A DNA stretch of 64,000 bases, from the NCBI GenBank assembly GCA_951812785.1, contig OX638335.1, positions 1,143,501 to 1,207,500 on the forward strand. The letters are read 5' to 3'. Position 1 is the first letter of the stretch, and each line of letters opens with the position of its first letter. The stretch comes from an uncultured Gammaproteobacteria bacterium (lineage in GTDB: Bacteria; Pseudomonadota; Gammaproteobacteria; UBA4575). Of the stretch, positions 1 to 64,000 are shown piece after piece. A program made the position numbers and the translations under genes. Under the pieces are notes generated by a model, which was given only the letters and a program-made list of their open reading frames with translations, did no database searches and was not told the origin of the DNA.

Positions 1-1
1 T

Positions 2-166
2 GATGAGTTTTATGATCGAAGCGTTAAGGTCATTATCTCTGCTGAAACTAGTGCTCATGATTTATACAAAGGAAAAAAATTATCATTTGAATTCCAACGC
101 ACTGTGAGTCGATTACTTGAAATGCGCTCTCACGACTACTTAGCGCGACCGCATAAATCTCTGTGA
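2..166 (+). CDS. zapE: ZapE (AFG1-family ATPase), C-terminal end only
   Basis: Partial gene cut by the window edge; 54 codons remain before the TGA stop. The visible peptide reads DEFYDRSVKVIISAE, then LSFEFQRTVSRLLEMRSH and YLARPH. This is the conserved C-terminus of ZapE, the AFG1-like AAA+ ATPase associated with the division ring in proteobacteria. The nucleotide-binding motifs lie upstream, outside the window. Identity rests on recognition of this C-terminal signature; the family call is firm although nothing can be said about the intact gene. Confidence 0.85.
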   Translation, partial: DEFYDRSVKVIISAETSAHDLYKGKKLSFEFQRTVSRLLEMRSHDYLARPHKSL

Positions 167-221
167 CAGACAAGGCTTGTTTCGCTATCATTACCACTAA
201 ATTATTATGTGTGAATTCACT

Positions 222-1205
222 ATGAAAAAACCAGTCACTATTGCTATTACAGGTGCCGGAGGAAACATTGGCTATGCCATTGCTTTTCGTATAGCAGCGG
301 GCAATCTATTTGGTCCCGATCAACCCGTTAACTTACACTTGATAGAAATTGAACCCGTACTGCCTGCATTAACAGGCATGGTGATGGAACTCAATGACTG
401 TGCTTTTCCCACGCTCAACAAAATAGTTGCCACTGCAGATTTCTCCACCGGATTTGGCGATGCAGATTATATTTTTCTTATTGGCTCTAGACCTAGAGGC
501 AAAGGAATGGAGAGGCAAGATTTACTAAGCGCAAATGGCGCAATATTCAAGCCGACCGGAAAAGCTATTAGTGAAAACGCAGCTAAAGATGTTCGTGTTT
601 TAGTCGTGGGCAATCCTGCCAACACCAATGCCTTAATTGCTTTACATAATGCACCCAATTTACAACCTAACCAAATCACTTCAATGATGCGTTTAGACCA
701 TAATCGCACTATCAGCATGCTTGCAGAAAAAGTGGGCAAACATTCTTCAGCAATAAATAACGTTACTGTCTGGGGTAACCATTCGACAACTCAATTCCCT
801 GATTTACAACACTGCACGGTGAATGACAAAAAGGCTTACGATTTAATCGATATAAATTGGTATCGAAATGAATTTATTAAGCGCGTTCAAAAACGAGGCA
901 CTGAAGTCATTGAAGCACGTGGTGCTTCTTCTGCTGCATCTGCTGCATCTGCTGCTATTGACCATATGCGTGACTGGATACTTGGTTCTGACAAAAATAG
1001 CTGGGTCAGCATGGGTAGTTACTCAACAGGAAGTTATGGCGTGACCAGTGAGCTTATGTATTCATTCCCGGCTCGTTGTAACACTCGTGAATTTAATACC
1101 ATTACAGATTTAGAATTAGATGAATTTTCGCGTGAGATGATCGCGCTCTCTGAAAAAGAATTAATCAAAGAGCGCGATATGATTAGATGGTTACTATGCG
1201 AGTAA
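222..1205 (+). CDS. mdh: Malate dehydrogenase
   Basis: NAD-dependent malate dehydrogenase of the cytosolic-like type, interconverting malate and oxaloacetate in the TCA cycle. Seen: the N-terminal Rossmann loop [10 protein letters not shown], the mobile-loop arginines in [19 protein letters not shown], the substrate arginine in RLDHNR, the catalytic histidine in VWGNHS, and the late motif [12 protein letters not shown]. The 327-residue length is normal. An ATG 15 bases earlier (207) would add MCEFT; ATG 222 is preferred because the family starts directly at the beta strand before the glycine loop. Neither start has a strong ribosome binding site. The gene converges on the hydrolase at 1212. 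The window also holds sdh and sucCD, so three TCA steps are represented. Confidence 0.93.
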
Positions 1206-1211
1206 TAGATT

Positions 1212-2072
1212 TTATAAATTAACGCCCTTCCACTCAGTCACAAAGTCATTAATATATTTTGCGACTTCGTCAGGTCGATCTTCTTGCACCCAGTGCCCTG
1301 CTCGCTCAATGTATTGCACTCGCGTTGGACCCGAAATTCTTTCTTTTAGTTTCTCTGCGGCTGATGCAGACATAAAATTGTCATTCACACCCCACATCAC
1401 CATAGTTGGGCATGTAATTTTACTATGGTCAACATCAGTGTCTGAGTTTTGAGGGTCCGCTGAAATACGAATTAATGATTTAAAACCAGTCATACCTGGC
1501 CCTCTTCCCCAAAATTGCAAATAATTTTGTTTGCAATTTTTGTCTGTAAATGGTGAACCATCATAGCTACCCATGCGCATCAACGCAGGAAACCCTGCTA
1601 CCGCCTGTGCCATCGCCATCTGCAACACTTCGTCTGGAGCTCCATCCAAACCTGCAAGCGCTTCCACTTCACATACAGGCCACTGATCAAAGCAAACTGG
1701 ATTAATTAAAATTAGACGAGAAATATAGTCACAGTATTTTGTAGCAAACACTTGAGCAACACCGCCACCATGATCATGCGCAACAAGGATGACTTTACCT
1801 TTTAATCCTAGGCCGTCAATTACTCCTTTAACTGCTTCTGCCTGATTCATAAACGAATGTTTAAAATCGTTTAATGGCATATCTGATTGGCCATAACCGA
1901 CCATATCCATCGCAAGGGTACGATAACGATCTTTTAAATTCTCTTGAACATGTCGCCAAAGCCGAGCGTTAGTAGGGATACCATGAACCATTAAAAGTGT
2001 TTCTTCGCCGCTACCACACTCTTCTATATTTATATTTAACTTTAATCCATCAACTGTAATTTCTTGCTTCAT
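1212..2072 (-). CDS. Alpha/beta-fold hydrolase (epoxide hydrolase / haloalkane dehalogenase type)
   Basis: A 286-residue alpha/beta hydrolase. The oxyanion region is LLMVHGIPTNARLWR. The nucleophile elbow reads VAHDHGGG, so the nucleophile is an aspartate (Asp in H-D-x-G) and not the serine of esterases. That pattern belongs to epoxide hydrolases and haloalkane dehalogenases. The catalytic histidine is in ERAGHWVQEDRP near the C-terminus. A clear GGAGGAG ribosome binding site precedes the ATG. It lies directly downstream of a broken TetR-family gene on the same strand, suggesting it was once locally regulated. The substrate cannot be read from sequence. Confidence 0.85.
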   Translation of the reverse strand: MKQEITVDGLKLNINIEECGSGEETLLMVHGIPTNARLWRHVQENLKDRYRTLAMDMVGYGQSDMPLNDFKHSFMNQAEAVKGVIDGLGLKGKVILVAHDHGGGVAQVFATKYCDYISRLILINPVCFDQWPVCEVEALAGLDGAPDEVLQMAMAQAVAGFPALMRMGSYDGSPFTDKNCKQNYLQFWGRGPGMTGFKSLIRISADPQNSDTDVDHSKITCPTMVMWGVNDNFMSASAAEKLKERISGPTRVQYIERAGHWVQEDRPDEVAKYINDFVTEWKGVNL

Positions 2073-2097
2073 TTAAATTTCTCCTCCTATTTAGTGA

Positions 2098-2543
2098 TTA
2101 GCTTTTTGATTGACATGGAATTTCATCAATAATTTGAGCACGCTCCAATGCGTCTCTAAAAACAGATCTCATATGCTGAATTGTTATATTAGTTTGAGTT
2201 CTAACTTGACTATCATGCTGAGCCAACTCAGCAATTGAATTAGTTACTAAGCAACCTTTAATGCTTGAATTATTTAAAGCTTCTTTTGCTCTAGCATAAA
2301 AATATTCACAAATTCCCGCTTTTGGCGAAGAAGAATTTTCTATTAATGCAAAATTTTTCACGATGACGTTTTCATGGTAATACTTAAGCACTCTTACTTT
2401 TGAAGGTATCGTAGAGACTCTGACGACTGATCCCCATTTCAGCTTCTAGCCTAGATATTGAAGTTGCGCTAACCCTTACACCAGAATTCACGCATTGCAC
2501 AATCAAGCACATGGTTTAATTCAAATTGTTTATTTCTACCCAT
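2098..2543 (-). pseudogene. Broken TetR/AcrR-family regulator
   Basis: Reading from ATG 2543, the start MGRNKQFELNHVLDCAMREF is a typical TetR helix 1, followed by a TAG. The next frame continues ATSISRLEAEMGISRQSLYDTF, the helix-turn-helix of this family, and ends in TAA. A third frame (97 residues from 2391) gives the ligand-binding half: KEALNNSSIKGCLVTNS, SEL-like spacing and FRDALERA. Two small indels therefore break one gene; neither is in a long homopolymer. It is adjacent to the alpha/beta hydrolase at 1212, its probable former target. The 97-residue open frame alone lacks the DNA-binding domain. Confidence 0.85.
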
Positions 2544-2644
2544 TAACTAATTAGTTTTCCGATAACTAAAACGATGCAGTGTTTTCAGAAGAGGCATTTT
2601 AACTATTTCTGGAATGGTCTGTCAGGTATTATCTCTAAACAATA

Positions 2645-2670
2645 AAAAAGCCCTAAGAGTTAGGGCTTTA
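2645..2670 (-). terminator. Rho-independent terminator of the Rrf2 gene
   Basis: The two arms (aaagccctaa and ttagggcttt) form a 10-bp perfect stem with a 3-base loop. On the minus strand the stem is followed by a run of T. It lies about 30 bases beyond the stop of the Rrf2-family gene at 2699. Confidence 0.85.
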
Positions 2671-2698
2671 AATAAGCAAGCTAATTTAATAATTCATT

Positions 2699-3175
2699 TT
2701 ATGCTGCTGACCTATCTGGATAATGGCCTCCATTATTCACAGGCTCGCTCTGTTCAGAGCCCACATTAAGCATACTTGGACGATTTGCAAATTCTGCCAA
2801 GGTAATACCATTTAGAAAGCTATAAATTTTTTCACTTAACTCTTCCCAAAGTACGAGTATAACATACTTCTTCTCTAAACTAAGCTCAGCTGGTACTTGT
2901 TGCGCCGCATGGGGACTGTAATCATCAATTGACGAGATAATTTGAGCAACACTAATTTCACCAGGAGCACGAGACAATTTATAACCACCGCCGGGCCCAC
3001 GCACTCCAATCACTAATTCGCTTTTACGCAATTTTGCAAATAGCTGCTCTAAATAAGATAATGATATTCCCTGGCTTTGAGATATTTCAGCCAATGTGAC
3101 AGGTCGGACCTTATCATTGATCGCAAGATCCATCATTGCGGTAATTGCATGACGCGCTTTTGTGGATAACTTCAT
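2699..3175 (-). CDS. Rrf2/IscR-family transcriptional regulator lacking cluster cysteines
   Basis: A winged-helix regulator of the Rrf2 family, about 158 residues. The start MKLSTKARHAITAMMDLA, the recognition helix region GISLSYLEQLF, and the wing GVRGPGGGYKLSR closely follow IscR, as do WEELSEKIYSFLNGITLAEF and the tail MLNV. IscR binds a [2Fe-2S] cluster through three cysteines in the loop between wing and C-terminal helix. Here that loop (IDDYSPHAAQQVPAEL) and the whole protein contain no cysteine. It is therefore either an apo-type IscR homologue or a member sensing something else. ATG 3175 was chosen over a GTG at 3184 because AGGTGG lies at proper distance. A terminator follows, and a perfect inverted repeat lies upstream (3210-3225). 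Confidence 0.88.
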   Translation of the reverse strand: MKLSTKARHAITAMMDLAINDKVRPVTLAEISQSQGISLSYLEQLFAKLRKSELVIGVRGPGGGYKLSRAPGEISVAQIISSIDDYSPHAAQQVPAELSLEKKYVILVLWEELSEKIYSFLNGITLAEFANRPSMLNVGSEQSEPVNNGGHYPDRSAA

Positions 3176-3209
3176 TTTGACCACCTTTGTACCTTGAAAT
3201 TTATACTTA

Positions 3210-3225
3210 AATAACCTAAGTTATT
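3210..3225. promoter_or_regulatory. Palindromic operator candidate upstream of the Rrf2 gene
   Basis: aataacctaagttatt has two perfect 6-base arms (AATAAC / GTTATT) around a 4-base centre. It lies 35-50 bases before the chosen start of the Rrf2 gene. Rrf2 proteins are dimers that commonly autoregulate, so self-binding is a reasonable inference. The motif is not a recognisable canonical IscR site. Confidence 0.5.
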
Positions 3226-3355
3226 AGAGTGTATTTTTTGTCTCTAGTTTCATTTATTTTTTTAAATATACTTACCTATTGTTGCCTTATACATCAGCCA
3301 CTAGTGACTCTTATTAAGATGTATTCTTAAAACTAATTGTATGATTTATATGCAA

Positions 3356-3814
3356 TTATTTCAGCTCATTTCCACATCTAAAGACATGACCTTGCGCTAT
3401 AAAGAAGTACAGCCATTTATATAGGAACCGATTATCTTTCCATTTATTACGCAGATGACTATCATTTATCTCACTTATTGATGCTCTCTTGGTTTCTCTA
3501 TGCAGCACCTCTGCTTGCATGGCATCGAAGTAAACTCTGATCAGCATATTAGGTACATCTTTGGGCTTACTATCATCGTACTCTATAAGCCGGTAAGTGA
3601 GATTCAGCGTAATGGTATATTTGGTTCGTTCAATAACGTGTAGATGTAAATCTAATGCATTACTAATACGCGAAAAGCTATATTCATGTAGATTATCAAA
3701 ATTGCCACATAACTTTATGAGTTTTATATAGTTATTTTCATAATTTTCCATTAAACCTGCAAATGTATTTGGATCTGGATGATGGATTTTTGCGTGACTA
3801 GCGAAACAGTGCAT
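3356..3814 (-). CDS. DUF1249 family protein (YqiB-like)
   Basis: 152 residues matching DUF1249. Visible features are the N-terminal LMENYENNYIKLIKL, a middle beta-rich part containing ERTKYTITLNL, the motif VRVYFDAMQAEV-like (IRVYFDAMQAEVLH), and the C-terminal FLYKWLYFFIAQGH. The function of the family is unknown; it is cytoplasmic with no signal peptide or membrane segment. It follows ygfX by 34 bases on the same strand, so it may be cotranscribed with sdhE-ygfX. Confidence 0.8.
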   Translation of the reverse strand: MHCFASHAKIHHPDPNTFAGLMENYENNYIKLIKLCGNFDNLHEYSFSRISNALDLHLHVIERTKYTITLNLTYRLIEYDDSKPKDVPNMLIRVYFDAMQAEVLHRETKRASISEINDSHLRNKWKDNRFLYKWLYFFIAQGHVFRCGNELK

Positions 3815-3848
3815 ATCTAATATTTATCAGTCGTTAAGGTGGCTAAAT

Positions 3849-4265
3849 TCAATAATCAAGTATATCAGGACAAAGTATACATCGGCGTAATTGCAAGAAT
3901 CTTTCAGCAGACATCGAATCTACTCCAATTATTGCAGCTCTACTGACGCGACTAGGTGAACTCAGAATTATCCAGACAAACGCACCATTTAAATAAGCGA
4001 TAGAAACAGTTTCATATTGCTGCCACCGTCGAGCATCTAATGACATGCTCCAGCGGGTATAAGCGGATTCATATTTGATGAAGTAATGATTATGCGACCA
4101 TTTATAAAGATTCCACGCCAAAGAAATCATTAACAACAGGGCAACACTTGCTCTAACAATTATTGCTACGTCAAAGCATAGAACGCTGATAATAGTAAAC
4201 GCATGAGCAATAACTATACAAACTGCTAGAGCACTAGATGGTTTAACTTTGAACTGCTGAATCAA
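3849..4265 (-). CDS. ygfX: YgfX/CptA-like inner-membrane protein
   Basis: 138 residues with two adjacent transmembrane segments in the first 55 residues (ALAVCIVIAHAFTIISVLCF and VALLLMISLAWNLYKW), then a soluble C-terminal part. This layout, and the gene overlapping sdhE by four bases (ATGA), identifies the YgfX family. In enterobacteria YgfX has been described as the partner of SdhE (also called CptAB). Its exact role here is inference. Confidence 0.78.
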   Translation of the reverse strand: MIQQFKVKPSSALAVCIVIAHAFTIISVLCFDVAIIVRASVALLLMISLAWNLYKWSHNHYFIKYESAYTRWSMSLDARRWQQYETVSIAYLNGAFVWIILSSPSRVSRAAIIGVDSMSAERFLQLRRCILCPDILDY

Positions 4266-4504
4266 ATTGAATGAATTCTATCCACAATAGCAACAATAAG
4301 AGGATCAATTACCTGACGGTCGCGTGTGAGTATCTCATGCAATTCCGGATCTTGCAGGGCCAAAAGCTCTACAAACGCACATTGTTCATGTTGATCAGCA
4401 TCAGCATAAAAATGCTCAAGATAGCGCATCGTTAAGGTATCTAATTCTTTAGTTCCTCGACGGCAGCGCCAGCGTAACTTTGAGAGGTCAGAGGAACCCG
4501 ACAT
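4262..4504 (-). CDS. sdhE: SdhE, FAD assembly factor for succinate dehydrogenase
   Basis: An 80-residue helical protein of the SdhE/YgfY family, needed for covalent attachment of FAD to SdhA. The signature RRGTKELD contains the conserved RGxxE motif. The downstream acidic pattern (FVELLALQDPEL) also fits, and the length is normal. It sits 26 bases after sdhB, so the factor is made from the same transcript as its client SdhA, and it overlaps ygfX. Confidence 0.93.
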   Translation of the reverse strand: MSGSSDLSKLRWRCRRGTKELDTLTMRYLEHFYADADQHEQCAFVELLALQDPELHEILTRDRQVIDPLIVAIVDRIHSI

Positions 4505-4530
4505 GATTGATGGATTTAAATTCGAAGTAA

Positions 4531-5313
4531 TCAGTTGCGTCGTTGGACGATGAGCTTCTTAATCTCTGCAATCGCTTTAGCAGGGTTTAAGTTCTTCGGA
4601 CACGCGTTAGTACAATTCATAATGGTGTGACAACGATATAGCTTGAATGGGTCTTCTAATTCATCCAATCGCTCACCTGTCGCTTCATCACGGCTATCAG
4701 CAATCCAGCGATAGGCTGCTAGTAAGGCTGCAGGCCCCAGATAACGGTCACTATTCCACCAATAACTAGGGCAACTGGTCGAGCAACATGCACATAAAAT
4801 GCATTCTTCCAGACCCTCTAATTTTTCACGATCTTCTTTCGACTGAAGACGCTCACGATCTGGTGGCGGAGGCGTATCTGTTTGCATCCATGGCTCAATA
4901 GACGCGTATTGAGCATAGAAGTTAGTTAAATCAGGCACTAAATCTTTCACTACATCCATATGAGGTAGCGGGTAAACCTTCACATCCCCTTTAATCTCAT
5001 CAATGGCTTTAATACAAGCCAGTGTATTCATACCATCAATGTTCATTGAACATGAGCCGCAAATTCCTTCTCGACAAGAACGTCTAAACGTTAGTGTAGG
5101 ATCGATTTCATTCTTAATCTTAATCAACGTATCCAGCACCATTGGTCCGCAGGCATCTAGATCGATATCATAAGTGTCTACGCTCGGGTTTTGACCGTCG
5201 TCTGGGTTATAGCGATAGATTTTAAATCGCTTAATGTTCTTGGCCGCTGCCGGGGCTTCAAAAATCTTGCCCTTTTTGACTATCGAGTTTGCTGGAAGTG
5301 AAAATTCAGCCAT
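4531..5313 (-). CDS. sdhB: Succinate dehydrogenase iron-sulfur subunit
   Basis: Electron-transfer subunit of complex II, carrying electrons from SdhA flavin to quinone. Three cysteine groups are visible: CREGICGSC with a later Cys for the [2Fe-2S] cluster (about residues 80-100), [12 protein letters not shown] (about 172-183), and [13 protein letters not shown] (about 229-241), for the [4Fe-4S] and [3Fe-4S] clusters. 260 residues is slightly longer than the usual 235-240 because of an N-terminal extension (the first 28 residues). Part of the sdhCDAB-sdhE operon. Confidence 0.96.
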
Positions 5314-5353
5314 GAAATAGCTCCTCTAATCCTTTTACCTATTTCTATATACT

Positions 5354-7144
5354 TTAATAAACACGCGCTTTTGGCGGGAATACGTCTACTTCATCTGTCA
5401 ACGTGGTCAAATGTACCGGACGATAATCAATATCTACTTTACCGTCATCTGACACTGTCGCTAGTGTGTGTTTCATCCATGACTCATCATCACGATCTTT
5501 ATAATCATCACGCGCATGAGCACCGCGACTTTCAGGCCGATTCAAAGCTGAAGCAACCGTCGCGATAGCTTGGGGAAACAAATTAGACAATTCTAGAGTT
5601 TCAATTAAGTCTGTGTTCCAAACTAATGATTTATCAGTAACTTTTACGTCATCAAATTGCTTGTACAAAGCGCTGACTTTTTCTAAACCGATTGATAATG
5701 ATTCACCCGTCCTAAATACTGCAGCATGAGTCTGCATTGTTTTCTGCAAGTTCAAGCGTAGGTCAGCAGTCGATGTACTGCCATTTGAATAACGCAATGC
5801 ATCAAAGCGATCCATGACTTTTTCAGTGGCATGTTCTGGCAAGGTTGGGTGTGGCGTATTCGGCTTCACTAACTCCGCTGCTCTAATCGCTGCCGCACGT
5901 CCAAAGACAATCAAATCTAACAAAGAATTAGAACCCAATCGATTGGCACCATGAACAGATACACAGGCAGCTTCACCAATGGCCATTAAGCCTGGCATCA
6001 CCGTATCGGGATCACCATTCACTAAATTAACGACTTGGCCATAATGATTAGTAGGAATTCCACCCATGTTGTAATGGACGGTCGGTAACACAGGAATTGG
6101 ATTTTTAGTCACATCGACACCAGCAAATATTCTTGCACTCTCAGCAATACCGGGAAGTTTTTCATTGATCACATCTGCACCTAAATGCTCTAGATGTAAA
6201 TGTATATGATCAGCTTCATCACCAATGCCTCGTCCTTCATTGATTTCCATCGTCATAGAGCGACTAACAACGTCTCTAGACGCTAAGTCTTTGGCATTTG
6301 GCGCATAACGTTCCATGAAACGATCGCCTTGCACATTCGTTAGGTACCCGCCTTCACCGCGAGCACCCTCAGTAATCAAGCAACCCGAACCGTAAATACC
6401 AGTGGGATGGAATTGAACAAATTCCATATCTTGCAAAGGCATTCCTGCCCGCAAAATCATAGCATTACCGTCACCTGTGCATGTATGTGCTGAAGTACAA
6501 GAGAAGTAAGTACGACCATATCCGCCTGTCGCTAACAACACTTGGTGAGCCCGGAAACGGTGTAATTCACCGGTGGCCAGGTCAATTGCAATCACGCCTC
6601 GGCAAGTCCCATCATCGTCCATCAATAAATCGATGGCAAAGTACTCAATATAGAACTCAGCATTATGTTTCAGTGATTGCTGATACAAAGTATGCAAAAT
6701 TGCATGCCCTGTTCGATCCGCCGCCGCACAAGTTCGTTGGGCAATCCCTTCACCGTATCGTGTGGTCATGCCACCGAATGGACGCTGATAAATTTTTCCA
6801 TCGTCAGTTCTAGAAAATGGCACACCGTAATGCTCTAGCTCGACAATGGCTGGCACAGCTTCTCGACACATATATTCGATAGCATCTTGGTCGCCTAGCC
6901 AGTCTGATCCTTTAACCGTGTCATACATGTGCCAACGCCAATCATCTTCACCCATATTTCCCAACGAGGCACTCATGCCTCCCTGCGCCGCCACAGTGTG
7001 GCTGCGCGTAGGAAATACTTTAGTGATACATGCCGTTGATAATCCACTCACGACCATGCCGAATGTTGCACGCAGACCCGCGCCACCAGCACCGACAACG
7101 AGCACGTCGTAAGTGTGGTCTATAAACTTATAACTTTCGCCCAT
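5354..7144 (-). CDS. sdhA: Succinate dehydrogenase flavoprotein subunit
   Basis: Catalytic subunit oxidising succinate to fumarate. Seen: the dinucleotide loop [13 protein letters not shown], the FAD-linked histidine region [10 protein letters not shown], the substrate motif [23 protein letters not shown], and the C-terminal [22 protein letters not shown]. Start taken at ATG 7144 (MGESYKF); a longer open frame to 7207 reads into sdhD and has no family support. It overlaps nothing but begins four bases after the sdhD stop, consistent with coupling in sdhCDAB. Confidence 0.96.
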
Positions 7145-7148
7145 AGAA

Positions 7149-7520
7149 TTACAAAGATACTTCAATAATTGAAAATAAGCCCATGAATGTAAAAGCAATA
7201 CATGCAAAATTCAGAGCGATTAATGAGGCTACTTTTCTCCAGCCACTGACATAATCTTCGATGATAACTTGTACCCCAAGCTGTACGTGATAGAACATTG
7301 TCACGACAAGTAATGCCAATGCCACCGCCACTAATGGCGACTGCATCCATAAAATGACAGCGCTATAACTAAATTCACCAAAACTAGCAATGGTAAACGC
7401 TAACCATATCGTCAGTGGAACCAACGCTATAGACGTTAATCGCTGCGCCCACCAATGATGTGCGCCTTCTTTAGCTGATCCTAGACCCTTAGCATTTGAT
7501 AACGGTGTTCTTAAACTCAT
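7149..7520 (-). CDS. sdhD: Succinate dehydrogenase membrane anchor SdhD
   Basis: 123 residues with three transmembrane helices (around residues 25-47, 56-78 and 93-117). The N-terminal [18 protein letters not shown] is the typical SdhD start with the quinone-site region, and the second helix end holds [16 protein letters not shown] with the haem/quinone-side histidine. It starts one base after the sdhC stop. Confidence 0.93.
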
Positions 7521-7910
7521 TTACACTAACTCCTCACAAGCGAGTGCCCATGTTGCTGCCGTTGCTAGCACTGCAAATGCAATAACAAAAAGACCTGATC
7601 GATTCGCGGTATTTTTCTCTAATGCGACACCGGCATCCCATATTAAATGACGCACACCATTAACTAAATGCAAGTAAAGTGCAAATGACCAGCCGACAAG
7701 CAAAAGCAACCCTATTGGATGAGCCAACCAAGATTGGACTGTTTCAAACTGACTTGATCCTGTCGCGATGGCAGCAAGCACCACAACCATAACAACAGCA
7801 CCAACGCTGAGGAATACTCCACTCATGCGATGAAGAATAGATAACGCCATGGTTAGCTGCCAGCGGTATATCCCTAAATGTGGCGACAATGGCCGTTGAG
7901 GTGTGCCCAT
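7521..7910 (-). CDS. sdhC: Succinate dehydrogenase cytochrome b556 subunit SdhC
   Basis: 129 residues, three transmembrane helices. PLSPHLGIYRW and SILHRMSGVFL near the N-terminus form the quinone-site signature (Ser and Arg), and HLVNGVRHLIWD in the second-third helix region carries the haem-binding histidine. First gene of sdhCDAB-sdhE; the promoter should lie in the 263 bases shared with divergent ygfZ. Confidence 0.94.
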   Translation of the reverse strand: MGTPQRPLSPHLGIYRWQLTMALSILHRMSGVFLSVGAVVMVVVLAAIATGSSQFETVQSWLAHPIGLLLLVGWSFALYLHLVNGVRHLIWDAGVALEKNTANRSGLFVIAFAVLATAATWALACEELV

Positions 7911-8173
7911 GAAAAATGACTCCTAACTTCCTGTATTACTTACTAGGCACGGACTAATAATATTAGTCGTACCCACTCAATTTGATATAGTATGACCTTA
8001 TAACTCTACTAATGTACTGGTTATATTCAAAATCATAGTGGCTAGCGCATGAATTGTATACCCGTGGAGGTATAACAAGAGGCAGAAAATTACATTACTT
8101 TGGCTTCAGAAGCTAGCTTAACAAGCTAATTTTGCAATCAAATACGCACTCTAACTAGTACAGGAAATCCATA

Positions 8174-9175
8174 GTGACAGCCAGCATTCTAGACAACGCG
8201 ACTACACCAGATCGATTTTCAATCGATTTGGACAAACCTTCACTGGTAAAGATTGACCATTTAGCCTGCTATCAAATTGACGGAGAAGATGCAGCACAAT
8301 TTTTACAGGGTCAGTTTTCGAATGATATTAATGCAATCAGTCCTGCTACTGGTCAACTAAGCAGCTACAGCACACCTAAAGGTCGCATGTTGGCAATTTT
8401 CTATATTTGTAAGCGTGGAGATGAGTTTTTATTGATCATTTCGAAAGATATTGCTGAAGCGATCATGGAACGTTTACAAATGTACATCATGCGTTCAAAA
8501 GTGAGCATAAAAGCTTTGGATGAAACATCACTAATTGGATTATGTAACGATGCCTCGGGTGAAATTCTCAACTCCTTAAAACTCGAAGTGCCCAAAGACG
8601 AATATCAAGTGAGCACCAGTAACGCTCTAGTCTGCATGAACATCCCCGGTATTAGCCCGCGCTATTTAATCATTGGCGACGAAACATTGCATAAAGAAAT
8701 CACCTCTTTAGATACAAATAATATCAATGTTTATTCAAACACTTATTGGCAGTGGTTAGACATTATGGCTGGCATACCGAATATCACAATTAATACACAA
8801 GAAGCTTTTGTTCCTCAAATGGCCAACATGGAATTAATAGAAGGCGTTAGCTTTAGCAAAGGCTGCTACCCTGGACAAGAAATTGTTGCCAGATTGCATT
8901 ACCTTGGCAACACGAATAGACGCATGTTTAGAATTGAAGTCGAACAAGACGAGCCAATAAATATCGGCGATGATATTTATACTCAAGATTCAGATCAGCC
9001 TATAGGTAAGTTCATGTCAGTTATCACTGAGGCTGGCAAGAAATATTCCGGCCTAGCAGTGTTAAGAATTGAAGCAGTAAAACAAAATCAACTCGCTATA
9101 GGATCACCATCAGGTAATAGTGCGCAAATAATGCCGTTACCTTACGATGTTCCCATTGAACTAAAAGAAAAATAA
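8174..9175 (+). CDS. ygfZ: YgfZ, folate-binding Fe-S cluster repair protein
   Basis: GcvT-like folate-binding protein that supports Fe-S enzymes, notably radical-SAM proteins such as MiaB. The diagnostic motif KGCYPGQEIVAR (with the essential cysteine) is present at about residue 236. FLQGQFSNDI near residue 45 and PKGRMLAIF fit the N-terminal GcvT-like domain. 333 residues is normal. The start is GTG 8174 with AGGAAA just upstream. Divergent from sdhC; ygfZ is often found near sdhE-ygfX, as here. Confidence 0.93.
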   Translation: MTASILDNATTPDRFSIDLDKPSLVKIDHLACYQIDGEDAAQFLQGQFSNDINAISPATGQLSSYSTPKGRMLAIFYICKRGDEFLLIISKDIAEAIMERLQMYIMRSKVSIKALDETSLIGLCNDASGEILNSLKLEVPKDEYQVSTSNALVCMNIPGISPRYLIIGDETLHKEITSLDTNNINVYSNTYWQWLDIMAGIPNITINTQEAFVPQMANMELIEGVSFSKGCYPGQEIVARLHYLGNTNRRMFRIEVEQDEPINIGDDIYTQDSDQPIGKFMSVITEAGKKYSGLAVLRIEAVKQNQLAIGSPSGNSAQIMPLPYDVPIELKEK

Positions 9176-9176
9176 T

Positions 9177-9341
9177 ATGCGCGCTATCGTTTTATATCTA
9201 GCCATTGCCGCACTTACCGCACTTGCTGCCTACATTATCCGATCTAACAGCAAAACAATATCGAATATTCTTTTATTACTCTCCATCACATGCCTTTGTA
9301 TTTTAGGCATTTCGATTATTGTCGAACAATACGACTATTAA
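9177..9341 (+). CDS. Small membrane protein, unknown
   Basis: A 54-residue frame starting one base after the ygfZ stop. It has two hydrophobic helices, about residues 3-21 (VLYLAIAALTALAAYII) and 30-48 (NILLLLSITCLCILGISII), joined by a short polar turn RSNSKT, and an acidic tail EQYDY. The tight spacing suggests translational coupling to ygfZ. I do not recognise the family; coding status rests on the two clean membrane helices and the spacing. Confidence 0.5.
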   Translation: MRAIVLYLAIAALTALAAYIIRSNSKTISNILLLLSITCLCILGISIIVEQYDY

Positions 9342-9488
9342 TTAGCAATTCTATTTCTCTACAGACCTTTAACGTGATGCAGAGATTACTTTAAGATCGG
9401 ATAACAACAGTACTCACTTACTAACGGAAATACACTAGACATCTGAAATTGCTCCAGAAGGAGCTATAATGAAACACTATTTTGTGCT

Positions 9489-10142
9489 TTAGGACACGTG
9501 CTCAGACAAACAGATAGACTTATGTTTTAATTTAATATGACCACTTAACTTTAACTCCTGAATTGCTCGACTAACAGATTCTCGCGAACTACCAAGTAGA
9601 TTTGCTAACTCTTTATGCGTTGCAGAACTAACCAAAGCATTATCATCAACTGAAGCATACGAACGCAGCACCCACATGACTCTTTGCTGAATATCTTCTA
9701 GTGTGACCGCTTCAAGATGCCTTGATAATACAGAAATTTGATCGGCACACTTTAATGCCATCGCATGCGGTATCTCTGGATGTTGACGATAAAAGCTCTC
9801 AAAATCCTTGGCTTGAATAACAAGCAATTTTGACTGCTGTTTGGTGATTACTGATGCACTTCTAGCATTTTTAGAAAACCATGCTAGCTCCCCAAATAAA
9901 TCTCCTTTCCCCAATTCATTTAAGGTCATCTCTCTTCCTCGGCCATTTTCTCGAAATACTCGGACAGCACCTTGTAGAATAAAATAGACAGATTGAGCTT
10001 CGTCACTCTCCAAGATAACAATAGTATTTTTACGAATTGATTTAATACTACTTTTAGATATAAGCGGTTCAAGATCTTTTTCAGAATAATGCCGAAGCAT
10101 TGGGATCTGTTGTAGCGTAGAAAAATTACTATTCATACTCAT
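9489..10142 (-). CDS. Crp/Fnr-family transcriptional regulator
   Basis: 217 residues: an N-terminal cyclic-nucleotide-binding-like beta-barrel (VYFILQGAVRVF, GDLFGELAWF) and a C-terminal Crp-type helix-turn-helix (HKELANLLGSSRESVSRAIQEL). The recognition helix motif SSRESVSR resembles Crp (SRETVGR). There is no N-terminal cysteine group, so it is not an oxygen-sensing FNR. In the barrel, the GELAWF stretch lacks the RSA(S/T) arginine in its standard place; RSASVIT follows close by, so nucleotide binding is possible. ATG 10142 overlaps the stop of the preceding gene (ATGA), indicating translational coupling. Confidence 0.88.
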   Translation of the reverse strand: MSMNSNFSTLQQIPMLRHYSEKDLEPLISKSSIKSIRKNTIVILESDEAQSVYFILQGAVRVFRENGRGREMTLNELGKGDLFGELAWFSKNARSASVITKQQSKLLVIQAKDFESFYRQHPEIPHAMALKCADQISVLSRHLEAVTLEDIQQRVMWVLRSYASVDDNALVSSATHKELANLLGSSRESVSRAIQELKLSGHIKLKHKSICLSEHVS

Positions 10143-10414
10143 AAATATTCTGCTTGATTTAGCACTAACTTATCAATCATATAGTCAACGGACCTATCAA
10201 CATTCTGCAAAGCATCATCAGTCAAGTAAGGTTCTTGAACATTCATGATTATAGGTATAGGTGCTAAATTCCTCTCAAGTAACACTACAGATTGATCACT
10301 CTTACAATGATGAAAACGCAAATAAGTTCCTTCTGATGCCCAATATCTTGTCATCAACTCATAACTCGCAACCAAAACAGCATTTGTTTCGCAGTATATG
10401 TGCACTGTCACCAC
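10139..10414 (-). CDS. Hypothetical protein coupled to the Crp-type regulator
   Basis: 91 residues, soluble, not recognised. It contains a short aromatic stretch (LMTRYWASEGTYLRFHHC) and an acidic C-terminal part. Its stop overlaps the start of the Crp-family gene by four bases, so the two are translated from one message and may work together. No catalytic motif is visible. Confidence 0.6.
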   Translation of the reverse strand: MVTVHIYCETNAVLVASYELMTRYWASEGTYLRFHHCKSDQSVVLLERNLAPIPIIMNVQEPYLTDDALQNVDRSVDYMIDKLVLNQAEYL

Positions 10415-10529
10415 TAATACCTCCCACCAATACTGCCATCTTACTAGGTTGTCCGTCTTGCAATAGCTCTTCTTTATTTTGATTGGCGTGTTTACGATTA
10501 ACGCAACTCAAACAGCTAATGTCTTCTTG

Positions 10530-11108
10530 CTAGTTTACTACCGCAGTAGGGAAATCACTTTCCTCAGAATTATTTTTACTAAACGAATCAAGCAACTCAA
10601 CCAAAAAATCAGGAGATGTTAAGCTCATATATCTATCTTGCTGCTTTTCAGCCAGCAACCTATCAAGTAATTTCTCTTGCTTAGTTAATATATTGGCGGC
10701 CACAACAATCTGTCGATTCACTCTGTCATCACTGGAACTGATTTGATTACGAAGATGCTGGAATTCACTACTAAGCACCTCTACTTTTTCAACAACTCTT
10801 AATAGCTGATTATTTTTCGAGTTCTTTATAATTTGAGACTTGTGCAACCCATTTGTTTTTGGCAGTTCGTAATCACCCCAAAAATCAACTGTAGTGTGAA
10901 ATTCAAAGTGCTGAGCATCTAAGCCTTGCTCTTCTATAATCACTTGATTTTGCAATGCGTCAGTTACGTCCAAATAGTAATGATTCAACATAGCAACATT
11001 AGCAACCATCAAACAAGCCATCATTGTTGCAGACAGTAATTTCGGAAACCTAGACTTACTAAAAACACTTGTGTTTAATTGATTTAAAGAAAGACTGTTG
11101 CCCAGCAA
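10530..11108 (-). CDS. Hypothetical membrane-anchored coiled-coil protein
   Basis: Up to 192 residues from a TTG start; ATGs 28-29 codons in are alternatives, and none has a strong ribosome binding site. One membrane segment (about residues 24-45, LLSATMMACLMVANVAML) is followed by a soluble region with heptad-like spacing (VVEKVEVLSSEFQHLRNQI and ANILTKQEKLLDRLLAEKQ), suggesting a coiled coil outside the cytoplasm. No family recognised. It precedes the coupled pair at 10139-10414 on the same strand by 115 bases. Confidence 0.55.
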   Translation of the reverse strand: MLGNSLSLNQLNTSVFSKSRFPKLLSATMMACLMVANVAMLNHYYLDVTDALQNQVIIEEQGLDAQHFEFHTTVDFWGDYELPKTNGLHKSQIIKNSKNNQLLRVVEKVEVLSSEFQHLRNQISSSDDRVNRQIVVAANILTKQEKLLDRLLAEKQQDRYMSLTSPDFLVELLDSFSKNNSEESDFPTAVVN

Positions 11109-11182
11109 TTTACAAACATATACAGGACTTGAAATATTTTTTAATGCTATTTTTTTAAACTTAGAAAATAAAGACCCATGAT

Positions 11183-11216
11183 ATTAAATGTAGTAGTCGC
11201 GACTACTACATTTAAT
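11183..11216. repeat. Perfect 34-bp palindrome
   Basis: Two 17-base arms, attaaatgtagtagtcg and its exact reverse complement, meet with no spacer (centre between 11199 and 11200). There is no T-run on either side, so it is not a standard terminator. It lies in the gap between the coiled-coil gene (start 11108) and the broken YgjP gene (stop 11248), at the edge of the decayed accessory segment. It could be an operator, a cruciform-forming site, or a mobile-element trace. Confidence 0.85.
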
Positions 11217-11247
11217 GAGAGGACAAATCGTCAGTTAGAGCGAATAC

Positions 11248-11630
11248 TCAAAAAATAGGCGGGTTAAACTTCAACCATTGTCGACATCCTCTCCAATCAG
11301 GGATGTACTTAGCGACTTCTTTCCAATAGTTAGCGGAATGGTTGTGCTCTATCAAATGGCAAAGTTCATGCACTACCACGTAGTCAACGATTCGATGGGG
11401 CAAGAGTATTATCTTCCAGTTGTATGAGATATCTCCTCTAGAAGAACAAGACCCCCCAACGCAATGTGAAAGTTTTCACTGCTATGGACGTGGGGGTAAC
11501 CCCAATCATTTTTGCCAATCGTCCTGTTTTTTCTGTCAATCGGGTGTGTGCTTGTCTTCGATACCATGCTTCCAGCAACGATTTGATCGTTGCCTAGTCT
11601 TCTTTTACTATGAAAGTGTTTCAGTGGCAA
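11248..11630 (-). pseudogene. Broken YgjP/DUF45 metal-dependent hydrolase
   Basis: The minus strand encodes most of a YgjP-type (M48-like) metalloprotease in two frames. One frame gives LEAWYRRQAHTRL, then KMIGVTPTSIAVKTFTLRWG. After one extra G in a six-G run (about 11453-11458) the next frame continues SCSSRGDISYNWKI, then DYVVVHELCHLIEHNHSANYW with the HExxH zinc site, and ends NPPIF. The N-terminal third is absent or scrambled, with a TAG before the recognisable part. YgjP genes are often found beside type I restriction genes, which fits the restriction remnant nearby. Confidence 0.8.
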
Positions 11631-11678
11631 TTTGGTACTGACTGAAAGGAGGGCATTGACGTTGTGGGAAAGCGCCCA

Positions 11679-12342
11679 CTATTCAAGTACCTCGCAATGC
11701 TTCCAAAGCCCGATTTGTTCAGCTCTTGCCTGGCTTTGATAGTCTATATACCGGCCCCTACGCTGAAACGGGAACCTGGTATATGTGCGGGCATACCCTT
11801 GACGCACCAGTTTTGCATTAATGTCTTCCCTATTCAGGACAACGTATTTTTAATAGCCGATTATATTTATCCTTGTTAGCACTCATACCATCCCCTTCTA
11901 ATGTCACCGTGTTCCCGGTAAGCACTCCTTTCAAATAGTCACTGGACTCTTTGCCAAAACACTCAACCGGCTTGGCCGGATGCACGGTTTCCGGGGCATC
12001 AATGCCAATCAGGCGCACGGTGTAGTGTTTCTTCCCCAGCCTCACCTTAATCGTATCGCCATCAATCACCCGGATAACGTCTGCTGTTGTCGTCTTGCGT
12101 GTGGCCTCATTACTGACGGCCTTATGTTTCTTTTCCAGGGTATTAGGATGATGATCCCTTATGACAATGCCTCTGATTCCACGCCACGTCCCAGAGATCA
12201 CAGCCAGTCCGGCAATAGTGACAGCCATCGCTTGTGCGGTAGCTCCCGGATGTGATGAGACCGCGTATGGTAAAACCAGTAGCAGGAGGAGAGAAATCTG
12301 ATGTGGCTTATGGTTCAGTTTGAGTTGGCTAATCAATTTCAT
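11679..12342 (-). pseudogene. Frameshifted staphylococcal-type nuclease (SNase family)
   Basis: From ATG 12342 (GAGG six bases upstream) the product has a hydrophobic N-terminus, then the thermonuclease core: VIRVIDGDTIKVRL, VRLIGIDAPET and FGKESSDYLKGVL. The frame ends early after a five-A run (11847-11851 on the plus strand), in what should be the DKYNRLLKYV strand. One base over, the family C-terminus continues: LNREDINAKLVRQGYAR, then QSQARAEQIGLWKH, stopping at 11679. A single-base indel thus separates two halves of a normal-length (about 220-residue) exported or membrane-anchored nuclease. Confidence 0.85.
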
Positions 12343-12738
12343 AAAAAACCTCGCGGCATCCTAATATTCTGTTTTTATTTCCACGTTATTTTGAAATGAT
12401 CTGTTAATTATAACATTGAAGTCTCTTCAAACGTCAAGGCAAAGACGTGTACCGATAGACGTGTCGACCAGAAATCTTGGGGGAATATGGTCCTGGGCTC
12501 CAGGCTCCCCAAGCATTACATCGCCAAGCTTGGAAAGACCATGCCCAAGCATCCGAGTTTGTAGAATCTTGTTTTATTATGACTTAAGAGCTTGAACAAG
12601 CTTATCCCAATTCATACAGACATGAGCTGTCTATTATCAGAATCATTAGCTTTTCCTTCTGTACCCCACTTGCCATATTGGGTACAGCCTGTACAATGCC
12701 CGGACTGTCAAAGGGTTTTTATGGTTTAGGGGATTTTG
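12343..12738. other. Intergenic stretch without a recognisable gene
   Basis: About 400 bases between the broken nuclease and a small plus-strand gene. I see no supported gene. A 25-codon frame (12487-12564, ending KTMPKHPSL) is too short to call. The right-hand part carries the two inverted repeats described separately. Confidence 0.5.
12660..12694. promoter_or_regulatory. Paired inverted repeats upstream of a small gene
   Basis: TGTACCC (12660-12666) and GGGTACA (12680-12686) form one inverted repeat. Overlapping it, GTACA-GCC-TGTAC (12682-12694) forms a second. They lie 45-80 bases before ATG 12739, the usual place for an operator. Similar palindromes control the controller genes of restriction-modification systems, and a restriction remnant lies downstream, but that link is inference. 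Confidence 0.35.
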
Positions 12739-12915
12739 ATGAGGGTATTACTTGCATGGATTTTTGGTTTAGCAACAATTATGTTTGGATTGGCTGCGTT
12801 TTTTGTATTAGTTGAGGCCATAGCACCTGGTGCTGGTATCAGTGTGGTGCCGTTAATTCCAACACTCATCTGTTACTTGATCTTCAAGTATCTAAACAAG
12901 AATAGAGAAGTGTAA
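12739..12915 (+). CDS. Small two-helix membrane protein, unknown
   Basis: 58 residues after a good AGGGGA ribosome binding site. Two hydrophobic helices are visible (about residues 2-26, LLAWIFGLATIMFGLAAFFVL; and 34-50, SVVPLIPTLICYLIF), then a basic tail KYLNKNREV. Not recognised. It lies in the decayed segment and may be the only intact gene there. Confidence 0.5.
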   Translation: MRVLLAWIFGLATIMFGLAAFFVLVEAIAPGAGISVVPLIPTLICYLIFKYLNKNREV

Positions 12916-12919
12916 GGCA

Positions 12920-13054
12920 ATGAAATTAGTTTATCCAAAAGCAATCAATGTTCGTGCAGGTAATACTTGTTTCTCCAACCTGGACTTACCGCAGAAAACG
13001 TCTATCAATCCGGCAACCAATATGCGGATTGTCCAGTATTTAGCTTACGTCTAG
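12920..13054 (+). CDS. Short frame after the 58-residue gene, possible fragment
   Basis: 44 codons beginning four bases after the previous stop, reading MKLVYPKAINVRAGNTCF. Composition is protein-like and the spacing suggests coupling, but the 3' end overlaps the antisense restriction-gene remnant. It may be the front of a truncated gene. No family recognised. Confidence 0.25.
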   Translation: MKLVYPKAINVRAGNTCFSNLDLPQKTSINPATNMRIVQYLAYV

Positions 13055-13319
13055 CCCAGCTACAATCTCTGCTTCTGATTTATCGCTATCTTTTAAGTGT
13101 TCTGCCCATGAGCGGCCAGGATGTAGGACGTCCCATGGAGATCGCTTTTAATTGTATCGGCCACTCCAGGGTCATGATTTCCAAACCCATCTACAACACG
13201 ATTCCAAGCGGGGGAGAACGTCTCTATCAAGAGCGACTCCCCGAGAGGGATCCAAATATCATCAACCACAAGATATCGGCATTTGAAGTCCGCCAAATCT
13301 AGGTTGTTCGCTTGCTCTA
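13040..13319 (-). pseudogene. Remnant of an Eco29kI-type restriction endonuclease
   Basis: The minus strand encodes the C-terminal half of an Eco29kI-family (GIY-YIG) restriction enzyme: NLDLADFKCRYLVVDDIWIP, then LGESLLIETFSPAWN and GFGNHDPG. A frameshift follows, and the next frame gives RSPWDVLHPGRSWAEHLKD and the natural C-terminus VAGLDVS with a stop at 13040. The N-terminal catalytic half is missing because the gene is cut at 13320 by an IS481-type end. No partner methyltransferase is seen. The remnant shows that a type II restriction system once stood here. Confidence 0.82.
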
Positions 13320-13415
13320 TTGATCTAAAGTTCAACACCTTTATCAAAACGGGTAACCCTCGCTTTTGCAACCCTTGTGGATTGCTAATTGTCAGATCGG
13401 GTCTGAACTATTACA
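13320..13415 (-). mobile_element. IS481-family left-end fragment
   Basis: These 96 bases are the near-identical reverse complement of the first ~95 bases of the IS481 element at 40778, from the terminal TGTAATAGTTCAGACC (outer tip at 13415) inward to GTTGAACTTTA. Homology stops abruptly at 13320 inside the restriction-gene remnant. The transposase gene is gone. Confidence 0.85.
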
Positions 13416-13418
13416 CTT

Positions 13419-13493
13419 TGTAGTAGCTCAGATCTGATCGTACAGTTACCCGTTATTGATAGGAGTCTGTCAGTTTAGATTTGAGCTACTACA
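13419..13493. mobile_element. 75-bp miniature element with IS481-type ends
   Basis: Bounded by perfect 12-base inverted ends (tgtagtagctca / tgagctactaca). Its first ~64 bases match the right end of the IS481 copy (reverse complement of about 41896-41960). Only three bases separate it from the left-end fragment at 13415, so both tips of the same IS type face each other. It is either a deletion derivative or a mobilisable miniature element. Confidence 0.7.
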
Positions 13494-13611
13494 CATCAAC
13501 ACAGACAACGTGCAAACATTACCCAGTTAGGCCGGAAATACTATAATTGAATTGGACAGATTGCAGTGAATTGGACAAACTTAACATTAACAACTTCTAA
13601 GTTCTTGATTC

Positions 13612-13687
13612 TGGTGGGCCGTGAGCGACTCGAACGCTCGACAAATTGGTTAAAAGCCAACTGCTCTACCAACTGAGCTAACGGCCC
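13612..13687 (-). tRNA. tRNA-Lys (anticodon UUU)
   Basis: A complete 76-base cloverleaf on the minus strand, from GGGCCGTTAGCTCAG to an encoded CCA. The acceptor stem GGGCCGT pairs with ACGGCCC. The D-loop has TTGGTAGAGC, the anticodon loop is CTTTTAA within stem GTTGG/CCAAT, and the T-arm is GAGCG-TTCGAGT-CGCTC. Its 3' side borders the decayed accessory segment, a common position for integrated elements, although no duplicated tRNA end was found. Confidence 0.97.
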
Positions 13688-13790
13688 ATATCACACTGGC
13701 GACACCGCGATAGCGGTATAAACCAAGTTCATGGAGTACCCCGGCAGTGACTACCTAATAAAACGATCTGCAGATATACGAGGGGTGCTC

Positions 13791-13817
13791 ATTATACTCA
13801 TAACGAACGCGTTGCAA
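13791..13817 (-). promoter_or_regulatory. Probable tRNA-Lys promoter
   Basis: On the minus strand, TTGCAA (13812-13817) and a consensus TATAAT (13791-13796) are separated by 15 bases, shorter than ideal. A GC-rich GAGCACCCC follows, typical of stable-RNA promoters under stringent control. The tRNA begins about 100 bases downstream. Confidence 0.5.
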
Positions 13818-13839
13818 AGCACCTTATGAATAAATCTAA

Positions 13840-14985
13840 TTATTTATTAATCTTACGGAATGGGCTCAACAATTCAGCAGTAGAAACCCCTACCGCTGAG
13901 ATGAAAGATCTTTCATCTAGCATGTGATACTGCACTTTCATAGTCAACGCACTGCCAAAGACAATCATGAGCAATGTAATGAATGAGCCTATCGCAAGTG
14001 TAGAAATACCTGTTACACCTTGACCGATTGTACATCCAAATGACAGCACTCCTCCAAACCCCATCATTACCGCACCAATCAGATGACCTACCATTTCAGA
14101 TGGATTACTAAACGTTTCTATTCTGAAGGTGCCTGAAATTATTGCATAAATGAATGAACCTAGAATCATCCCGAAAGTAACCGCAATGCCAAAATTAATG
14201 TGTGCGCCGGTAAAGGTCATTAAATAACTAATAGTATTTCCGGTAGGCCCAATAAAAGTTAATCCCTGCGGAGCAATAGGATCAAAGTCATCTTGACCGA
14301 TATATCCAGTAACAAACCAAGCGGCAACAACACACCCACCTATCACCAATCCAGCTAAAATATTATCAAAGCTGCTACGAAAATCTTCTTGCTTAAGCGC
14401 ATAGGCAATAAAACCAATTCCCACGATCAAAGCCACTATTGTCTGCAATGTAGTGCTATCTGCAATGCCTGTAAGCGAACTAATACCTTGCGGCAGACCT
14501 TGAGTCTGCATACCAACACTTTGTAAATCGACACTGGCTTTGTAGATATAGTTAATCCGTAATACCGCAAACAATCCACGTAGCGTCATATAAGCCGTGA
14601 CACCCAATACAATCACAACGACTAATGATTTGAGATTCCCGCCACCCACTCTGACTAAATTTCGTTGCCCACAACCAGCAGCCAGCGTCATACCAATACC
14701 AAATATGAATCCACCAAGTACATAACTGAGATATAAAAATTGAGTAGATAGATACATGGACTCACCGAGGCTAATAAAGCCCAAGACGCGCAACAGCTGC
14801 ACTCCGAGCACGGCGATACCTATACCGACAAACCAAGCGCCTAAACGCCCACGTGCACCCATATTGACGGCGTCACTGATAGCGCCCATGGTGCAAAAAT
14901 GTGTTTTATTACCCACAAAACCAAATACCAGGGCAATACAAAAGCCCAATATGGCAACGAAGTGAATGTTAGAAAGATCTTCCAT
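13840..14985 (-). CDS. YeeE/YedE-family sulfur-compound transporter
   Basis: 381-residue polytopic inner-membrane protein of the YeeE/YedE (DUF395) family, whose characterised members import thiosulfate. The conserved cysteine-bearing signatures are present: GNKTHFCTMGA near the N-terminus, AAGCGQRNLVR in the middle, and SFGCTIGQGVTG near the C-terminus, in an internally duplicated helix bundle. About ten hydrophobic stretches are visible. It is followed on the same strand by no close gene; upstream lie the methionine-rich proteins and DsrE2. Substrate (thiosulfate or another sulfane-sulfur compound) is inferred from family and context. Confidence 0.9.
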   Translation of the reverse strand: MEDLSNIHFVAILGFCIALVFGFVGNKTHFCTMGAISDAVNMGARGRLGAWFVGIGIAVLGVQLLRVLGFISLGESMYLSTQFLYLSYVLGGFIFGIGMTLAAGCGQRNLVRVGGGNLKSLVVVIVLGVTAYMTLRGLFAVLRINYIYKASVDLQSVGMQTQGLPQGISSLTGIADSTTLQTIVALIVGIGFIAYALKQEDFRSSFDNILAGLVIGGCVVAAWFVTGYIGQDDFDPIAPQGLTFIGPTGNTISYLMTFTGAHINFGIAVTFGMILGSFIYAIISGTFRIETFSNPSEMVGHLIGAVMMGFGGVLSFGCTIGQGVTGISTLAIGSFITLLMIVFGSALTMKVQYHMLDERSFISAVGVSTAELLSPFRKINK

Positions 14986-15146
14986 GAATATATCGCGAGT
15001 TATATGAAGGGCGCGATTATAACAGCACAGCGAAAAATTGGCATTCCGCTATGTAAAATATAGTTAAAAGATTAAAGATTGACGTCCTTGTCAAATGAAT
15101 CTTCCTTAAATCGTTCTAACCCTCTCTGTAATGCGGGGTAGTTTTG

Positions 15147-15797
15147 TTACTTGCTAACAGCCGGCTGTTGTTGAGCTGGCGCGAAAGACTTCATCATTTG
15201 ATTAAACCAGTCGGTGTACTGTTCGGGCTTCATCATTTGACCCATTGGATTGGCATTATGACCACCGCCCATCATGCTCATTGGGTTCATCATAGGTCCC
15301 ATCATTCCCATCATCATAGGATTCATCATGCCCATCATTGGGTTCATCATTCCCATCATCATAGGATTCATCATGCCCATCATTGGGTTCATCATTCCCA
15401 TCATCATAGGATTCATCATGCCCATCATTGGGTTCATCATTCCCATCATCATAGGATTCATCATGCCCATCATTGGGTTCATCCCCTGAAGCATTTGATG
15501 GGGTGACATTGCTTCACCCATTTTTTGCATTGGCTCCATCATTGGTCCAAAGTCTTTCGCATACCGAGCAAGATCATCACCTTCATGACATAACGCACAG
15601 TTTTCCATTGATGCTGCCTTAGCTGGGTCCATCATCATGGTCATCATTTGCATCCACACTTGTGGATCCATCGATTTTTGCATTGGATATGACATACCTT
15701 GCATACCCATCATTGCTGGCTTAGCTTCTTCCGCAGAAACGGTAGAGAACCCCAAAGTTGCTATTAGTGAAGCTAATAGTAATTTTCTAAATAACAT
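15147..15797 (-). CDS. Methionine-rich repeat protein with one c-type haem motif
   Basis: About 216 residues, exported. Start at ATG 15797 (MLFRKLLLASLIATLGF) with AGGAG five bases upstream; a longer frame begins at 15818. The signal peptide probably ends near VSAEEA. A region with many methionines follows, then one haem-binding motif ENCALCHEG (CxxCH). After it come four tandem 15-residue units built from MNPMMGMMNP and MMMGM, and a tail ending APAQQQPAVSK. I know of no described family with this layout. It could be a periplasmic monohaem protein with a flexible metal- or sulfur-binding arm. It lies next to a second methionine-rich protein and the sulfur transporter. Confidence 0.75.
   Translation of the reverse strand: MLFRKLLLASLIATLGFSTVSAEEAKPAMMGMQGMSYPMQKSMDPQVWMQMMTMMMDPAKAASMENCALCHEGDDLARYAKDFGPMMEPMQKMGEAMSPHQMLQGMNPMMGMMNPMMMGMMNPMMGMMNPMMMGMMNPMMGMMNPMMMGMMNPMMGMMNPMMMGMMGPMMNPMSMMGGGHNANPMGQMMKPEQYTDWFNQMMKSFAPAQQQPAVSK
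15304..15483 (-). repeat. 45-bp tandem repeat, four units (Met-rich coding)
   Basis: Four head-to-tail copies of a 45-base unit starting at 15304, 15349, 15394 and 15439, almost identical in sequence. Each encodes 15 residues of Met, Asn-Pro and Gly in the haem-motif protein. The near identity indicates recent expansion or ongoing homogenisation. Confidence 0.92.
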
Positions 15798-15840
15798 TAT
15801 GACTCCTAAAATTTTCAACCAAAAAAATAAAAACTATCTC

Positions 15841-17097
15841 CTATAAATCTCCGCTCGCTGCACCTTCCATAATGTAGCGAATATTTTCACGAATTCTTTT
15901 TGCATCGGCACGTAATTCTTTAGTGAGATGCGAATTAGGGTTTTGAGCATAGTCCAGCCAACTGACATCCCAATCTAGAGTGACTATCCAGATCTGACCA
16001 TCAGCGTCTTCCATTAAGGTGATTTTGCATGGTAAGAAAATAATAAATTCCGGCATGTAATCTAAAATTTTACGTGCTACCACTGCATCACAGAATCTAA
16101 AAATTTCTATTCTTGGTGATGGTGCATCGGTTAACGCTTCGATTTCTTTAGACAGAGGACTAGAACCAACAAATTTAAAATTCACTTCATTAGCACGCAG
16201 TTTCATAGAATCCACCGCATCATCCCATGTCACACCTTCTTCTAGAGGCAGTTTATGTGTCACCATACTAAGCATGTCACGCACTGATAACGGACTCATC
16301 ATCATCATGCTTTGAATAGCATTCTTCTTGGCTTCATCACTAATATCAGGTGACATAGTATTTATAGGATGATCACGGAAAGTTTGGGTTGGGAATCCTG
16401 GAATTTTTGCGATAGGAAGAACATTTGGCAAATCATCATCTTCACGCTTTTCGTAGGTTCCACCCATCATGGCAAGAATCATTTTAGGGTCCATATTACG
16501 CATTATGCTGTCGAGTGTCCCTGCATGAGTCATGGTATCGATACTAGGGTTCATCATCCCCATCATGGGATTCATCATCATAGCCGGATTCAGCATACCC
16601 GTCATGGGATTCATTATCATAGCCGGATTCATCATCCCCATCATGGAATTCATCATCATAGCCGGATTCATCATCCCCATCATGGAATTCATCATCATAG
16701 CCGGATTCATCATCCCCATCATGGAATTCATCATCATAGCCGGATTCATCATCCCCATCATGGGATTCATCATCATAGCCGGATTCATCATCCCCATCAT
16801 GGGATTCATCATCATAGCCGGATTCATCATCCCCATCATGGGATTCATCATCATAGCCGGATTCATCATCCCCATCATGGGATTCATCATCATAGCCGGA
16901 TTCATCATCCCCATCATGGGATTCATCATCATAGCCGGATTCATCATCATAGCCGGATTCATCATCCCATGGGCCGGTATGTTTGGCTGACCATTTGCTT
17001 GACTAGAGGCATTAGATTCGGTTTCTCCAAAAGCCATAGGGCTTGCGACGAGAAACGTCATTAACAACGCATAGATAAAACTCTGTTTACTTCTCAT
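15841..17097 (-). CDS. Methionine-rich repeat protein with C-terminal DUF302 domain
   Basis: 418 residues with a signal peptide (MRSKQSFIYALLMTFLVASPMAFG). Residues about 44-190 are some ten to eleven 13-residue units of the pattern MMNPAMMMNPMMG; some units carry NS or MT in place of NP. The C-terminal 200 residues resemble DUF302: LPLEEGVTWDDAVDSMK, then IEIFRFCDAVVARKILDY, FIIFLPCKITLMEDADGQ and WIVTLDWDVSW. DUF302 proteins are widespread and uncharacterised, and often neighbour sulfur or metal genes. The protein is probably periplasmic. It starts 43 bases before the haem-motif gene on the same strand, so the two are likely one operon. The exact link to the transporter and DsrE2 is inference. 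Confidence 0.8.
   Translation of the reverse strand: MRSKQSFIYALLMTFLVASPMAFGETESNASSQANGQPNIPAHGMMNPAMMMNPAMMMNPMMGMMNPAMMMNPMMGMMNPAMMMNPMMGMMNPAMMMNPMMGMMNPAMMMNPMMGMMNPAMMMNSMMGMMNPAMMMNSMMGMMNPAMMMNSMMGMMNPAMIMNPMTGMLNPAMMMNPMMGMMNPSIDTMTHAGTLDSIMRNMDPKMILAMMGGTYEKREDDDLPNVLPIAKIPGFPTQTFRDHPINTMSPDISDEAKKNAIQSMMMMSPLSVRDMLSMVTHKLPLEEGVTWDDAVDSMKLRANEVNFKFVGSSPLSKEIEALTDAPSPRIEIFRFCDAVVARKILDYMPEFIIFLPCKITLMEDADGQIWIVTLDWDVSWLDYAQNPNSHLTKELRADAKRIRENIRYIMEGAASGDL
16543..16968 (-). repeat. 39-bp tandem repeat, about eleven units (Met-rich coding)
   Basis: Copies of a 39-base unit recur exactly every 39 bases; the landmark agccggatt falls at 16582, 16621, 16660, 16699, 16738, 16777, 16816, 16855, 16894 and 16933. 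A shortened 18-base unit ends the array near 16951. Most units are identical; a few near the coding 3' end differ by one to three bases. It encodes the Met-rich arm of the DUF302 protein. Confidence 0.92.
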
Positions 17098-17188
17098 TCA
17101 GACTCCTCTGCCAATTTTAAGATATCAGCTAATTATTATGCCGCTGCACATACGGCTCTTTAACATATACCAGATACTAATATGGTTT

Positions 17189-17671
17189 TTACACGTATAA
17201 GGTGATATCTGCCTCGCCAGCAAACTCAAAGAATGTCGCCGCACCACCATATTCAACATCGTCAAGAAGATCGTCGTGTTCAAAATCAAATAGATCAACC
17301 GTCATCTGGCAAGCAACAAATTTAACTTCTGCCTCTAAACAAAGATCTCGTAGTTCTTCGATACTAGCAACACCTTTCTTTTTCATTTTAGCTTTCATCA
17401 TTGAAGACATTAGGGCTTCCATGCCTGGTAGCGTAGTACCCATCACAGGAAACCACTTATCCATACCCATAGGCATGGGCATTGCTGTGTTTCCTAGTGG
17501 AGTCACTTTAAGATTCACATCTTTGCGTAACAGAGCTAATCCATAAAAAGTAAAAAATATTTGCACTTCGTAATCGAGTGCAGCTGCAGTTGATGCAAGA
17601 ATAAATGGTGGGTAAGCCCAATCGAGGCTTCCTTTTGTAGCAATAATAGCTAGTTTTTTTCTATCCGACAT
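17189..17671 (-). CDS. DsrE/DsrF-like sulfur carrier (DsrE2 type)
   Basis: 160 residues of the DsrE/F family. The N-terminal strand KLAIIATKGSLDWAYPP, the loop PLGNTAMPMPMGMDKW, and the conserved cysteine in VKFVACQMTVDLF are typical of DsrE2 proteins, which carry sulfane sulfur in sulfur oxidisers, often with TusA and rhodanese. No TusA or rhodanese gene is adjacent here. It stands upstream of the Met-rich genes on the same strand with a 91-base gap. A role in receiving sulfur imported by the YeeE/YedE protein is inferred. Confidence 0.85.
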   Translation of the reverse strand: MSDRKKLAIIATKGSLDWAYPPFILASTAAALDYEVQIFFTFYGLALLRKDVNLKVTPLGNTAMPMPMGMDKWFPVMGTTLPGMEALMSSMMKAKMKKKGVASIEELRDLCLEAEVKFVACQMTVDLFDFEHDDLLDDVEYGGAATFFEFAGEADITLYV

Positions 17672-17824
17672 AGTACCCTCTAATATTTATTAGTATGTAC
17701 AGTAAGCTAGGAAAAGCACATTAGTATATTATTAAAATCTGATATAGATTGATCTGTATTCAATTTCAGACTGCCTAGATAGATTTTATATATAGACCTT
17801 AATAATTCATCAGGTTACGAAAGC

Positions 17825-18499
17825 TTACTGATAGTGAGTGGGATCTTTTAAACCTGCATCAACAAATCCTTGGGCTCTTAATTTACAAGAATCACATTGC
17901 CCACATGCCAGTCCCTGTTGAGTTGCTTGGTAGCATGACACCGTGTCAGCATAGTTTACACCTAAGCGCATCCCTTGCTTAATAATCTGGGCTTTGGTCA
18001 TATGGATAAGAGGAGCCTGTATTCTCACAGCGTTGCCCTCAATTCCTGCTTTAGTAGCGAGATGACACATGGACTGAAATGTCTCAACAAATTCTGGCCG
18101 GCAATCTGGGTAGCCAGAATAATCCAGCGCATTCACTCCTATAAAAATGGAGCTTGCCTCAAGGACTTCCGCCCAGCCCATAGCGATAGACAAGAAGATA
18201 GTATTTCTAGCTGGAACATAGGTAATAGGGATCTCACTGGAAGAATCTGTAGGAATGTTTAGCTGATGATTTGTTAAAGCAGAATTTTCGAAAAGTGACA
18301 AATTCAGATCGACAATATGATGTTTCTTTACTTGAGCTGACTGAGCAATTCTCTCACTAGCGACTAGTTCTGCCGTATGCCTTTGCCCATAACGAAAGCT
18401 TAGCGCATAACATTCATATTGCTGCTGTGCGATGGCTAGAGCTGTAACCGAATCCAGCCCTCCAGATAAAAGCACCACTGCTGTTTTGTTATTAGTCAA
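17825..18499 (-). CDS. queC: 7-cyano-7-deazaguanine synthase QueC
   Basis: ATP-dependent enzyme converting 7-carboxy-7-deazaguanine to preQ0 in queuosine synthesis. The ATP-loop [11 protein letters not shown] is at the N-terminus, and the C-terminal zinc ligands are in [36 protein letters not shown] is also diagnostic. 224 residues is normal. It begins two bases after the queE stop, so the two steps are encoded together. Confidence 0.95.
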
Positions 18500-18501
18500 T
18501 A

Positions 18502-19149
18502 CTACTTACCTGGTTGATCGCCCCACAGCACTTTGTGCAATTGCATTTGAAAACGTACTGGTAGCTGATCACGTAAAATCCAATCAGCTAATTGGGCTGG
18601 ATTCAATTGTTCATGGCTGGGTGAAAATAACACTTCACACATGGAGTCCAGCGCCTTACTTTCTAGCTGCTGCTTACTCCAAAGATAATCTTGCTCACTA
18701 CAAATGACAAATTTGATTTGGTCTTTGTCATTGATGCACCGCAGGTTTTGCCAACGATTACGCTCAACTTCAGCTGAATCGGGCGTCTTAATATCCATGA
18801 TTTTTCTAACACGGATGTCAACATCTTCTAATGGCATAGCACCGCTAGTTTCTAGAGAGACATGATAACCGTCATCGCATAATTGTTTAAGTAGTGGGAG
18901 ACATTCTGGTTGCGCGAGAGGCTCACCGCCCGTGACAGTGATATAAGATGTTTTATAGTTTTTTATTTGGGAAAAAATAGTTGGGAAACCCATCCAATCA
19001 CCGCCTGAAAAAGCATACGCGGTATCGCAATAGAGACAACGTAACGGACATCCCGTAAGGCGTACAAACACAGTCGGCAAGCCCACTGCGCAAGTCTCAC
19101 CTTGCAGAGAATAGAATATCTCTGTGATTCGTAATTTAGATTCTGACAT
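18502..19149 (-). CDS. queE: 7-carboxy-7-deazaguanine synthase QueE
   Basis: Radical-SAM enzyme forming 7-carboxy-7-deazaguanine from 6-carboxytetrahydropterin. The N-terminal [24 protein letters not shown] and the cluster motif [14 protein letters not shown] (CxxxCxxC) are clear, as is VTGGEPLAQ. 215 residues. Directly upstream of queC in the same transcript. Confidence 0.95.
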
Positions 19150-19233
19150 TAAACAATATGAAGTAAAGTACTAACAATTTCTTCATATTAAGCACTTCAC
19201 ATGGGAAGTACCAGCAACACGGTTATTTAAATT

Positions 19234-20091
19234 TTAATGACCTTCTTTATCTAGACGATGCAAACGCTCTTGAGCTAAGCCAGCCACAGTCGAATTAGGA
19301 AATTGAGAACGCAAGCGAGTCAATGTAACGCGCGACTCATCGAATTGACCTAACTCATATTGAGTGAAACCAATCTTCAATCGCGCATCCGGCAATTTAC
19401 TACTCGCCGGATAACCATCAATCACTTTATTAAACCCAACAAGCGCACGATCATAGCGCTTAGTTACATAGTTAGCTTCTGCCAGCCAGTACTGAGCGTT
19501 AGCCGAATATTTGCTGTTTGGATAGTTTGATAAAAAATCTTCAAAGGCTGTAATCGACTCATCATAACGGCGTTGCTTTAACATCAGAAATGCACTTCGG
19601 TAGGCATCAATGGTTTGATTAGAATCTTCAGTATCGCTTGAAACAACAGTCGGCTTTCTTTCCATGACTTTGCGTTCAGGCTTAGCACTTTCAGCTTGAG
19701 TGTCACTGCTCATAGCTTTTGATGGCTCTCTAGTCATCGTTTGTTTATTCTCATTCATTTTAGGAGACGTTTTCAAGCGTTTATCTATCGCTATAAAAGA
19801 TTCGCGCTGCTGCTTTTGCATTTGATCCAACTCATTACGCAAACTTTCATTTTGACCACGAAGCTCTTGTAACTCGCCTTGCATACTGTTAAATTTCTTC
19901 TGCAACGTGATCAAACTTTCTTTATTAGCAGAGCTAGCCACTTCACTATCCAGCGCTCGTTCTAACCTCTCTAAGCGTTGAGTCACTATATTTAGTTCCT
20001 CTCTAGTCGCTTTTGGAGTTGCACTGACTACTTGTGAAAGCGACGCCAACACCAATAGATTAACAATAATAGTTAAACGACTATGTATCAT
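19234..20091 (-). CDS. cpoB: CpoB/YbgF, Tol-Pal-associated periplasmic coordinator
   Basis: Periplasmic protein that links Tol-Pal with peptidoglycan synthase PBP1B. Start at ATG 20091 (MIHSRLTIIVNLLVLASLSQVVSA, a signal peptide) with AAAGGGA upstream. Next comes an N-terminal coiled coil (about residues 30-105, with LQGELQELRGQNESLRNEL). A basic-polar linker and C-terminal TPR repeats follow (AYRSAFLMLKQRRYDESI, YSANAQYWLAEANYV, PDARLKIGFTQYELG). Last gene of the tol-pal operon. Confidence 0.92.
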   Translation of the reverse strand: MIHSRLTIIVNLLVLASLSQVVSATPKATREELNIVTQRLERLERALDSEVASSANKESLITLQKKFNSMQGELQELRGQNESLRNELDQMQKQQRESFIAIDKRLKTSPKMNENKQTMTREPSKAMSSDTQAESAKPERKVMERKPTVVSSDTEDSNQTIDAYRSAFLMLKQRRYDESITAFEDFLSNYPNSKYSANAQYWLAEANYVTKRYDRALVGFNKVIDGYPASSKLPDARLKIGFTQYELGQFDESRVTLTRLRSQFPNSTVAGLAQERLHRLDKEGH

Positions 20092-20127
20092 AAAATTCCC
20101 TTTAACATTCAAAGTTACTTAATCACT

Positions 20128-20661
20128 CTAGTAAACAATTTCTACTCGTCGATTCAATTGTAAAGCTGTGGCATCAGTCCCATCTACTGCAGGACGCTCT
20201 TCACCAAAGCTTACGATTTCAACTTGTACTTCCCGCGTACCTTCTAGCAACAAAACTTCACGCACAGATTTTGCGCGCTCCTCACCTAGCGCTAAATTAT
20301 ATTCGCGCGTTCCACGTTCATCTGCATGCCCTTCCAGACGAACTAGTCGTTCCGGGCTGCTACTTAGATATTTTCCATGCTCTCTCACAATCAACAAAGA
20401 ATCTTCTCTGATGTTGGCACTGTCATAATCAAAATAAATAGTCCGCACAAATAGGTCACTGGCCAGGTCATCTAGCGGATCAAGAATAACCGAACCACTT
20501 TCATCTAAACCTGAAGATGAATAACTGTCTGCACCAGCATCAATGGGTGCACCATCTTCTATACCATCACCTGTCTCTGACTTTGTTTTATTGCTAGAGC
20601 AACCCGCGGCCACTAGCAATAACGATAGAAAAAATATTACTGAAATTTGTCGAATAATCAT
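20128..20661 (-). CDS. pal: Peptidoglycan-associated lipoprotein Pal
   Basis: 177-residue outer-membrane lipoprotein. The lipobox LVAAGC gives a mature N-terminal cysteine. A flexible acidic Ser/Asp-rich linker is followed by the OmpA-like peptidoglycan-binding domain: TIYFDYDSANIRE, LEGHADERGTREYNLALGEERA and a C-terminal LNRRVEIVY. Binds TolB and peptidoglycan. Confidence 0.96.
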   Translation of the reverse strand: MIIRQISVIFFLSLLLVAAGCSSNKTKSETGDGIEDGAPIDAGADSYSSSGLDESGSVILDPLDDLASDLFVRTIYFDYDSANIREDSLLIVREHGKYLSSSPERLVRLEGHADERGTREYNLALGEERAKSVREVLLLEGTREVQVEIVSFGEERPAVDGTDATALQLNRRVEIVY

Positions 20662-20690
20662 GTGTATTCCCCTTTAAAAATTCTTAAAGC

Positions 20691-21980
20691 TTATCGTCGA
20701 AATGGTGACCATGAAGGTTCTCTCACTTTCTCTTTCTGCAAACTTAATCGCTGTCGTACTCGTCCATCTGAACTAATCACAGACAGAACCGTACTATTAT
20801 TATGGCGCGTTGAATAAATAATCATACTTCCATTAGGTGCAAAACTTGGCGCTTCATCAAGCGTGCCATCCGTCAGCAATCTAAATGAATTTCTTTCCAT
20901 ATCAAATAAACCAATGCAATATCCGCCATCATTTCTATGCACCATGGCTAGATATTTTCCATCAGCTGATACAGCTGGAGCAGCATTATAGTTTCCCTTA
21001 AATGTCATACGTTTCGGAGAACCACCACCGAAAGACACTCGATATATTTGTGGCGCGCCTGACCGATTTGACGTGAAGTAAACAAATCGTCCATCTGGAG
21101 ACCAGGCTGGTTCGGTATCAATTCCGGAATTATTTGTTAGTTTGCGCAACTTGCGTGATTCCACATCTAGAATATAGACATCCGGATCACCGCCAGAAGA
21201 TAGTGTTAGTGCAATTGAAGCACTATCAGGAGACCAGGCTGGAGCACTATTAATACCCGGCTCAGATGAAATTTTAGAGCGCTTGCCAGTCGTAAGATCC
21301 TGCACAAAAATTTCAGTACGATCATTCTCAAATGAAACATAAGCTAGACGTCGACCATCCGGGGCCCAGGCGGGAGATAACAATTGTTTTGATGAAGAAA
21401 AAATGGTGCGCGGACTGTAGCCATCTGCATCGGCAATTTGTAATTGGTATTGCTTACCGTTTTTACTGCCTGCCTCACTTATGTAAGCGATACGCGTACT
21501 AAACGCACCTTTTATTCCAGTGAGCTTTTCAAATACCAAATCTGAAATTTTATGCGCGACTTTACGTAATTGATTTTTATTCGTTGTCACTGAATGACCG
21601 AGCACACGATTCTTTCTAACCAAATTATATAGCTCAAACTGAACACGCACTTTGCCTTCACCTGCAGCAGTGGCAGTCATTGTTAACAACGCTTCAATCC
21701 CGACGTTACGCCACTTAGGATAGTCCACTTGATCTAACTTGACGCTTTGCTGCGGATACTTTTTCTTATCTATAATAGAGAAGTAACCACTTCTATGCAG
21801 ATCAGCAAAAACAACACTTTCAAGCAGAATAGCCTCAATAGGAATATCGCCCGCCACCGGTGTGATTGCCACTGGCATAGCAGATTCAACACCTTGGGTG
21901 ATTTCTATTTCCAATAATGCATAAGCATTTCCAGAAACAAGCAAAGCTAAGATAACAATTAATTTATGTATATTTTTCAT
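20691..21980 (-). CDS. tolB: Tol-Pal periplasmic beta-propeller TolB
   Basis: 429 residues: a signal peptide, an N-terminal alpha/beta domain, and a six-bladed propeller shown by repeated blade motifs SPAWAPDGRRLAYVS, SAPAWSPDSASIAL, TEPAWSPDGRFVYF, APAVSADGKYLA, and APSFAPNGSMIIY. Connects Pal to TolA. Third-last gene of the tol operon. Confidence 0.97.
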   Translation of the reverse strand: MKNIHKLIVILALLVSGNAYALLEIEITQGVESAMPVAITPVAGDIPIEAILLESVVFADLHRSGYFSIIDKKKYPQQSVKLDQVDYPKWRNVGIEALLTMTATAAGEGKVRVQFELYNLVRKNRVLGHSVTTNKNQLRKVAHKISDLVFEKLTGIKGAFSTRIAYISEAGSKNGKQYQLQIADADGYSPRTIFSSSKQLLSPAWAPDGRRLAYVSFENDRTEIFVQDLTTGKRSKISSEPGINSAPAWSPDSASIALTLSSGGDPDVYILDVESRKLRKLTNNSGIDTEPAWSPDGRFVYFTSNRSGAPQIYRVSFGGGSPKRMTFKGNYNAAPAVSADGKYLAMVHRNDGGYCIGLFDMERNSFRLLTDGTLDEAPSFAPNGSMIIYSTRHNNSTVLSVISSDGRVRQRLSLQKEKVREPSWSPFRR

Positions 21981-22007
21981 AACAAATATTAAGTTAATTC
22001 AACTCAA

Positions 22008-22931
22008 TCAATTGGGCTTAAAATGAAATTCAATCAATGGTTCAAAAACATCTTTATTAGGAGGCGCAGGTAAAGGCTCAGACTTCCATATAGCCTCTTT
22101 AATAGACTTTCTAAATTGATCACTCCCACCGCTACAACTAATAATAGAAACCTCTTTAATATAACCTCCGACAACTTGGATAATTCGCACCTTACAAGAT
22201 GCATTACTAGTATCAATTCCAGGAGGCTTGCGCCATTGGCTTGTTACTCTTGTTTTAATGGCAGCACCATACTGCGACTTTAAAGTACTTAATTCTCGTT
22301 GTCTCGCTGCCTTAGCTGCACGTTCTTGTTCAGCGCGAATTTCAGCTTCTTCCTGTTCTAGGATCGCGTCCAGGCGTTTTTGTTCCGCTTCTTGCTCAGC
22401 TTGCCTTTTTGCTTGTTCTTGTTTTTCTAGTTCTTCCTCAAGCTTCTTGGCTTTTTCTTCTGCTACGCGCTTTTCTTCTTTGGCTTTTTTTACTTCAGCT
22501 TGACGTTTTTCTTCTTCTCGCCTTTCAGCCTCTTCTTGTTTTTCTAGTTCTTCCTCAAGCTTCTTAGCTTTTTCTTCTGCTACGCGCTTTTCTTCTTTGG
22601 CTTTTTTTACTTCAGCTTGACGTTTTTCTTCTTCTCGCCTTTCAGCCTCTTCTTGTTTTTTCTTTCTCTCTTCAGCTTCACGTTGCTTGCGCTGCTCTTC
22701 TTCACGCTTTTTACGCTCGCGCATTTCTTGTTCATCACGTTTTTTCTTCTTCTCTTGCTCTATCGCCGCACCATCTATGACTTCAGCTTTAACGATATTT
22801 ACTGGATCAACCACTGCCTGGCCAACCTTGGGTTTCATTTGAAAACCTATAATAAATAGCGCAAAAACAACAACATGCACAATTACCGCGATGAGCATAG
22901 AACGCGGAAGATAAAGCGAACCCTTGGCCAT
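22008..22931 (-). CDS. tolA: TolA, energy-coupling bridge of Tol-Pal
   Basis: 307 residues: one N-terminal transmembrane helix (residues about 12-32, LIAVIVHVVVFALFIIGF), a long highly charged Lys/Glu/Arg/Ala helix (about 55-215), and a C-terminal globular domain with CKVRIIQVVGGYIKEV and the partner Cys in ISCSGGSDQF. The middle helix contains a 39-residue internal duplication described as a repeat. Interacts with TolQ-TolR in the membrane and with TolB/Pal in the periplasm. Confidence 0.94.
   Translation of the reverse strand: MAKGSLYLPRSMLIAVIVHVVVFALFIIGFQMKPKVGQAVVDPVNIVKAEVIDGAAIEQEKKKKRDEQEMRERKKREEEQRKQREAEERKKKQEEAERREEEKRQAEVKKAKEEKRVAEEKAKKLEEELEKQEEAERREEEKRQAEVKKAKEEKRVAEEKAKKLEEELEKQEQAKRQAEQEAEQKRLDAILEQEEAEIRAEQERAAKAARQRELSTLKSQYGAAIKTRVTSQWRKPPGIDTSNASCKVRIIQVVGGYIKEVSIISCSGGSDQFRKSIKEAIWKSEPLPAPPNKDVFEPLIEFHFKPN
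22418..22651 (-). repeat. 117-bp direct duplication inside tolA
   Basis: Two adjacent 117-base copies (landmark agcttcttgg at 22441 and agcttcttag at 22558) encode the same 39-residue block, containing EKRVAEEKAKKLEEELEKQ. Only about one base differs, so the duplication is recent. It lengthens the periplasmic helix of TolA by 39 residues in frame. Confidence 0.9.
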
Positions 22932-22942
22932 TTTATGTCTAC

Positions 22943-23380
22943 TTAGTTATCGGTTTCAGGCTGTGAAATCAAACCCACTGAAGGCACGCCAGCTTGCTGC
23001 AAGGCCACCATTACTTCAACCACTCGACCATACACCACATTTTGATCGCCTTTGACATAGGCTTGTTTAGTCGGCTCTTGTGCCAACATGCCAGGTGCTA
23101 GCTGGCGAAATTCATCAAGTGCCATAGGACGCTCTAGGTTAGAACCTTTATTGACATAGATCTTACCAAGTTGATCTACCGATACAATAAAAGGCTCATC
23201 CTGCTCCATAAACTCTTTAATCGGGTCTGAAGGAGCTTGTGGCAAATTGACTTGAACACCTTGATTAAACATTGGTGCGGTCACCATGAAGATCACCAGC
23301 AATACCAACATCACATCAATATAAGGCACGACATTTATATCGGCCATTGGCTTACGCCGACGTGAAATTGATTGAGACAT
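22943..23380 (-). CDS. tolR: TolR, proton-channel subunit
   Basis: 145 residues of the ExbD/TolR family. The single N-terminal membrane helix contains the proton-path aspartate in NVVPYIDVMLVLLVIFMV. The periplasmic domain is normal (IYVNKGSNLERPMALDEF, VVYGRVVEVMVALQQAG). Its start overlaps the tolQ stop by one base. Confidence 0.96.
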   Translation of the reverse strand: MSQSISRRRKPMADINVVPYIDVMLVLLVIFMVTAPMFNQGVQVNLPQAPSDPIKEFMEQDEPFIVSVDQLGKIYVNKGSNLERPMALDEFRQLAPGMLAQEPTKQAYVKGDQNVVYGRVVEVMVALQQAGVPSVGLISQPETDN

Positions 23381-24090
23381 TAGCCTTCAACACCTCGTGT
23401 TTGTGTCGATTCCACATCACGAGTAATCGCTTGCCGTTGCAACAAACCAGTAAATTCTTCTACAAAATTATCGTAACGCGTAATCAAACGATCCGCTTGT
23501 GTTGAATAACGGTTATAGGCAATCACCGCTGGAATAGCAGCAAATAAGCCCATAGCTGTCGCGATAAGTGCTTCTGCAATGCCTGGCGCTACTGCAGATA
23601 AGGTCGCTTGCTGAACATCCGCAAGTGCACGAAAAGAATTCATAATTCCCCACACGGTTCCAAGCAAACCAATATAGGGGCTAGTTGAGCCAACAGTGGC
23701 TAAAAATGACAGGTAGTTCTCTAGGAAATCTATTTCTCTTGAGAGCGCTACTTTCATTGATCTTAAGGAAGTATCGCTAATTGATAAGGCAGACACCTTA
23801 CGTGTCTTATGAAGTCGAATATATTCTTTGAAACCAGCCACAAATATTCGTTCCATGCCTGAGATATTTCGCTTGGACCCAACCTTTTCATACAAGGAAG
23901 GCAGGTCTGCGCCAGACCAAAAGCGATCTTCAAATGCATTGGCATCTTTAGTGGCTATTTTCAGCACACGCGCTTTACTAAAAATCATTGTCCACGAAAT
24001 GACTGATGCAAACACGAGGATAATCATAACAATTTGGACTAACAAACTCGCATCGGCAATTAACCGGTAAATACTCATATCTATATGCAT
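23380..24090 (-). CDS. tolQ: TolQ, motor subunit
   Basis: 236 residues of the ExbB/TolQ/MotA family with three membrane helices: LLVQIVMIILVFASVISWTMIF near the N-terminus, then STSPYIGLLGTVWGIMNSF and APGIAEALIATAMGLFAAIPAV. These are the family signatures. ATG 24090 overlaps the ybgC 3' end by ten bases; an internal ATG (MSIYRL) four codons in is an alternative. Confidence 0.95.
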   Translation of the reverse strand: MHIDMSIYRLIADASLLVQIVMIILVFASVISWTMIFSKARVLKIATKDANAFEDRFWSGADLPSLYEKVGSKRNISGMERIFVAGFKEYIRLHKTRKVSALSISDTSLRSMKVALSREIDFLENYLSFLATVGSTSPYIGLLGTVWGIMNSFRALADVQQATLSAVAPGIAEALIATAMGLFAAIPAVIAYNRYSTQADRLITRYDNFVEEFTGLLQRQAITRDVESTQTRGVEG

Positions 24091-24509
24091 GCTTTCAACA
24101 CTTTAAATATTGGTTTAGGAATAGGACACGGGGAAAACTGCTCGCTATGCAAACACACTACATTGACAGCGGCTTTTACAATTAATTCGCTTTTATCGGC
24201 ATCTAATTTAGAAACCAACTGTTGCATAGCCATACTTGCCTGTTTAAGTTGGATATTTTCCACGGAAACAGTTAGTTGTTGGTTAAAGCGAGCGGGCTTG
24301 AGGTACTTGATATCAACCTCTCTAACAGCAAATACAATACCATACTCAGATCGTAGTTGATCTTGCTCAAACCCAAATGAACGCAGCCATTCGGTACGTG
24401 CTCGCTCTAAAAATCTTAGGTAGTTAGCATAAAACACCACGCCACCAGCATCAGTGTCTTCGTAATAAATGCGCACTGGCCAATGAAACGGCTTCATATC
24501 TTCAGACAT
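24081..24509 (-). CDS. ybgC: YbgC, Tol-Pal-associated acyl-CoA thioesterase
   Basis: 142-residue hotdog-fold thioesterase. The active-site motif YYEDTDAGGVVFYANYLRFLERARTEW is unmistakable for YbgC. First gene of the ybgC-tolQRAB-pal-cpoB operon and overlapping tolQ. A 148-base gap before it, after ruvB, probably contains the operon promoter. Confidence 0.95.
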   Translation of the reverse strand: MSEDMKPFHWPVRIYYEDTDAGGVVFYANYLRFLERARTEWLRSFGFEQDQLRSEYGIVFAVREVDIKYLKPARFNQQLTVSVENIQLKQASMAMQQLVSKLDADKSELIVKAAVNVVCLHSEQFSPCPIPKPIFKVLKACI

Positions 24510-24657
24510 AAATCTTCATTTCCAAATGCTAACACCTCGACCTCACCCGTTCGTCATCTCTATACGCCATATACTCTATCTTCTATAGTCACATGACTTA
24601 TGGATACATTCATAACGAGGTTGGGTTATTGTATTAAATATGACAAGTTTGATGTTC

Positions 24658-25710
24658 TCATTCCTCACTCGCAAATAGATCTGCTTCAGCCTGTACTTGC
24701 TCTAATTGCCTGGGCACACGCAAACCAAAATGACGATAGCAATTCATAGTGGCTACTCGGCCTCGCGGAGTACGCATTAAGAATCCATTGAGTATTAAGA
24801 ATGGTTCAATCACATCTTCAATAGTGCCGCGTTCTTCACCCACTGCCGCGGATAAACTATCCAGACCAACAGGACCACCTTCAAATTTCTCTATTACTGC
24901 CAGTAATACGCGCCGATCCATTTGATCAAACCCATTATGATCTACGCTCAACATATCTAATGCTTTATCAGCGATATCTTTAGTGATGACACCATTCGCT
25001 TTAACTTGTGCATAATCTCGCACTCGCCTTAACAAACGATTAGCAATACGTGGCGTGCCTCGTGAACGTTTGGCAATCTCTACTGCTCCATCAGGATCTA
25101 GCTCAACATTCAAGATGCCTGAAGATCGTGTGACAATAGAGCCAAGTTCTTCAGTAGAATAAAATTCTAATCGCTGCACAATACCGAAACGATCTCGCAG
25201 TGGCGAAGTTAATAAGCCCGCCCTTGTCGTTGCTCCCACCAATGTGAATGGAGGCAAATCTAATTTAATAGATCGCGCACTAGGGCCTTCACCAATGACA
25301 ATATCCAACTGAAAGTCTTCTAATGCAGGATATAAAATCTCCTCAACCACTGGACTGAGTCGATGGATCTCATCAACAAACAGCACATCGTTTTCTTCAA
25401 GATTAGTTAGAATAGCAGCTAAGTCTCCCGCTTTCTCCAATACTGGCCCCGAGGCCTGACGCATATTGACTGATAGTTCATTAGCAATGATGTGCGACAA
25501 AGTGGTTTTACCTAACCCTGGCGGACCAAAAATTAAAACATGATCTAGTGCTTCTTTTCGTTCACGCGCTGCGGCAATGAATATTTCCATTTGCTCACAG
25601 ACTTTTTCTTGGCCAGTATAATCAGATAATGTGCGTGGGCGGATGGCGCGATCTAATACAACATCTTCACTGCCCAAAGTGTCCGCTTCCATTACTCGAT
25701 CAGTTGTCAT
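24658..25710 (-). CDS. ruvB: Holliday-junction branch-migration helicase RuvB
   Basis: 350-residue AAA+ motor that drives branch migration with RuvA. Seen: Walker [11 protein letters not shown], Walker [16 protein letters not shown], sensor [18 protein letters not shown], and the winged C-terminal domain ending [11 protein letters not shown]. Six bases after ruvA in the ruvCAB operon. Confidence 0.97.
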
Positions 25711-25716
25711 AGTTTA

Positions 25717-26319
25717 TTAATTACTTAAGCTAGACTTTAGTGCCAACCTAATTAAATCTTCACAAGAAGAAGTTTCATATTGCACATTTTTAATCATACG
25801 CATTGCATCTGAAGCTTTATAACCTAATGCAGTTAAAGCAGATATCGCTTCTTCAATATGATTACGCACAGCACCCACATTAACACCTGCATCATTCATG
25901 ACAGGCATATTTGAATCATTACCCAATCGATCACGCAACTCGACAACCAGCCGTTCTGCTGTTTTCTTACCGACACCCGGCAAACGAACTAACGCATCAG
26001 TATCACCAAACTGAATACAATTTTTAAATCCGTTAGCATCCATCCCTGATAATATTGTCAACGCCATCTTTGCACCCACACCGTTGACCTTTAACAAAGT
26101 ACGAAAAAGACTGCGATCAGCAAGATCATGAAATCCATATAATGTTTGCGCATCTTCACGCACAATCATATGTATATGTAAGGTGACATTATTGCCGCAT
26201 TCAGGCAACTGATAAAACGTAGACATAGGTGCATCTATTTCATAGCCCACGCCATTGACATCAATCATCAATCCTGGTGGTTGCTTATAAACAAGCTGGC
26301 CTTGCAATCGTCCGATCAT
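25717..26319 (-). CDS. ruvA: Holliday-junction DNA-binding protein RuvA
   Basis: 200 residues: the N-terminal OB-like domain (MIGRLQGQLVYKQPPGLMID, VNGVGYEI), two helix-hairpin-helix motifs (LLKVNGVGAKMALTILSG and LVRLPGVGKKTAERLVVEL), and a C-terminal RuvB-contacting domain (ISALTALGYKASDAMRMI). It starts one base after the ruvC stop. Confidence 0.97.
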   Translation of the reverse strand: MIGRLQGQLVYKQPPGLMIDVNGVGYEIDAPMSTFYQLPECGNNVTLHIHMIVREDAQTLYGFHDLADRSLFRTLLKVNGVGAKMALTILSGMDANGFKNCIQFGDTDALVRLPGVGKKTAERLVVELRDRLGNDSNMPVMNDAGVNVGAVRNHIEEAISALTALGYKASDAMRMIKNVQYETSSCEDLIRLALKSSLSN

Positions 26320-26823
26320 TTACTGCGATGCCTTTATGTTTTTTTGATACTGAGGAGACAGCCCTGTATGTGCATGGCATAGCGCAACTGCCAATGCATC
26401 TGCTTCATCTTCATGTAATACCTTACGAATATTTAATAACCGCAAAATCATGTGCTGGATTTGTTCTTTAGATGCCGCACCATAACCTACCGTTGACCGT
26501 TTAACTGATTTCGCACTGTATTCATATATTTCTAAGTTAGCATGCACGCCTGCGGTCATCGCCGCACCGCGCGCATGTCCAAGCTTCAATGCCGATGCAG
26601 CGTTCTTGGATAAAAATACTTGCTCAATGGCCATATGCCCAGGTTGGTGTTCATCAATAACACTGGATAGCCGAGAAAAAATTTCCCCTAACTTATTAGC
26701 TAACCCATCAGCAGGCAGTTTTAGATAGCCACTATCAACATAACGACTTTGTTGACCGTTACTTTCAATAATTCCGTATCCGGTTTTTACCGATCCTGGA
26801 TCGATACCAAGAATGCGAACCAT
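26320..26823 (-). CDS. ruvC: Holliday-junction endonuclease RuvC
   Basis: 167 residues of the RNase-H-like resolvase. Acidic catalytic residues are visible in RILGIDPGSVKTGYG, MAIEQVFLSKN, and the C-terminal HEDEADALAVALCHAHTG. Together with ruvA and ruvB it forms the complete RuvABC resolvasome in one operon downstream of yebC. Confidence 0.97.
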   Translation of the reverse strand: MVRILGIDPGSVKTGYGIIESNGQQSRYVDSGYLKLPADGLANKLGEIFSRLSSVIDEHQPGHMAIEQVFLSKNAASALKLGHARGAAMTAGVHANLEIYEYSAKSVKRSTVGYGAASKEQIQHMILRLLNIRKVLHEDEADALAVALCHAHTGLSPQYQKNIKASQ

Positions 26824-26836
26824 TGATTGATTAGTA

Positions 26837-27583
26837 TTAACTTAAATTCTCCAAAACAGATTCGGGGAAATCTGCATTTGAATAAACATTTTGCACATCA
26901 TCTAATTCTTCTAACACATCAATTAAACGAATGATTTTCTCTGCATCCTTGTCACTGACTTCAGCCATGGTGCCTGCGCGCATTGAAACTTCTGCAAAAC
27001 TGGCTTCAAAACCTGCCGCTTTAAAGGCTTCCTGTAAATCTACGAATATGTCTGGCTGACAGATAACGTCAATGGAGCCATCATCATTATTCATGATGTC
27101 ATCAGCGCCTGATTCAAGCGCAATTTCCATTAAACGATCTTCATCCACACCTGACTCAAAGCTAAACACACCTTGCTTAGAGAAAAGATAAGCGACAGAT
27201 CCACTGGTACCAAGATTACCACCATGTTTTGAAAATGCGTGGCGTACATCTGACACTGTACGATTACGGTTATCGGTCAAGCAATCCACCAATACAGCTG
27301 TTCCACCCGCGCTATAACCTTCATACAGAATTTCCTCATAATCCATGCTTTCAAGTTCACCTGCGCCGCGCTTTATTGCTCGGTCGATGGTATCTTTAGT
27401 CATATTGGCACTCAAACCTTTGTCGAACGCCATGCGTAATCGAGGGTTTGACGAGATATCCGAGCCTCCCATACGGGCCGCCACTGTGATTTCACGAATT
27501 AGTTTGGTAAAGACTTTGCCACGTTTTGAATCTTGAGCTTTTTTACGATGTTGGATATTTGCCCATTTGCTATGTCCCGCCAT
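26837..27583 (-). CDS. yebC: YebC/PmpR-family regulatory or translation factor
   Basis: 248 residues. The family start MAGHSKWANIQHRKKAQDSKRGK is complete, with MTKDTIDRAIKRGAGE and YEGYSAGGTAVLVDCLTDN following. Family members bind DNA as regulators or help ribosomes translate proline-rich stretches; which applies here is not visible. Upstream of ruvC, the usual position. Confidence 0.95.
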   Translation of the reverse strand: MAGHSKWANIQHRKKAQDSKRGKVFTKLIREITVAARMGGSDISSNPRLRMAFDKGLSANMTKDTIDRAIKRGAGELESMDYEEILYEGYSAGGTAVLVDCLTDNRNRTVSDVRHAFSKHGGNLGTSGSVAYLFSKQGVFSFESGVDEDRLMEIALESGADDIMNNDDGSIDVICQPDIFVDLQEAFKAAGFEASFAEVSMRAGTMAEVSDKDAEKIIRLIDVLEELDDVQNVYSNADFPESVLENLS

Positions 27584-27644
27584 GATCCTCTCGTCTCAAT
27601 AAAAGGCGTTAGTTTAGCATCTGCGGAGAATGTTTCTAACTAGA

Positions 27645-28091
27645 TTAGACCTCAGGCACCCAACACGTAATCGCCTCACTATTGGTATGAGATGTAGCCA
27701 TCTGTATCGCTTCTTCGCGAGATACCCATCGAATTTCACTATGCTCGCGTGGATCAAACTTAATTGCAGCGCAATCTTCCAGCGGCAATAAAAATACATG
27801 CTCACGATTACGCATAATTCCTGGTTCATAACGGTCACGCCAGATTGAATATATTTCAAACTCTTGAGAAAACTGGCAATCAATTAGACCTGCCGCATCA
27901 AGACCAGTTTCTTCTTTAAGCTCACGCACCGCAGCCTCGTGAGCCTGCTCTCCCCATTCCAAGCTACCTGTCACTGATTGCCAAAATTCTTCAGGAAAAA
28001 CACGCTGCATCATCAGCACATGCCCAGTTTTACTATAAATCACCACCAACACGGACTCAGGTCGCTTATAAATTTTCTTATTCTCATCCAT
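27645..28091 (-). CDS. nudB: Dihydroneopterin triphosphate diphosphatase (Nudix)
   Basis: 148 residues with a complete Nudix box GSLEWGEQAHEAAVRELKEETG. Sequence around it (KRPESVLVVIYSKTGHVLMMQR, FWQSVTGS, EHVFLLPL) and position between aspS and yebC match NudB, which removes pyrophosphate from dihydroneopterin triphosphate in folate synthesis. The C-terminal EITCWVPEV is also typical. Confidence 0.9.
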   Translation of the reverse strand: MDENKKIYKRPESVLVVIYSKTGHVLMMQRVFPEEFWQSVTGSLEWGEQAHEAAVRELKEETGLDAAGLIDCQFSQEFEIYSIWRDRYEPGIMRNREHVFLLPLEDCAAIKFDPREHSEIRWVSREEAIQMATSHTNSEAITCWVPEV

Positions 28092-28250
28092 AACTTGATG
28101 TCATTACGCTTTCATTATATTGATAATACATTGAAGCACATATTCATCATGCTTAGTATTGCTCCTGCATCCATGCAGTCATACGTGGAAATGACAATAA
28201 TGACGAGAATTGAAGTGATGTGGCAGTAATTATATTAGGGTGATATTGCG

Positions 28251-30026
28251 TCACTCTTTCGCTTTCGTTCTTATGCGGATATTTAATTCTTTAAGTTGAC
28301 GTTCACTCACTTCCGCAGGCGCATCAGTTAAGGGGCATTGTGCAGTTTGTGTTTTAGGAAAGGCCATCACGTCACGAATCGAGTCACTACCCGTCATCAA
28401 CATAATTAAACGATCCATACCGAAGGCAATTCCTGCATGTGGAGGACAACCAAACTTTAATGCCTTTAATAAGAAACCAAATTTACTTTCAGCTTCTTGT
28501 TCAGAAATATTTAATACTTCAAATACAGCTTTTTGAAGGTCTTGCTTGTGAATACGAACAGATCCACCGCCCAACTCTGTCCCGTTAAGTACCATATCGT
28601 AAGCTTTAGAAAGACTTTCACCCGGGTTATCCAAGAGTTGTTGCGCAGAATCAAAATTAGGCGCTGTAAATGGATGATGCAATGCATTCCAACGACTTTC
28701 TTTTTCGTCGTACTCGAACATAGGAAAATCAACCACCCATAAAGGCTTCCATTCGCCTTCCAACAAACCGCGATCAATACCCAGTTTGACACGCAATGCG
28801 CCTAAGGCATCGTTAACAACGCTTGTCTTATCTGCACCGAAGAATAACAAGTCACCATTACTAGCTTGAGTGCGCTCAATAATTTTTGCGACCACATCAT
28901 CGGGTAGGAATTTAAGAATTGGGCTTTGTAATCCTTCTCTACCCTGCGCAACATCATTACACTTAATATAAGCTAAGCCTCTCGCACCGTAGTTACTGAC
29001 GTATTTTGTATAGTCGTCAATTTCTTTTCGCGAGAGCTCGCTACCATTAGGTAAACACAAGACTGCAACACGCCCCTTCTCGTCATTGGCTGGCCCACTA
29101 AACACTTTAAATTCAACCGCTGTCATCAGGTCAGTGATATCAACTAGCTCTAGCGGAATTCGCAAGTCAGGCTTATCTGATCCATAGCGATGCATCGCTT
29201 CTGCATACGACATACGTGGGAAAGGGTTCGGCAAATCAACATTTAACGTCGCTTTAAACATATCGCGCATCATGCCTTCCACCATGACGATAATATCTTC
29301 TTCATTTAAGAAGGCGGTCTCAATATCTAACTGAGTAAATTCAGGTTGACGGTCTGCACGTAAATCTTCATCTCGAAAGCAACGCACAATTTGATAGTAG
29401 CGATCAAAGCCACTCATCATTAATAACTGCTTAAAAATTTGCGGCGACTGAGGCAATGCAAAAAACTCACCGGGGTGGGTGCGGCTTGGCACCAGATAAT
29501 CACGTGCACCTTCTGGAGTCGCTTTAGTCAACATGGGTGTTTCAATATCAAGAAAACCATTACTATCTAAATAGTTTCGCAGGGCTTGAACCACCTTCAC
29601 CCGCATTTGAATGCGTTCTTGCATGATCGGACGGCGCAAGTCGACATAGCGATAGCGCAAACGAGATTCTTCGTTGACGTCATCATCATCAATCTGGAAT
29701 GGCGGTGTTTCAGATTCATTGAGCACAGTCAGCTCAGTCGCCAATACTTCAATTTCACCCGTGGTTAACTCAGGATTGATGGTTCCTTCAGGGCGCAAAC
29801 GTACTTTTGCCGTCACTTGAAGCACATATTCATTACGAATTTGCTCTGTCAGCTGGAATATCTCTGCGCGATCTGGGTCGAAAACTACTTGAACTAGCCC
29901 CGTTTTGTCACGTAAATCTATAAAAATAACACCTCCGTGATCGCGACGGCGATTCACCCAGCCACACAGTGTGACTGCTTGATCAAGATTATCTTTAGTG
30001 ACTTCCCCACAATATTGCGTGCGCAT
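28251..30026 (-). CDS. aspS: Aspartyl-tRNA synthetase
   Basis: 591-residue class II synthetase of the bacterial type. The N-terminal OB-fold anticodon domain has [20 protein letters not shown]-like spacing and [19 protein letters not shown]. Motif 2 is in [18 protein letters not shown], the bacterial GAD insertion lies in the middle, and motif 3 is [14 protein letters not shown] at the C-terminus. Normal length. Confidence 0.97.
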
Positions 30027-30127
30027 GCTTTAGCTTCCTGGCTGAGATGTAATGGTTTTTGTGATTTTCACAATTCGATACATTGAAAAGACCTTAAAAC
30101 GGCCGATTTCAACGGAAGGTGAGGATA

Positions 30128-30754
30128 TTACGGAGTCGCCTTGTTTGAATCAACATCAGCCTTATCGGTATTGGCAGCAATCCCTAACGACATGACCAAT
30201 TTAAGCGCAGTTTCAATATCCATATCCAGTTCACGCGTGTCTTCAATGGGCACCGCCATGATAAAGCCAGAGGTAGGATTAGGCGTGGTTGGGACAAATA
30301 CCATAATAACTTCTTTATCTAATTTAGACTGAATTTCAGTGGCAGCAACGCCAGTTTGAAAGCATACCGTCCAAATCCCTTTGCGCGGATATTCGATGAG
30401 GAGCACCTTGCGAAATGACTGACTGCCCGTAGAAAGCAAACTAGACATTATTTGCTTCACAGAGGAATAGACAGTTCTGACCAAAGGTATGCGTGATAAT
30501 AAGCCTTCCCAACCACGTAGCACATTACGGCCCAACAAGTTCGCACCTATCACACCTGTGATTAACAATATTGTGATGGCTAGCACCAAACCAAACCCTG
30601 GAATGGTGAACCCTAGTACCGTCTCCGGCCTCCATTCCACTGGCAATAATAGTAATAGCCCGTCCATCATTTCCAGCATAAACCTGATGACAAAGAAAGT
30701 GATGCCTAACGGCACCCAAACAAGTAAACCAGTGACTAGATAACGGCGTAACAC
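30128..30754 (-). CDS. DUF502 family membrane protein
   Basis: 208 residues with two N-terminal transmembrane segments (LLVWVPLGITFFVIRFML; GFGLVLAITILLITGVIGANLLG) and a soluble part containing IPLVRTVYSSVKQ, VLLIEYPRKGIWTVCFQTG and VFVPTTPNPTSGFIMAVP. These are the signatures of DUF502. Function unknown. Sits between fmdB and aspS, its common place in gammaproteobacteria. Confidence 0.9.
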   Translation of the reverse strand: MLRRYLVTGLLVWVPLGITFFVIRFMLEMMDGLLLLLPVEWRPETVLGFTIPGFGLVLAITILLITGVIGANLLGRNVLRGWEGLLSRIPLVRTVYSSVKQIMSSLLSTGSQSFRKVLLIEYPRKGIWTVCFQTGVAATEIQSKLDKEVIMVFVPTTPNPTSGFIMAVPIEDTRELDMDIETALKLVMSLGIAANTDKADVDSNKATP

Positions 30755-30786
30755 TCTTTGCTATTTCGTGGTGAGAAGATTAATAC

Positions 30787-31050
30787 TCAAGCATCAGCAT
30801 TAGATGCCGACTTCGCTGGCTTACTAGAAGAACTGTCAGAATCGCTTTTGGCTAGATTTTTCTTATTCTTGGATTTGAAATCAGTTTCATACCAGCCACT
30901 ACCGCCTAAACGGAAACCTGCCTCAGAAATTAATTTCCTCAATGCATTTTTTTTACACGCAGGGCATTCAGTCAGTGGATCTTCGCTTATCTTTTGTAAT
31001 GCCTCATGGCAATGTCCACACTCTTGGCACTCATATTCGTAAATGGGCAT
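30787..31050 (-). CDS. FmdB-type zinc-ribbon protein
   Basis: 87 residues. The N-terminal MPIYEYECQECGH and TECPACKKNALRKLISEAGF supply two CxxC pairs for one zinc ion, as in the FmdB regulatory family, and the C-terminus is a Ser/Lys/Ala-rich tail. First gene of the fmdB-DUF502-aspS block; role uncertain (a regulator in a few studied cases). Confidence 0.9.
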   Translation of the reverse strand: MPIYEYECQECGHCHEALQKISEDPLTECPACKKNALRKLISEAGFRLGGSGWYETDFKSKNKKNLAKSDSDSSSSKPAKSASNADA

Positions 31051-31340
31051 CCAGCTTATTCCTTTAGTATCAATGGTGTGGGATTATATGGGGGCGCTTA
31101 GCCTCTTAACAAGGGAGAATAGCGCTAATGTGTATTAGCTTAAAACAAAAACACCTGTGGTATAAAGCTTTTAGCCATCATCTCTATAAACATAACTCGT
31201 ACTCCTGATAAGTGGTATTAATAATCATATTCAAGTCACAGCCCATAGCTGCAAGATGACAACAACCTCATCAAATGTTAATTAATTTAACAGTTTCAGA
31301 CGTGGTACAATTACACAGTAATTTGATGAGGAGGCACACC

Positions 31341-31751
31341 ATGAAATCATCTCAATTTGCTCATCTATTTATATTTGCAGCAATGATCTGTTCAATGCTC
31401 ACCAGCAGCGCTTATGCTGAAGATGCAAGTACTGATCAAGCGCCACCAAGTGCAGAAGAAATATCCAAAGTGAAACCTGGGTATTCCGTTAAAACCGAAA
31501 CAGTTTATGAATCCAGCTTTCTACCGGGCATACGCTTATGTGAAGATAATGAAGTGGACTACCGAGGTGACTTCCGCAAAGTGAACTGTCAAGACGATGA
31601 GCTAATCAACTCAATATCGACTCGCAAGAAAGACCCTTACAACACTAAGCCAAATACAATTGTTAGCGATCGCATCAAGCCTAACGGAAATATTTTTCGC
31701 ATTAACTTTCGCAGAAAAGCGTCGGTAGTTCCCAACACGTCTGACAATTAA
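31341..31751 (+). CDS. Hypothetical exported protein
   Basis: 136 residues from ATG 31341, preceded by a strong GAGGAGG. The frame is open to 31275 but has no other good start. A signal peptide (about residues 1-26, LFIFAAMICSMLTSSAYA) is followed by a polar, proline-containing mature part with two cysteines (RLCEDNE, KVNCQDD) that could form a disulfide. Not recognised. It converges on the rlmD remnant. Confidence 0.65.
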   Translation: MKSSQFAHLFIFAAMICSMLTSSAYAEDASTDQAPPSAEEISKVKPGYSVKTETVYESSFLPGIRLCEDNEVDYRGDFRKVNCQDDELINSISTRKKDPYNTKPNTIVSDRIKPNGNIFRINFRRKASVVPNTSDN

Positions 31752-31754
31752 ATC

Positions 31755-32080
31755 TTACTTAACAAATAACGCCATAGTTTCCACATGCCCAGTATGCGGA
31801 AACATGTTAAGTACATTCACTTTTTCCATTCGATAGCCAAGCGTATTTACCAATACATCAGCATCTCTCGCCAACGTGCCAGGATGACATGAAATATATA
31901 GGACTTTGCTGGGATCAATCTTGGATAGCAATTCCACTATTTCTCGCGCACCGGCACGTGGCGGATCAATAATGACTGCATCCCATTTGTTAGCTAACCA
32001 TTCACGTTAGTCGTCAACCACAAACAAGTCTTCTTTTTTAAACTCAACATTATCGAGATGATTTATACGCGCATCAAGTA
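31755..32080 (-). pseudogene. rlmD: Truncated rlmD (23S rRNA m5U1939 methyltransferase)
   Basis: The minus strand encodes the C-terminal quarter of RlmD/RumA: LDNVEFKKEDLF, then a TAA at 32007-32009, REWLANKWDAVIIDPPRAGA, YISCHPGTLARDADVL with the catalytic cysteine, and NMFPHTGHVETMALF. The N-terminal TRAM and Fe-S portions are absent; sequence upstream of about 32080 does not match. It therefore has an internal stop and a large 5' deletion, and should be inactive. Confidence 0.88.
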
Positions 32081-32161
32081 AGAATAATTGTGTAATGTTT
32101 AGCCTTATGAGAAATATAAAACCATTGCCACACTTAATATAAGAAAACATTAGCCTTCAAC

Positions 32162-32659
32162 ATGGCAAGCATGGTTATTGTATTTGCTGGGTGTTCATCC
32201 GCGCCACAAAAGCCTGCAGCTACTTCTCACGCCAGCAGCGAAAGCAAAGCCCCCGCTAAATCATACAAACGCTCCACTCATTTAAAATATTCGACAGGAC
32301 ATCAAATTGTGTCTCTTGCAGAATCTTTAGTAGGCTCACCCTATAAATATGGCGGCGCTACACCCAAGGGCTTTGATTGCAGCGGATTAGTTTACTATAC
32401 CCATAGACAATTAAACATCACCGTTCCACGAACAACCAAGCAGCAACTACTGTATAGCCCTGCCAAAAAATTAGCCTCGGCCAAACCTGGTGATATATTA
32501 TTCTTTAGAATCTATGGTGACAGCGTTTCTCATGTCGGCATATATACAGGCAATGATCAATTCATTCATGCGCCCAAGTCTGGCAAATACGTCTCTTATG
32601 CGAATATTAATGAGCCTTATTGGCATGCACGATTAATTAAAGTCGCTAGTTTACATTAA
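32162..32659 (+). CDS. NlpC/P60-family lipoprotein (peptidoglycan endopeptidase)
   Basis: 165 residues. The catalytic cysteine is in GFDCSGLVYYTHRQL, the histidine in SHVGIYTGNDQFIHAP, and the region KYGGATPKG precedes them, as in NlpC/P60 (Spr/MepS-like) hydrolases that cut peptide crosslinks. A lipobox FAGC lies at residues 9-12. The n-region of the signal is unusually short: in the same frame upstream there is KKTLAF but no start codon before a stop. The true start codon may thus have been lost, or translation begins at ATG 32162. A Ser/Ala/Lys linker joins lipobox and domain. Confidence 0.82.
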   Translation: MASMVIVFAGCSSAPQKPAATSHASSESKAPAKSYKRSTHLKYSTGHQIVSLAESLVGSPYKYGGATPKGFDCSGLVYYTHRQLNITVPRTTKQQLLYSPAKKLASAKPGDILFFRIYGDSVSHVGIYTGNDQFIHAPKSGKYVSYANINEPYWHARLIKVASLH

Positions 32660-33023
32660 CAGATAGATTCTATTCCCACATTTTATGAACTCCCGCCTGC
32701 ACAGGAATGACGTTGGCGCACAAACGGAGAGGTGCGCGCCAACGTCTTACACTCAACTTGCGACACTATTACTCTAAATCTTCCTACAACCCTACGTCTT
32801 CCTGTAGCTCTATGTCATTCCCGCGTATGACCTTCATGAATGCAAGAGCAATTGCCGAGGCAGGAGTCCAGCCGCACATAGGCTCTCTCAATTAAATATC
32901 CAACACAACACATCATCAAAACACACAAATAAATCATCTAAATTAAACACTAATTTTCAAGAGAACCGCGTACAACTCTGTGTTAATGTACGAAAATTCT
33001 ACTCATTAGCCAGAGATCTCCAA
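32660..33023. repeat. Intergenic region with palindromic repeat copies
   Basis: 364 bases without a supported gene. It holds degenerate copies of a short repeat family seen elsewhere in the window: tcccgcctgcacaggaatgac (32686 region) and gtcattcccgcg (32815 region), plus an inverted repeat gttggcgcac / gtgcgcgccaac near 32712-32745. The 62-codon frame through it is a by-product of these repeats. The sucC promoter is expected in the right-hand part. Confidence 0.55.
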
Positions 33024-34193
33024 GTGTATATTCACGAATATCAGTCCAAGCGTTTACTTCATACCTATGAAATTCCCATCCCTAGAAGTGAAGTCTTTAC
33101 CCAAGGAGACAGCATTGAAAAGTTTGTTGCTAACTTTGGAGGTGAATCATGGATTGTTAAAGCCCAAATTCACTCAGGTGGACGCGGCAAAGCTGGCGGC
33201 ATTCTTTGGGCCCATACCAAGGAAGAGCTTAAACAGCAAATTGACAAACTCATGGGGACGACGCTTGTTACCAAGCAAACCGATGCAGCAGGTTTACCTA
33301 TCAACACCCTGCTAGTTGAGAAACCTGCCAATATTAAACACGAAATCTACTTAAGCTTATTAGTCGACAGAGCTAGCAAAAAGATTACTGCCATTGCCTC
33401 CGCTGAAGGCGGCATTAATATTGAGGAAATAGCTGAAACCTCACCTGAAAAAATATCATCGGTGAATATTCATAAAACATCAGGCATCCAAGGTTATCAC
33501 TGTCGACTACTTGCGCAAAATTTGAATCTTAATAAAGCTCAGTTTAAGCAGTTCTCACATATATTAAAACAGATGTACACATTGTTTCTTGATAGCGATG
33601 CTTCGTTAATTGAAATTAACCCACTTATCATTTCTGATGATGAGTCTCTGTTAGCACTTGATGCAAAAATGAATTTTGACGACAACGCTTTATTTCGGCA
33701 TAAAAAAATAGCTTCACTAAAAGATACTAGCCAAGAAAATCCTATCGAGCTAAAAGCTAAGCAGCATGATCTTAACTACGTAAAACTAGATGGCAGTATT
33801 GGCTGCATTGTTAACGGTGCCGGACTTGCCATGGCAACCATGGATTTAATCAAGCATAACGGCGGCGAACCCGCTAACTTTCTAGATGTCGGTGGAAACA
33901 CTACTGGGCAACGCGTTACCCAAGCATTCAACTTATTGATCGATGATAAAAGTGTTCGTTCTATTTTTGTCAATATCTTTGGCGGCATTGTACGTTGTGA
34001 CGTAATCGCAGAAGGCATCTTGCAGGCCTTAGAAGAAACAGAACTCACACTGCCTGTGGTTGTACTGTTACAAGGTACTAATTCTGAACAAGGTAAAGAG
34101 ATTTTAAAAAATAAACATAAATTAATCACAGCAGTAAGCGAACTCACTGAAGGTGCCAAACTAGCGATTGAAAAAGCTGGTGCACAATCATGA
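33024..34193 (+). CDS. sucC: Succinyl-CoA synthetase beta subunit
   Basis: 389 residues, GTG start. ATP-grasp protein: [12 protein letters not shown], the ATP-site loop [14 protein letters not shown], the metal-binding EINPLIIS with [11 protein letters not shown], and the ligase domain [18 protein letters not shown], then FLDVGG and [15 protein letters not shown]. The N-terminal half is more divergent than usual, and malate-CoA ligase subunits are close relatives, so substrate choice between succinate and malate cannot be excluded. Overlaps sucD by four bases (ATGA). Confidence 0.9.
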
Positions 34194-35053
34194 GCGTATT
34201 AATCGACGAGCACACACAAATACTTTGCCAAGGAATTACTGGCAGTGTTGGCACATTTCACACTCAGCAAGGCCTAGACTACGGCAGCAAAATTGTTGCC
34301 GGCGTGACACCAGGCAAAGGTGGTAGCACACATCTAGACTTGCCTGTGTACAACACGGTTAGCGAAGTCATGCAAAACCATGAAATAGATGCCACGGTAA
34401 TTTATGTGCCAGCAGCGTTCGCTGCTGACGCAATACTAGAAGCCGTAGAAGTAGAAATTCCATTAATTGTTTGTATTACTGAAGGCATTCCTGTGCAGGA
34501 CATGATTCCTGTTAGCGATATTCTTAAGACCAGCAGTTCATTATTAATTGGCCCTAACTGCCCTGGCATTATCACACCAGACCAATGCAAAATTGGCATC
34601 ATGCCTGGCTCTATACATAAAGCTGGTAACGTAGGTATTGTTTCACGCTCTGGCACACTAACTTATGTTGCGGTAGACCAAACGTGTGATCATGGACAAT
34701 CAACGTGCATAGGCATAGGTGGCGACCCTATTCATGGTTTAGATTTCATTGAGTGTTTAACCATGTTTGAACATGACCGAGCCACTGAAGTTATTGTGCT
34801 GGTAGGAGAAATTGGCGGCACCGCAGAAGAAGAAGCGGCAGAGTTCATTCAAACCGCTGTCAATAAACCCATCGTTAGCTATATTGCAGGCGCAAGCGCA
34901 CCCCCAGGGAAACGCATGGGACATGCAGGCGCTATTATTAGTGGCGGCAAAGGTACGGCTGAAGATAAATATAAAGCATTAGAAAATGCAGGCGTACACA
35001 CAGTAAGAACGTTAGCAGGCATTAGTGAAGCGGTTAATAAGATACTAACTTAA
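34190..35053 (+). CDS. sucD: Succinyl-CoA synthetase alpha subunit
   Basis: 287 residues. CoA-binding Rossmann-like domain with [15 protein letters not shown], the VGPNCPG-like motif [10 protein letters not shown], and the phosphohistidine loop [18 protein letters not shown] (active-site His). With SucC it forms the succinyl-CoA (or possibly malyl-CoA) ligase. A 174-base gap follows before arsC. Confidence 0.93.
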
Positions 35054-35227
35054 AAAGTTTAGTCTCTAGTTTTATTTATCAGCACTTACCAAGCAAGAAC
35101 AAAATTATATAGCTTACTCATCTACACATCATCAATCACATTCAAAGCAATAAAATTTACCAAATACATATAAAATGATCATTTGGACTTTGATATTTAG
35201 AATACTAACTTACTTAGATAAAGAACA

Positions 35228-36171
<944 letters not shown>

Positions 36172-36317
36172 TTGAGTTAAGTCAGGCTGTTGATAAAAAA
36201 CACATTGAGGTTGTTTTGCTTAGGCTGGATTCCCGTCTTCATTAGAAATTGCTCCTGCATTTCTAATATTTCCGCCATCCTTGGTGGTCTCGCGGAAAAG
36301 AAAACTGAAAATAAATT

Positions 36318-36662
36318 ATGTATTACAAACTCACACTGATTAGTTATTTCATTTTATTGTTTGGCCAAGTGGTTTGGATTGGCTGGCTCAACCCTGTGAC
36401 AATTATTCCTAAAAGTGTCACGTTGTTATTTATTGTCGCGCCTTTACTGTTTCCTTTGCGCGGTTTGCTTAATGCACGTTTCCACACATTTAAGCAGGTC
36501 ACTCTTTTTATATGGGTGTATTTTACGATTGGCATTTGGAATTGTGCGAGTGCCACTCAATGGCCACTGGGTACGTTACAAGTCACCGCCAGTTTAATTA
36601 TTTTTATTAGTACAGTGATGCATTGCCGTCGGCATGATACTCGACCTAAGAAGGAAGTGTAG
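36318..36662 (+). CDS. DUF2069 membrane protein
   Basis: 114 residues with four hydrophobic helices. PLRGLLNARFHTFKQ and YFTIGIWNC are the recognisable DUF2069 positions. Function unknown. The 3' end overlaps the convergent hda gene by 17 bases, a close packing common for this pair. Confidence 0.85.
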   Translation: MYYKLTLISYFILLFGQVVWIGWLNPVTIIPKSVTLLFIVAPLLFPLRGLLNARFHTFKQVTLFIWVYFTIGIWNCASATQWPLGTLQVTASLIIFISTVMHCRRHDTRPKKEV

Positions 36663-37359
36663 CCAGGGTTTTCTTTAAGAAAGGAATGGTCACTTTACGC
36701 TGTTCTTGTAATGACGCCTTATCTAGCACATCAATAATTCCTACCATTGTTGATACATCTCGTTGATAGCGTGTTAGCAGGTAGCTCTTTACTTCATCAT
36801 TCAGTTCTAAGCCACGTACTTGCGCATGGAAGCTCAACGCATCGTCTAATAATTCTTCAGCTAACGGCATTAATTTATACACAGGTCCCCACACAGCTCG
36901 AGAATTTAAATCTGGCAATTCAAATAAGCTTTCTGCGGGCGCATATAAAGATGAAATTACTATTGTCGTTTTTTGTGAGCGATGGTGATTTATAAAATTA
37001 AATAATGCTTTCTCCCATTCCGCATTTTTTGCAACAACTTGAACATCATCAATACATACCAAATCTAAGTCTTGTAATTCTCCAATGCTGGCTGGACCTT
37101 GAACCAACAGGTCTTTTATTGGAATGTACATAGCACACTTACCCACCTCAGACGCTACGCGGCACATAGCTTGAAGCACATGGGTTTTACCAGTACCAGC
37201 CACTCCCCATAAAAATATTTGTGGTTCTTCTAGCACTCCTGAAGCCACATTTTTTAACACACTGATCAGTGTTGCATCTGAACCTGAATAGTATGTATCA
37301 AAAGTGTTGGCCTGGGTAAGTTGCAAGTTAAGTGCTCGTTGAGGATTACCTGAATTCAT
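36646..37359 (-). CDS. hda: Hda, DnaA regulatory inactivator
   Basis: 237-residue DnaA-like AAA+ protein without a DNA-binding domain. The N-terminal short clamp-binding peptide region is QRALNLQLT, Walker A is WGVAGTGKTHVLQA, Walker B is DLVCIDDVQ, and the sensor-2 region is VSTMVGIIDVLDKASL. Hda with the beta clamp stimulates DnaA-ATP hydrolysis to prevent over-initiation. Confidence 0.92.
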   Translation of the reverse strand: MNSGNPQRALNLQLTQANTFDTYYSGSDATLISVLKNVASGVLEEPQIFLWGVAGTGKTHVLQAMCRVASEVGKCAMYIPIKDLLVQGPASIGELQDLDLVCIDDVQVVAKNAEWEKALFNFINHHRSQKTTIVISSLYAPAESLFELPDLNSRAVWGPVYKLMPLAEELLDDALSFHAQVRGLELNDEVKSYLLTRYQRDVSTMVGIIDVLDKASLQEQRKVTIPFLKKTLATLPS

Positions 37360-37445
37360 CTAGCTAGTTTGGCGTAGCTTGGAGGTGGGTGCAATGGATT
37401 AGGGTTTTAGTGCCCGAAGCTAACCCTATTTATGGTAGCACCTAG

Positions 37446-37490
37446 TATTCCACTGTCATCCCCACCCTACGCGGGAATGACAGTGGAATA
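37446..37490. repeat. Intergenic inverted repeat (attcccgcg family)
   Basis: Perfect 14-base arms (tattccactgtcat / atgacagtggaata) around a GC-rich centre containing ctacgcgggaa. No T-run follows on the minus strand, so it is not a classical terminator for the gene at 37510. It shares the tcattcccgcg / cgggaatga core with copies near 32690, 32815, 36225 and 39950. Confidence 0.65.
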
Positions 37491-37509
37491 GCAGTAATGG
37501 TGACACAAT

Positions 37510-38070
37510 TTACATTTGCTTCTGAGTAATCTTAGAGGCCTGGCGTGACCATTTTATTACATAACGCATGCCACTAGCTACGGTGGTGCATACCACTATG
37601 GTCATCAGCACATTTAATATTTGCTCATATAATGGGCCAATCTGTACGTAAATCAAACTGATTGCCAAAATGATTTGTGTACAGGTATTTATTTTACTGA
37701 TTGCTAGTGGCTCCATCTTTAACTGTCTAGTAGCCAAATGATAATAAAATGCACCCACTAACAAAATGACATCGCGCACAACAATTACCGCAGCTAACCA
37801 CCAAGGCACCCAGCCTAATGCGGCAAAGGTAATGAAGGCGCTGAGCAACATTAACTTATCGGCAAGCGGGTCTAGATATGCGCCTAAGGTTGTTTTCCAG
37901 TCATAGCAGCGGGCGAGAAATCCATCAAGCGCATCAGACACCCCCATTAATAAGACAAGAATAAGTGAGCGTTCAAATTGTTGATGGAAAAGCATCCAAA
38001 TCAAACAAGGAACACAGAGAATCCGAATGCTGGTGATGGCATTCGGGATATATTTAGCCTTAAGTATCAT
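37510..38070 (-). CDS. CDP-alcohol phosphatidyltransferase (PgsA-like)
   Basis: 186-residue membrane enzyme of phospholipid head-group transfer. The catalytic signature DALDGFLARCYDWKTTLGAYLDPLADKLM contains the eight conserved residues (DGxxARxxxxxxxGxxxDxxxD). N-terminal NAITSIRILCVPCLIW fits PgsA. Most likely phosphatidylglycerophosphate synthase or a close paralogue; several gammaproteobacteria have a second member beside hda. Confidence 0.88.
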   Translation of the reverse strand: MILKAKYIPNAITSIRILCVPCLIWMLFHQQFERSLILVLLMGVSDALDGFLARCYDWKTTLGAYLDPLADKLMLLSAFITFAALGWVPWWLAAVIVVRDVILLVGAFYYHLATRQLKMEPLAISKINTCTQIILAISLIYVQIGPLYEQILNVLMTIVVCTTVASGMRYVIKWSRQASKITQKQM

Positions 38071-38240
38071 TAGACAATCTCCTGACTTCCCGTATTTCAG
38101 TAACGACGCTATGCGGTGTTAGTATTTATGTGTATAAAGATAGCATAATCGTACAAGATATTTCAGCAAAACCCTTGTATTTCAATTGGTTAGATGTAAT
38201 TCTTTTAATTTCAACACCTTAACTGCATTCAAAGATACCC

Positions 38241-39266
38241 ATGGGACTCACATATAAAGACGCAGGCGTCGATATTGATGCTGGCAACGAACTTGTTAAT
38301 CGAATAAAAGGTGCAGTCAAAAGCACTCACCGCGACGGAGTCATGTCCGATATAGGCGGCTTTAGCGGTCTATTTGAATTGGCATCACATAAATACAAAA
38401 ACCCTATTCTGGTTTCTGGCACAGACGGTGTGGGTACCAAATTGAAGCTAGCCCATCAATTACAAAAACACGACACCATTGGTATCGACTTAGTCGCAAT
38501 GTGCGTGAACGATGTGATCGTACAGGGTGCAGAACCATTATTTTTCCTCGACTACTTTGCGACGGGGAAGCTTGAAGTTGAAGATAGCACCGCAGTAGTA
38601 ACCGGCATTGCCGAAGGCTGCAAACAAGCAGGTGCCGCTTTGATTGGTGGTGAAACCGCCGAGATGCCCGGCATGTATGGCGCAGACGAATATGACCTGG
38701 CAGGTTTTTGTGTTGGCGTAACGGACAAAGAAAATTTAATCACTGGCGATAACATTAAAGCCGGCGATGTGATTATTGGTATGCATTCTAGTGGTGTTCA
38801 TTCCAATGGTTTCTCATTGGTGAATAAATTATTAGAGCAAAAAGGTTTATCCTTAAATGATTCGTTTGGTGATAGAACACTAGGTGAAACTTTATTAACA
38901 CCAACAAAAATTTATGTGAAAGCCATACTAGAAATGATTGCTAGTCATTCTATTCATGGCTTATGTCATGTCACCGGTGGCGGCATTACTGAAAATTTAC
39001 CTCGGGTAATTCCAGACAATCTATACACTGAGATCAATTTACCAAATTGGAAACGCTTACCTATTTTTGATTGGATTCAACAACAAGGAAATATTGCTCA
39101 AGAAGAAATGCTACGTGTTTTCAACTGCGGCATAGGCATGCTGGTTGTCACTCAACAAAGCGATGCAGACAATATTTTAAAAGCTTGTTCTAACCATAAT
39201 ATTAACGCCGATGTTGTTGGCGAAGTTAAACCAGGCGAAGGTGCATCACATGTTATTTACACATGA
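38241..39266 (+). CDS. purM: Phosphoribosylformylglycinamidine cyclo-ligase (AIR synthetase)
   Basis: 341 residues. MGLTYKDAGVDIDAGNELV, VSGTDGVGTKLKLA, GGETAEMPGMY, and GLCHVTGGGITENLPRV are diagnostic of PurM, the fifth step of purine synthesis. It overlaps purN by four bases (ATGA). Divergent from the phosphatidyltransferase; the 170-base gap likely contains the promoters. Confidence 0.97.
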   Translation: MGLTYKDAGVDIDAGNELVNRIKGAVKSTHRDGVMSDIGGFSGLFELASHKYKNPILVSGTDGVGTKLKLAHQLQKHDTIGIDLVAMCVNDVIVQGAEPLFFLDYFATGKLEVEDSTAVVTGIAEGCKQAGAALIGGETAEMPGMYGADEYDLAGFCVGVTDKENLITGDNIKAGDVIIGMHSSGVHSNGFSLVNKLLEQKGLSLNDSFGDRTLGETLLTPTKIYVKAILEMIASHSIHGLCHVTGGGITENLPRVIPDNLYTEINLPNWKRLPIFDWIQQQGNIAQEEMLRVFNCGIGMLVVTQQSDADNILKACSNHNINADVVGEVKPGEGASHVIYT

Positions 39267-39922
39267 GCCAATCTGCTCTTAACAAAATAGGTGTGCTTGT
39301 CTCAGGTGGTGGCACAAATCTACAGTCTATAATTGATAACATTCACTTAGGTGAATGCAATGCTGAGATTAAGTGCGTTATTAGTAATATTGCTGATGTG
39401 TATGCACTTACCCGTGCGAACAATGCGAATATTCCTCACTATGTTATTTCGCATAAAGCGTTTACAAGCCGTGCAGAATTTGAACAGGCGTTAATTCAAA
39501 CGTTAGATACCTATGATGTAGATATGATTGTACTTGCTGGGTTTATGCGTGTGCTGGAATCGACATTTATTTCACATTACCCAGGAAGAATACTTAATAT
39601 TCACCCTTCTTTGCTGCCTAAGTTTAGCGGACTAAATACTCACCAAAGAGCACTAGAAAGCGATGAAACAACACATGGTTGCAGTGTTCACTTCGCCACC
39701 ACGGAACTAGATGGCGGACCGGTGATCTTACAAGCTAGCGTTCCTATCTTAGACAACGACAATGCAACAATGCTGGCTATGCGAGTATTAGAAAAAGAAC
39801 ATATTATTTACCCCAAGTGTGTACAGTGGCTATGCGAAGGCAGAATTTACTACAAACAGGGTTGCGCGTACTTCGACAACGAGAAGTTAACTGCTGCTCT
39901 GCAACTCGAACAAATAAAATAG
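39263..39922 (+). CDS. purN: Phosphoribosylglycinamide formyltransferase
   Basis: 219 residues. VLVSGGGTNLQSIID, VISNIADVYAL, the catalytic ILNIHPSLLPKFSGLNTHQRAL and HGCSVHFATTELDGGPVILQ are the PurN hallmarks (catalytic Asn/His/Asp). Coupled to purM. Confidence 0.96.
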   Translation: MSQSALNKIGVLVSGGGTNLQSIIDNIHLGECNAEIKCVISNIADVYALTRANNANIPHYVISHKAFTSRAEFEQALIQTLDTYDVDMIVLAGFMRVLESTFISHYPGRILNIHPSLLPKFSGLNTHQRALESDETTHGCSVHFATTELDGGPVILQASVPILDNDNATMLAMRVLEKEHIIYPKCVQWLCEGRIYYKQGCAYFDNEKLTAALQLEQIK

Positions 39923-40036
39923 CTTCGGCTTTGAATACTTTGTCCTTTGCTCGTGCAGGCGGGAATAACAATTAAGTATCGTAGAAATAACAAGATATAC
40001 AGGAATGACTAACTATCAGAAGAAAAAATTTAAATC

Positions 40037-40801
40037 ATGAGTATAAAAAACACATTAATCACTTGCTTACTATTATTCACCAATAGCATTTTGGCACAAG
40101 ACTTTTCATTACCTCTTAGCGCTCCCAATATGCCTCCAGCATTTAGCGCAGAGTATGCCGTTAAAGCTGGCGGTATAAGCTTGGGGAAAATTGATGTCAA
40201 CTTAACTCAAATTGATTCAGAAAATTGGACATACCACTCCAGCTCATCCGCTTTAGGTTTAGCCGCTATGTTTATAGGCAATGACGCCATTACTGATACT
40301 TCTAAACTCCAATTATCAGATGGTGTCATTCGACCAATATTTTATGAGCGTATTCGTAAAACTAAAAATGCAGATAAAAGCGAGCGAGTGTTTTATCAAT
40401 GGGACAAACAGTTAGCACGATCAGAATATAAAGATCGAAAATTAGAAGTCAACCTCAGCGAACGTGCAATTGACTTATTCACGTTGCAATTATTGATTAT
40501 GGCGAATATAAATAACATTCCAGAGAAAATGAATTTACCTGTAATTTCCAAAGCCAAATTAAAGCATTATCAAATCTTGAATTTAGGCAGTGTTAAGCTA
40601 AAAACCATTTACGGTGAACGTGACACCGTTTTAATTGAGCGCGTGAAAGAAGATTCTTCTTATCGTATATGGGCAGACCTTGCTTTACACGGACTACCAC
40701 TACAAATAGAAAGTATTAAACAAGGTAAAACAGAATATATAGTTAAGCTTGAGGATAGCTCGCTACATAGCCTAAGATGTAATAGTTCAGACCCGATCTG
40801 A
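40037..40801 (+). CDS. DUF3108 exported protein, 3' end altered by an insertion element
   Basis: 254 residues: a signal peptide (LITCLLLFTNSILA) followed by a DUF3108 domain (FSAEYAVKAGGISLGKIDVNL, then ERIRKTKNADKSERVFYQW, ERAIDLFTLQLLIM and RIWADLALHGLPLQIES). DUF3108 genes often follow purMN. The IS481 element begins at 40778, so the last seven residues (CNSSDPI) and the stop codon come from the element. Joining the two flanks would give a C-terminus ending GNDCF, so only the extreme tail is changed and the protein may still work. Confidence 0.85.
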   Translation: MSIKNTLITCLLLFTNSILAQDFSLPLSAPNMPPAFSAEYAVKAGGISLGKIDVNLTQIDSENWTYHSSSSALGLAAMFIGNDAITDTSKLQLSDGVIRPIFYERIRKTKNADKSERVFYQWDKQLARSEYKDRKLEVNLSERAIDLFTLQLLIMANINNIPEKMNLPVISKAKLKHYQILNLGSVKLKTIYGERDTVLIERVKEDSSYRIWADLALHGLPLQIESIKQGKTEYIVKLEDSSLHSLRCNSSDPI

Positions 40802-41960
40802 CAATTAGCAATCCACAAGAGTTGCAAAAGCGAGAGTTACCCGTTTTGATAAAGGTGTTGAACTTTAAATCAAACCAAAAAGGCAGGTAACTCTCATGCT
40901 TCATACTAACAATCCAATCCTTAAACACAAGGCGGGCTTGCTCAACTTAGCAGAAGAACTGGGCAACGTATCTAGCGCCTGTCAAGTCATGGGGGTGTCG
41001 CGAGACACATTCTATCGTTATCAACAGCGGGTTGAAGAAGGTGGCATTGACTCACGGATTGACAAGAGTCGTAGAACAGCCGATGTTAAAAACCGTGTGG
41101 ATGAAGCCACAGCACATGCAGTGGTTACGTCAGCGATTGAACAGCCCGCGGTTGGGCGACATCGAAGCAGCAATGAACTGGTGTGTTTATCGCTGGTAGC
41201 GGTGTGCGTTGCGTTTGGCTGCGCCATCATTGAGAGCACTTCAAGAAACGACTCAAAGCACTCAAAGAAGAAATTGCCAAGGATGGCATTATCTTAAGCG
41301 ATGCACAGATCGCCGCCCTTGAGAAACAGAAACAGGATGACGAGGCCTGTGGTGAGATTGACACGGCTCATCCTGGTGACTTAGGCAGCCAGGATACGTT
41401 TTACGTAGGCCACCTCAAAGGTGTTGGTCGGCTATACCCGCAAACGTTCGTAGACACCTACAGCAAGATCGCCTTTGCGGCACTCTACACGACTAAGACG
41501 CCGATTACCGCCGCAGACCTACTCTTTGATGAGGTGCTACCGTTTTTTGAAAAGCATGCCTTGCCGATGCTACGTAGTTTAACCGACAGAGGCACAGAAT
41601 ATTGTGGGCGCGTGGAGCATCATGACGATCGGTGATACCTGGCCATTAACGACATTGATCACCGCAAACCCATGGCATCTGTGAGCGCTTTGATAAAACC
41701 ATTCTGAATGAGTTTTATCAAATTACCTTCAGGAAAAAACGGTACTCAACCATGGAGGATTGACCAAAAGATCAAGACAACTGGATAGAAACTGATCACA
41801 ATGAACGCACTCATCAAGGCAACATGGGCGATGGTAGAATACCCATGGACAGGTTAATGGATGGTAAATTGATTTGGGCTGAAAAGAATTTAGCTCACAT
41901 CTAAACTGACAGACTCCTATCAATAACCGGTAACGGTACGATCAGGTCTGAGCTACTACA
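40778..41960 (+). mobile_element. IS481-family insertion element, inactive
   Basis: 1183 bases. The left tip is TGTAATAGTTCAGACCCGATC and the right tip ends GATCAGGTCTGAGCTACTACA; the two are imperfect inverted repeats. It contains one degraded transposase gene. No flanking target duplication is evident (left flank cctaaga, right flank ggtaatg). It is inserted at the 3' end of the DUF3108 gene. Sequence shared with 13320-13493 shows that the same element type was active elsewhere in this chromosome. Confidence 0.9.
40896..41904 (+). pseudogene. Frameshifted IS481 transposase
   Basis: Starts normally (MLHTNNPILKHKAGLLNLAE, then MGVSRDTFYRYQ, a helix-turn-helix). It loses frame after EQPAVGRHRSSNELV. 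Later frames carry the DDE-type catalytic domain pieces DTFYVGHLKGVGRLYPQTFVD, LRSLTDRGTEYCGR, and the ending RMPMDRLMDGKLIWAEKNLAHI. At least three indels separate these. The DDE domain is recognisable but cannot be translated intact. Confidence 0.88.
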
Positions 41961-42071
41961 GGTAATGATTGTTTTTAGCGCTTCTTCATCCATCTTTATA
42001 CCTTTCTCTGTTGGTTAATTTAAGCAATATGAAAATTATACTGGCTCAATCGATAAGATCAAATTTGAATA

Positions 42072-42359
42072 TTATGAATCGCCTGGCTTCCAGATACCAA
42101 AAGCACTCCCTGGAGGTGCCACTGGTGCTGATTGAGGTTGCGATACATCTTGGTAAACATGATGCATAAATGAGCTTAGCTCATCCATAATCTCTTTCTT
42201 CTCTTGGCTTGGTATAGACGAGGTACCCACTATATAACCAACGATCGCAGCTAGATATTGGCTACCTACAAATGGGTCTTTAGCACGACCGTCCACTGCC
42301 ATAACTACATTCATTACGTTATCTACTAATTCCTTTGAAAGCTTAAGCTCGTCTGACAT
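42072..42359 (-). CDS. Hypothetical protein
   Basis: 95 residues, helical, not recognised. Features: an N-terminal helix-rich part (LVDNVMNVVMAVDGRAKDP), a hydrophobic stretch YLAAIVGYIVG, an acidic helix, and a Pro/Ala/Gln linker ending SAFGIWKPGDS. It starts 19 bases after the rarA stop on the same strand, so it is probably cotranscribed. Confidence 0.65.
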   Translation of the reverse strand: MSDELKLSKELVDNVMNVVMAVDGRAKDPFVGSQYLAAIVGYIVGTSSIPSQEKKEIMDELSSFMHHVYQDVSQPQSAPVAPPGSAFGIWKPGDS

Positions 42360-42378
42360 AAGTTTACCTTTGATTCTA

Positions 42379-43701
42379 TTAATTTTTGCTGCGCAATCTT
42401 TGCAGCATCTCTTTGATTTTAATTTCTAACCCTCGCTCTACCGGCGAATAATATCTTGTACCATAAAGCTCATCTGGAAAGTAGTTTTCTCCACTAGCAA
42501 ATCCATCCTCTTCGTTATGGGCATATCGGTAATCTTTAGCGTAATCCAAATCTTTCATTAATTTAGTCGGTGCATTACGCAGATGCATAGGCACTTCTAA
42601 GGTGCCTTTATCTTTAGCATCCCGCATCGCTTGATTGTACGCTATATATACCGCATTACTCTTTGGGACACAGGCTAAAAATATAATGGCATGCGCGATG
42701 GCTAACTCTCCTTCGGGACTTCCTAGGCGCGTAAACGTGTCCCAAGCATTAAGTGCAATTTGCAACCCTCTAGGATCTGCATTACCAATGTCTTCAGAGG
42801 CAATTCGTACTACCCTGCGGGCAATATAGATAGGATCACAACCTCCATCTAACATTCGGCAATACCAATACAGCGCTGCATCTGGATCTGTACCACGCAC
42901 CGATTTATGTAGCGCCGATATTAAGTCGTAAAAATATTCTCCCTTATTATCGAAACGTCTCAGACTTGTTTGCGTTACTTGCTCAATTATATCTTGATCA
43001 ATGATTTTACCATTCTCATGCTCTTTAGCGAAATCACTAGCCACTTCCAACAACGTTAGCCCACGTCTGGCATCACCATCTGCTGCGGTCGCTAAAGTTT
43101 CTATTAACTTTATATCTATATCTATCTTCTGGTCAGCTAACCCTCTTTCAGAATCGTTAAGCGCTTCGAGTAAACAATCACTGATATCTCTCACCTCAAG
43201 GCGCTTTAACACATAAGTCCGCAGCCTAGATAACAATGCATTGTTTAATTCAAATGATGGATTTTCAGTTGTTGCGCCGATAAAACAAATCGTGCCGTTT
43301 TCTATATGAGGCAAAAATGCATCTTGTTGTGATTTGTTAAAGCGGTGAACCTCATCAACAAATAAAACCGTAGTAGGATATTGCTCTGCTTGATATTGCT
43401 TGGCCTGATCAATTGCCGATCTAATTTCTTTCACCCCACTTAATACCGCAGAGATTGATATGAACGGAACGTTGCAATGAATAGAAATCAAATGGGCAAT
43501 AGTTGTTTTACCAGTGCCTGGCGGCCCCCACAACACCATAGAATGAGGTCTGCCTGAATTTATTGCGGCACGTAGAGGAGAATTCTCTTTGAGTAAATGT
43601 GATTGACCAACAAATTCATCCACAGTGCGTGGACGCATTCGATCAGCTAGAGGCCGATAATGCTCGTTTGAATTAGAAAATAGATCTGTGGTTGATGACA
43701 T
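42379..43701 (-). CDS. rarA: Replication-associated recombination protein RarA (MgsA)
   Basis: 440-residue AAA+ ATPase acting at stalled replication forks. RPLADRMRPRTVDEFVGQ, Walker A GPPGTGKTTIAH, Walker B LFVDEVHRFNKSQQD, and the C-terminal tetramerisation region with CDPIYIARRVVRIASEDIG, then HLRNAPTKLMKDL. Follows lolA by nine bases in the usual ftsK-lolA-rarA order. Confidence 0.96.
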   Translation of the reverse strand: MSSTTDLFSNSNEHYRPLADRMRPRTVDEFVGQSHLLKENSPLRAAINSGRPHSMVLWGPPGTGKTTIAHLISIHCNVPFISISAVLSGVKEIRSAIDQAKQYQAEQYPTTVLFVDEVHRFNKSQQDAFLPHIENGTICFIGATTENPSFELNNALLSRLRTYVLKRLEVRDISDCLLEALNDSERGLADQKIDIDIKLIETLATAADGDARRGLTLLEVASDFAKEHENGKIIDQDIIEQVTQTSLRRFDNKGEYFYDLISALHKSVRGTDPDAALYWYCRMLDGGCDPIYIARRVVRIASEDIGNADPRGLQIALNAWDTFTRLGSPEGELAIAHAIIFLACVPKSNAVYIAYNQAMRDAKDKGTLEVPMHLRNAPTKLMKDLDYAKDYRYAHNEEDGFASGENYFPDELYGTRYYSPVERGLEIKIKEMLQRLRSKN

Positions 43702-43710
43702 GCCGCTACG

Positions 43711-44340
43711 TTAGCGCGGCGTACCAATTACATCAATACCATCAGGTATGAAGAAAACAAATCGCGAATCTGGCAAGCTCGCTGCTGTATTAATTTCAGA
43801 AAACCGAATTATGGTATTTTGCTCAAAATGATCGTACAGCCTCATTTCACGAATAACATTACCATCCAAACCTATTTCTATTCGATAAAATTCAGTGTCT
43901 TGTACTTTTGGCACTAAAGTTACCCACTCTAAACCGGATGATTCTGGCATAGCGCGAATTTCGAAGTCATCTGATAACGGTTTCAAATCAGTCAACAAAA
44001 TTATTGGTGCACTGCCTAATGTCTGCTCAATTGGCTGAACCGTTGCTTGCGCAAGTTCAACATCAAACAGCCATAAGTTTTTACCATCAGCAACGATATG
44101 CTGCGAATTTGGCGGGGCGTAATGCCAACGAAATCTTCCCGGTTTCTTTAACTCAAAAATTCCTTCTGCTTCTTGAATTATTTTGCCTTCGGAATCGACA
44201 ACTTGCTGAAAAAAATTTGCCTTTAAACTTGTGAGTGTGCGCAGTGATTCAAAGAGCGTCTCCTCAGTAGTCTGAGCGAAGCTTTGCATTGACATCAAAA
44301 CAAGAGAAATAAGTACAACAGTAATACTACTAGTGCGCAT
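43711..44340 (-). CDS. lolA: Outer-membrane lipoprotein carrier LolA
   Basis: 209 residues with a signal peptide (SSITVVLISLVLMSMQSFAQ). LKANFFQQVVDSEGKIIQEAEG, the conserved RPGRFRW-type motif as KKPGRFRWHYAPP, and KNLWLFDVELAQATVQP identify LolA, the periplasmic chaperone that ferries lipoproteins from LolCDE to LolB. Between ftsK and rarA. Confidence 0.95.
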   Translation of the reverse strand: MRTSSITVVLISLVLMSMQSFAQTTEETLFESLRTLTSLKANFFQQVVDSEGKIIQEAEGIFELKKPGRFRWHYAPPNSQHIVADGKNLWLFDVELAQATVQPIEQTLGSAPIILLTDLKPLSDDFEIRAMPESSGLEWVTLVPKVQDTEFYRIEIGLDGNVIREMRLYDHFEQNTIIRFSEINTAASLPDSRFVFFIPDGIDVIGTPR

Positions 44341-44388
44341 AAGATTTAACCAAAGGGATTTGTTTGATTTAGAGCGTTATAGCACTAT

Positions 44389-46674
44389 TTAGTTCGGCGC
44401 GGGTGGCGCTAATACTTCACGCGTTCCATTTGATTGAACTTGAGACACTACACCACTGTTTTCCATTTCTTCGATCATACGTGCAGCACGATTGTATCCC
44501 ACCTTTAAGCGCCTCTGTACATATGAGATTGAGGCTTTACGAGTTTCTGTCACAATAGCCACAGCTTGATCATATAACGGATCGTAATCATCCCCGCCAT
44601 CAATAGGTTCTAAGCCGGGAATAGATTCCGCACCCGAACTTGGGTCTTGAGTAATTTCTTCTAGATAATTAGGTTCACTTTTCTCACGCAGATAATCACA
44701 CACTTTATGCACTTCTTGATCTGAAACAAATGCACCGTGAACGCGTTCCGGAATTGATGTGCCGGGCGGTAGATACAACATATCACCATGACCCAATAAT
44801 TGCTCTGCACCCATTTGATCTAAGATTGTTCTTGAATCCACTTTAGAAGAGACTTGGAATGCTATGCGTGTCGGAATATTCGCTTTAATCAGTCCAGTAA
44901 TCACATCTACCGACGGGCGTTGTGTGGCAAGTATTAGATGAATTCCCGCCGCACGCGCTTTTTGAGCTAAACGCGCAATTAATTCTTCAACTTTTTTGCC
45001 AACCACCATCATCATGTCAGCAAACTCGTCAACCACAATTACAATCACTGGCAACTTAGTTAACTCTTGTGCATAAGAATTTTCAGACAGTTGGTCTTTA
45101 GGATCAAATAAAGGATCTAAAATAGGTTCGCCTGCACTAATAGCTTCTTCAACTTTTACGTTGTATCCAGCCACATTACGCACGCCTAATGCAGACATGA
45201 GTTTATATCGACGTTCCATTTCTGCTACACACCAACGCAATGCATTGGATGCTTCCTTCATGTCTGTGACTACAGGCGTCAATAAATGCGGAATACCTTC
45301 GTAAACACTTAGCTCTAGCATCTTAGGATCGATCAAGATCATTCGAACATCTGCCGGAGAAGATTTATATAAAAGACTCAGCAGCATAGCGTTAACACCC
45401 ACAGACTTACCTGAGCCTGTAGTACCAGCTACTAGCAAATGCGGCATCGCGGCTAAATTCACCACAATAGGATGTCCGCTAATATCTTTACCCAAGCCTA
45501 AGGTCAATGAAGACTGTGCTTCATCGTATTCATTCGACTGTAAAATTTCACTTAGGCTAATCATTTCTCTTTGTTCGTTAGGAATTTCCAAGCCTACCGA
45601 TGGCTTACCTGGAATCACTTCAACAATTCGTACACTCACAACGGATAAGGCACGCGCTAAATCTTTTGCTAACGCAGTTACCTTGCTAACTTTTAATCCA
45701 GGAGCAAGCATCAATTCAAAGCGCGTAACAATAGGCCCAGGGTGCACTTCACTAACATCTGCTTCTATACGGAAATCTAGTAACTTCAATTCAACTTGAC
45801 GCGATAACGCTTCTAATGCTTTATCCGAGTATCCTGTTGTTTGTTCCTGGGCTGGATCCAACATGCTTAATGGCGGTAGCTCGCCTGAAGATTTGCCTTC
45901 AAATAATGGAATCTGTTTTTCTCTTTGTACACGTTCACTGATTGGTGCTTGGCCCATAATCGGCTCAATGCGTGGTCTGCTGCGCGGCTTTGATTCTACA
46001 ATTTTCTTCTTGAACGTAACTGGACGAGTCACTTCCACATCAGAATTGGTTCGACGTTGACGATATATATATTCAAAAGACAGCACAGTGATTTTTCCAG
46101 TGCTATCGATCACCTTCAACCACGATAGACTTGTAAATATAGTAATGCCTGCAAAGAACAGCGCTAGCAATAATAAAGTTGTTCCCACATAACTAAATGC
46201 CAACACAAACGCACCGGCGACTAAATTACCTAAGACGCCGCCTGCGTCAGAGGGAAGGAACCCTTGATCAAAATGTAATGATGACAAACCACAACCAGCA
46301 ATTAACGTAAGTATGAATCCGCTCCAACGTATTCCCAGGGTACGGTAATCCACTCGTCCTTCGTCGTTAACTTCGCGATATAGCAACCAGCCGCTGTATG
46401 CCACCATTAACGGTGCCAAGTAGGCTAAATAACCAAACAGAAATAAAAATAAGCCCGCAAAGAACGCCCCTGCTGAGCCACCCATATTTGAGATATCACC
46501 ACTAGAACCACTCACAGACCAGCCTGGATCAGTGCTATCGAAGCTAACTAACGCCATTAACAGGTAAACACCCACCGCCACCAATATCACTAAGGCACTC
46601 TCTCGAAGACCACGGCCTAGGTTAAGGCGATACTCTGTTGTTCGTTTTGCTTTCTTTAAGGTCGCTTGTGTCAC
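44389..46674 (-). CDS. ftsK: DNA translocase FtsK
   Basis: 761 residues. Four to five N-terminal transmembrane helices within the first 190 residues, a short linker (shorter than E. coli FtsK), and the motor domain: Walker [18 protein letters not shown], Walker [21 protein letters not shown], and [21 protein letters not shown]. The C-terminal gamma winged helix is [25 protein letters not shown], which reads KOPS sites. Couples chromosome segregation with division. Confidence 0.96.
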
Positions 46675-46857
46675 CTTCTTAGTATATAGATCAACTATAG
46701 AGTGTAAATCATTGATTTTTTATTCATTCCTGTCAAGTAAAAATTTGAAATAGTTTACCTGAATTTTAACTCTGCTGAGGGAAAATTGAATTTATTAGCA
46801 TTTGCCCCCACTTTAAGAGCTACGTAAGATACGACTCGTAATTTAGTACCCTCTTAA

Positions 46858-47859
<1,002 letters not shown>

Positions 47860-47885
47860 TCCAACTGCCTAGCATCGCGCAAAAC

Positions 47886-49037
47886 ATGAGTGAAGAAGAT
47901 AGCAAAGCATTAGAGCTTTGCTTCCATCCTTCTATATCGGAAATAACAGCTGAAGAATGGAATACGCTTTCCGGTACTTCCGATCCATTTATTCGTTATG
48001 AATTTTTAGCGGCGTTAGAGAATCATCAATGTGTGGGAGAACAATTTGGCTGGTTCCCCTATCACTTGTCTGTTCGAGATAATAATAAACAATTAGTCGG
48101 CCTATGCCCGTTATATATCAAAACAAATTCATATGGGGAATTTGTTTTCGATTGGTCATGGGCGTCCGCCTATGAACAGGCAGGATTAAAATATTACCCA
48201 AAAATGGTTTGCTCTATTCCATATAATCCTGTGAGCGGTGCACGATTACTATCAAATGATCCCAGCATTAAATCAATGATGGTCAAGCAAATTATCAAAG
48301 CCGCTGAAAAATTAAAACTAAGTGGTGTACATTGGTTGTTCACCACGGTCGAAGACTCTCAAATCTGCAATCACAATGAATTACAATTGCGATTAGGTTG
48401 TCAGTATCACTGGATGAACCATGACTACACAAGCTTCGATGATTTTTTATCAACCTTTATTTCTCGCAAACGCAAAAAAGTGAAGCGCGAACGGCGCATG
48501 GTCGAAGAACAAAATATTGTCATAGATATTATTCATGGCAATAATGCTAGTGAACAGCAAATAGAACTCGCGCAATATTTTTACCAGGACACTTTCGATA
48601 GAAAGTCAGGCGTACCTACATTAAATGTAAATTTCTTCAAAGAAATATGCCAAACCATAGGACATCAAGTGGTGTTCATGTTTGCATTACTGGATAAAAA
48701 AATTGTTGCTTGCGCCATTAGCTTACGTGGCGATAACGCCCTGTATGGTAGATTTTGGGGATGTAAACAAGAGTTCAACAGCCTGCACTTTGAAACTTGC
48801 TTTTATCAAGGCATTGATTACTGCATTGCAAACAAGCTACAAAAATTTGAGCCAGGAGCTCAAGGCGAACATAAAATCACTCGTGGCTTTCTACCGACTA
48901 AAACATGGTCTGCTCATTGGATAGATAACGCAGAATTTCAAGAGCCAATTTATACATTCTGTCAGCGCGAACAAGATGCTGTGCGCGCTCAATGCAAAGA
49001 GTTGCTAAGTTTATCACCCTATCGGTCAGACATATGA
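47886..49037 (+). CDS. COG3146 (DUF482) acyltransferase-like protein
   Basis: 383 residues of the COG3146 family, FemAB/GNAT-like and sometimes annotated as peptidogalycan biosynthesis protein. Typical stretches are EWNTLSGTSDPFIRYEFLAALE, then ACPLYIKTNSYGE-like (LCPLYIKTNSYGEFVFDWSWA), NPVSGARLL, FISRKRKKVKRERR, and EPGAQGEHKITRGFLPT. The substrate is unknown. The stop overlaps the aat start (ATGA), so it may be functionally tied to aat or simply cotranscribed. Confidence 0.88.
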   Translation: MSEEDSKALELCFHPSISEITAEEWNTLSGTSDPFIRYEFLAALENHQCVGEQFGWFPYHLSVRDNNKQLVGLCPLYIKTNSYGEFVFDWSWASAYEQAGLKYYPKMVCSIPYNPVSGARLLSNDPSIKSMMVKQIIKAAEKLKLSGVHWLFTTVEDSQICNHNELQLRLGCQYHWMNHDYTSFDDFLSTFISRKRKKVKRERRMVEEQNIVIDIIHGNNASEQQIELAQYFYQDTFDRKSGVPTLNVNFFKEICQTIGHQVVFMFALLDKKIVACAISLRGDNALYGRFWGCKQEFNSLHFETCFYQGIDYCIANKLQKFEPGAQGEHKITRGFLPTKTWSAHWIDNAEFQEPIYTFCQREQDAVRAQCKELLSLSPYRSDI

Positions 49038-49777
49038 GTGATACTAGCTTACCTTGGTTAGATCCAAACAATCAGGATGCACCCTTCCCTCTAGCTGAAT
49101 CGGCCTTAAAAGACCCAGAAGGATTAGTTGCTGCCGGTGGGAATTTAACGCCGACAAGATTATTACGCGCTTACCATGAAGGCATATTTCCATGGTATGA
49201 AGAAGACCAACCTATATTATGGTGGTCACCTAATCCACGCGGCGTTTTATATCCTAAAAATTTTATTGCTCATAAAAGCTTGCTACGCACAATCAAAAAT
49301 AATCACTGGCGAATTTCTTATGATGAATCATTTTCAGAGGTAATGAAAGCTTGTGCAGAGCCACGTAATAATTCTCGAGGCACATGGATAACTGACGACA
49401 TGCTCAATGCCTACGTTCGCTTACATAAATTAAACCACGCTCACTCACTAGAAATATGGAATGAGTCAGAGCAGTTAATTGGCGGCGTGTATGGAATTTC
49501 AATTGGAAAAATATTTTTTGGGGAGTCTATGTTTAGTAGAGTTACCGATGCATCAAAGGTTGCATTGTTATATTTATCTGCTTATTTAGACTCATGGGAA
49601 TACAGCATCATAGACACTCAATTACCATCTGATCACCTCAACTCCTTAGGTGGCAACGAGATGACACGCGATAAATACTTATCGCTATTATCAAAACTCA
49701 CTAAACAATCAAGTAATAGCTACGCCTGGCAAAAACAACCAGCAATAGACATACATAACTGGCTCAAACTACGCTGA
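49034..49777 (+). CDS. aat: Leucyl/phenylalanyl-tRNA-protein transferase
   Basis: 247 residues from ATG 49034, which overlaps the previous stop; the longer frame from 48992 lies inside the upstream gene. FPLAESALKDPEGLVAAGGNLTP, YHEGIFPWYEEDQPILWWSPNPRGVL, GLYGISIGK-like (GGVYGISIGKIFFGESMFS) and DTQLPSDHLNSLGG are the Aat signatures. Adds Leu or Phe to N-terminal Lys/Arg proteins for ClpAPS degradation. Confidence 0.95.
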   Translation: MSDTSLPWLDPNNQDAPFPLAESALKDPEGLVAAGGNLTPTRLLRAYHEGIFPWYEEDQPILWWSPNPRGVLYPKNFIAHKSLLRTIKNNHWRISYDESFSEVMKACAEPRNNSRGTWITDDMLNAYVRLHKLNHAHSLEIWNESEQLIGGVYGISIGKIFFGESMFSRVTDASKVALLYLSAYLDSWEYSIIDTQLPSDHLNSLGGNEMTRDKYLSLLSKLTKQSSNSYAWQKQPAIDIHNWLKLR

Positions 49778-49798
49778 GAAACATAAAACAGTAAAACT

Positions 49799-50698
49799 GG
49801 GTCAGGTCTTGTTTCTTGCTTTACAAATAACACGGCTCACCCATGAATAATGTAATCCAACATACTCACCAATTTCCTTCATGCTGTACGCTCCCGAAGC
49901 ATAAGCTTCAATGATGCCTCTGTCCCTGTCTTTATATCGTTTTATATAATAACTTAACGGTTTAGCCGCAACTCGTTTCTGCGCAATCGGGATTTCACTT
50001 AAATCTTTTTTAAGATCTAACTTGGCTTGCATTCGTTTAACAAATTGTTCATTACCCAGATACACCTGATTTTTTAATTGCTCCCACGGCGAAGGCTGCC
50101 CCTTCCCATCAGCAACGAATTGTTTGTATTGACGAATCGCCGTTTTTCGTTGTTTGGAAAACACAGATAATAACCAATCAACATAAAGGCATGCCGGTAT
50201 TTCTGTTTGTCCCACTGTCGCACGATAACTGCTCCACGGCCAATCTTTTGCTGCACGCACCATTCGCGCGCGTACCGGATTAAGCACAATATAACGTGAC
50301 AACTCTAAGAGATAACTGTCTTTTTGTACCAATATAGCTTTATATCGACCTTGGAAAACATGTCCAACGCGATGTTGTTTTGAATTAAAACGTTGCGTAT
50401 ACACACCATTAAGCTGGCGCATACCCGAAGATAAATTTGCGTCGGGGGTTTCTATCAGAAGATGATAATGATTGCTCATCAAGCAATAGGAATGAATACG
50501 CCAGTTATAACGCTCATACACTTCGTCCAAGACATCATAAAAGAGCTGTCTATCGTCATTATCGCTAAAGATATCTTCTTGACGATCACCTCGTGAGGTA
50601 ACATGGTATAACGCACCGGGAAACTCTAATCGTAATGGTCTTGCCATTCCCTTACCTTATCAAAAACCATATGAAAAGCAAGAAACAAGACCTGACCC
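49799..50698 (-). mobile_element. RAYT element with perfect 23-bp inverted ends
   Basis: Bounded by gggtcaggtcttgtttcttgctt (49799-49821) and its exact reverse complement (50676-50698). A single transposase gene fills the 900 bases, and its stop lies inside the left end. This is the layout of a REP-associated tyrosine transposase unit. The perfect ends and intact gene suggest recent arrival. It lies between aat and a broken peroxiredoxin gene. Confidence 0.9.
49802..50647 (-). CDS. REP-associated tyrosine transposase (Y1/HUH family)
   Basis: 281 residues. MARPLRLEFPGALYHVTSRGDR at the start, the HUH-type metal motif SNHYHLLIETP, and the downstream tyrosine region (RYIVLNPVRARMV, with tyrosines in SRYIV) fit the IS200-like Y1 fold. 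The C-terminal helix-turn-helix-like part (SMKEIGEYVGLHYSWVSRVI) is typical of longer RAYTs. It processes single-stranded DNA at REP-type hairpins. Intact frame. Confidence 0.92.
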   Translation of the reverse strand: MARPLRLEFPGALYHVTSRGDRQEDIFSDNDDRQLFYDVLDEVYERYNWRIHSYCLMSNHYHLLIETPDANLSSGMRQLNGVYTQRFNSKQHRVGHVFQGRYKAILVQKDSYLLELSRYIVLNPVRARMVRAAKDWPWSSYRATVGQTEIPACLYVDWLLSVFSKQRKTAIRQYKQFVADGKGQPSPWEQLKNQVYLGNEQFVKRMQAKLDLKKDLSEIPIAQKRVAAKPLSYYIKRYKDRDRGIIEAYASGAYSMKEIGEYVGLHYSWVSRVICKARNKT

Positions 50699-50725
50699 TC
50701 TATTGGCGTTTGACCCTATTGGCGT

Positions 50726-50896
50726 TCAAGATTTTCGTGATCACATAGAAAAATTCACTGAACTCAATATCGTAATACTTGGTGTTTCCAGAGACGATAT
50801 CAAATTGATGGAAAAGGCGTACTAAGAAATGAGTGGCGAAAAGTCAAAATCGACGGCCATGCCGAAGAAGTACTTGAAGCTGTAAAAAACTTATAA
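50726..50896 (+). pseudogene. Remnant of a Bcp-type peroxiredoxin
   Basis: One frame reads DFRDHIEKFTELNIVILGVSRDD, the strand after the peroxidatic site of Bcp/thioredoxin-dependent peroxidases. After an internal deletion, a second frame gives VLRNEWRKVKIDGHAEEVLEAV and the natural end KNL with TAA at 50894. The active-site Cys segment and the middle are missing. The element at 49799-50698 lies just upstream and may have removed the 5' part. Confidence 0.8.
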
Positions 50897-51412
50897 CATT
50901 TCCTTTTCTGCGATTATGAACCAATCCCAAATCTCTTCTTTGGATAGAGGATAGTACCCGTATCCAAATTTGCGACACAATTTCCAAAGGAAATATATTT
51001 TTTGCGGTGCAGCTGTTAATTTCAATCCAGCCAACGTTGTTTCTTCTAGGATAGATTGCGGCGTGTGATAACACTGCAATAGAGCATGCTATTTTTAATG
51101 AGCCTTCACTTCTATCTACACCAATCAATTGAGCTGGTTTTTTGTCGATATGTGGAATCAGATTGCCTGGACCACATCCAAAATCTAATACTCTCATTTT
51201 ATTAAGTACGTTATTCGGTATTGCATGCAAATAATTAAATAACAAATTCCTGGGCGACTGATCTCCCTTACTTTCTACCATCTCAGGAGCATATGGCTCA
51301 ATATATATTGATGATAATTGAGAGCGACACCATCCCAATCAATTTGATCATTGATTGTTGGCAATCTATTTCCTGAGCTGTTTGATGAATTACGCATGGT
51401 CTCAATATCCAT
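50891..51412 (-). pseudogene. Broken SAM-dependent methyltransferase
   Basis: From ATG 51412 the first frame reads MDIETMRNSSNSSGN and DWDGVALNYHQYI. A shift gives EPYAPEMVESKGDQSPRNLL and the SAM-binding motif VLDFGCGPGNLIPH, then IGVDRSEGSLKIA. After another shift a third frame supplies the family-like tail LAGLKLTAAPQKIYFLWKLC and EEIWDWFIIAEKEM. The central part of the methyltransferase fold is deleted. Its 3' end abuts the peroxiredoxin remnant tail-to-tail. Confidence 0.8.
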
Positions 51413-51579
51413 TTATTTTTGGCGAACGGCTTACTTATTAACCTAACCATTGCTCAATTATCCAATTTAAGCCATTATTTTATCACTCAGATAAAACAAA
51501 TCTGTGATTAGTTTAAGTATAGTCTCTAGTGCAAATACAACCATTCAACACACTAGAAAACTTATGGAGAAATAGCATT

Positions 51580-53517
51580 ATGTCTGAAGATAAACTATAC
51601 CCTGTTCCTACCTCTTTTAGTTCTTCGGCACATATCAATTCAGCTCAATATCAGTCTATGTATGAGCATTCTGTTTCTGATCCCGAAAACTTTTGGGCAT
51701 CTCAAGCAAATAAGTTTGTTAGTTGGTTCAAAAAGTGGGATACGGTTTTAGCCTGGGACTACCATAAAGGACACATTCGCTGGTTTGAAGGCGCCACACT
51801 TAATGTTTGTTATAACTGTATAGATCGTCATTTAGAAACACGTGCAAACCAAACGGCTATTATTTGGGAAGGCGATGATCCCAATGATGACAAACACATA
51901 ACTTATTCTGAGTTACATGCCGAGGTATGCAAGTTTTCTAACGCATTAAAATCACGTGGCGTAAAGAAAGGTGATCGCGTGTGTATTTATATGCCAATGA
52001 TTCCACAAGCAGCGATTGCTATGCTGGCCTGCACACGCATTGGTGCAGTACATTCAGTTGTCTTTGGAGGTTTTTCACCAGACGCACTTCGCGATAGAAT
52101 ATTAGACTCGGATTGCCGTGTTGTTATCACCGCAGACCAGGGCGTACGTGGTGGTAAGACTATTCCACTCAAAACCAACACAGATCATGCATTACAACAG
52201 TGCCCAAATGTAAATACTGTTGTGGTAATTAAACGTACGGGTAATGAAATCTCATGGACAGAAGACAGAGATTGTTGGTATCACGAAATGATTGCTGTAG
52301 AAAACAGCGAGTGTGCTCCGGAACCAATGAATGCTGAAGATCCATTATTTATTCTTTACACTTCTGGTTCTACTGGTAAACCTAAAGGTGTATTACATAC
52401 AACTGGTGGTTACCTTCTATATGCCGCTATCACGCATAAATATGCTTTCGATTATAAAGATGCTGAAGTCTATTGGTGTAGCGCAGATGTAGGCTGGGTG
52501 ACAGGACACACTTATATTTTATACGGACCATTATGTAATGGCGCACAAACACTAATGTTTGAAGGCATACCTAATTACCCAGATGGCAGTCACTTCTGGC
52601 AAGTCATAGACAAACATCAAGTAAAGACTTTCTATACCACGCCTACAGCGATTCGTGCCTTGATGGCTCTAGGCAATGAGTTTGTTGAAAAAACCAATCG
52701 CAGCAGCTTACGTTTACTTGGCACTGTTGGTGAGCCAATCAATCCAGAAGCATGGGAGTGGTATTACCATAAAGTCGGTAACGGCAACTGTCCTATTGTT
52801 GATACCTGGTGGCAAACAGAAACTGGTGGCCATTTAATCACACCGCTTCCTGGCGCTATCGGGCTCAAACCAGGCTCAGCCACCTTGCCTTTCTTTGGCG
52901 TGCAGCCTGTCATCCTTGATGATGAAGGCAATGAATTAAACGGAGAATGCCAAGGAAACTTAGCCATGAAATTTCCATGGCCAGGTCAAATGAGATCAGT
53001 GTATGGCGACCATAAAAGATTTGTCGATACCTATTTCTCTCAGTTTCCTGGCTATTATTTCAGTGGGGATGGCTGTCGACGAGATAAGGATGGTTACTAT
53101 TGGATTACCGGGCGCGTCGATGATGTACTGAATATATCTGGTCACCGCTTAGGCACCGCTGAAATCGAAAGCGCATTAGTCTTACATGCGTCAGTCGCAG
53201 AATCGGCCGTAGTCGGATGTCCCCACGATATTAAAGGCCAAGCTATTTACTGCTATGTCACCACCATGGTTGGTATTGAGCCTAGCGATGAACTCAAACA
53301 AGAGTTAACCGAGCTGGTCAGAAAGGAAATTGGGCCGTTTGCAAAGCCGGACTTTATTCAATGGGTAGTGGCCTTACCCAAAACCCGATCTGGAAAAATC
53401 ATGCGTAGAATTTTGAGAAAAGTCGCAGCGAATGAAGTGACAGAATTGGGCGACACCTCGACTCTCGTAGACCCTTCCGTAGTAAAAGATATTATCTCTA
53501 ATCGATTAAACTCCTAG
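51580..53517 (+). CDS. acs: Acetyl-CoA synthetase
   Basis: About 645 residues from ATG 51580 ([10 protein letters not shown]), with GGAG upstream; the frame extends to 51529 without support. ANL-superfamily motifs: [20 protein letters not shown] (P-loop), [63 protein letters not shown], and the regulated lysine motif [17 protein letters not shown], the usual site of reversible acetylation. Activates acetate to acetyl-CoA. Confidence 0.96.
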
Positions 53518-53643
53518 ATATAAAAGCCACTATTATTATTTATAAAACAGCGGCTACACTAAGTTTCTCTAGTATTTTATTATTAGGTGAAGCTGTTTAC
53601 GCCTCTCCATATTTTATATTTATTAACTTTCCCTCAGTCAAGG

Positions 53644-55723
53644 TCAACCATTTACTAATATGGCCATGTCTCCTGTCCCCATATTGCCTCCCTGCCAAGC
53701 AACGGTTGGTATCCAGTTATAGTTGTTGAACCAACTTGTCTGATCTATATTATTACGCTCAACTTCTATCAGTTTAGGTACCACGATAATAACGCCAGGG
53801 CGCATTCGATTGAAATTTATGTCAGGATTATGTTGTCGAAGTAGCCAGATGGGAACTTTAAATTTACGCAAAGCCAGCATCCACAGAGATTCACCAGCTT
53901 TAATCTTATGTTGATATGTTGATTCAATACGATACTGAGCAAAGAACTCTTCTTGTAAATTTTTCTGGTAAGCAATGCGCCTATTTTCGAATTCTTGAAT
54001 AGAGGTTTCGCTAAAATCCAATATCACTCTGCTGCCTACTACCACTGGTCTTCCAAATTTCAATTTATTAATTTCACGCAACTGGCTTGCACGCAAATCC
54101 AGCCAATCCGCATAATGGTCTAAAGTCTCTGACGCTTGGACTTCAATAGTCATATCACCGCTGACCGTATAGTCAGCAGGATCAGAAAGCAATGAAATCT
54201 CTTCTACTACTTCAATTTCAGCTTCAGCAACAATACCCACATCCAACTCTGGTTGTTCATTCTCAGCAACCTTTATATCTTTAGATTGAATCTCAGTTGA
54301 GGTATTTTCCTTTTCCAATTTAGCGACTTCATCAATCTTAGGCTTATCTATTTTAAGTTTATCAGCCATTACCACTTTATTATTTTGTTTCGCAGCAATC
54401 ACTATAGAGCTGCTTTCACCCTTAGCTGGCAAACGAAGCTTTTGTCCAGCACGAATAAAACTTCCATTACTCATTCCATTAGTCGCCATAATATCGCCAA
54501 CACGAAACCCATATTGCTTAGCTATCTCGGAAATAGTATCCCTACGTACAACGTGGTGGAATAAGTCAGGTGTTTGTAGTTTATAACGATGTTCAGCAGG
54601 AATCGCCGCAATCAACTGTGCTGCAGGTTTATTTAAGTGTATTTTGGGCAGGCGCAGAAAATAATTTTTAGGAATACGTTTAATATCGCTCCAAATCGTT
54701 CTTCCAAGCGATCTATTATGTCGTTCTAGATGGGACTTACTAATATTTAAATACTTTGCAATATCTTTAGCATAATAATAGTCGTCCATTTTTACTATTT
54801 CATATTCAAATGGCTTAGCATAGTTAATAGGGCCAAAGAATTTTTTTGGATTACTATCTACTTCTAACACTGCAAGAAATGCTATATAAAAGTTTCTAGA
54901 AGCAAAACCAAATGAGCGTCCCTTGTAATTTCTAACAATAATATCGATATTTCTAGCGCCAAGTTTATTGATCGCTCGTCGCATACTGGCAACACCATGG
55001 TTATAAGCCGTCAAAGCCAATGGCCAACTTTTTGTTAGTTGATAGTCATGTCTAAGTAGTTTCGCAGCTACCTTGGTTGAAGCAAATGGATCCATGCGCT
55101 CAGCAATCAAGTGATCAATTTGCATGTATCGTTTGCCAGTGGAACGAATAAACTGCCATAGGCCAGCAGCACCCGCATGCGAATACGCTTTTGGATTAAA
55201 TGATGACTCAACATGTGGCAATACAGCTAATTCTACCGGAAGATTAAGATCCAAAAATGTTTGGTTAATATAAGCCCGCCATTCTCCAGAACGCTCTAAT
55301 CCACGATGAAAATTATCTGACTGACCGCGTTGAAATCTAATATCCTTTACAGTCTCTGCTAAGCGTTTATTCGAGGCTTTTTCTCCTCCCCCACATATCC
55401 AACACACGTTGTTCATCATTAGATAAGCCGACTCTTTTGCCTTTGGCTAACGCCTTTAAGATTGAAATGTATTTTTGTTTAATTTCTTTAATGTGTTTTT
55501 TATTTGCGCGTGGACTACCTTTGATTTTTACCGTTGAATACACTACCGATAAGTTTTTTGAATCGTGAATAAAACCACTTCAAGTATCAATTTCAGTGTA
55601 TACACGCACCCAAAAATTAACATCTCTTTCTAATTCAGCAGGCTTAGGGAAGTTTTCTGCAATAGATGCTGAAGAACTTAATATTAACATTGAGAATAAA
55701 AATAACTTAAAAAAATAATTCAT
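53644..55723 (-). pseudogene. Broken MltD-type lytic transglycosylase with LysM repeats
   Basis: The signal peptide and first residues start at ATG 55723 (MNYFFKLFLFSMLILSSS), continue through FWVRVYTEIDT, and meet a TGA (55580-55582). The same frame then reads SGFIHDSKNLSVVYSTV and stays open about 62 codons. A five-G run (55388-55392) shifts the frame. The rest (591 codons from 55419) holds the transglycosylase domain (LAVLPHVESSFNPKAYSHAGAAGLWQF with the catalytic Glu, TAYNHGVASMRRA) and about three LysM-like repeats (VVRRDTISEIAKQYGFRVGDIM; IKAGESLWMLALRKF). The gene needs both lesions corrected to give a ~690-residue MltD-like protein. The large C-terminal frame might still be made, but without a signal peptide. 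Confidence 0.78.
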
Positions 55724-55745
55724 CACACCAGTCATAGTTATATAG

Positions 55746-55967
55746 CTATTTTTTGAATTTTCTAGCAACACTTATAACAAGCATCACCCACGGTGTACCA
55801 TGTAGCACCAAATCAAACCAATCGATGGGCTTCATTCCTTGCGCCCCTGAAAATAACCATTGGATTTTTTCCCATATATGCGGCTCAGGAAAGAATGGAG
55901 CAAGCCCCAATGTAAGACTCGCCAATAACCACATTATGGGATTAAGAAGTAACGATTGATTTTTCAT
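55746..55967 (-). CDS. Small two-helix membrane protein next to the selD fusion
   Basis: 73 residues with two hydrophobic helices (residues about 8-25, LNPIMWLLASLTLGLAPFF; and 50-68, LVLHGTPWVMLVISVARKF) and the conserved-looking loop FPEPHIWEKIQWLFSG, then KPIDWFDL. I have a weak memory of similar short proteins sitting beside SelD fusions, but no function is known. It begins nine bases after the fusion gene stop, so it is likely cotranscribed. Confidence 0.7.
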   Translation of the reverse strand: MKNQSLLLNPIMWLLASLTLGLAPFFPEPHIWEKIQWLFSGAQGMKPIDWFDLVLHGTPWVMLVISVARKFKK

Positions 55968-55976
55968 TGTTTATAT

Positions 55977-58241
55977 TTAAGTAATAATTTTAATCGGCGC
56001 ATCCACATCATTGGCCTGTTTAATTTCACCGACCACACTTGCATGCGCATAACCTATATGGTTGAGTTCTTTGACACATTGCTGTGCATGTTCAGCCGGT
56101 ACACCAGCCAATAAACCGCCAGCAGTTTGTGGATCAAACAATAACGGATAGTCTGAATGTGACGAGGCATACTGAATATTTTCTATGGCTCGTCGCAACC
56201 TTAAATTTTGAGGTTGCAAGGAAGACAGAATACCTTCTGCTACTGTTTGTTTTGCACCATCTAGAATTGGCACAGCATCTATATGAATTTCAGCATCAAC
56301 TTTGGATGCTCTTGTCATTTCTACCAAATGTCCCAGCAAACCAAAGCCTGTGACATCAGTACACGAAGTAGCATTAAATTTTTGGAGACAATACGCAGCT
56401 TGTTGATTTGAGAACAGCATAGTACTAATAGCATTATCTATCCAGCGACTTTTTGCTTTGCGTCGCATATCAGCAGCAAACAAAGTCCCAGTACCAATTG
56501 GTTTTGTTAATATTAATTTATCACCCACTTTCAGGCCTTGCTTGCGCCATACTTTATTTGGATCAACCAAACCATTCACAGTCAAGCCAAAGGCTAACTC
56601 TGCCCCTTCAGCAGAATGACCACCAACTAATACCGCACCGGTAGGTTCAAGTGTTTTTAATGCACCCGCTAATAATTCATATAATGTTTCTTCAATGATT
56701 TTTTCGCGGCCATATGGAACCGTGGCTAACGCCAGCACAGATTGTGGCTCTGCACACATTGCGTAAAGATCGCCTAATGCATGATTAGCGGCAATAGCAC
56801 CAAATAGATAAGCATCATCAATAAATGCTCTGAAGTAATCGATACTCTGCACCATCACTTTATTAGCAGGGACCGCAAGCATGGCAGAATCATCCGGCGA
56901 ATCTCGACCGATCAGCACGTCATCTCTTTGACGAGTGGGAAGACGTTGCATTACACGAGATAGAATACCGCTACCAACTTTTGCCCCACAACCACCACAG
57001 CGCATAGCCAGCGTTGATAATTCTTTTATTGCATTCTCATCAGCAAGTCCTGCGGCAAACTCAACAGAATCACTGCTTTGCATTTCAGGCAGCTGGTTAA
57101 ACTTCTGCATGAACTGCCGATCAATCCAGTCTTTAACTTTCCACAACCATGCTCCTTGCCACGACCAGGAACCACGAGATGCAACCGCATATTTATTACC
57201 AGTGCTAATCAGGCCTAAGAAATTTTTCTGTGGACGATACTTTGTTAGTGATTTATTAGTTGCTGCAGATACTAAATTTCGTGTCAGCACAGGCCCTTGT
57301 CTTACCGCAAACACTCCAGACTTAGGACGCGGATCTGGCATTGAAGCAATATCACCAACTGCAAAGATTTCTGGATGAGATGTAGACTGCAAGAAACAGT
57401 TAACATCAATAAATCCATCATCATCAACTTTTAGCCCTGACTCTTTAGGCCACACAGGTGCCGAAGCATTGGTAACAAAAATGCAGGCATCAGCACTTAT
57501 TTGTTTACCATTATCAACGCTAACATAATCTTGCTTAACTTCGGTCACCGTATGATCTAACAGCACTTCAATATTACGTTCGGCCAGTACTTGCATGAAA
57601 CTCTTCTGCACAGCAGTATTATGTGTAGACAAAATACCAGAACCTTGCGTCAACAGGCTAAACTTAAGTCTGTTTGGATCGTCTTGCTTAGACACAAGCA
57701 ATGTTTGCAAGCGCAATTGTGCAGACAAAGCAAGCTCAACACCACCTGCTCCCCCACCAACAATCACGACGCGAAATTCACCGCTACTTTCTTGTACTTT
57801 TTTTTGCAGTTTTTGCCAACGTTGTAAGAATATGTCAATAGGTTTAGCCACTAACGCATATTCTTCAGCACTTGGCACATCAATTACTCTGGGGCGCGAC
57901 CCTGAATTAATAGATAACAAGTCATATGACATTGGCGGACGCCCTTCAACATGCACCAGCTTATTTTCCAGATCTAATCGAGATACTTCATTGTGATATA
58001 AGCGTGCATTAGCAAATCGCGCCAATGGACCCAGGTCAATATGGCATTCATCATATTCATAATGGCCCGCAATATATCCCGGCAACATGCCTGAATATGG
58101 CGTATGAATATCTCGTGTAATTAATGTAGTGCGCAAACCAGAAATCGGTTGCATACCAAGTTTACGCAACACTGATACGTGAGCGTGCCCACCACCAACA
58201 AGAATCAAATCCTTGACAACTGAAATTCCAGAATTTTGCAT
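55977..58241 (-). CDS. selD: NADH-dehydrogenase-like / SelD fusion (selenophosphate synthase, SenC role)
   Basis: 754 residues, two fused enzymes. Residues 1-385 form a type II NADH-dehydrogenase-like FAD oxidoreductase (LILVGGGHAHVSVLRKL, IVGGGAGGVELAL, IFAVGDIASMPDP). Residues about 400-750 form selenophosphate synthase, with catalytic Cys and Lys in CGGCGAKVGSG, QSIDYFRAFIDDAYLFGAIAANHALGDLYAM, VGGHSAEGAEL, and FGLLGHLVEM. SelD uses ATP and selenide to make selenophosphate. Since egtD, senA and senB homologues adjoin it, it is the SenC-type supplier for selenoneine, perhaps also for Sec or selenouridine. The first domain may reduce selenium species. The ATG has no clear ribosome binding site and lies beside an 11-bp tandem repeat. 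Confidence 0.92.
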   Translation of the reverse strand: MQNSGISVVKDLILVGGGHAHVSVLRKLGMQPISGLRTTLITRDIHTPYSGMLPGYIAGHYEYDECHIDLGPLARFANARLYHNEVSRLDLENKLVHVEGRPPMSYDLLSINSGSRPRVIDVPSAEEYALVAKPIDIFLQRWQKLQKKVQESSGEFRVVIVGGGAGGVELALSAQLRLQTLLVSKQDDPNRLKFSLLTQGSGILSTHNTAVQKSFMQVLAERNIEVLLDHTVTEVKQDYVSVDNGKQISADACIFVTNASAPVWPKESGLKVDDDGFIDVNCFLQSTSHPEIFAVGDIASMPDPRPKSGVFAVRQGPVLTRNLVSAATNKSLTKYRPQKNFLGLISTGNKYAVASRGSWSWQGAWLWKVKDWIDRQFMQKFNQLPEMQSSDSVEFAAGLADENAIKELSTLAMRCGGCGAKVGSGILSRVMQRLPTRQRDDVLIGRDSPDDSAMLAVPANKVMVQSIDYFRAFIDDAYLFGAIAANHALGDLYAMCAEPQSVLALATVPYGREKIIEETLYELLAGALKTLEPTGAVLVGGHSAEGAELAFGLTVNGLVDPNKVWRKQGLKVGDKLILTKPIGTGTLFAADMRRKAKSRWIDNAISTMLFSNQQAAYCLQKFNATSCTDVTGFGLLGHLVEMTRASKVDAEIHIDAVPILDGAKQTVAEGILSSLQPQNLRLRRAIENIQYASSHSDYPLLFDPQTAGGLLAGVPAEHAQQCVKELNHIGYAHASVVGEIKQANDVDAPIKIIT

Positions 58242-58244
58242 AAA

Positions 58245-58320
58245 TAGTTTTTACTTAGTTTTTACTTAGTTTTTACTTAGTTTTTACTTAGTTTTTACTT
58301 AGTTTTTACTTAGTTTTTAC
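58245..58320. repeat. 11-bp tandem repeat between egtD and the selD fusion
   Basis: Unit tagtttttact, six complete copies (58245, 58256, 58267, 58278, 58289, 58300) and one lacking its last base (58311-58320). The egtD stop codon lies inside the array, so the array supplies the C-terminal residues VKTK and the stop. On the other side it occupies the whole spacer before the selD ATG, except three bases. Each unit carries stop codons on the minus strand, so copy number cannot extend the upstream protein far. Confidence 0.95.
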
Positions 58321-59271
58321 CGTGAATAAGTGAATGCTAAAAAGTTTGCCATCATCCACCCATACTTTATCCACTTGCAACCCAGCCTCTAGCCCAAGCA
58401 ACTGAAATTCTTCCACCGTATATTTGTATGAATTTTCGGTATGTATTTTTTCATTTTCCGCAAAATAAAATTCATGGTCCCCAATATTCACTACCTGATC
58501 ACACATACTTTGCAGATGCATTTCAATTCGACTTTGTTCTGAGTTGTAAAATGAATAATGGCTCCAGGTTTGCAAGTCAAAATCAGCTGATATTTCGTTG
58601 TTTAAACGTGTTAATAAATTCAGATTAAACTCGGCGGTCACTCCTTCAGAATCATTGTAAGCGCGCTCAAGTATATTTTTATCTTTTTTTAGATCAACAC
58701 CTATGAGTAATTGCCCACCATTACCCAATAAATTTGAGATATCTAGTAAATATTGAAGTGCTGCAGATGGTTGAAAATTACCAATGCTTGAGCCTGGAAA
58801 AAATACTACACGTGCTGCGTCAGGAAGACCATCGGGAAGTTTCAGCTTTAAGGTGAAGTCGTTACATACTGCGTGTATATCTAACCATGACATTTGTTTA
58901 GACATCTGCTTTGCTGAAGCCAACATATGTTGTTTGGAAATATCCATCGGCACATACATACCGGGTTGCAAATCATTAATAAAAATACGTACTTTAGAAC
59001 AGCTACCTCCACCTGGTTCGATCAACAGGCAGTGTTTATTTAAAGATTGAACAATATCTTGTTTATATTTTTGAAGAATACTTATTTCGGTTCGAGCAGG
59101 ATAATAATCTTCCAATTGAGTAATTCGATCAAATAATTGTGAGCCCTGTTCATCATAAAAATACTTAGGGGGTATAGAACGTGGACTTTTCCCTAGCCCT
59201 GTTATTACATCCTCCAGCAGATCATTAGCTGTAGAGTGCATATCATGAAAATGAATTTTTTGTTCAGGCAT
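58306..59271 (-). CDS. egtD: EgtD, histidine N-alpha-methyltransferase
   Basis: 321 residues. DLLEDVITGLGKSPRSIPPKYFYDEQGSQLFD is the EgtD N-terminal signature, followed by ITQLEDYYPARTEISIL, the SAM-site GGGSCSKVRIFI with EPGGG, FPGSSIGNFQP, and the substrate-side HTENSYKYTVEEF. EgtD methylates histidine three times to hercynine. It starts 13 bases after the senA stop, in the same operon. Confidence 0.95.
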   Translation of the reverse strand: MPEQKIHFHDMHSTANDLLEDVITGLGKSPRSIPPKYFYDEQGSQLFDRITQLEDYYPARTEISILQKYKQDIVQSLNKHCLLIEPGGGSCSKVRIFINDLQPGMYVPMDISKQHMLASAKQMSKQMSWLDIHAVCNDFTLKLKLPDGLPDAARVVFFPGSSIGNFQPSAALQYLLDISNLLGNGGQLLIGVDLKKDKNILERAYNDSEGVTAEFNLNLLTRLNNEISADFDLQTWSHYSFYNSEQSRIEMHLQSMCDQVVNIGDHEFYFAENEKIHTENSYKYTVEEFQLLGLEAGLQVDKVWVDDGKLFSIHLFTVKTK

Positions 59272-59284
59272 AGTAGTTTTATAT

Positions 59285-60592
59285 TCAATCTATAGCACAG
59301 GTCCTAAAGCCTGCAAAAACATCATTACGTTCGGGTGCATAATAATTACGCCAAGTATTTCGCATTAGTCGTGCTCGTGTCGCCCAACAACCTCCGCGTA
59401 ATACTCTTGTGTTACCAAATAGAGGTTGCGAATAATCTTCATACATATCAGGTGTAAAACCAGGATAAGGAGTAAAAAGTGAATCAGTCCACTCCCAAAC
59501 ATTACCCAGCATTTGTCGACAGCCGAATGCGCTATCCCCTAACGGCTTAGCATTAACATCAATAGGGCCCAATGTTTCACCATTGAAATTTGCAACCTCA
59601 TAGGTTGGATTATTATTCCCCCAAGGGAAATATCTTTTCTTATCAGTCAAATAAGCACTATCTTCACTAGGGACGGCAGATGCTGCTACCTCCCACTCAA
59701 GCTCTGTGGGCAAACGTCGCTGTGACCATCTACAGTAAGCATTTGCCTCGTACCAATTGATGTTAACGACAGCAGATTTTTTTTGTAAGTTTTGCCATTG
59801 ATCAAATAAGCGTACTTGCCAACAGTTTTTCTGTCTATCGAACTTCCAATAAATTGGGTGCTCAATATCATTATCACTCAACCAACTCCAACCCTCTTTA
59901 CACCAGCAATCACGTTGGCGATATCCACCAGCATTTACAAACTGTTCAAAATCCCCATTACTAACTGCGACTCTAGAAATCTTAAAAGGCGCTACGGTGC
60001 TTTCATGTGCCCACTTTTCATTATCAAAAGTGAAGTTATCCGTTAACTCAGCGCCCAATAAAAATGTTCCACTTGGTATTGATGCATCACCAATGATTTG
60101 GTTTGTAGTGTCTGACAATTTTGATGCTAAAGAAATTTTTGGCTCAGGGTATTCCAATGTCTGGCGTGTATAAGTGAAAGCCTCACAATGCATATCTTCG
60201 TGAAATATTGCATATTGAGTTAGATAATCTCTAGCTGCATCTTGTTTACTATTAGACAAATGATGAACCACGCGATTTTTTACCTGCTGCATATATTTTA
60301 TTGTGTCGTCCAGACTGGGAAGTTTTAAGTCCCAACGCGATTCATGTGGTATATGAATAGAATCAAATAATTCGTCAATTCCGGATATTAATGGTGGTTC
60401 TTTATAATGATGACGCAGAATCCAGAATTCATAAAAGTAGGCAGTATGGCCTATTTCCCAGCGCAGTGGATTTACTGTAGGAAGTCTCGGCCCTGTTAGC
60501 TGCTCTTCACTCAGCTGATCAATTAACGCACATGTTCTAGCGCGCGCATCAGTCAGCTGTGTTATTAGATCCTCAGGACTTATCAGCGCCAT
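59285..60592 (-). CDS. senA: SenA/EgtB-family selenoneine (or ergothioneine) synthase
   Basis: About 435 residues from ATG 60592; a TTG nine codons earlier is less likely. An N-terminal DinB-like domain contributes the iron histidines EIGHTAYFYEFWIL and FHEDMHCEAFTYTRQTL. The C-terminal FGE-sulfatase fold has ISRVAVSNGDFEQFVNAGGY, NINWYEANAYCRWSQRRLPTELEWEVAA, GNVWEWTDSLFTPYPGF and RVLRGGCWATRARLMRNTWRNYYAPER. EgtB adds cysteine sulfur to hercynine; SenA adds selenium from a selenosugar. Neighbouring SenB and SelD homologues favour SenA. The choice cannot be proved from motifs alone. Confidence 0.85.
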   Translation of the reverse strand: MALISPEDLITQLTDARARTCALIDQLSEEQLTGPRLPTVNPLRWEIGHTAYFYEFWILRHHYKEPPLISGIDELFDSIHIPHESRWDLKLPSLDDTIKYMQQVKNRVVHHLSNSKQDAARDYLTQYAIFHEDMHCEAFTYTRQTLEYPEPKISLASKLSDTTNQIIGDASIPSGTFLLGAELTDNFTFDNEKWAHESTVAPFKISRVAVSNGDFEQFVNAGGYRQRDCWCKEGWSWLSDNDIEHPIYWKFDRQKNCWQVRLFDQWQNLQKKSAVVNINWYEANAYCRWSQRRLPTELEWEVAASAVPSEDSAYLTDKKRYFPWGNNNPTYEVANFNGETLGPIDVNAKPLGDSAFGCRQMLGNVWEWTDSLFTPYPGFTPDMYEDYSQPLFGNTRVLRGGCWATRARLMRNTWRNYYAPERNDVFAGFRTCAID

Positions 60593-60681
60593 ACTTAACT
60601 CAGTTATATTCCCAAACAACTTAATGTATCGTTACGATAACACAGACATGCTTTTGTTTTTACTACCATACTAATTGTGAG

Positions 60682-61632
60682 ATGCATATCCAGTTAATCA
60701 GTCCGGCAAAGATCGATTCACGTAATGGTAATCGTGCCACCGCTGTACGTTGGAGAAATATCTTACAAAGAATAGGCCACAAGGTATCTGTAGCTCAAGA
60801 ATACTTGGGTCAAGACGTTGATCTAATGTTGGCATTACATGCCTGGCGTAGTGCAACTTCGGTACAATTATTTGCCGAGAAGTACCCTGCTCGTCCATTA
60901 ATAGTTGCCTTAACAGGTACAGATATTTATCGCTTTCTAAATACGCATAAGCAACAAACCCTCAAATCACTCGAATATGCTGATCTATTGATTGGACTAC
61001 ACGCGAACATCAAACACTCAATACCAAAACAGTATCATCAGAAAGTGCATATCATTTATCAGTCTACTAAAGCTAAACGTTTACGCAAAACTCATTACAA
61101 AAATAACTTTGATGTGTGCGTTGCCGGGCACTTACGTCATGAAAAGGACTCTCTACGCCCTGCCTACGCTGTTCGCTCATTACCAAAACATAGTAATATT
61201 CAGATTTCACATTACGGAAAAGCACACACCAAAAATTGGGAACGCAACGCTAGACTAGAGATGGCTAAAAATCGCCGTTATCAATGGTATGGAGAAATCT
61301 CTCAATCGCTACTACAAGTGAAATTTTCACAAGCTGACTTACTTGTACTGCCATCTCGTATGGAAGGTGGTGCAAATATCATTTCTGAAGCAATTATGGC
61401 AGGGCTTCCGGTAATCACTTCAAATATAGAAGGTTCCACAGGCTTACTGGGAGATAAATATATTGGTTACTTTGAAGTTGAAAATACAAAACAGTTAAAA
61501 CAAATGTTACTACGCTGCGAATCTGATACTAAGTTTTACCAAACATTGGTTTATCAATGTAAATCACGTCGTTATTTATTCACACCTAGTCGAGAGAAAA
61601 GTAGTTGGTTGAAATTGTTAACAGAACTATAA
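60682..61632 (+). CDS. senB: SenB-type selenosugar synthase (GT4 glycosyltransferase, TIGR04348 family)
   Basis: 316 residues of a GT-B glycosyltransferase. MHIQLISPAKIDSRNGNRATAVRWRNIL at the N-terminus, LALHAWRSATSV, VALTGTDIYRFL, and VAGHLRHEKDSLRPA, then PSRMEGGANIISEAIMAGLPVITSNIEGSTGLLG. These fit the TIGR04348 family, which includes SenB. SenB joins selenophosphate-derived selenium to a UDP-sugar, giving a selenosugar for SenA. It is divergent from senA across an 89-base gap, so one shared control region may serve both. Confidence 0.88.
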   Translation: MHIQLISPAKIDSRNGNRATAVRWRNILQRIGHKVSVAQEYLGQDVDLMLALHAWRSATSVQLFAEKYPARPLIVALTGTDIYRFLNTHKQQTLKSLEYADLLIGLHANIKHSIPKQYHQKVHIIYQSTKAKRLRKTHYKNNFDVCVAGHLRHEKDSLRPAYAVRSLPKHSNIQISHYGKAHTKNWERNARLEMAKNRRYQWYGEISQSLLQVKFSQADLLVLPSRMEGGANIISEAIMAGLPVITSNIEGSTGLLGDKYIGYFEVENTKQLKQMLLRCESDTKFYQTLVYQCKSRRYLFTPSREKSSWLKLLTEL

Positions 61633-61685
61633 ATCGGGAATTGTATGAATACACAGGGAAAAATTTAACCTATAGCAATGACTAT

Positions 61686-63134
61686 TTACCTAGATTGCAA
61701 CCAAACAATTAGCTCTTCACCAACTTTATTTTCGACGTAGTTAGGATTCACTCCTATCAATTGCGCTGTAGCAGTTTGATTAAAGAAGAAGTTTTCTAAC
61801 ACCTGTTTTGAATATGTTAGTAGCGGCTGAGCAAATCCAGGCTGTGGTTTTATAGTCAAATAATCCAAATGATGTGCTGCACCGCCTATATCATTAATGC
61901 TATGGCAAGGAATACAATTCAATGTCAACACATCAAATGCTGGAGCACTAAGATCGTTAAATTCTGCATAGGGATCCTGATCAGTAAAATAGATACTTTC
62001 AAAAAGAATTGACGAATATTGAAGGTAAGGTAACTCCATGTGTGCTGGTGGCGGATTCTGAAAATGAATAAATGCACCCAATGATTGCGAGTAGAGCATA
62101 TCGTTACTCGGACCACCCTCTTCCCAACTATAGAATCTCCTGGTTTTATAAAATGACGTCATGCGATAAAGATTTTCTTCGTCGTCAATAGCAACTACAA
62201 ATTCAGGTTTATACTTTTCATAGCGTTGCAAATCTAAATAAAATTTATGCCCCTTGCTATTAGAAAAAACCACGAAACGGCCTTGTTTATTTTCTGGCAA
62301 GTGATCTCGATATTTAACCAAATTAAACGCTTTATACTGCTTAAGAGGCCATTGCTTTAGAAGGTTCAGATCATAAGCATAAAACGCTTTCAAAATTCGA
62401 CGTATGTCATGATCCACCTGACGCGTTTCTATGAATTCGCTTCGTTTAAAAAACTCACGATTATCCACTATAGGATGCTGCCATTGAGACTCTGCTTTAA
62501 ATTCAATTTTATAAACTGGATTTATTTTTCCATTAATTAGAAATGAAACCATATGAGGCAAAACAGGATGGGATATCAATCCATTGCCGTCATCTGCCAG
62601 CATGGTGGCCCAAACCCATTGTTCACTCTTCCTGATATCTGATGCCAGACGTCTAGCAGAAAAGACATTTTCTGCTAAGTCATTAATATCACTCACTACA
62701 AGTGTTTTTGGAATAGCAACGTTTTCAGTAAGGCTGACACTGGCCTTCGCTTGCAAAAGGACCAATGCCGCTATTTGATTATTATCCTGCTTGGTTAATG
62801 CACCCAGTAATGCTTGCGAAGAATCTTTATCTGCTAATATTAATAGCTGCTTATTGGCGATTTGAGCTCTAGACAAAGCACTTTGAATAGACTTGCGCAT
62901 ACATGCAGCGCTGTTAGCTCCGCTTTTACCAACGCATAGATCAGCAAATTCTAATGACAGATCTACTTTTTCCCATTGATCAACCAACTTGATTTGATCA
63001 ACACTTTGACCAGCAAATACTAATACTAATGCACGACCAAGAATATTTTTTTGCGGAAGCTCATAAAGGTAATAACCAATGCCAGCTATAACTAATACCA
63101 GTACAAACATTATATATAAAATAGAATTTTTCAT
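61686..63134 (-). CDS. Membrane-anchored protein with a C-terminal c-type haem motif, unknown
   Basis: 482 residues. An N-terminal membrane helix (LYIMFVLVLVIAGIGYYLYEL) is followed by about 400 residues outside the cytoplasm that I cannot place. One CxxCH haem motif stands near residue 412 (NCIPCHSINDIGGAAHH). The surrounding sequence (LTYSKQVLENFFFNQTATAQLIGVNPNYVENKVGEELIVWL) resembles a small cytochrome c domain. The middle includes YKIEFKAESQWQHPIVDNREFFKRSEF and RRFYSWEEGG. It converges with senB; whether it belongs to the selenoneine locus is unclear. Confidence 0.7.
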   Translation of the reverse strand: MKNSILYIMFVLVLVIAGIGYYLYELPQKNILGRALVLVFAGQSVDQIKLVDQWEKVDLSLEFADLCVGKSGANSAACMRKSIQSALSRAQIANKQLLILADKDSSQALLGALTKQDNNQIAALVLLQAKASVSLTENVAIPKTLVVSDINDLAENVFSARRLASDIRKSEQWVWATMLADDGNGLISHPVLPHMVSFLINGKINPVYKIEFKAESQWQHPIVDNREFFKRSEFIETRQVDHDIRRILKAFYAYDLNLLKQWPLKQYKAFNLVKYRDHLPENKQGRFVVFSNSKGHKFYLDLQRYEKYKPEFVVAIDDEENLYRMTSFYKTRRFYSWEEGGPSNDMLYSQSLGAFIHFQNPPPAHMELPYLQYSSILFESIYFTDQDPYAEFNDLSAPAFDVLTLNCIPCHSINDIGGAAHHLDYLTIKPQPGFAQPLLTYSKQVLENFFFNQTATAQLIGVNPNYVENKVGEELIVWLQSR

Positions 63135-63327
63135 TCTTAAAAATCAATAAAACACTATAGAACAGGCTCATTGTAACTTAATAGTATAAGCAAATAAGTT
63201 AGTACTACAAATGAATAAATAAACGTATCAATCTTGTTTATGAAAATGAAATTTAGATAAACAAGTTATAATCCCTCGCAAATGCGAATTTTTAGCACTT
63301 TATTAATTTCATCAATATAATACATAT

Positions 63328-63780
63328 ATGACAAATAAACATACTAGCAAAAAATTAGTGCAATGGTTACTTTTTACTTGTCTCGCGGTGAGTTCATGCA
63401 GTGATAAACACAATCGGGAAATTGCAGAGAATATTAATTTGGAGTTTGAATTAACTTATCAGTATGTCGTTAAAAACATGCCTGTAGAAATTGATTATTC
63501 AAAAAACTTCTCGATTATTAAAAAAAATAATAAGGATGCATTTACTTCAATTGCATATACATGGCACTCAATATCACTTGATGCATGCAAGCTAACTAAT
63601 GGAAATAGTCACGAATCCAATAAAACAAGCTATGAGAAAATGATACAGAAATCAACGACAAATAATCATCTCACCAAAACAGTAATAGATAGCGATCGCC
63701 TGTGCTTAGCCACTATATATTTTGATAACTGGTCTAATATCCAGAATATGTTGTCATTAAGTTACCCAGGCTTTAAGTAA
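63328..63780 (+). CDS. Hypothetical lipoprotein
   Basis: 150 residues. The signal (KLVQWLLFTCLAVSSC) ends in a lipobox-like AVSSC, so Cys24 is the likely lipid-anchor residue. The mature part is polar, with two further cysteines (LDACKLT, DRLCLAT) that may pair. AT-rich, not recognised. A ribosome binding site is not obvious. Confidence 0.6.
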   Translation: MTNKHTSKKLVQWLLFTCLAVSSCSDKHNREIAENINLEFELTYQYVVKNMPVEIDYSKNFSIIKKNNKDAFTSIAYTWHSISLDACKLTNGNSHESNKTSYEKMIQKSTTNNHLTKTVIDSDRLCLATIYFDNWSNIQNMLSLSYPGFK

Positions 63781-63882
63781 CCTATTGTCAGCTGGTCTAT
63801 TCATTTGAATTGAGACTTATATTCTCTATTTCTGACATTTATGCTGAAAAAATAATACTAATGCAGAAATTTTAAGCCTTTT

Positions 63883-63896
63883 TTGACATAGATCAA
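63883..63896 (+). promoter_or_regulatory. FNR/Anr-type box upstream of the last gene
   Basis: TTGAC-ATAG-ATCAA matches the FNR consensus TTGAT-N4-ATCAA at nine of ten positions. It lies 64 bases before ATG 63960, a suitable distance for activation of a gene expressed at low oxygen. Confidence 0.65.
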
Positions 63897-63959
63897 GGCA
63901 TTTAGAAATAATTTTAATTTTATGCTGAAAGTTTCTACTGCAATCGAGATGATTTCAAC

Positions 63960-64000
63960 ATGTCTTACACCGTTGTATTATTAGATCGCGCTGGCAATGC
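63960..64000 (+). CDS. Start of a gene cut by the window edge
   Basis: Only 13 codons are visible (MSYTVVLLDRAGN, then Ala). The ATG follows a weak GAGATGA and the FNR-type box at 63883. The product cannot be identified; expression under low oxygen is inferred from the box. Confidence 0.45.
   Translation, partial: MSYTVVLLDRAGN

Follow-up and report, generated by a model that had tools for sequence, protein, structure and literature searches.

A conserved YeeE-DsrE2 gene set with two secreted Met-repeat proteins as a candidate sulfane-sulfur import module in reverse-Dsr sulfur oxidisers

How sulfane sulfur from the periplasm gets to the oxidation enzymes of the cytoplasm is an open question, on which a group of four genes may bear whose products might act on both sides of the membrane. 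The window, that is, the whole stretch of 64,000 nucleotides that was analysed, spans positions 1143501-1207500 of a closed 2.16 Mb genome. Four consecutive ORFs occupy positions 13840-17671 of its minus strand (Table 1) and follow one another in transcription from dsrE2 through the Met-repeat/DUF302 gene and the Met-repeat CxxCH gene to the YeeE/YedE gene, with intergenic gaps of 91, 43 and 161 nt, respectively. The group is flanked by queC on one side and by a tRNA-Lys gene on the other, a placement that is also found in three congeners (L065, L082, L102). The first-pass annotation had described four same-strand genes of named families, and all of them are confirmed, each at the coordinates first given, by the ORFs, the matches to PF04143, PF03625 and NF047629, the single CxxCH and the Met arrays. 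We propose, with a probability of roughly six in ten, that these genes are the central part of a module for importing sulfane sulfur, which would link the oxidation of sulfide/thiosulfate in the periplasm to the reverse-Dsr pathway of the cytoplasm, a reading that draws on gene conservation, genomic context, conserved residues and the pathway inventory of the host.

Table 1. Features of the four-gene locus (positions within the window)
Feature	Position	Strand	Evidence and remarks
dsrE2, cytoplasmic sulfur carrier, 160 aa	17189-17671	minus	NF047629, PF13686; relatives in the same place
Met-repeat/DUF302 protein, 418 aa, 22% Met	15841-17097	minus	PF03625; signal peptide-like N-terminus
39-nt tandem array, 13-aa Met repeat (MMNPAMMMNPMMG type)	16550-16948	minus	TRF; predicted disordered
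DUF302 domain, residues 316-375	15973-16152	minus	PF03625
Met-repeat CxxCH protein, 216 aa, 31% Met	15147-15797	minus	signal peptide-like N-terminus, one CxxCH
24/45-nt tandem array, Met repeat of the CxxCH protein	15287-15483	minus	TRF
YeeE/YedE (Sulf_transp) transporter, 381 aa	13840-14985	minus	PF04143

The four proteins and their repeat arms

The transporter matches PF04143 (Sulf_transp) with 208.5 bits against a cut-off of 27, and its channel cysteines Cys31, Cys105 and Cys318 are invariant (14/14), displaying the three-cysteine pattern of the long YeeE/SoxT form. The TsuA/YeeE thiosulfate importer belongs to the same transporter family, and the TsuA structures 6leo and 8j4c are PDB relatives of the protein (E 1e-15 to 1e-17). 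Assignment as TsuA itself was rejected, as the scores obtained with the NCBIfam equivalog/exception models are far below the cut-offs (105.8 versus 400 and 66.9 versus 645). The context of TsuA is assimilatory, that of the transporter described here oxidative. DsrE2 is recognised by NF047629 (SulfCarrDsrE2; 298.9 bits, cut-off 210) as well as by PF13686 (183 bits), and its catalytic-type Cys121 (17309-17311) is invariant in the 21 module or related DsrE2s (21/21).

The DUF302 domain scores 36.5 bits with PF03625 (cut-off 23). It is modelled confidently by AF2, with most of its residues at a pLDDT near or above 90, and the fold matches the solved DUF302 structures 7tj1, 1j3m and 1q9u (Foldseek, E <=4e-7). 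Cys336 (16090-16092) and Cys357 (16027-16029) are invariant in all 34 aligned sequences, which points to thiol chemistry. A second DUF302 gene is found elsewhere in the same genome (C1:1885291-1885476, L001), as a 141-aa frame devoid of Met repeats and in an unrelated context. In the CxxCH protein the N-terminus is Sec-like and the CxxCH motif occurs a single time, at 15585-15599; it is invariant in 14/14 orthologues. Profile searches returned no match of this protein to any family, cytochrome families included, and its AF2 model (mean pLDDT 63) lacks the quality needed to assign a fold or a haem ligand; from the motif, it is a putative haem binder in which haem would be attached at CxxCH.

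Both secreted proteins bear Met-repeat arms encoded by genuine tandem DNA arrays, exact or near-exact, with 10.2 copies of a 39-nt unit in the DUF302 gene (97% match) and 4.1 copies of a 45-nt unit in the CxxCH gene (15300-15483; 100% match). The Met content of the two arms reaches 52% and 56%, against a median of 2.6% for the ORFs of the window. Across the 2.16 Mb genome a degenerate MNP-repeat pattern has 13 matches, all of them inside these two genes, and its reversed control has 0. The arm of the DUF302 protein is predicted to be disordered, as AF2 pLDDT falls below 50 across nearly all of residues 19-170. Long His- or Ile-rich ORFs on the plus strand opposite the arrays were discarded as mirror artefacts, since it is the minus strand that encodes the domains and has the homologues.

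Some periplasmic proteins are known to bind Cu(I) through Met-rich motifs, and a role in copper binding had already been suggested on first annotation. According to this explanation, the module would buffer periplasmic copper or another metal, with the arms binding Cu(I) and shielding the sulfur pathway. This is very improbable, given that the repeat units contain no His, that none of the module proteins matches a copper-resistance family, and that no copper gene or domain was identified in the annotated module neighbourhoods, which place the set in a sulfur context in every lineage.

Recurrence of the gene set in other genomes

The first-pass annotation had called for a genome-neighbourhood search on the premise that genes not conserved together in relatives would speak against a common function, and the set proved to recur. 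Searches for the module took the last 240 aa of the DUF302 protein as query. Relatives at 55-83% identity to this region are present in family members, and close relatives of the module type were found in 12 of the 19 family genomes (own genome included) and in G327. Further module-type DUF302s were retrieved from G517, from the more distant G624, from G103, which belongs to another class, and from the MAGs Bse_30 and Cca_20. Module-type DUF302s form a single clade (support 100/98) separate from other DUF302s, with G103 on a long branch. Altogether, the module is found in at least five family-level lineages, one of them from another class (family f1, G327, G517, the Bse30/Cca20 MAGs and G103), and this synteny in other families and in another class rules out chance neighbours.

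Linkage was counted over the 16 genomes or contigs that carry a module-type DUF302 and enough sequence, leaving out G624. The CxxCH protein is encoded beside the module-type DUF302 in 16/16, and YeeE lies within about 6 kb in all 14 cases in which the contig reaches that far. DsrE2 shares the contig in 16/16; the distance is no more than about 9 kb in 15 of them and 14.5 kb in G327. G624 is an exception that counts against the module reading, with two module-type DUF302 genes and no partners nearby. Across 55 relatives, DsrE2 is present in 13/13 module genomes versus 14/42 others, counts that are not corrected for shared ancestry. DUF302 was also missing from G305 and G315 and truncated in G316, which was traced to contig ends and does not represent true absence.

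The composition of the set is kept even where its genes are not the same. Two subtypes of DsrE2 exist, one of 160 aa (L105 4231-4713) and one of about 200-230 aa with an N-terminal extension (for example L066 5127-5732, 201 aa). They replace each other in the module across genera, the longer one occupying it in g156/g159 genomes, unlike in the window's genus, and both occurring in G328 and G348. That the kind of protein is kept though the DsrE2 gene differs argues for function and not inertia. The same argument can be made from G103, in which the Met-repeat stretch has a gene of its own between an armless CxxCH protein and an armless DUF302 protein, so that parts fused in one lineage are separate in another.

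Two additional variants of the Met-repeat genes were observed. A third Met-rich protein with MNPxxY repeats is encoded in the same genome (L119 1498-2082, C1 near 1094 kb) and is similar to the G103 repeat protein. This paralogue is present in 12/13 module genomes versus 1/42 others (the same 55 relatives, again not corrected for shared ancestry), and the sole non-module genome that has it is G315, whose contig ends at the module. In G301, of the same genus, a single Met-repeat ORF of 164 aa (L102 6727-7221) sits between DsrE2 and YeeE. It combines the N-terminus of the DUF302 protein with the C-terminus of the CxxCH protein, the DUF302 and CxxCH themselves being gone, and looks as if the two repeat arrays had recombined or the assembly had collapsed. 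Unless the assembly collapsed, DUF302 and CxxCH may be dispensable in G301, which counts against the import reading.

Sulfur-oxidation setting and rival explanations

In sister genera the module shares a single cluster with FccB (FCSD_central, 161 bits), dihaem FccA-like and NapC/NirT cytochromes, SoxY, SoxZ and a Tll0287-like haem protein. In the window's genus fccAB and soxYZ are not adjacent to the module, which counts against the import reading; in the host genome itself the partners are present but scattered, napC-fccA-fccB being located at 1131.8-1134.5 kb, some 9 kb ahead of the window, and soxYZ at around 610 kb. Targeted searches of the host genome identified dsrA (633 bits), SoxB (830 bits), two SoxY and FccAB, as well as a dsr operon matched by the TusC/DsrF, DsrH and DsrC models and weakly by DsrJ and DsrP, while no match to SoxC was obtained. 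As SoxCD is absent, periplasmic sulfane sulfur must be either stored or imported. On the other hand, family members without the module keep dsrA and FccB, so the module is not essential to rDsr sulfur oxidation. FadL/TodX-type outer-membrane porins are encoded beside the module in G517, G103 and Cca_20 (L074 3832-7164, L143 16078-17436 and L064 3-977), and possibly provide an entry route for hydrophobic sulfur.

Storage is at the centre of the main rival explanation, in which the Met-repeat proteins and their third paralogue would coat or nucleate periplasmic sulfur globules that YeeE and DsrE2 drain, the repeats being structural as in other sulfur globule proteins of repetitive sequence. The absence of SoxC together with the presence of DsrAB and FccB is the gene set of sulfur-globule formers, and it is that of the host; the proteins are secreted, of low complexity and variable in their repeats, and the distribution of the third paralogue fits as well. 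Known sulfur globule proteins, however, have Gly-rich repeats whereas the repeats here are Met-Asn-Pro, and the conservation of CxxCH and of the DUF302 domain hints at a chemical role that goes further than coating. Such a scaffold is unlikely, and it is partly compatible with an import module.

Outside the window's class, a DUF302-FccAB operon appears to be conserved. Both fccA and fccB are within 1.5 kb of DUF302 in 26 of 28 loci of a phylum sample covering 10 families (L005-L032; Pfam tally), with no YeeE or DsrE2 match within the same distance, while FccB is within 1.5 kb in 0/12 loci sampled from the window's own class. In addition, G324 encodes a dihaem cytochrome c fused to DUF302, with two cytochrome c domains (L055 1399-2514). 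It could accordingly be supposed that the CxxCH and DUF302 proteins aid electron transfer or cofactor assembly of FccAB and that YeeE and DsrE2 are merely co-regulated. We consider this improbable, since the DUF302/CxxCH pair accompanies YeeE and DsrE2 in five lineages even when fccAB is elsewhere, and the two invariant cysteines of DUF302 speak for thiol chemistry.

Finally, import could serve to inform a regulator instead of feeding oxidation, for which SoxT1B provides a precedent (PMC11582611). A Crp/Fnr-family regulator gene is found at 9489-10142, 3.7 kb downstream of YeeE, and a Crp-type gene precedes tusA-dsrE2 in G517. Against this stand the lack of a SoxR-type repressor beside the module, the presence of DsrE2/TusA, which point to a sulfur relay, and the fact that the Crp gene of the window is not kept beside the module in the relatives examined. 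A signalling role thus appears remote.

A possible import route and its known counterparts

Under the import reading, FccAB and also SoxYZ would release sulfur into the periplasm in zero-valent form or bound to protein, and the two secreted Met-repeat proteins would take it up or hold it there. Encoded beside the importer, these two are the best candidates to collect and present sulfur. The DUF302 protein would be the likely hand-over protein, acting via its two invariant cysteines, and the CxxCH protein a likely one-electron partner. Sulfur would then pass through the three-cysteine channel of YeeE to DsrE2, perhaps with TusA, as the cytoplasmic acceptor, and from there onward to DsrEFH, DsrC and DsrAB. 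As for the Met-Asn-Pro repeats, they are most likely hydrophobic, flexible extensions that serve to bind elemental sulfur or polysulfide, or else to keep the two proteins tethered together. A relay of sulfane sulfur across the membrane had been put forward from the outset; the module is conserved in reverse-Dsr sulfur oxidisers and import is its best reading, while the order of the transfers is still something that we infer.

A close parallel is found in Hyphomicrobium denitrificans, in which sulfur to be oxidised in the cytoplasm is delivered by the YeeE-type SoxT1A and the three cysteines of SoxT1B are essential (PMC11582611). Like SoxT1A and SoxT1B, the transporter described here is a YeeE-family protein of full length whose three cysteines are conserved and whose gene accompanies those of sulfur oxidation, and in both systems SoxYZ-bound sulfur is proposed to be passed to a cytoplasmic transferase. 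They differ in the proposed partners, as thioredoxin-like DsbA/SoxS proteins would present the sulfur in the SoxT1A/SoxT1B system and sHdr would be its sink, whereas here the presenters would be the Met-repeat DUF302 and CxxCH proteins, the acceptor DsrE2 and the sink reverse Dsr. A second parallel is the YTD cluster of disproportionators and cable bacteria, composed of YeeE/YedE, TusA and a DsrE of the DsrEFH type II (PMC13293266). As in YTD, YeeE is near a DsrE-family transferase, and TusA directly precedes DsrE2 in the module relatives G517 and Bse_30. No TusA is seen among the neighbouring genes in the window, where the YTD arrangement is consequently absent, a point that counts against the import reading, and the module has DsrE2 in place of DsrEFH type II plus the secreted Met-repeat, haem-motif and DUF302 proteins. 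Its hosts are SoxB/FccAB sulfur oxidisers, those of YTD mainly sulfate reducers.

DUF302 has also been encountered in related settings. DUF302 genes are part of sox clusters in Acidithiobacillia (PMC5037610), the order soxF-DUF302-YeeE has been reported from sox clusters of Sulfitobacter (PMC11034169), and a DUF302 gene has been noted that resembles one in the sqr plasmid operon of Synechocystis (PMC5061849). The Acidithiobacillia and Sulfitobacter clusters share with the module the linkage of DUF302 to sox/fcc-type genes and YeeE, but their gene order differs and neither Met-repeat arms nor a CxxCH Met-repeat partner has been reported from them. The set had been considered undescribed on first annotation, which is true in part. 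Its pieces and several pairings (YTD, SoxT1A, DUF302 in sox clusters, DUF302 with YeeE) are already described, whereas in the open-access papers searched, which are less than the whole literature, no description was found of the Met-repeat haem-motif/DUF302 proteins and their tie to the importer, nor of the DUF302-FccAB operon. The same search yielded no paper linking DUF302 or YeeE with DsrE2, and none on a Met-rich sulfur globule protein or on Met-rich periplasmic sulfur repeats.

The presenter of sulfur to YeeE-type importers has so far only been speculated on (PMC11582611). A bolder proposal, which we hold to be rather doubtful, is that the Met-Asn-Pro proteins are new periplasmic carriers of zero-valent sulfur, whose flexible arms would bind S8 or polysulfide for transfer to the YeeE channel by way of the DUF302 cysteines; if true, it would answer how sulfur reaches the YeeE/SoxT importers. 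Independently of this proposal, the uncharacterised DUF302 family is tied to flavocytochrome c sulfide dehydrogenase across ten sampled families of Proteobacteria, and the module names periplasmic candidates for the import of sulfane sulfur that have invariant cysteines and a haem motif and are encoded beside both the importer and the cytoplasmic acceptor.
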